Source: a virus. From it: 24,785 nucleotides of DNA. The stretch is taken from positions 1-24,785 of IMG/VR virus record IMGVR_UViG_3300035145_000576, one strand, 5' to 3'. Each line of letters begins with the position of its first letter. Position 1 is the first letter of the stretch. The notes below the pieces were generated by a model that was not told where the DNA came from, ran no database searches, and saw only the letters and a program-made list of their open reading frames with translations. A program made the position numbers and the translations under genes. Shown piece after piece: positions 1-24,785 of this stretch.

Positions 1-45
1 TACGTCAGGTGAGTCAAATTCAGAGTAGTTAAAATATTTAAGCAT
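1..45 (-). CDS. Probable M15-family peptidase endolysin, N-terminal 15 codons only (runs off the window)
   Basis: An ATG at 45-43 opens a frame that stays open to the window edge and reads MLKYFNYSEFDSPDV. From memory, phage endolysins of the M15 peptidase family (D-Ala-D-Ala carboxypeptidase-like, cleaving peptidoglycan peptides) often begin with a 'YF.Y.EFDSPD' sequence before the zinc-binding domain. The catalytic His/Asp residues would lie beyond the window and cannot be seen. The ATG overlaps the TAA of the upstream coiled-coil membrane protein as TAATG, which implies translational coupling, and the gene sits at the end of a tight cluster with two membrane proteins, as expected for a lysis cassette. 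The frame and start are seen directly; the family rests on 15 residues and context only. Confidence 0.6.
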   Translation of the reverse strand, partial: MLKYFNYSEFDSPDV

Positions 46-356
46 TATTTATTTTTTAAACGTTCGTTTTCTTTTTCTAAAAATTCTACTTTAATACGAA
101 GTGCAGACACTTCTTCTGTAAGTTTTAATACTTGTAAACGTAATTCATCTTTTTCATCACTACTTGTAGCCAATAAAGACTCTAGGTTTCTTACCCGGTT
201 TTTAAGATCATCTCTGTATTGCACGCCGTCGTTGTTTTGTAAATCTATTTTTTTACTTTCTGTGCGTGACTTAAGTCGAGCTTCCATGTATTTCCATATG
301 GCTCCTGATCCTAAGACCCCAATTATAGTAACAATAATTTGAATATAACTATCCAT
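45..356 (-). CDS. Small membrane-anchored coiled-coil protein, lysis-cassette candidate (spanin- or holin-associated)
   Basis: This 103-residue protein has one N-terminal hydrophobic segment (about residues 4-22, IIVTIIGVLGSGAIW), a short basic stretch, and then a long heptad-like coiled coil (about residues 49-102) rich in Leu, Glu and Lys. One transmembrane helix followed by a charged coiled coil resembles inner-membrane spanin subunits and similar small proteins beside endolysins in flavobacterial phages. I see no lipobox partner, so a two-component spanin cannot be claimed. Its start lies inside the upstream gene (8-nt overlap), and its TAA overlaps the ATG of the probable endolysin as TAATG. 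The role is inferred from topology and position; an accessory holin factor is an alternative. Confidence 0.75.
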   Translation of the reverse strand: MDSYIQIIVTIIGVLGSGAIWKYMEARLKSRTESKKIDLQNNDGVQYRDDLKNRVRNLESLLATSSDEKDELRLQVLKLTEEVSALRIKVEFLEKENERLKNK

Positions 357-729
357 GTCTTTCTAACTTTTCTTTGAATACTCTAATAGCATTCCAACCT
401 GCAAATACAGCAATTATAACCCAACCTGTACGACTGCCTTCCATGAGACCCGCCATAGATAAATTTATAATTGTCATGACAGCTATAAGAAAAGCTATCT
501 GTACCGCAATTAATCTATATTTTAAACATCCTTTCCATACAACTGCCCATAGTTGAAAACTACCGGCTGCAGCTGCACCAATAATAAATAAAATAGATGG
601 ATTGTCAAACTCATATATAAGTGCTAAAGGCAAACATATAAGATGACAAAATGATATTAATACTTCGTTTGGCTCGCTATCGCTATACCAAAATAATTCT
701 TTTACTTTCGCTAGGCCTCGTTTTCTCAT
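349..729 (-). CDS. Four-helix membrane protein, candidate holin
   Basis: The 126-residue product has a basic N-terminus (MRKRGLAKVKELFWY) and about four hydrophobic segments near residues 22-40, 44-64, 72-94 and 101-117, ending in a charged tail (KEKLERHG). Small size, multiple membrane spans, a charged end and placement two genes before a probable endolysin fit a holin, which would open the inner membrane to release or activate the endolysin. I do not recognise a named holin family, so this is a topology-and-context call. The ATG shares an A with the TAA of the preceding 30-codon gene (TAATG), and the TAG overlaps the next gene by 8 nt. Another inner-membrane role, such as superinfection exclusion, is possible. 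Confidence 0.7.
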   Translation of the reverse strand: MRKRGLAKVKELFWYSDSEPNEVLISFCHLICLPLALIYEFDNPSILFIIGAAAAGSFQLWAVVWKGCLKYRLIAVQIAFLIAVMTIINLSMAGLMEGSRTGWVIIAVFAGWNAIRVFKEKLERHG

Positions 730-821
730 TACCAGCTATCATTAAATTCACAAAGTGTTCTACAAAAAGCATTCACAAAACGCTTTACCCCATTTTTAAT
801 TAAATTACACACTTTTTTCAT
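729..821 (-). CDS. 30-residue Cys-containing basic micro-protein locked between two overlapping genes
   Basis: Read from the raw sequence: ATG at 821-819, then 29 sense codons and TAA at 731-729. The product begins MKKVCNLIKNGVKRFVNAFC and continues for ten more residues ending in FNDSW. Cys occur at 5, 20 and 24; residues 1-22 are basic and could form an amphipathic helix. Support comes from the junctions: its ATG overlaps the TGA of the upstream 102-residue gene as ATGA, and its TAA overlaps the ATG of the downstream membrane gene as TAATG. It exactly fills the only gap in an otherwise overlapping chain. Function is unknown. A membrane-active or lysis-regulating peptide is a guess from composition and neighbours; a purely coupling leader is the alternative. 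Confidence 0.6.
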   Translation of the reverse strand: MKKVCNLIKNGVKRFVNAFCRTLCEFNDSW

Positions 822-1126
822 TTCTTTCTTCTTTTCACAGGTTTAACTCTTCTTGGTCGTCCTTTTGGTTGGCCTAATCTTTTCTTTTCGGCAATTTTAG
901 TAGCTTTTTCTTTAGCTGACATTTCCGATGCGGTTTTTGGTGTTTTACTAGATATACGTTTTTTAGGGCGACAATACGGCACACCGCGTTTTTCGCCTTC
1001 GCGTCTACCACAAGGCTTACCGGTTCGAACATCAATCCATTCTTCTTTAAACCATCGTCTAAGTGATGCACCTTTTTTAGTCTTACGCACCTGAGGAAAC
1101 GCAGACCCTTTTTGTTCGTATGCCAT
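818..1126 (-). CDS. Small strongly basic protein with WFKEEW and paired-Cys motif (resembles DUF5872-type proteins)
   Basis: The 102-residue protein is rich in Lys and Arg, with no hydrophobic segment. Its core near residues 20-62 (ASLRRWFKEEWIDV, then PCGRRE, then YCRPKKRIS) matches a pattern I associate with DUF5872-type small proteins of large algal viruses and marine phages: a 'W.KE.W.DV' start, Cys-Gly-Arg, a Cys-Arg-Pro, then a basic tail. Residues 60-102 are a low-complexity basic tail ending KPVKRRKK. The two Cys could bind a metal or nucleic acid; this is not shown. The start overlaps the previous stop as TAATG, and its TGA overlaps the following micro-gene as ATGA. The biochemical function is not known to me; nucleic-acid binding is plausible from charge. 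Confidence 0.75.
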   Translation of the reverse strand: MAYEQKGSAFPQVRKTKKGASLRRWFKEEWIDVRTGKPCGRREGEKRGVPYCRPKKRISSKTPKTASEMSAKEKATKIAEKKRLGQPKGRPRRVKPVKRRKK

Positions 1127-1350
1127 TATCCTATATTACCTTTTTTCTTTCTACATTTAGCTATATAACCAGAAGCATAAGCGGAAGGAAATACATCATA
1201 CTTTGCTTTTGCTTTATGATAACAAGCATCTTTTTTCTTCGCTATAGATATAGGGCCACCTGAACCATCAGCATTTTGCGTTACTTCCTGGTTAACAGGT
1301 TTCTTAGCACTGTGTGTTATTTTTTGTATTTTTATATTGAATGGTTCCAT
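1126..1350 (-). CDS. Small basic protein with the 'ACYHK...FPSAYASG...KCRKKKG' motif
   Basis: This 74-residue protein has a variable N-terminal half and a compact C-terminal motif at residues 38-71: KKKDACYHKAKAKYDVFPSA, then YASGYIAKCRKKKG. This Cys-Tyr..Lys..(F/W)PSAYASG..(V/A)KCRK pattern recurs, to my recollection, in small uncharacterised proteins of marine phages and nucleocytoplasmic large DNA viruses (possibly the family named DUF6321; I cannot confirm the number). The two Cys flank the SAYASG turn and could pair or bind metal. It begins 28 nt after the giant virion protein gene ends and starts the overlapping lysis-end cluster. Function is unknown. Adjacency to the second basic Cys protein suggests that the two work together. 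Confidence 0.78.
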   Translation of the reverse strand: MEPFNIKIQKITHSAKKPVNQEVTQNADGSGGPISIAKKKDACYHKAKAKYDVFPSAYASGYIAKCRKKKGNIG

Positions 1351-1378
1351 AATTAATCTGCTCTTAATATTGAATCTT

Positions 1379-4300
1379 TTATTCTTTTATTTTTTTTAAA
1401 TATGCAAGTTTTTGTGATTTAGTCATTTTAGAAGTTTTCCTAGCATAATCTTTGTACTCTTCTACTGTAAGATTTTTTTCTAATTCAAAAAGTAATTTTT
1501 TATTACTTTCTCTTGTAGCAGCAGCTTTTTTCTTTCCTTCTTCCTTTCTTTTGGCTTTAGCCTCTGTTTTAATTAGTTCGTGCTCTTCTATTTGGGCATT
1601 TACATCCCATGTTTTCCACCCTAAAGCTAATGCCATTCTTTGATATATAGAATTCCTATTGTCAAAGGCTTCTGTAATACTATTAAGTTCTGTAACAACC
1701 CTATCAAGAGGCACGTTAGCAAGTGCAGCAGCGTCGCCTACAATATTATAAGCAGGGGACGGTTGAAATCTACCATCTATCATTACGTCAAAACCTCGTT
1801 CTGCAATTACATCTTTTTCGAATTTTTTTGTACGAAGTATATTTATTATTTTTCTACCTTTTGAACCTATTTGAGGTGACGTATTTAAAGCAGCCAATAA
1901 AACATCTTCGTCTTGGCTCCAAATGCCTTTTTCTGTTTCTTCTTTGTATTCAATATATATATTCTTAAGTGTTGCGCCTATAGCTGTATATATACCCGCA
2001 CCTCTTAAAATTGTATCAAGCATACCATTAAGTAGCCTACTAATTTTTTTATTTTCAGCGGTTATTCTTTTTTGTTCTGCTTTTTCATCTAGTTCTTCGT
2101 CATCATCGTCAAAACCAGGTAATAATGCAAATAAAGCATTTTGCAATGCTCCAAATAAAGCATTTTGCACACCACCATAATAAAGAATTTTAGTTATATT
2201 TTCTTTATCATTGCCTCTTCTGTTTATTAAATCAAGTGCAGCTTTTTTCATTATACGAGTCATCTGCATTGGTGTATTTTGAAAGGCTAAAATAAATCTA
2301 CCACCTGTGCTAGCCTGTTGTTGTGAGATTAGCATTGGGTCACCAGATTGTTGTGTTTTATCTGATATTAATGAAAAATCCTCCCACGCTTTTATTTCAG
2401 CAACTTTAGGATCAAATCCTTCTTTAATATAGCTTTTTATTCTGTTTCTATAAAAAGTAGCGCCACCTAAAGATATTGCAAAGCTATCCGCTATTTGTGT
2501 TGGTATAAAACCTATCTTAAGCAACTTACTAATTATAGCTTTTACGCCACCTTGCTTTGCTGCTTGAGCAATTTCTTGTTCTTGTACATCAGATTTTAAA
2601 CCACCACGCCGTTCTTTTAACTTAGGTGAATTAAATATTTTAACAAAATCTTTTGCAAATTGTGGTATATTCATAAAAGCAGCAGCGGCTTGCAATGGAT
2701 TATTATCAGTATAATTTATAAAGTTTATTGTTGATAATAATTGCAATAAAGCTGATCTTCTGTTAAAGAACATTATTGTACCTACAGAACCATTCAAATA
2801 TTCATTAATAGCTTTAGTAAACTTATCAGTAGATGTTGGTTTATTAGAACCAGTTTCCATTCTGTATAAAACATTTTCCAATGCTTGCCTAACATTTTTG
2901 CCGTAAGCAGCTTCTATTTTTGCTAAGTTAGAATCACTAAATATTGTATTTTTATTTTTTATAAATTCATTTAAAAATCCTTTCCTATTAACATTTTCAG
3001 TTAAATCATTTAAATCAGAAAGTATACTATCAACATTCCAATATTCGCTAGGCTTTGGATATTTTTTACCTTTTAATAAACTTTTTACACCTTCAGCAAG
3101 AGCCATCATATCGGCATTATTACCAATCTCTTTATTAAGCTTGTCTATTTCTTTTTGCGATATTCCAGGTATTTTATAACCAGCTTGTGTCCATAAATAT
3201 ACTCTTAGCGCTTGATCATGTGTATAAACAGTGTTTCCTATAGGTTTTGCTAATTGTTTTTTAATGCCTGGAAAAGCTTTTAGAATGCTAATATAGTTAC
3301 TCTTTAATTCTTGTCTAGCTTTTTCAATTTCACCTATAGCTCTTGTATATGGTAATATTAAAGTATCATAAAAGAACTTTAAATCAGCTTCGCCTTGTTT
3401 TCCTTTACCTAAAAAGTTATATAATAAACCTTCAAAGTCTTCTGCTGATGGAGGTAGAAATGGTCTAAATTTTCCTTTCTTAGCGCCTGAAATTCTACCG
3501 GCAACTTGAGAAAATCTTGTTTTTGCAGGAATGTTTTTATTACGCTCAATCATTTCGTTAAACTCACGGCTTAACGGTCTTCTGCTTTGCTTAATAGCTG
3601 TGTCTTGTACTTTGCTATTTTCAACTAATTTTTGTGCACCTGCTTTGTTTTCTAAATCGTAATTAGATTTTTCAAGTTTTGTAAACACTGGAAATACCCT
3701 AAATGTTAATTCGCCTTTGCTTATTGTTGGCCTTATAACATATTGTACATCGCCTTGAAGCGGTGGTATATCTTTATTAATGTTACTATTACTTAAAGAA
3801 AATAACCCTTTTCCTCCAATTTGTATTAAATTAATATTTTTCTTTTGATACAAACCTACTATACCGCTTGCATCAAAGCCCTTTTGGCTTATTATATAAT
3901 CAGGAAAAGCTTCTCTTGTTTGTTTCCATTCTGCCTTGTGAGTTTCGCCTCCTTTAGTATAAGAAGGATAAAATATTTTGCCGCTTCCTGAAATTTGACC
4001 GCCATTTTTTAAAGCTTCTTTTGCTAATCCTTCAAATTTAGATTTATTATCAGCAATAAGTTTTCTTATGCTTTCTATGCCCGGTATATTCTGCGTAAAG
4101 TTAAATGAATCGTTGAAAGTGCCGTCAGGGTTAAATATGTTACGAACAGTAAAACTTCCCATTGGTGCAGTTTCGTCAAGCTTTAATTCAATAATTTGTA
4201 CAGATCCATCTTCAAAAGTTAATCTTAAATCACCATTTTGACCTCTAAATAAAGTACTTTTAACATTAGATTTAGCTAAGCGCAAAGCGTTATTAACTAA

Positions 4301-7300
4301 TTTTTCATAAGCTACACCTAAATTAACACCTTTAATAGCCCTTAACCTTAAGAATTTACCAAAATTATCTTCAACTAAAGATAGCGCAACTTCGTTAAAT
4401 TCTTTTTCGTTTAAACCAAAAGGCCTAGTAGCTCTATACTTTTTAAACTCTCTCCCAGCTATGTTAGTCCTTAATAAATTTTGGTATATTTCGCCTGACT
4501 GCTTATCGTTACCTAAAACACCTTCAACTTTTTTACTAAATTTAACATTGCCTCTTTCAGCTTGTCTGCTAAATTCAGCTCCTAAATTAGCGCCCACTTC
4601 AACACCTAGCCTTTCTTGATTTGCAGCTAATGCTTCTGATACAGGGCCGTTATTTTCAAAGTCGTAATTTATTAATTCAAACGCAAGTTCTTCCGCTGCC
4701 ATTTTAGAAAAAGCTTCTTTTCTACCGCGTATAACTTCACCATCTTTAAACATATAGCCTAAGTAATCTGCATCACTAACATTATTTACAGCGTTTGGTA
4801 CTCTACGTACAATCTCTGCTCCTGAGGTTCTGCCTGCTAAATCGGTTGATGTGGTTTCTCTATCTATCTTTTTACCCACCCAATCTGGATAAGGTAAAAA
4901 TTTACCATCAACTTGTTTTTGCACTGCAAATGGCATTGCTTGCATTAGCCACGTAGTTGTAGCGTTTTCAAGTGCTGTTTTCTTTAAACTTAAAAAATTA
5001 CGTCTTAGCTCACCGTCTTTTTTACTACCTAAGTATTTTTTAATAATAATATCTAACTGTTTACCTGCTTCTTTTTTAATTTCAGCTATTAAAGGCGTAA
5101 CTGTTCTGTTTTTTGAAACAGGAGCATCAATTTTATTTTTTAATACTCTAACAATAGACACAAGTTTATCAGTAGCAGCACTAATAACATTATCTGGAAA
5201 CGCATTTGCCCCTAAAAATGTTGTATACGTTTTTCTATCTTGTTGAACAGAAGGTTTTGATTCTTCTGCTACAACTTCTTTTTGTATATCTTCAAGCTGC
5301 GTTTTTGTTGTCTTGTCTAAATAGTCAGGGTTTTTTGATACAGCATCTAAAATACGGAATTTAATTCTATCGTTTATATAGCCGTATAATTCACCGCGCC
5401 CGTCAAACCTATATATTTCGCCTGAAGTGTATAACCTGTCTATAACATCGGAAACTAGCTCTTCTTTTAAATCTGGAGACAAATTTTGAAAACGGTTATT
5501 TACTTGCACTTGAACCATGCCAAATAATTCTTTACCAATTATTTCAGCATTTCTTCCTGTTTGTAATTTTACAGGATCGCCTCCGTATTCTTGACCAATT
5601 TTATTTAATGTTTGTTTTGTAAGTTGCAGTCCTTTACTTGTTTTATCAACTTGACTTCTTTTAGCTGTTTCTTTAACATCCCCAGCAATACTTTCGGTTA
5701 ATGCACCGGCTGCTCCTTTTGTACCTAATTTTTTAAATGCTTTTGATCTTGCTAAATTACCTTTTTCAACAGAAGATGCATAATCACGGACAAAATTTAA
5801 AACATCTTTACCATCATTAAATTTAATAGACATGCCAAACGTGTCTTGCAAAAATCTTCGTATTACATCCGCAAGTTTTGATAAAGCTGTTTCAGGTAAA
5901 ACAATATCTTGTGAAAGTATACTTTCTGATAACAATGTTAATACTTCCTCAAACTGGTCACCATTTAAATTGCCTTTACTATCTTGTTGCGTGTTGATAT
6001 AATTCATTAAATCCGCCTGAGTTTCTAATTGCAGTATTTGGCTATTATTTTTTTGTTTTGCATAGCTAGCAAGTCTAGCTTTGAATTGTTCGCTTAAAAC
6101 TTTATCACTATTAGGAAGTGATTTAAGTTCTTTTAGAAGCTCATTACCTAAGTTTATTTGCGTATTTATATTTCCTTTAATAGTTTTATATAAAAGTGCG
6201 TGTAAGAACTCATGGGCAGCTGTTGTAACAACATTATCTTGTTTAGATACATCTTTGTTTATTAATATTTTCTGGCTTCCATCTGTTTTTTGCAGTATAG
6301 TACCATAAGTGTTAGCTTCCTCTCGTAGCTTACTGTCTTTTTCGTCTTTTAACGCGCTATAATTATTTTTATTAGCAACCAGCCAGTCGCCTAATTCTTT
6401 TGTATCTTTAAATTCCTGTAGTTGTAAATCTTTTACAAGACCAGCGTCTTTTGCATTTATTATTATCTCAGTTTGTCTGCGCGTTTCAGCTTCAATTAAT
6501 ATATCTTGCTTTTGTTTATTAAGATTATCTACTTGTTCTTTAAGTTGATCTACTTTAAAATCTTTTATTTCTTGGGAAAGATTTTTATCTGATATTATTT
6601 TTTGATATTCGTTTTGAATTTTTTGGAATTCAGCATTATTGTTTATTAAAGATTGCTTTTCAATATCAGTTAGCTGATCAACATTTTTAAAAGTATTTAA
6701 TAATAATTTATTACTATTTTCAGTAATTTTAAATATATCGCCGCGTATGCTATTCTTTATTTCATCTGAAAGATCAGACTTTTGAAGTTCTTTTTCAAGC
6801 TTAGCAATCATTTGAAAATTCCTGCCTAGCTGCTGGCTATAGTCCTCAGTAATAAAAGGTTTTAAAGCGTAAGAACCAATTACAGGCGCTTTTAAAACAA
6901 CACCTGACATAAACGCGCCAGAAGCAATTGCATTTGGAACGCCTTCCCATATATTTTTTTGTTTATCACCTAGAATAGCAATGTCTACTGCATTTTCAAC
7001 AAGAGTAGCAACACCTTCACCTCCGCCTTCTTTTAATGTATCTTTAATTAACCTACCCTTTGTTATTTCTTCTCGTATAAATTTTCTGCTAGCGTCTAAT
7101 ACTTCATTACGTGCCGCGCCTTTTGCGCCCGTTAGTAAGCCTTTAACTCTTTTTACTTGACCTAAGGTAATTTTTTCTGTAAAGTATTCTGCAGCAGCTG
7201 TAATAAGAGGGGCGGAAAACCATTGCCAGGCATTATACTCAATCCCCATTTCATTTTCCATTTCGCGCATACTAGCATATTTATTACCGCCAGCCGATGC

Positions 7301-8890
7301 TGCAACCGCATAAAAACCATAAGTTGGTGCTAAAAACATAGCGCCATACTGTGGTAGCTGATTTCCGATTAAGTCGGTTGCCCATGTGCCAAAATCTGAC
7401 AATGAATTTATATCTTGAACTTGCTTAGGCGTTTCCAGTGCATCACGTATATCTGCAGACGCTTTTGATAAAGTTTTAGAAAGTGTGCTTGCTGGGAAAT
7501 ATTGTTGTAAGGCCCCAGCTATTACATCGTCATCAACCCCTACAGCTTCTCCCATAGTAACAGCCAACCATTCAGGTAAATTTAAAACACCTGCAGCTAT
7601 ATCAGCCCCCGATGCTAAAGCTTTACCAGCTAAATTAGGAATGTTACCGTATTCTCTTTTTACAACATCTAGTATTAGAGCATTGTCGTTTAGTTTTTCT
7701 GCTGCTACTTTATATAAGCCATTATACGTTTGACCATAAACATCTAAATCCGCATTTAGTTTTTCAGCTACAATTCGGCGCTCCGCATAATCTTGAAGAG
7801 TTGCTGTTTTATTTCTTATTTTTGCATCAAGCTCGTTTATTCTGTTTTTATTTATAGACAAATCTTGATCTAAAAAATCTAACCTATCAACGTCTTTTTT
7901 AAGATTCTTTCTAGTATTTTTATCTATTTTAAGAGCATCATTTTCAATAGCTTTTTGTAATGCTTTTGTTCTAAACCCAATAGAAAAAAGTTTACCTAAT
8001 GCTGGAATATTTGAAAACTCGCTTTGAGCTTCATCTAAAGCGTTGCGTAAGTTTTCTGATCTTCTAGATTTGTTTCTTTCTTCAATATAAGCGTTTTGAG
8101 CTTTTAACAGCTGCTCTTCTGTAGCGTTGCTATACACACCACCAATGCCAATTTCAAAATCTGCATCTGGATTTGCAATTTTTAAATATTTATTATATAA
8201 ATCGCCATTTTCAATATCTAGTTCCGGTTGCCTGTCCTCACCTATATCGCCACCGCTAACTCGTATTTTATTTAAAGATTCATAAGGTTTAAATACATCT
8301 TTAGCAAATTCAATATCCCCTTCGGCTTGTTTTTCAATAACTTCTTCGCTGGGCAATAATTTATCAACAGCTTCTCTTACGCGCTGTGATTCTTTTGATT
8401 CGCCTGTAACAGTTACTTCAGGGATGTTAATAGTTCTAGACGGAACAAGTTCTTTTTTTACGCCTCTACCAAATCCATTTAAGTATAGCTTAAGCACTTC
8501 TTCATCGCTCATGGATTCCCTGTAACCGCCAGGCTTTTTTTTCGCTTTGCGAACACTGTCCACAATTTCTCTTCCGGTATAGGGTTGGCTACTTTTAGGT
8601 AAAATATACTGGTAGGCGTCTAGGTCATCTTCTTTTACACCAACTATATCAGCTTGTCCAGACAATACCGAAGAAGTATCTTCCGGCGACAAACCCAAAT
8701 CTTTTGTTTCCTGAACCAATGCTGCTGCTTCCTGTTTTTGCGACTCCACAAGCGCAGCTTCCCTCGTTTTGTCTACTTGAAAATCCGGGTCTTCAAGTGT
8801 TTGATTTGTGATTTCAAGATATTCTTCTAATGTAACACCGCTAGCTTCTGCAGCAAAAATAGCATCTTGTTTAGATATTTTATTAGCCAT
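1379..8890 (-). CDS. Giant multidomain internal virion/polyvalent protein: zincin, sigma-70 region 2-like and PD-(D/E)XK nuclease segments
   Basis: The product has 2503 residues. Visible in order: an acidic N-terminal region (1-200); amphipathic and hydrophobic segments (about 417-480, 504-570 and 620-690); a coiled-coil region (about 690-815); a zincin motif HEFLH at 893-897 with a possible third ligand at E981/E982; a stretch like sigma-70 region 2 (about 1105-1195, with RFDGRG at 1161-1166); a conserved-looking stretch of unknown role (about 1330-1430); a PD-(D/E)XK signature (E1529, D1554, E1568, K1570); and a C-terminal region (about 2018-2265) resembling late domains of phage polyvalent proteins, with hydrophobic patches and FDDDDEELDE. 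A Lys-rich tail ends it. As third gene after two ejection-like proteins it occupies the T7 gp16 position, so it is probably packaged and injected. No lytic transglycosylase signature was seen. Activities are inferred from motifs. Confidence 0.85.
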   Translation of the reverse strand: MANKISKQDAIFAAEASGVTLEEYLEITNQTLEDPDFQVDKTREAALVESQKQEAAALVQETKDLGLSPEDTSSVLSGQADIVGVKEDDLDAYQYILPKSSQPYTGREIVDSVRKAKKKPGGYRESMSDEEVLKLYLNGFGRGVKKELVPSRTINIPEVTVTGESKESQRVREAVDKLLPSEEVIEKQAEGDIEFAKDVFKPYESLNKIRVSGGDIGEDRQPELDIENGDLYNKYLKIANPDADFEIGIGGVYSNATEEQLLKAQNAYIEERNKSRRSENLRNALDEAQSEFSNIPALGKLFSIGFRTKALQKAIENDALKIDKNTRKNLKKDVDRLDFLDQDLSINKNRINELDAKIRNKTATLQDYAERRIVAEKLNADLDVYGQTYNGLYKVAAEKLNDNALILDVVKREYGNIPNLAGKALASGADIAAGVLNLPEWLAVTMGEAVGVDDDVIAGALQQYFPASTLSKTLSKASADIRDALETPKQVQDINSLSDFGTWATDLIGNQLPQYGAMFLAPTYGFYAVAASAGGNKYASMREMENEMGIEYNAWQWFSAPLITAAAEYFTEKITLGQVKRVKGLLTGAKGAARNEVLDASRKFIREEITKGRLIKDTLKEGGGEGVATLVENAVDIAILGDKQKNIWEGVPNAIASGAFMSGVVLKAPVIGSYALKPFITEDYSQQLGRNFQMIAKLEKELQKSDLSDEIKNSIRGDIFKITENSNKLLLNTFKNVDQLTDIEKQSLINNNAEFQKIQNEYQKIISDKNLSQEIKDFKVDQLKEQVDNLNKQKQDILIEAETRRQTEIIINAKDAGLVKDLQLQEFKDTKELGDWLVANKNNYSALKDEKDSKLREEANTYGTILQKTDGSQKILINKDVSKQDNVVTTAAHEFLHALLYKTIKGNINTQINLGNELLKELKSLPNSDKVLSEQFKARLASYAKQKNNSQILQLETQADLMNYINTQQDSKGNLNGDQFEEVLTLLSESILSQDIVLPETALSKLADVIRRFLQDTFGMSIKFNDGKDVLNFVRDYASSVEKGNLARSKAFKKLGTKGAAGALTESIAGDVKETAKRSQVDKTSKGLQLTKQTLNKIGQEYGGDPVKLQTGRNAEIIGKELFGMVQVQVNNRFQNLSPDLKEELVSDVIDRLYTSGEIYRFDGRGELYGYINDRIKFRILDAVSKNPDYLDKTTKTQLEDIQKEVVAEESKPSVQQDRKTYTTFLGANAFPDNVISAATDKLVSIVRVLKNKIDAPVSKNRTVTPLIAEIKKEAGKQLDIIIKKYLGSKKDGELRRNFLSLKKTALENATTTWLMQAMPFAVQKQVDGKFLPYPDWVGKKIDRETTSTDLAGRTSGAEIVRRVPNAVNNVSDADYLGYMFKDGEVIRGRKEAFSKMAAEELAFELINYDFENNGPVSEALAANQERLGVEVGANLGAEFSRQAERGNVKFSKKVEGVLGNDKQSGEIYQNLLRTNIAGREFKKYRATRPFGLNEKEFNEVALSLVEDNFGKFLRLRAIKGVNLGVAYEKLVNNALRLAKSNVKSTLFRGQNGDLRLTFEDGSVQIIELKLDETAPMGSFTVRNIFNPDGTFNDSFNFTQNIPGIESIRKLIADNKSKFEGLAKEALKNGGQISGSGKIFYPSYTKGGETHKAEWKQTREAFPDYIISQKGFDASGIVGLYQKKNINLIQIGGKGLFSLSNSNINKDIPPLQGDVQYVIRPTISKGELTFRVFPVFTKLEKSNYDLENKAGAQKLVENSKVQDTAIKQSRRPLSREFNEMIERNKNIPAKTRFSQVAGRISGAKKGKFRPFLPPSAEDFEGLLYNFLGKGKQGEADLKFFYDTLILPYTRAIGEIEKARQELKSNYISILKAFPGIKKQLAKPIGNTVYTHDQALRVYLWTQAGYKIPGISQKEIDKLNKEIGNNADMMALAEGVKSLLKGKKYPKPSEYWNVDSILSDLNDLTENVNRKGFLNEFIKNKNTIFSDSNLAKIEAAYGKNVRQALENVLYRMETGSNKPTSTDKFTKAINEYLNGSVGTIMFFNRRSALLQLLSTINFINYTDNNPLQAAAAFMNIPQFAKDFVKIFNSPKLKERRGGLKSDVQEQEIAQAAKQGGVKAIISKLLKIGFIPTQIADSFAISLGGATFYRNRIKSYIKEGFDPKVAEIKAWEDFSLISDKTQQSGDPMLISQQQASTGGRFILAFQNTPMQMTRIMKKAALDLINRRGNDKENITKILYYGGVQNALFGALQNALFALLPGFDDDDEELDEKAEQKRITAENKKISRLLNGMLDTILRGAGIYTAIGATLKNIYIEYKEETEKGIWSQDEDVLLAALNTSPQIGSKGRKIINILRTKKFEKDVIAERGFDVMIDGRFQPSPAYNIVGDAAALANVPLDRVVTELNSITEAFDNRNSIYQRMALALGWKTWDVNAQIEEHELIKTEAKAKRKEEGKKKAAATRESNKKLLFELEKNLTVEEYKDYARKTSKMTKSQKLAYLKKIKE

Positions 8891-8896
8891 TATATA

Positions 8897-10123
8897 TTAT
8901 TCAATAGGAATTAATAATTTATTTTCAAAAAAGTCTTCTGGAGATTCCGTTATAGGCACATAATTTCCAGTTTTGGGGTTTTTTACTTCTATAACAGCGC
9001 CATCCGGTTGTTTTCTAATTCTATAGTCATTAGGGCTAGCAATAGATTTTTTATTACTGGTAACTGGTGCATAATTAAAATCATAAAAGTCTAGCTCGTT
9101 ATATGTTCCGTTCGCTGATAAGCTATTATAAGCCTCAATTATGCCGGCTTGTTTATTTATATCAGTATCACGAAGCGGGCTGCCGTTTTGCGAATTTGTA
9201 TTGCCATTTTCTTGGTTTTTCATTGCCTTTCCAACACTTGCAGCGTTTTGAAAATCACCTAATATTTTAGGTATCATTGCAGCTTTAAGTTCTTCTAACT
9301 TTGCTGGGTTAGTCACAACATCTTCTGGTATATCGCTAAAATCAACACCTTTATATAAACCATCTCTAGCCATTGATCTAAAATCATCAGGGTTTTCAGC
9401 AAACATAGCCTCTAGTTCCTGCTCTGTAGCTTGCGCTTTAACGCTATTCCAAACACCGGAATTCATTACAGTCATTTTCATGTCCGCAAGCTCTTTAGAC
9501 TTCCCGTAGGATTTATTGAATGGCATATTCATGTCTTTAAGATCGACCATGTTCCCATCTGGAAGCTTGAATTGAAAATTACCACCTGGGCCAATAACAA
9601 GTTCTCTATTACCTGTTGCAACATTTGAGTTTGTAGCTATTTGGTAAGCGTCGTTGCCATTTGAAAATTGCCCTTTTTTATCACCTTCAAGATATTGCTC
9701 GTTAAATTCTTTTAACTCATCTTGATTTTTTTTAATTTGAGCAAACTGATTGTTTACACCATTCATTATATCAAGTTGTTCCATATATTCAGGAGTACCA
9801 ACTTGATAGTTGTTTATAGCTGATGCCGCTGCAGCATATTCATTCTTAAGCTCCATTAACTTAGTTGTAATAGCTTTTTGATCTTCAGGAGGCGATTGCA
9901 ATGCATCTATATCGCTTTTCATAGATCTAAGATATTGAGCTGTTTGTTGAGCAGCTTTATCTCTAATTGCCTGCGCGACTGCTTGTGATTTCTGTAATGC
10001 TTTCATAACAGGCTCCGCACCTTTGCTAATAACTTCACCGTAATCAACAAAACCTTGCGATCTAGCTAATCTGCCTGCGCCCGCTATGAGCATCGAAGAT
10101 GTACTTTGTTTTTGTTTTGCCAT
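8897..10123 (-). CDS. Putative internal virion (DNA-ejection) protein, T7 gp15-position
   Basis: This 408-residue soluble protein is mostly helical by composition. Residues 1-130 are Ala/Gln/Lys-rich (SSMLIAGAGRLARSQGFVDY at the start region, then long amphipathic helices), followed by a coiled segment (MNGVNNQFAQIKKNQDELKE). The middle part near residues 165-210 is Gly/Asn-rich and beta-like (VIGPGGNFQFKLPDGNMVDL). No enzyme motif is seen. It lies between the small Ala/Gly-rich protein and the 2503-residue giant, with spacings of 15 and 6 nt. That is the order of T7 gp14-gp15-gp16, whose products form the channel that carries DNA across the envelope. The role is assigned from position and composition, not from sequence identity to gp15. 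Confidence 0.72.
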   Translation of the reverse strand: MAKQKQSTSSMLIAGAGRLARSQGFVDYGEVISKGAEPVMKALQKSQAVAQAIRDKAAQQTAQYLRSMKSDIDALQSPPEDQKAITTKLMELKNEYAAAASAINNYQVGTPEYMEQLDIMNGVNNQFAQIKKNQDELKEFNEQYLEGDKKGQFSNGNDAYQIATNSNVATGNRELVIGPGGNFQFKLPDGNMVDLKDMNMPFNKSYGKSKELADMKMTVMNSGVWNSVKAQATEQELEAMFAENPDDFRSMARDGLYKGVDFSDIPEDVVTNPAKLEELKAAMIPKILGDFQNAASVGKAMKNQENGNTNSQNGSPLRDTDINKQAGIIEAYNSLSANGTYNELDFYDFNYAPVTSNKKSIASPNDYRIRKQPDGAVIEVKNPKTGNYVPITESPEDFFENKLLIPIE

Positions 10124-10138
10124 TTTAAATTTTATTTA

Positions 10139-10825
10139 TTATCCCCCGCCACCAAAGCCAAGCCCAGCCAGTAAATTCCCGCCAAAGCCACGATCAGCGC
10201 CGCCTTCCATACCAGCACCTGCTTGAGCAGCTCCAACCGCGCCCCCAACTACACTGCCAATCCCGCCTACAATAGATTGTGTAGCTGCTTGCCTTGCTTC
10301 GTTAGCTGCTGCTAATCTTTGTTGCGACATGCCCAGCAGCGTAGATGTTTTATCATATTGTAAAGTTCTAGCGTCTGCAGCTCCTCGAGCCTCTAAGTCT
10401 TGATTAACCGCAGCCTGTCTTGCCGCCGCTGCTTGATTAGCACGTTCTTGCTGCCCTATATTGGCTGCTGCCGCGGCTGATGCTGTTGTTTGTTGATTAG
10501 CTAAAGTTTGTGCTAAAGCCGCAATACCGGATCCACCAGCTGCACCTTGTAGGTTTTGCATAATATTTGCTTGGCCTAACTGTTGTTGTTGCATTTGGAA
10601 TTGTGCAGCTCTTTGATCAACAGTAAGGTCTTCCATTGTATTTTCTAAGTTAGCATATAGATTAGAAGTGTCTAATTCTTGGTATGCAACTTTATTAGCA
10701 TCAAATTCTGCTTGTGCAGCTGCCTGTTCTCTTTTTCTTTTTCCGCTACCAATAATACCACTGGCTATGCCTCCAAGACCTGAAACAATCCCGCCGATTG
10801 CTGCTGCTGTTGCTATTCCTGCCAT
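10139..10825 (-). CDS. Ala/Gly/Gln-rich internal virion protein, T7 gp14-like
   Basis: The 228-residue protein opens with a glycine-zipper hydrophobic segment (MAGIATAAAIGGIVSGLGGI, extending to about residue 27) followed by a basic KRKRE stop. Residues 30-180 are long Ala/Gln-rich helices, and the protein ends in a second glycine-zipper region (about 185-228, SIVGGIGSVVGGAVGAA, then a poly-Gly end). This architecture matches the small membrane-inserting ejection proteins of podoviruses (T7 gp14, P22 gp7/gp20-type), which insert in the outer membrane as DNA enters. Its start lies 13 nt inside the cupin-like gene, implying coupled translation, and the 408-residue ejection-like protein follows. 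The poly-Gly C-terminus is unusual, but the frame is intact. Confidence 0.78.
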   Translation of the reverse strand: MAGIATAAAIGGIVSGLGGIASGIIGSGKRKREQAAAQAEFDANKVAYQELDTSNLYANLENTMEDLTVDQRAAQFQMQQQQLGQANIMQNLQGAAGGSGIAALAQTLANQQTTASAAAAANIGQQERANQAAAARQAAVNQDLEARGAADARTLQYDKTSTLLGMSQQRLAAANEARQAATQSIVGGIGSVVGGAVGAAQAGAGMEGGADRGFGGNLLAGLGFGGGG

Positions 10826-11301
10826 AATTTTTCTTTTCGTTTATATTCTTCAATAGTAATAGAGTACAAAGACTCTTCTACTTCTTTCATATCTTTAGTA
10901 TTTGTAGGGTTTTTATGCACATTTATAAATAATGAATCCTCTAAAGATAGTATTAATCTTTTTGCTCCTTTTATAGACTTTTCGTAGCAAGGAGCTATAT
11001 GTTCAATTTGCTCTCCGTCTGTAGTTACTAATATCCTGCCTTTTAATAAAAACCAAAAGTGTTCTGTATGATGCATTGCACTTACTACAACGCACTCCTT
11101 AGGCATGTACATTTTACGCATATATAATTGATCTGCAAACTCATTTTCAATTCTAAATACGTCGTTATTAACTAAGTTTTTACCATCACCATAAATTCCT
11201 TCAATATGATTATTTTCAATCATTGTATTTTGAAGATCTTCAAGCTGTTGTACAAAATTACTTAATTTATTATTATTTAATTCAATTTTATTTTCAAGCA
11301 T
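10813..11301 (-). CDS. Cupin-like small protein in the virion gene cluster
   Basis: In this 162-residue protein, residues 60-131 form a recognisable cupin-type double motif. Motif 1 is SAMHHTEHFWFLLKGRILV (H77, H78, E80, H81, G88), and motif 2 ends in LEDSLFINVHKNP with H129. Cupins are small beta-barrels that often bind a metal through such His/Glu residues. Residues 1-35 form a polar helix rich in Asn and Gln, and the C-terminus is a charged helix. Proteins of this shape occur among structural genes of marine phages; whether they are enzymes or structural barrels is not known to me. It sits between the 109-residue conserved protein and the gp14-like protein, whose start it overlaps by 13 nt. 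Confidence 0.65.
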   Translation of the reverse strand: MLENKIELNNNKLSNFVQQLEDLQNTMIENNHIEGIYGDGKNLVNNDVFRIENEFADQLYMRKMYMPKECVVVSAMHHTEHFWFLLKGRILVTTDGEQIEHIAPCYEKSIKGAKRLILSLEDSLFINVHKNPTNTKDMKEVEESLYSITIEEYKRKEKLWQE

Positions 11302-11318
11302 ATAAATATTATTACATA

Positions 11319-11648
11319 TTATTTGCTGCTCTCAAATATTTCAGAACCAACTGAGAATAGCTCTGATTTAGCCGTAGAATCGTTTTTTAATTCAACTTCT
11401 GCATAATACCCTAATATGCCGCTTGTGTTTGCTTGATTTGTTTTTGTAAACAATATAAAAGAAGTTTCTGTGGGTCTAGGCGTGTTAGAATCAATATTGC
11501 ATACCATAACATTTGACGGGCCTATACTAAATATCTCACCAATTTTTACAATGCTAGTTCCCATAGCGTCATTTGTATAATACGCGGTATCTCCAACCTG
11601 CACCGAGGCTTGTATGGGTTTATCGAATGTTAATGTTATTTGATCCAT
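11319..11648 (-). CDS. Small conserved phage protein ending 'GYYAEVELKN...FSVGSEIFESSK'
   Basis: This 109-residue beta-rich protein has no membrane segment. Its N-terminus (FDKPIQASVQVGDTAYYTND) and its C-terminus (GYYAEVELKNDSTAKSELFS, then VGSEIFESSK) match a small family I remember from marine Bacteroidetes and Pelagibacter phage genomes, where it is encoded among structural genes and has no assigned function. The 'KNDS..K.ELF.V.SE' ending is the most conserved part in memory. The gene follows the 500-residue acidic protein by one nucleotide. A structural or decoration role is likely from position and size, but I cannot show it. Confidence 0.7.
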   Translation of the reverse strand: MDQITLTFDKPIQASVQVGDTAYYTNDAMGTSIVKIGEIFSIGPSNVMVCNIDSNTPRPTETSFILFTKTNQANTSGILGYYAEVELKNDSTAKSELFSVGSEIFESSK

Positions 11649-11649
11649 A

Positions 11650-13152
11650 TTATGTACAACTTATTCCTGTAAATTCAACTAAGCCAGTTCCCAATGCTTC
11701 CGGTGTTGGGAATAATCTGGCACAAACAGACTGGGTATCACCTGGGCTAACATTCATTGTTTGAGGCGTGCCAGATGTGTCTGTATAAGAGAATGATTGA
11801 GTGTCTTGAGATTCATTTATAAACCTTACTGTTTCAGTAACGTAATCAACATCTACAAAAGGCGTCAAATCAATAGTGTAACTCATATCTTGATCGGTAG
11901 TACCTGCACTTGAAAGGTTAACTACTAATTGTAGATTATATGAGTCTACCGTGTTTCTTGTGGTTGTTATACTAAATGAGCCATCTGGTAAATCTTCTGT
12001 TTTATTAAAAGCCCCATCTAATATTGGGATAGAGTTCCATGTTAATATAAAGCGGTCATCTTGTCCTATAACGGCATGAGAAAACTGTGCTGTTTGTATT
12101 TCCTCTGAATTACCGTTCCAAGTACCACTATTAAGCTCGTCCTGTACAGTGTAGGCGTTAGGGTCTGAAGGGGTTGCTGTAGCCGTCCCGCTTATGCCTA
12201 TAGTGGATATAACTTCTTGTAATACATCAACAAACCAAAGACTAGGATCTGCACTTGGATCTAAATCACCTGTAATTTCAATTGTGTATAATAAAGTTTG
12301 TGTTGCTGCTGGAAAATTAACTTCTTCATAAGTTGTACCAGATCCTAGCACGCCTGTTATTGTATTAGTAGCATTACTAAATGTAGCACCATTATTAACA
12401 GTTAATGTATAATCTGCTCCAGCTACACCAAATAAAGCTAAGTTTCTTGTGGTTGCTTCAGCTGGTATTGTAGTTGCTATAGACCTTCCTGTTACATATT
12501 CTTCTAATACAGGTATTTCAATTGCATTAGCAATGACTTGTATTTCATCGCCCGTAACATCATCAAATGGAAACGTGTAATCTGCAATTACATCTATACC
12601 TATTAATCTTCCGTCTGAAAATTGTGAATTAGCTGTATACAGCGAATAGTTAGATGCATTCCCGGTTGTTAATGATATTGTAGGAGTGTTATTAAAATAA
12701 TAATCAGTGTCAGCTAATATTGTTTGTGTGTAAACATTTTGTGTCTGTCCCTGAACACCATCTGAAGTAGAATAAGGAACTAACTGTGGTAACGGTGTAG
12801 CGTTTGTTGAACTAATATCAACTGTACCGGATATAGTAATACCAAGTTCCGTTGATCTACCACTAATACATAGGGGTAAAGATAAATTTTCATTAGGCAT
12901 TACAAATGTGGCATCAACAATAACATTGCATAAAACATTATCACCGTCTTGTGTAAAATTCATATTTAAAACACCGTCTGGGTATGGAGGTGTGCCGGAA
13001 AAATCTGCTGCATCTAATTGAAATCCTGTATTTGGAACCAACGTTAATACAACGGTATTGCCTGTAGTAGTAGCAAGATTTGTGCCACCTTGCACTACAA
13101 AGTTAACAGATTCAACTGTAAAATTATCTACTGATGTTGTTGTATGACTCAT
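11650..13152 (-). CDS. Acidic, almost lysine-free beta-rich surface protein (tail or fiber candidate)
   Basis: The 500-residue product is rich in Thr, Ser, Asn, Asp and Val, with alternating hydrophobic/polar residues typical of beta-sandwich domains. It contains one Lys (in FNKTED) and eight Arg, against many Asp and Glu, so it is strongly acidic. At least two similar modules appear: one at about residues 15-105 (GFQLDAADFSG, MNFTQDGDNV, TFVMPNENLSLPLCISG), and a second near 140-215 (DYYFNNTPTISLTT, ADYTFPFDDVTGDEIQV). Four Cys are present, two of them near the C-terminus (VCARLF, ISCT). It lies directly after the stabilization protein gene, where exterior tail or fiber proteins are often encoded. 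Receptor binding is a hypothesis; I recognise no named domain. Confidence 0.65.
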   Translation of the reverse strand: MSHTTTSVDNFTVESVNFVVQGGTNLATTTGNTVVLTLVPNTGFQLDAADFSGTPPYPDGVLNMNFTQDGDNVLCNVIVDATFVMPNENLSLPLCISGRSTELGITISGTVDISSTNATPLPQLVPYSTSDGVQGQTQNVYTQTILADTDYYFNNTPTISLTTGNASNYSLYTANSQFSDGRLIGIDVIADYTFPFDDVTGDEIQVIANAIEIPVLEEYVTGRSIATTIPAEATTRNLALFGVAGADYTLTVNNGATFSNATNTITGVLGSGTTYEEVNFPAATQTLLYTIEITGDLDPSADPSLWFVDVLQEVISTIGISGTATATPSDPNAYTVQDELNSGTWNGNSEEIQTAQFSHAVIGQDDRFILTWNSIPILDGAFNKTEDLPDGSFSITTTRNTVDSYNLQLVVNLSSAGTTDQDMSYTIDLTPFVDVDYVTETVRFINESQDTQSFSYTDTSGTPQTMNVSPGDTQSVCARLFPTPEALGTGLVEFTGISCT

Positions 13153-13159
13153 ATTCTAT

Positions 13160-16100
13160 TTAATTTGAAGTGTAACATGTTTCGTCAATATAGAAGTGAA
13201 CATCAAAGAATACTTGAGTGTCACCTGAAACGGTAGCGCGCCCTATTCCTTGCATTGAAAATTCTTTTGCATCTAAGTTATTATTTTCATTAGATACAAA
13301 GCTTGTAGGCAATCCTTTTATGTAATTAAAGAATTTACCTTCTTTGTCTATAAATTGTTTTACATCACCGGTTTGTAAATTCGTTTGAATTAAATTACAA
13401 TACCATCCGGTTGACTCAGTAGTGTAATTAGGCACTAATGATGTATTCGCTTGAAGCTCTGATATTGTATATAGTCTTTGGCTTGTAGGCCCTTCTGTTC
13501 CGTATAAATACGTTTTTGAATCAGAACCTGTATAGTTTAATGTTTTAAATTTCTTAACTGAATTAGGCTCAGCGTTCATTAAAAATCTTACACTACTTTC
13601 ATATTGCACACCGTAAAAATTGTTTCTTGTTGCGCTTTCAACACCATGCTGCCATATTCTACCGTCTTTAAAAGAAAAATAAGTATTGTTTAACGATAAA
13701 GCGTTTTCTAAGTTAAAACTTTTTCTTGAGGTCCACCCTTTAACATCTTCTTTCCAAGACACGGTGGTTGATTGCGTATCTAGCTTATCTTGCCAATAAG
13801 GCGTAAGGTTATTTAATGTTAAGTTGTAAACATCTTTATCATCATCGTATGACCCTATTAATTTTTGTGACGAGTGAAGGTTATCGCTAAAGAAATCGCG
13901 CATATTAGCAGCTGATATTTCTGTTAAGCCTTGCCCGCCACCTAATCCGCCGGATAATCTTAATACAACACCTCTGTTTTTATCAGTAAAGTAAGCTCTA
14001 TTACCATATGCGGCAAATGATTCGGGGTTTTTAGATATACCATATTCACCTGCATAGGGCAGCGCTTGTCCAAGAACTGCGTTATTACTTACAACATTGG
14101 TGCTCCCGTCTGCATTAAATAAAGCATCTTTATTAGCTAATATCTGCAAACATTTATCTTCACAAAGTGTAATTAAGTTCGTATCTCTTGAATATAACTT
14201 TTGAATACTTGTGTAATACGGATTTAAATCTTTTGTTATAGGCTCAGCCGCAATAAATTGATTTAGTCTGTTTACTCCGGATGATGAATTAAATATTTGT
14301 GAAAATATAAGGCCTGTTGCTTTTAATTCTTCACCATACGCTTCATCTAATACAGTTGATACAATAGGTCCTTTATCAATTCTTGTTGCATTAAAATCGT
14401 CTCTAATGCGATCAGATTCAACACCGTTACCAAACGAATAACAATTAAACCAATTTAATTTTTGTATTGGTTGATGCGATGCGTTTATTGTGCCTGGGTT
14501 ATTAATCTCAAATATATTACTTGCTGAATAATATAGATCTAAGTCTACAGCTTCTTTAGGATAAGTTTCAAATATAGCTGGGTTTGTAGAGCTATAAGTT
14601 TCAGCGTCTGAGGCATACACCTTTACAAATTCAACAGCAGTTCTGGGCGGGTTTGGTGCTGTTCCTGTTTGTAACGCAGGCAGCCCAGCAGTTGTAGCTA
14701 TTGGCTTATCAATAGTAATATTCCATCTAATAACTCTTTGTGACCCGTATTTACCAGACCCATGCCTACCCGTTCTTCTATTATCTACACAATATGCAGA
14801 TTTATAGCTTCTTCGTATAGTGTATGTATTAGTTGGAAGTTCTTTTTGTGGGTCATCTTTAAATCTAAATGTGCTACCAGCAGTACTTAATGATTTTGCA
14901 AAACCTAAATGGTGTGCATCACCTGGGCTATTTGTTGGCCACCCCCACCATATACCAAGTCTATTATAAAAAGCCTTCTTTTGCTGCCATGGGTTACCAA
15001 AGCCGTGAAATGATATTGTTAATTGTTGTTCGCCGGCATTTATGCCCTTCCCTTTATTAGGTCTATCCTGAATATTGCCACCTTCGTATTTAACGTCTGA
15101 CCCTGCTCTTTTTCTTACATTTAAAGGTGTTGTGCTATCCCAGAACCAACCTTTAGAAACATCAGGTGATACATTTCTCCACCAGCTACTTTTACCATCA
15201 ACACCAATTCTAGCAACCTCTTTTGTGTACTCAACGCTTAACTGCGTATCTTCGGCTAACTTTAATATATTTTCTTCTAAGGCTAAATCTTTATATATTT
15301 TTACAAAGAATCTTCCTTCATATTCAGGTTTTAATTCTGTTTTATTTTCATATATAACAATATCCAGCTTAGCAGGATATGCAATATTTTCCATAAATTC
15401 CAAAGAATCATCTGTAGGCGATTTTAATTGTACCCTATATACAGGCCCTTGCTTTTGAATATATTCAACTTTGAAATATTCACTTACATTAACGCCGCTA
15501 ATAATGCGAGCAAACAAATTATTTTTTGTATTAGTACCTTTTAAGCCGCCACCACCACCAGTACCATCTTCTTTACCATCAAAATCCTCTTCAGGTATTT
15601 CAAAAAAGCCCTTGTTAACAGCTGGGTAACCATCTGCTGTAAATGAAGTTAATTGTTTACCTATTGCATCACGGGTTGTTTTAACCGCATCAGGCGCTTC
15701 GTTAGATATTGCTAATACTTTATATCTAGCTTTTTCTGGTATAAATACATCGTTGTCATGCTGCTTTTTTAATTCTAAAAATGATTCTTCATCAATTTTG
15801 TTTCTATCTGCAGACGGGAATGATAACCAAACGCTACCATCTTCTGGTAAATAAAATCTATCTAATGCAAGATTATAATATTCATTTGATGTCTCTTTTA
15901 CATAAAATTGATAATGCGTTGCCCAAGCAGGTGGATTGTTTTTCAAACCAACCTCTAATGTATTATATGAGTCCGCAAACTCTTTAGACAATGATCTACC
16001 ACCGGAATCGTTAGTAAATACAGGTGTAGTTCTACCATACAGGTCTTTATAAACAACACCCATTTGGTAGGTGCGCATTGTTTTAATAGAAGTTGCGGGT

Positions 16101-17674
16101 TCGCCTGCTATTGGATCGGATTGCACGTTTTCACCATCAACAATTTTTTCAATTTTTGTTGGATCATGCACAATGCTAAAATCAAAATCGGGTATAACAT
16201 CGTTGTTTGCAAAATCTTTCATATTAAAATTCTGCACGTAGTTTCCAAATATAATCCGGTTACCTGTTATTTCCTGAGCTAAAGCCCTGCGGGGTACATT
16301 GTCGTAACTTCTTAATATTTGATTTGATGGTAATAGCGATGATATTAATTCGGTTTCAATTTTAATTCGACCACTATACCCAGGTTGCGGCGAATAGCTG
16401 GTATCATTCCATTGATTGTATTGCTTGCCTGTTATATTAGGCGCATTTTTTTCAATGGTATCTACTTTGTATATGTTTTGCGAATTAGATTCTTTGTAAA
16501 GTATATCAACAGCAATTACATCATCTGGAATATCAGGTGTAATAAAATCGCGTATTTCTAATATACGAATATTATTAGTCATTGCTAAGTTGTACCCGTC
16601 AGCGCCTGTATATTCAAATTCTTCGCCGGGAATAAAAGCTATTTCTGTAAATGGAGAAAATGTAGAAAACTGGTTGTCATCATATTTATACCTATATGCA
16701 AATCGTGGAAATTTAAATTCAAATAAAGGATCATCTTGTTCAAGTGCTACTTCAAAGCTTTGATTACCTGTTGGCACAAATTCACCTATGCTTTGCACTT
16801 CACATACAGCTTGCAATTCAGAATTTATTTTAGTAACTTTTACTCTAACTTGATATTCTCTGTCTAAATTATTATTATCATCATTTATTGTAAGCAACAA
16901 AAAATCACCAGCAATATATGCTACGGCATCAGTCCAGTTTAATGTAACAACTGTACCGAAATCTAAAGTAATTACTTCTGTAGGGTCATCTAATGGATCT
17001 GTCGACAATGTTGTAAATTCATATGTAGTAGATGTTTTAACCGCGCCGTCTCTCGTAGTATTTTTCTTATATATAGTAGGAGATAATAGCGGCGATCTTT
17101 TTATAAGAGTAACGTCCGCTTCAATAAAGTCTCTACCATATATTTGTGTATGAGTATCAAAATCAACTGACCCTGCTTTAAATTTAGATATTTCTATTTT
17201 TTTAGGTTCAGTTTGATTGTCTGTAAAGAATAAAAACCCCTCAAGTATGTTTATACCTGTGATTAAAAAATCTTCACTAAAATTTAAAATATTATTTTTG
17301 TCAACGAGTATAGGAAATACAACGTCGTTTACAGAATCGTATTCTGCAACTGCACTAAAGTTTGGTGCAGCAATAAACCAATATATTTTTTCAGTAGTAG
17401 CATCTTTGGTTTTACCAATACATACTGCACCACTAGGGATATATTTATCAACTCCATAGGTGTCCCATGTAACATGCAAATTAGTATTAGGATCGTAAGT
17501 CCTATTGCGCAACTCTACGTTCCCTAAAAGTGTTTGTAATGTACCTACATCTGAGCCTTCTGAAGTTGCAACTTCTAAGTTGAGTGCATCTCGGTACTCG
17601 CCATTTGGAACTAAACGCTCATCAAGGTCTTTGTTCATTTTACCCCTGACAAACGTATGAATTAATTCTGGCAT
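13160..17674 (-). CDS. Tail stabilization/tubular-type protein (P22 gp10-like in role), very large
   Basis: The 1504-residue protein carries, at residues 11-52, the motif GKMNKDLDERLVPNGEYRDA followed by EGSDVGTLQTLLGN. I associate this with 'stabilization' or tail-tube proteins of marine Bacteroidetes podoviruses and crAss-like phages. The rest is mostly beta-strand by pattern: a propeller-like N-terminal region (VCIGKTKDATTEKIYWFIAA), FnIII-like segments, a Gly5 linker near residue 706 (DGTGGGGGLKGT), and a C-terminal part with AYFTDKNRGVVLRLSGG and SYDDDKDVYNLTLNN (about 1275). Such proteins close the portal vertex and form the tail tube or hub. It is much longer than the P22 gp10 or T7 gp12 type, so extra domains are probably displayed outside. 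It begins 3 nt after the adaptor gene stop. Confidence 0.82.
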   Translation of the reverse strand: MPELIHTFVRGKMNKDLDERLVPNGEYRDALNLEVATSEGSDVGTLQTLLGNVELRNRTYDPNTNLHVTWDTYGVDKYIPSGAVCIGKTKDATTEKIYWFIAAPNFSAVAEYDSVNDVVFPILVDKNNILNFSEDFLITGINILEGFLFFTDNQTEPKKIEISKFKAGSVDFDTHTQIYGRDFIEADVTLIKRSPLLSPTIYKKNTTRDGAVKTSTTYEFTTLSTDPLDDPTEVITLDFGTVVTLNWTDAVAYIAGDFLLLTINDDNNNLDREYQVRVKVTKINSELQAVCEVQSIGEFVPTGNQSFEVALEQDDPLFEFKFPRFAYRYKYDDNQFSTFSPFTEIAFIPGEEFEYTGADGYNLAMTNNIRILEIRDFITPDIPDDVIAVDILYKESNSQNIYKVDTIEKNAPNITGKQYNQWNDTSYSPQPGYSGRIKIETELISSLLPSNQILRSYDNVPRRALAQEITGNRIIFGNYVQNFNMKDFANNDVIPDFDFSIVHDPTKIEKIVDGENVQSDPIAGEPATSIKTMRTYQMGVVYKDLYGRTTPVFTNDSGGRSLSKEFADSYNTLEVGLKNNPPAWATHYQFYVKETSNEYYNLALDRFYLPEDGSVWLSFPSADRNKIDEESFLELKKQHDNDVFIPEKARYKVLAISNEAPDAVKTTRDAIGKQLTSFTADGYPAVNKGFFEIPEEDFDGKEDGTGGGGGLKGTNTKNNLFARIISGVNVSEYFKVEYIQKQGPVYRVQLKSPTDDSLEFMENIAYPAKLDIVIYENKTELKPEYEGRFFVKIYKDLALEENILKLAEDTQLSVEYTKEVARIGVDGKSSWWRNVSPDVSKGWFWDSTTPLNVRKRAGSDVKYEGGNIQDRPNKGKGINAGEQQLTISFHGFGNPWQQKKAFYNRLGIWWGWPTNSPGDAHHLGFAKSLSTAGSTFRFKDDPQKELPTNTYTIRRSYKSAYCVDNRRTGRHGSGKYGSQRVIRWNITIDKPIATTAGLPALQTGTAPNPPRTAVEFVKVYASDAETYSSTNPAIFETYPKEAVDLDLYYSASNIFEINNPGTINASHQPIQKLNWFNCYSFGNGVESDRIRDDFNATRIDKGPIVSTVLDEAYGEELKATGLIFSQIFNSSSGVNRLNQFIAAEPITKDLNPYYTSIQKLYSRDTNLITLCEDKCLQILANKDALFNADGSTNVVSNNAVLGQALPYAGEYGISKNPESFAAYGNRAYFTDKNRGVVLRLSGGLGGGQGLTEISAANMRDFFSDNLHSSQKLIGSYDDDKDVYNLTLNNLTPYWQDKLDTQSTTVSWKEDVKGWTSRKSFNLENALSLNNTYFSFKDGRIWQHGVESATRNNFYGVQYESSVRFLMNAEPNSVKKFKTLNYTGSDSKTYLYGTEGPTSQRLYTISELQANTSLVPNYTTESTGWYCNLIQTNLQTGDVKQFIDKEGKFFNYIKGLPTSFVSNENNNLDAKEFSMQGIGRATVSGDTQVFFDVHFYIDETCYTSN

Positions 17675-17677
17675 ATT

Positions 17678-18598
17678 TTAGTGTTTTATTTGCTTCGATT
17701 TACCTCGCATAATCTGCGTAATCTCTTCAAGCTTTATATTTGATAATCTAAGTTTTGCATTTCGCTTGGCCGCTCGAGCGTCTTTTTTATAGCGCTGTAC
17801 CATATATTCAGGATAACCCGGGCGTGAAGATATAATTGCATAAGCAATATATTTATATAAGGCATCTTCACCAAATTTATGTATTTTGCTATCTTCGTCA
17901 TAACCTAAGCCGTCAGATAGGTATTTTATAGTTACAATTTCACCGGCAATATTAGAGCTAAAGTGAATAAGCCCTTTTATTTGATCTATAAAAAATATAC
18001 CATTTGCATTAGCAAATTCAGGATCTAAGCCATACCTTTGCCCATAATTACTATCTTCAAATAAGCTATTATTATTTATATTACGAAAATCGCTTTCAAG
18101 TTGAGTTCCAGCAGCTTCACTTTGTCTAAACCTTTTAAATGTTTCAGACGGGTTAGCTGTAACTATTTCTCTTGTTTGCTCATCAAATACATACTCATAA
18201 TTATTATCCTGCACTATTGGTAGTGGATCACCTGTTTTTGTAGCTGGATATAATATTTTTTCAATACCTTTTTCGTCAGTATGTGATATTTTAATATAAC
18301 TAACGTAATCCTGGGGTAGTATTGCATATAATGTAGGTGGTACTTCAACTTCAATATATTTGCTACTAGGCAAAACATCATAGTTCATTTCTTGTAATCC
18401 TCGCTGCGCGTGAAATGCTACATCAGTACGCTTAATTCTATTTATAAGCTTATCTTGCCCGACAAATGATACCATAAAATTACTTATAATATCTTTAATA
18501 GAAACAAATTGATAATCCCCGTAGGTTTCATCAAGACTGTTCCATATACCATCAGGGCCTAAGTAATACTGCTCGTTATTTTTATTAATTAACCCCAT
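17678..18598 (-). CDS. Putative head-tail adaptor/ring protein (306 residues)
   Basis: The 306-residue protein has a helical N-terminal third followed by the stretch FHAQRGLQEMNYDVLPSSKY, then PPTLYAILPQDYVSYIKI, near residues 80-125. I associate this pattern with neck/ring proteins of Bacteroidetes podoviruses and crAss-like phages. The middle is beta-rich (FFIDQIKGLIHFSSN), and the C-terminus is a long basic helix (YMVQRYKKDARAAKRNAKLR) that could contact the portal or nucleic acid. Spacing is 3 nt on each side, between the 261-residue connector-like gene and the stabilization protein gene. Position and size fit a gp4/gp11-type adaptor that bridges portal and tail. The exact ring position is not resolvable from sequence alone. 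Confidence 0.68.
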   Translation of the reverse strand: MGLINKNNEQYYLGPDGIWNSLDETYGDYQFVSIKDIISNFMVSFVGQDKLINRIKRTDVAFHAQRGLQEMNYDVLPSSKYIEVEVPPTLYAILPQDYVSYIKISHTDEKGIEKILYPATKTGDPLPIVQDNNYEYVFDEQTREIVTANPSETFKRFRQSEAAGTQLESDFRNINNNSLFEDSNYGQRYGLDPEFANANGIFFIDQIKGLIHFSSNIAGEIVTIKYLSDGLGYDEDSKIHKFGEDALYKYIAYAIISSRPGYPEYMVQRYKKDARAAKRNAKLRLSNIKLEEITQIMRGKSKQIKH

Positions 18599-18601
18599 TT
18601 A

Positions 18602-19387
18602 TTAAGCTTTTTCTTGTTGTGTATTTTTAACCTCTTCGCCAGCTGCTACTTGATATATTTGTAAATCTTTAACAACTAATCCAGCTAATTGTAATATTTT
18701 AAATACAAGCTCTGTTTCTTCAGACTCGTGCAATTCAAAATCTACAGCGTTAGTCGAATCATATAATGATTCACCATATACAATTTGGTATGCCCACTCT
18801 ACCTTAGCGGGTTTACGTATATAATTACACTTTACACCAGAAGTTAATTCGTTGTTACCGTATACATTTAGTTTTCTATTTTTAGATATATATATAGGTC
18901 TACTATTCACTGGTTTTGTAAGCGGTGAATTGTTTATATATAAAAAGTCTTTACCTTCTATACGCTCTGCTTCTATATCTTCATTTATAGTCTCTCTATA
19001 TATTACAGGATTATCTTCTGGATAATTCGCCTCTTGAGTTGGAGACGGGTAAAGATCACGTGTTGTAGTGTTCGTGTAAATTACCGTGCCTAATCTATAT
19101 AAATCAGACGGTAAAGAAAAATAGCTATTAGTCTCATCATAGGTGAGCGTTTCTTGTGTTTCAAATATAGCTAGTTTTTTACTAAGTAAGTCCAGCATGT
19201 CTGAGTATTCTGTATCATTACCCTGACCTCTACTGAACTGATTAATGTCGTAAAAGTATTGTTCAAATAAATCTAATTGTGCTTGATTTGCAAAAAGATT
19301 AAATTCCTGAGGTGTTACATAACCTCGCTGTTCTTTATTGAGTATACTTAAAACTCTTTGATAAACAGTATCTACACTTACGCTCAT
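18602..19387 (-). CDS. Putative connector/ring protein upstream of the tail tube (261 residues)
   Basis: The 261-residue product begins MSVSVDTVYQRVLSILNKEQ, continues with RGYVTPQEFNLFANQAQLDL, and then a polar helix (FEQYFYDINQ). The 'yvtP.eFn.fa.qAQ.dlfe' pattern is one I recall from neck proteins of Bacteroidetes phages. Later stretches (YFSLPSDLYRLGTVIY, NNELTSGVKCNYIRKPAKVEWAY shown here only in part by position, about residues 185-215) are beta-rich. A mostly helical C-terminal part (ETELVFKILQLAGLVVKDLQ) follows. It lies between the 275-residue protein and the 306-residue adaptor-like protein, so a head-completion or neck role is probable. The gene starts 16 nt downstream of a hairpin, with an A-rich leader and no Shine-Dalgarno sequence. 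Confidence 0.62.
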   Translation of the reverse strand: MSVSVDTVYQRVLSILNKEQRGYVTPQEFNLFANQAQLDLFEQYFYDINQFSRGQGNDTEYSDMLDLLSKKLAIFETQETLTYDETNSYFSLPSDLYRLGTVIYTNTTTRDLYPSPTQEANYPEDNPVIYRETINEDIEAERIEGKDFLYINNSPLTKPVNSRPIYISKNRKLNVYGNNELTSGVKCNYIRKPAKVEWAYQIVYGESLYDSTNAVDFELHESEETELVFKILQLAGLVVKDLQIYQVAAGEEVKNTQQEKA

Positions 19388-19402
19388 ATTTATTTTTATT
19401 AA

Positions 19403-19439
19403 TAGTAATTAGGCCACCCATAAGATGGCCTAACCACTA
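19403..19439 (-). terminator. Intergenic RNA hairpin between head and neck genes (weak terminator or processing site)
   Basis: A perfect 8-bp inverted repeat, TTAGGCCA (19409-19416) and TGGCCTAA (19426-19433), encloses a 9-nt loop. After a 2-nt internal loop on each side, four more pairs form (19403-19406 with 19436-19439). The hairpin fills the 59-nt gap between the 275-residue and 261-residue genes. On the minus strand it is followed by mixed A/T sequence and not a T-run, so termination is uncertain; it may partly attenuate or protect the 3' end of the upstream capsid message. Confidence 0.5.
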
Positions 19440-19446
19440 TAGGTGA

Positions 19447-20274
19447 CTATTTAAGTCTTTTTTCAATAGCTTTGTAAACCTCTACACCTTCATCTGTTTT
19501 AAACCATGCAGCTAATGCTGAATATGGATTTTCATCAAAAGGAACAGTCATAAGCTTTCTATCTCCATCACCATAAGTAAATGTTCTTTGGTCTTGTGAT
19601 AATTTAATAATTCTAGCTTCAACTGCTTTAATCCCGAAGTTTCTAAGTTGAACGTTATCATCATTTGCTAATTCAATAAACAATAACGGTTTTCTTTTAG
19701 CAAAAATAAGCGCATCTCTTTTTAATTCGCTGCTACTTAAGTTGCTTGTTCTATTACCAAATTCAACTCTTAATATTGCTTCAAGTTCATCAACGTTTAA
19801 TGCTTTAGCTAAGTTTAAAGCTTCAATCTCTGCTTCAATCCAATCTAATTCATTCACCGCATCTTGCACAGGATTATACTCTTCGTAAATCTTGTCTTTT
19901 AATGGATGATACAATGATAAAATTTTTTGTAAAATTTGGTTTTCTTTTGGAACCCTTAACGCTCCGGATCTAAACACAATGCGTCCTAAAGTAGCCGGCC
20001 CTTTTTGTTCATCTACAAAAGGTGAAGCTTGGTTTGTAGCATACTTAATTTCGCGTTGGTAGCCTAAGCTTTCATCAAAATAAAGCAATGAATGTTTAGG
20101 CGTATGTTTAGATGGAATAGTATATACTAGAGGCGCTTGATTGCCTTTTAATGTATATAATCTATCTTTAATTTCCCAGCTTGGTTTAACTGGTTTTTTA
20201 ACTGGTGCATTTTTTGCACTAGTTGGTTGAGGTGCAACCTCAATAGTTTCTTCTGCTGTAGCTTTTTTTGCCAT
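19447..20274 (-). CDS. Conserved phage structural-region protein of unknown function (275 residues)
   Basis: The first 35 residues are a Lys/Ala/Pro/Thr-rich flexible tail (TSAKNAPVKKPVKPS). The body has beta elements (LYTLKGNQAPLVYTIPSKHT) followed by a helical region with LQKILSLYHPLKDKIYEEYN, an Ala/Leu/Glu-rich segment, and RDALIFAKRKPLLFIELAND. The end reads PYSALAAWFKTDEGVEVYKA. I recall proteins with this layout next to the capsid gene in marine phages, without an assigned role. It is separated from the capsid gene by a strong hairpin and from the neck genes by another, so its level may be set separately. A head-decoration or minor head protein is possible; no enzyme motif is visible. 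Confidence 0.65.
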   Translation of the reverse strand: MAKKATAEETIEVAPQPTSAKNAPVKKPVKPSWEIKDRLYTLKGNQAPLVYTIPSKHTPKHSLLYFDESLGYQREIKYATNQASPFVDEQKGPATLGRIVFRSGALRVPKENQILQKILSLYHPLKDKIYEEYNPVQDAVNELDWIEAEIEALNLAKALNVDELEAILRVEFGNRTSNLSSSELKRDALIFAKRKPLLFIELANDDNVQLRNFGIKAVEARIIKLSQDQRTFTYGDGDRKLMTVPFDENPYSALAAWFKTDEGVEVYKAIEKRLK

Positions 20275-20301
20275 GATATAATATAATAAAAATGTTAAAA
20301 G

Positions 20302-20340
20302 TAATAACTACCCCCGTCATTAAGACGAGGGTAATTATTA
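20302..20340 (-). terminator. Strong hairpin downstream of the major capsid gene
   Basis: The arms at 20302-20318 and 20324-20340 form a 17-bp stem with a 5-nt loop. The two positions that do not match in DNA (20308/20334 and 20314/20328) become G-U wobbles in minus-strand RNA but would be A/C mismatches in plus-strand RNA. The structure is therefore tuned for the minus-strand transcript. It begins 11 nt past the capsid stop and is followed by a U-rich run (CTTTTAACATTTTTATT in DNA sense). This fits an intrinsic, possibly leaky, terminator or a 3'-end protecting structure for the capsid message. Confidence 0.75.
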
Positions 20341-20351
20341 AGTTAATTTAC

Positions 20352-21767
20352 TTACGGTGTTGGTACTGCTTTTAGCAATACGAAGTTGTTAGCGGCTTGT
20401 ACACATAAAGCTCTTTCAGAAAGGAAATGTACATTCATTTCATCAGCTTCAGATGTATAATTTCCACCAACTGAACCAGTTACCCAAGATTTCATTCTTC
20501 GGTCATCAGCTTCAGATGCGCGGTAGCGTACGTGAAGGAATGGACGAGAAATGTTCTTGCCTAGTTGTTGATCGTAAACTGTAGAAGTTCCAGCTGGTAC
20601 AACTACACCTTCAATATCACTAACTAATCCACGAGTAGTAGAATCGTTAAGATATTTCCAGTCAGTTTTATAGAAGTCATAAGAACCTCTACGGAAACCA
20701 GAGAAACCTAAGTTAAGCGCCATATCTTCAGAATTGTCAAATACACCGTAAGATGTACCACCAGTTCCGTAAGAATTTTGCTTAGCTAGCATGTTATCAA
20801 TACCCAAAGAAGTAGCACGATCTAAGAAAAGCATATTTTCTTCGATAGCTCCTTGCTTGTCAAGTTCTTGTAGGATAGTATCAAAGTCTGCAAGACCGTC
20901 ATCACCACCAAAGTCAGCGTTAGTATAAACTAATCCACGTGTACCAATTGCGGCGAAAAGACCTTCAGAACCTGAATCAGCACCAGAAGGACCATTAGTT
21001 GCAGCAGCAGATCCTGCAGCAGCTTTTTCAGCCTCAACCATTGCCATTTCAAGTTGATCTTCAAAACGAATACGAGCTTCGTGCTCAGACTTTAAATACC
21101 ATAAGTACCCAGAAGTACCAGCCTCAGAAGTTACTTCAACCCAACCGATTTGAGCAACATCAGAACCATTTACATTATACTTGTCACGCAAGATAATTGG
21201 TTTGTTGCTGAAAGTTGTGAAAGAAGCATCAATTGAGTTACCAGCAGTTTGAGATCCTTTAGCATACTCAGAACCATAAACAAAAAGTTTAATATCTGTT
21301 GTACCGTCAGCACCTAATTCGCTAATGTTTGCAGCGCTATATGCTTGCACAGTAGCTGTAGTAGCTGTTGGCTTCGCAGATACGTAAGCTTTGATAGTTA
21401 CAAGATCTTTAGAAAGCACGATAGTAGCCCCCACACCTACTAGGTCTGCGTCAGCTGCAGATCCAAAAGTAATTGTGTTTGCACCGTCAGTTGTAATATC
21501 GTCAAAAGCGATATGTAGACGCCCTTGCTCAGACCAAACAACTTGATCAGAAGCCATAGGCATTTCAGCCCCAACCATACGCAAGAATCCAGAGATGGTA
21601 CGGTTTCCGTAACGCTCTACTTCTTTATCGTATACTTCAGGTAGAAATTGTTGTGTAAAGTCCATGTCAGCCACAGACAAATAGTTGTCCCCAAATAATC
21701 CTTTAACGGGACGTGGTGTTAAATGTGCCAGGTTAGCTAATGTAGCTGGCGTAGTTGCAAATGCCAT
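20352..21767 (-). CDS. Major capsid protein
   Basis: The 471-residue protein follows portal and scaffold-like genes in the canonical order. The N-terminus (MAFATTPATLANLAHLTPRP, then VKGLFGDNYLSVADMDFTQQ) and the stretch FLPEVYDKEVERYGNRTISG resemble major capsid proteins of marine Bacteroidetes phages as I remember them. The internal region (SEHEARIRFEDQLEMAMVEA near residue 230, then an Ala/Gly/Ser-rich loop) fits an HK97-fold spine helix and loop, but the fold is inferred. Base composition differs from its neighbours: sampled 60-nt lines within the gene have 43-47% G+C, against about 17% in a sampled line of the giant gene, consistent with codon selection for very high expression. The hairpin just downstream fits an abundant, stabilised message. 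No cleavage site for a prohead protease is evident. Confidence 0.82.
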   Translation of the reverse strand: MAFATTPATLANLAHLTPRPVKGLFGDNYLSVADMDFTQQFLPEVYDKEVERYGNRTISGFLRMVGAEMPMASDQVVWSEQGRLHIAFDDITTDGANTITFGSAADADLVGVGATIVLSKDLVTIKAYVSAKPTATTATVQAYSAANISELGADGTTDIKLFVYGSEYAKGSQTAGNSIDASFTTFSNKPIILRDKYNVNGSDVAQIGWVEVTSEAGTSGYLWYLKSEHEARIRFEDQLEMAMVEAEKAAAGSAAATNGPSGADSGSEGLFAAIGTRGLVYTNADFGGDDGLADFDTILQELDKQGAIEENMLFLDRATSLGIDNMLAKQNSYGTGGTSYGVFDNSEDMALNLGFSGFRRGSYDFYKTDWKYLNDSTTRGLVSDIEGVVVPAGTSTVYDQQLGKNISRPFLHVRYRASEADDRRMKSWVTGSVGGNYTSEADEMNVHFLSERALCVQAANNFVLLKAVPTP

Positions 21768-21788
21768 TTTTTATATTTTTAATGGTTA
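21768..21788 (-). promoter_or_regulatory. A/T-rich leader of the capsid gene without Shine-Dalgarno
   Basis: The short gap upstream of the capsid ATG reads, in mRNA sense, as A-rich sequence (CCATTAAAAATATAAAAA before ATG) with no AGGAGG-like element. Leaders of the 261-, 275-, 398- and 2503-residue genes are similar. A-rich leaders replacing Shine-Dalgarno pairing are characteristic of Bacteroidetes, so this is a host indicator as well as the likely ribosome entry site. Confidence 0.55.
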
Positions 21789-22985
21789 TTATTTTCGAGT
21801 TTTAATTTTTAAACGACTAGTGCTTTGCGCATCACTGGGCACCGCTCTCACAGTCCAACCATTTGAAGTTGTTACTTTTTCATGAGCCCCTCTCGGATTC
21901 ATATCAACATTCTTCGCCCTGGCCATACTATCTCTCATTGCATCGGCTTTACCTTGCTCATAAAAGTGATTAGCGATTGCGTCAGCGTTCATAGCTGTAA
22001 ACAAAGATTTGTGATAACCCGCTGCATCCGACATTTCATTATTTTCATTTAAGAACTTCTTAACAAAATTATTAATGTCACTTTGGGTTTGCTTCACGTT
22101 TTCAACGTCTTTAACTTTAAACCTATATTTTTTGTCTCCTACAGAATAATCAAAACCTTTGAAATCCTGACTGAAAACTTTATTGGTTTTATTTAAAAAC
22201 GTTTTGGTTTGCTTTTCAGCTATTTGCTCTGCCTCACTCGTTTCTTTTTTATAGCGATTAAAAAATTCAACCGCTTTTTGTTGTTCTGGATTTAATCTAG
22301 ACCCAGCTTTAATTTCTTCGTAATACGTATTTTTTAACTTTTCAAGATGTTTTTTAGCTTTTGCGGCTTCTTCTTTGAAAGCTAATTTTATTTTACGTAT
22401 ATCTTTTTCCTCATCTATATCTTCGTCATATGAAAAATCTTCCATAAGAAGATCAATGTCTTCTTTATCAAGATGAGGCTTAGTATTTTCGTAATACTCT
22501 CTTATTAGTTGCGTTTCATTTAAAGAGGAGTAATCAGTGTTAAGCTTAACATAATCTTCTAATGTTCCGCCAGTTTCATTCATAAAGTCTACAACTTTTT
22601 GAATATTTTCCGGAAGTTCAATACCAGATTCTTTTTGTTCTTGTATTGCTTCCTCTACAGCTTCTTCTAATTCTTCTTCAGTTTGCTGTTCTGGTTCCTC
22701 GGTAACTTCTTCTAATACTACCTCTTCTTCTTCGGACTCCCGTACTTCTTGAACCACATCTTCGCTACTTTCCGTGTTTTCGGGTTCTTCGACAACATCA
22801 TTGCTGTCATCTGTGCTTTGCTCTTGAACGGCATCTTGGTTTATTTTTGTTAAATCCAATTTAATTGTGCCATCTTCTGCAACCGATGCACCTGTGTCTG
22901 GTTTGGTTTCTTCTGCTTGTTGCTCAGCAGGTTGCTCTTGAGTTTCTTCTTGAACCTCTAGAACTTCTTCTTGGTTTTCTTCCAT
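21789..22985 (-). CDS. Putative capsid scaffolding protein (acidic, helical)
   Basis: This 398-residue protein lies between portal and capsid genes, the usual scaffold position. Residues 1-140 are dominated by Glu, Gln and Val (e.g. ESEEEEVVLEEVTEEPEQQT) and are probably disordered. The middle (about 190-320) is a Lys/Glu-rich helical region (FKEEAAKAKKHLEKLKNTYY). The C-terminus is basic (STSRLKIKTRK), as in scaffolds whose basic end binds the capsid protein. No protease triad is visible, so a fused maturation protease is not supported. It begins 34 nt after the portal gene and ends 21 nt before the capsid gene. Assignment rests on order and composition; the sequence itself is low-complexity and poorly suited to homology. 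Confidence 0.7.
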   Translation of the reverse strand: MEENQEEVLEVQEETQEQPAEQQAEETKPDTGASVAEDGTIKLDLTKINQDAVQEQSTDDSNDVVEEPENTESSEDVVQEVRESEEEEVVLEEVTEEPEQQTEEELEEAVEEAIQEQKESGIELPENIQKVVDFMNETGGTLEDYVKLNTDYSSLNETQLIREYYENTKPHLDKEDIDLLMEDFSYDEDIDEEKDIRKIKLAFKEEAAKAKKHLEKLKNTYYEEIKAGSRLNPEQQKAVEFFNRYKKETSEAEQIAEKQTKTFLNKTNKVFSQDFKGFDYSVGDKKYRFKVKDVENVKQTQSDINNFVKKFLNENNEMSDAAGYHKSLFTAMNADAIANHFYEQGKADAMRDSMARAKNVDMNPRGAHEKVTTSNGWTVRAVPSDAQSTSRLKIKTRK

Positions 22986-23019
22986 GATAAAATATTATAT
23001 AATTATATACTTACTATTA

Positions 23020-24785
23020 TTACTTAGGTTCAAAACTACCTAAGTCAAATCCACCGCCGATTATATCGTTGCCACTTGATTCAAAATTTTGTGGTCCCGT
23101 TTGTTTTTGGCGTTGTTCTATAAGCTCACTTTGTTGTGTAGCTTGTATTTTTGTTCTTTGATCTTTACGATCTTCTTTTTCTTTTATAGATTGCTTTTGG
23201 CCATCAACCTCTATACCTTTTAATTGCAGGTTATATTGGAATTCAGTAGCCATTAAATCTTTCTTAGCTTGTACTTCAGCTTGTAGCTTTTGCAATTCAA
23301 GTTGACCTTCTATTTGTAATAGTTCTGCTTTTTGCTGAGTAATAACTTGTTGCTTTTGAATCTCAGCTTGCGCAGCAACTTGTTGAGCTTGTGCATTAGC
23401 TTGCGCCTGAGCTTGAATATTTTGCTGTTGCATTAATTGATCACGCTCTTGTTTCTTTTTACGTCGTATTTTTAATAGCTGATTAGCAAGTTTTAAATTC
23501 TTAATTTCACGTATATCAATAGCGTCATCTAAATCAATAAGCCCAGCAGATAAAGCTGTTTGTATATTATTTTCTAATCTTGCTTTTTCTTCGTCGTCTG
23601 GCATTAATTCTATAAATATACCAAAATCATATAAATGCAAGTTTTGCATTTCACTGAGCGTAGCTACATTATGTGCACCTATTTTTTGAATAAATGCTTC
23701 GCGTGTAGGTGAATACTCTATTATATCGGATATTCTCAATGATAAACATTCCGCTAAGTGAGCGCTAATAAATAAACCACCATCTACAATATGTCTTGTA
23801 GCGGTATTTGAATTAGCTGCTGCCATTTTTTGTACACCTACCAACGCTCGATCATCTGGCATACTACCGTCGCGAGCTTCGTTTAATCCCGTGACGTCTC
23901 TTATCATTTGCAAATAATAATTGTATGTAGCAATAAGAGATTGTATTTTGTTTCCGCCAGATCCACTAGTAATTTCTTGAATTGGCACTTTACCAGGATT
24001 CATATCACCGTCTTGCGTAAATGATCTACCAATTACGGAGCCCGTTTGGAAGAACATGTTTAACGCCTCCTGCGGATTGTAATTTGTACCATTACCTAAA
24101 TCAATTTCAGCTAACCCATCAGCATCAAGATAAACACCATCTGGCACCATTCTTGACATTACTTGTTGTAATTTTAAATGTGTTAACTGTATTGTATCTG
24201 CAAAACTAGTAATGCGGCTTACAAGCGATTCAATTTTGCCTTTATACATTCTAGGTGCATGAATACTATAATTCATTAATACCTTAGAACTATCGCTTTT
24301 TGGGCGCATCATATTTTTAGCCAGCTGCCATTGTAATAAATAATCTGTGCCTAATACTAAAACACCTTCATATAAAACCTCTAGCGATCTTGAAAGTTTA
24401 CCGAATTGCTCTTCAAGCATTTCAACAGGCGGATCAAATTGATCATCACGAAGTAATATCTTAGACGCACCAGTTGCTGTTTCTTTTACTTTGTATACTT
24501 CATTCATGTAAGTTTTATAATTGAAATATAAAACCTGCACAGTATTTGAATCAGAATTGTTATAATTTGTTACGCTTCTGTCATAAAAACCATTATTTTG
24601 ATAACCTTGTTTAGATATTTGTTCCATATCTTCATTGGTTAAATCAGGAAATTGCTTTTTAAGTTCATTAAGCGGCACGTGTCTTACCTCACCACAATAG
24701 TATATATCATCAAAATAAGGTGATTCTGTATATGACCAAACCAAATTAGCTGGGTCTACGTAATCTACAACAACACCTTCAGATA
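23020..24785 (-). CDS. Portal protein, 5' end outside the window
   Basis: A TTG at 24744 could be read as a start, but the frame stays open upstream to the window edge (codons for SEGVVVDYVDPAN precede LVWSYTESPYFDD), so the gene is truncated by the window; 587 residues are visible. The stretch VDPANLVWSYTESPYFDDIY, then CGEVRHVPLNELKKQFP, is characteristic of portal proteins in Bacteroidetes podoviruses as I remember them. Residues near TYNYYLQMIRDVTGLNEARD and GVQKMAAANSN recall the portal crown region. The last 150 residues are a Gln/Ala/Lys-rich coiled coil (QAQAQANAQAQQVAAQAEIQ) that may project inward as a barrel. The portal forms the dodecameric gate for packaging and ejection. The terminase gene probably lies beyond the right edge. 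Confidence 0.82.
   Translation of the reverse strand, partial: SEGVVVDYVDPANLVWSYTESPYFDDIYYCGEVRHVPLNELKKQFPDLTNEDMEQISKQGYQNNGFYDRSVTNYNNSDSNTVQVLYFNYKTYMNEVYKVKETATGASKILLRDDQFDPPVEMLEEQFGKLSRSLEVLYEGVLVLGTDYLLQWQLAKNMMRPKSDSSKVLMNYSIHAPRMYKGKIESLVSRITSFADTIQLTHLKLQQVMSRMVPDGVYLDADGLAEIDLGNGTNYNPQEALNMFFQTGSVIGRSFTQDGDMNPGKVPIQEITSGSGGNKIQSLIATYNYYLQMIRDVTGLNEARDGSMPDDRALVGVQKMAAANSNTATRHIVDGGLFISAHLAECLSLRISDIIEYSPTREAFIQKIGAHNVATLSEMQNLHLYDFGIFIELMPDDEEKARLENNIQTALSAGLIDLDDAIDIREIKNLKLANQLLKIRRKKKQERDQLMQQQNIQAQAQANAQAQQVAAQAEIQKQQVITQQKAELLQIEGQLELQKLQAEVQAKKDLMATEFQYNLQLKGIEVDGQKQSIKEKEDRKDQRTKIQATQQSELIEQRQKQTGPQNFESSGNDIIGGGFDLGSFEPK

Follow-up and report, generated by a model that had tools for sequence, protein, structure and literature searches.

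Gene order around the giant gene

The window analysed here is the whole 24.8-kb (24,785 nt) virus fragment of IMG/VR record IMGVR_UViG_3300035145_000576, whose structural genes all lie on the minus strand. These include the portal gene (23020-24783), the MCP gene (20352-21767), which is assigned to phrog_13704 and has a Crass_capsid match below the cut-off only, and the gene for a muzzle-like tail protein of 1,504 aa (13160-17674), which matches PF25729 (crAss_MUZ_C), the mark of a Crassvirales muzzle, above the cut-off at 6e-9 and phrog_14478 at 4e-133. The muzzle gene lies between the MCP gene and the gene of a giant protein, together with genes for two more structural proteins, small genes and genes for proteins of 228 and 408 aa. 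The 408-aa gene (8897-10123, minus strand) adjoins the giant gene and occupies the slot that virion proteins hold in the gene order of relatives. The giant gene is a single, unbroken ORF of 2,503 aa whose limits, 1379-8890 on the minus strand, are exactly those first described, and it has relatives in IMG/VR. Among the smaller genes, a cupin-like gene of 162 aa situated between the tail and cargo genes (10813-11301) shows likeness to short tail fibre proteins (phrog_12032, 2e-22), and a 74-aa ORF at 1126-1350 matches short pieces of the large, uncharacterised PHROG families 727, 3477 and 38880.

The preliminary description of this DNA likened the position of the giant gene to that of T7 gp16. 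This analogy had to be abandoned, because the neighbours include a crAss-type muzzle and because the gene order is that of the Cellulophaga phages phi13:2 (Pachyviridae) and phi38:1 (Pervagoviridae) and of the Flavobacterium elemoviruses (Elemovirus); we thus compare the giant protein with the cargo proteins of crAss-like phages. For T7-type internal virion protein families, searches with the giant protein and its two neighbours found nothing in Pfam and nothing significant in PHROG. The C-terminal domain of the giant protein (see below) is present on sixteen MAG contigs, about half of which bear Bacteroidota lineage labels, and the window belongs to an uncultured, marine, crAss-like phage whose host is probably in the Bacteroidota.

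Conserved and exchangeable modules of the giant protein

Direct searches of Pfam (to E 1), PHROG and the PDB with the giant protein yielded nothing usable, and no RNAP family was found in it. Scans of IMG/VR with the giant protein, and then with its C-terminal domain, retrieved 28 and about 590 relatives, respectively. We worked with a set of 103 non-redundant relatives (set 1), 102 of which have at least 2,000 aa, and with a replication set of 86 dissimilar relatives that was fetched later; relatives of near-full length number at least 102.

The N-terminal region (aa 1-500; 7391-8890, minus strand) is restricted to close relatives, with aa 1-300 found only in the window copy and in L001, and aa 300-500 also in L046. 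It is followed by a module, here called mem (aa 503-797; 6500-7384, minus strand), that also occurs in structural proteins from the virions of flavobacterial phage isolates, and whose profile matches phi38:1 gp101 (9e-48), elemovirus gp21 (2.6e-48), phi13:2 gp127 (3e-37) and phi18:3 gp123 (1e-38). A membrane-active part had been proposed for the giant; the module is indeed conserved, but the window copy contains just one weak hydrophobic stretch.

Judging from residue conservation, the zincin-like metallopeptidase domain (aa 870-1046; 5753-6283, minus strand) is the most conserved predicted enzyme of the giant family. Its profile matches 73 of the 103 relatives, and matches to Pfam zincins stay below threshold. 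The catalytic HExxH motif (HEFLH, aa 893-897, in the window copy; 6200-6214, minus strand) is kept in 99 of the 102 relatives of at least 2,000 aa and in 85 of the 86 relatives of the replication set. In an alignment of 21 diverse relatives with a mean identity of 24%, the H, E and H of this motif and a downstream E are the sole invariant columns (21/21); the downstream residue (column E200 of alignment A2) corresponds to E982 of the window copy (5945-5947, minus strand) and is predicted to be the third zinc ligand.

The next segment (aa 1117-1198, with approximate limits; 5297-5542, minus strand) is predicted to form three helices, and we consider it likely to be a domain resembling sigma-70 region 2. 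It occurs in 45 of 102 relatives and is common even to relatives that differ elsewhere. Pfam Sigma70_r2 (PF04542) matches five of 37 members of this segment family, the best at 1.2e-5, and also, at 4e-5, the giant ORF in the record of L086. The window copy itself has no direct Sigma70_r2 match and is tied to the matching members through the family alignment; the sigma-like assignment of the preliminary description is probably right. An AF2 model of aa 1085-1460, which covers this segment and the one that follows, is helical, has a mean pLDDT of 85 and fits three helices of the sigma-2 type, and a Foldseek search of the PDB with this model gave no significant match. In hhalign comparisons with the free-standing sigma factors of the phages themselves, the segment aligned in the right register, weakly (p 0.05). 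It is because a confident, helical model comes with no significant match in the PDB that we grade the region 2-like assignment as likely and not as proven. The segment is followed by a conserved domain, here called mid (aa 1218-1452; 4535-5239, minus strand), which is present in 50 of 103 relatives, is included in the same AF2 model, and fills a place between the sigma-like and nuclease segments that had no assignment in the order of segments first proposed.

The putative nuclease module (aa 1475-1760; 3611-4468, minus strand) is of the PD-(D/E)xK type, and its E-D-ExK residues (E1529, D1554 and E1568-x-K1570) are invariant in 13 of 13 relatives at about 20% identity. Its weak profile matches are to Holliday junction (HJ) resolvases, RecU and Mrr, all of them PD-(D/E)xK enzymes, and to no other nuclease families; these proteins have in common with the module the E-D-ExK pattern and the predicted alpha-beta-beta-beta order, in which a helix is followed by strands around the D and the ExK, with a similarity that is below threshold. 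Comparison of predicted folds in BFVD gave a match of 2.3e-11 to a free-standing phage protein; strong matches were confined to uncharacterised phage models, the best being A0A6J7X0G9 and Q58MG2, the latter from Prochlorococcus phage P-SSM2; both are free-standing and uncharacterised, and their predicted fold is that of the nuclease module. Nothing significant was found with Foldseek in the PDB for the nuclease model, and a scan with the nuclease alignment (A7) detected ten loci only.

The polypeptide ends in a near-universal domain (aa 1771-2449; 1544-3580, minus strand) with 591 relatives in IMG/VR. Its earlier designation as a polyvalent-type C-terminus has to be withdrawn, since no polyvalent-associated domain from Pfam matched it, and it is instead a domain of ca. 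680 aa that is near-universal in this phage clade. Catalogued polyvalent-associated domains were found neither with the giant at E 1 nor in the 20 families to which members of alignment A3 had weak matches, and comparison of the C-terminal domain with 50,697 phage records gave no significant match (one, at E 0.05).

In most relatives, the C-terminal domain is preceded by a HAD-type domain (DFDDTL...LTAR) that is absent from the window copy. In L003 (aa 1999-2290), L014 and L020, a P-loop kinase of the zeta/AAA_33 type (AAA_33, 5e-16 in L003) is located between the two HAD motifs, and in L064 this place holds an ART-like stretch, recognised by eye (aa 2216-2480). The HAD domain and the inserted kinase possibly constitute a kinase-phosphatase pair for repair or signalling. 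Following the segment-by-segment comparison of homologues suggested in the preliminary description, we counted changes on the tree of the C-terminal domain and found at least eight for the nuclease, nine for HAD, 20 for the sigma-like segment, in part a matter of detection sensitivity, and two for the zincin. Modules are thus gained and lost independently, with exchangeable effectors and a nearly fixed protease. Gene splits that separate modules in L007, L029, L080, L081 and L117, which we first read as natural, proved to be single frame changes across which homology is continuous, and they may be sequencing errors or real frameshifts.

Full-length homologues devoid of catalytic residues had been named as a finding that would speak against a delivered takeover package; the relatives retain instead the residues of both the zincin and the nuclease, and this check did not refute that reading. 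Alternatively, the giant could primarily form an ejection channel or act as a scaffold-like part of the virion, its enzyme-like segments being inherited leftovers that serve structurally. The conservation of the mem module and of the C-terminal domain, and the fact that the gene closes the structural block, would suit such a protein, but the predicted zincin and nuclease residues are kept (99/102 and 13/13) while their surroundings fall to about 20% identity, and the modules are swapped, which structural parts seldom tolerate; we therefore consider this explanation improbable.

A short motif at module borders

Inspection of set 1, from which the form of the motif and its regular expression were drawn, revealed the motif [KRLMQIV]FS[KR] at module borders, namely where the mid domain ends, ahead of HAD and of the C-terminal domain, and behind the zincin. 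The 86 relatives of the replication set were not used to define it. In the window copy, just two sites are seen, one canonical and the other degenerate. The former, NVKFSK (aa 1449-1454; 4529-4546, minus strand), is at the border of the mid and nuclease modules and is a predicted processing site of a kind that was replicated as a feature of the family; the latter, IKQSR (aa 1766-1770; 3581-3595, minus strand), precedes the C-terminal domain in the position of the KIKFSK sites of relatives.

Beyond the two sites that suggested it, the form [KRLMQ]FS[KR] appears 57 times in set 1, compared to 18.8 ± 4.1 times in shuffled sequences, and control motifs were much weaker. Only nine of the 102 sites found upstream of the C-terminal domain in this set fall in domain cores, where 28% were expected (p 2e-6), and the density of the motif is 0.11 per kb N-terminal and 0.86 per kb C-terminal of HExxH. 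The replication set reproduced this distribution, with 111 sites against 26 ± 4.6 in shuffles and, again, much weaker controls; five sites are in cores, 108 are C-terminal of HExxH and three N-terminal of it (1.06 vs 0.04 per kb). A general effect of composition is ruled out by the rarity of the motif in the remaining ORFs of the same loci (0.038 per kb), as is a DNA repeat by the use of both Ser codon families.

Non-homologous sites of one protein tend to agree in the residue before FS (in a permutation test that ignores phylogeny, p was 0.0004 in one set and 0.0002 in the other). For instance, the site that closes the mid domain and the one before the C-terminal domain are concordant in all 27 classed proteins, 18 of them F/F and nine R/R with none mixed, a pattern produced by only two independent switches. 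In L138, the motif flanks the nuclease on both sides. The zincin-less relatives L075, L076 and L086 are without a site before the C-terminal domain, which cannot be recognised either in 23 of 93 zincin-positive proteins; likewise, 41 of 96 relatives in set 1 and 30 of 86 in the replication set have no canonical site, some of them having variants.

From these patterns, we infer that the linked zincin cuts at the junction motif. The idea of self-release by the zincin, put forward in the preliminary description, thus gains from a motif that lies C-terminal of the zincin and that was replicated in an independent set, with protease activity and cleavage as its conjectural part. The motif might also be cut by a host protease or by a separate phage protease, or mark old points of gene fusion, and the linked zincin would then not be the cutter. 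Position alone defines the motif, which agrees with this possibility; we nevertheless regard it as very improbable, since the agreement of residues within proteins and the confinement of sites to the region C-terminal of the zincin suggest co-evolution inside the same protein.

It is also conceivable, if rather unlikely, that the giant is virion cargo whose chain works uncut, as is thought for the N4 virion RNA polymerase; the zincin would then act on other targets, such as host or virion proteins, and the motif would be recognised, for instance by the portal, tail or chaperone, as a signal for docking, unfolding or packaging. The N4 polymerase (gp50) sets a precedent, because it is, as proposed for our protein, an ejected giant virion protein with a zincin-like HExxH domain (PMC12633501); besides, crassvirus cargo has to unfold in part to exit (PMC10172136), and there are the 23 of 93 zincin-positive relatives in which the site before the C-terminal domain is unclear. 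However, a general signal for ejection or unfolding would also be expected N-terminal of the zincin or in other cargo genes, where the density of the motif is, respectively, 0.04-0.11 and 0.038 per kb, and the site before the C-terminal domain is missing from the relatives that lack the zincin. N4 gp50 differs as well in that it carries an RNAP, whereas the giant has the sigma-2-like segment instead and its relatives show no detected RNAP of the crAss or Rpb2 type.

Proposed delivery, host transcription and relation to known phage proteins

Cargo proteins encoded downstream of the muzzle are found in crassvirus virions and are thought to be ejected (PMC10172136). Those of crAss001 (gp45, gp46, gp47, gp49 and gp50; PMC10172136) and phi14:2 (g065-g067) are, like the giant, products of large genes downstream of the muzzle, and were detected in virions by MS. 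In contrast to them, the window encodes a single fused giant, with a predicted zincin in place of RNAP subunits, and no module of the giant significantly matches phi14:2 g066 or g067. As a separate observation, a GNAT-like stretch, identified by eye, is near-identical in the giants phi13:2 gp127 (Pachyviridae) and phi14:2 g067 (Crassvirales).

Further counterparts are gp101 of phi38:1 and phi40:1, phi18:3 gp123, phi13:2 gp127 and Elemovirus gp21, which have the same gene order and a homologous mem module. In Elemovirus gp21, known from an elemovirus that grows on Flavobacterium sp. BAL314, the zincin is present too (2.4e-12, with HExxH), without the pattern of junction motifs. Both HExxH and this pattern are not present in the giants of phi38:1, phi13:2 and phi18:3, and the C-terminal domain and the sigma-like, mid and nuclease modules were not found in the giants of Pervagoviridae, Pachyviridae and Elemovirus. 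GenBank notes on phi18:3 gp123 and phi40:1 gp101, the latter 99.9% identical to phi38:1 gp101, label them as structural protein with experimental MS/MS proteomics; these two proteins are without the zincin and the C-terminal domain, and their link to the giant is the mem module and the gene order. The delivered takeover package of the preliminary description is thus supported indirectly, by module-sharing proteins that occupy the same gene position and are annotated as structural from MS/MS, and by the presence of equivalent crAss cargo in virions. By analogy with these proteins, the giant probably resides in the virion and leaves it together with the DNA.

A search for the crAss-type virion RNAP with the phi14:2 RNAP as a query produced no match in 20 related records, the window itself being a fragment, and no polymerase of this type or of the Rpb2 type was detected in related records. 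Yet 18 of 19 related uncultured contigs encode a free-standing, full sigma-70-family factor (ca. 253 aa) that contains both region 2 and region 4 (L121-L132; for example, G009:C1:40947-41705) and is absent from the elemovirus, phi38:1 and phi13:2. Reliance on the host RNA polymerase is therefore likely, and it makes plausible that a sigma-2-like domain is delivered, be it to activate or to block transcription.

Putting these data together, we hold it moderately probable that the giant is a virion-carried polyvalent protein that is delivered and then cut by its zincin at the junction motif to free effectors. Its layout would be an N-terminal delivery module, the zincin, a variable string of effectors (in the window copy, the sigma-region-2-like domain, the mid domain and the PD-(D/E)xK nuclease) and the conserved C-terminal domain. 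Loaded in the virion, the protein would enter the cell along with the DNA, and the zincin would cleave at motifs of the type [IVA][KRQLM]FS[KR] at module junctions, with NVKFSK (aa 1449-1454) as the clearest predicted cut site of the window copy. The sigma-like module, once freed, could bind the host RNA polymerase, a target that we propose because we detected no RNA polymerase genes in relatives, and transcription would be redirected or blocked; the nuclease may attack host or competing DNA.

The system as a whole cannot be called undescribed, because Iyer et al. 2017 (PMC5512222) had already put forward polyvalent proteins with processing zincins, and their delivery. Like the giant, those proteins unite numerous unrelated enzyme domains in a single polypeptide of a phage, with a zincin-like MPTase as the hub. 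The giant family combines at least two unrelated predicted enzyme domains (the zincin and the PD-(D/E)xK module in the window; HAD, kinase and ART-like segments in relatives), and its gene is encoded with late or packaging genes, in the vicinity of those for the portal, MCP and muzzle. It differs from the polyvalent proteins in that its C-terminal domain is outside the Pfam polyvalent-associated domains; also, we did not find sigma factors, HAD or zeta-type kinases mentioned in PMC5512222, which describes no cleavage motif. As far as our searches reach, the novelty lies in the giant family with its set of domains, in a sigma-2-like module within a polyvalent protein, in effectors inserted into a HAD domain and, most of all, in a motif from which cut sites can be predicted. 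The 2017 proposal of zincin processing came without cut sites, and the motif predicts them in many of nearly two hundred relatives, which makes the proposal directly testable.

More tentatively, a large clade of uncultured marine phages could be packaging a true self-cleaving polyprotein. The zincin and a motif that co-varies within each protein would then form a plug-in system for any effector placed between copies of the motif, such as sigma-2, a nuclease, or a HAD phosphatase with an inserted kinase or ART; such effectors would enter the cell within one injected chain and be set free there. If true, this would explain how giant cargo crosses a narrow tail as a single chain and then acts as separate enzymes. 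A virion-delivered sigma-2-like domain would represent an unusual seizure of transcription at time zero, and the motif could be used to locate module borders and, with them, new counter-defence or takeover enzymes.
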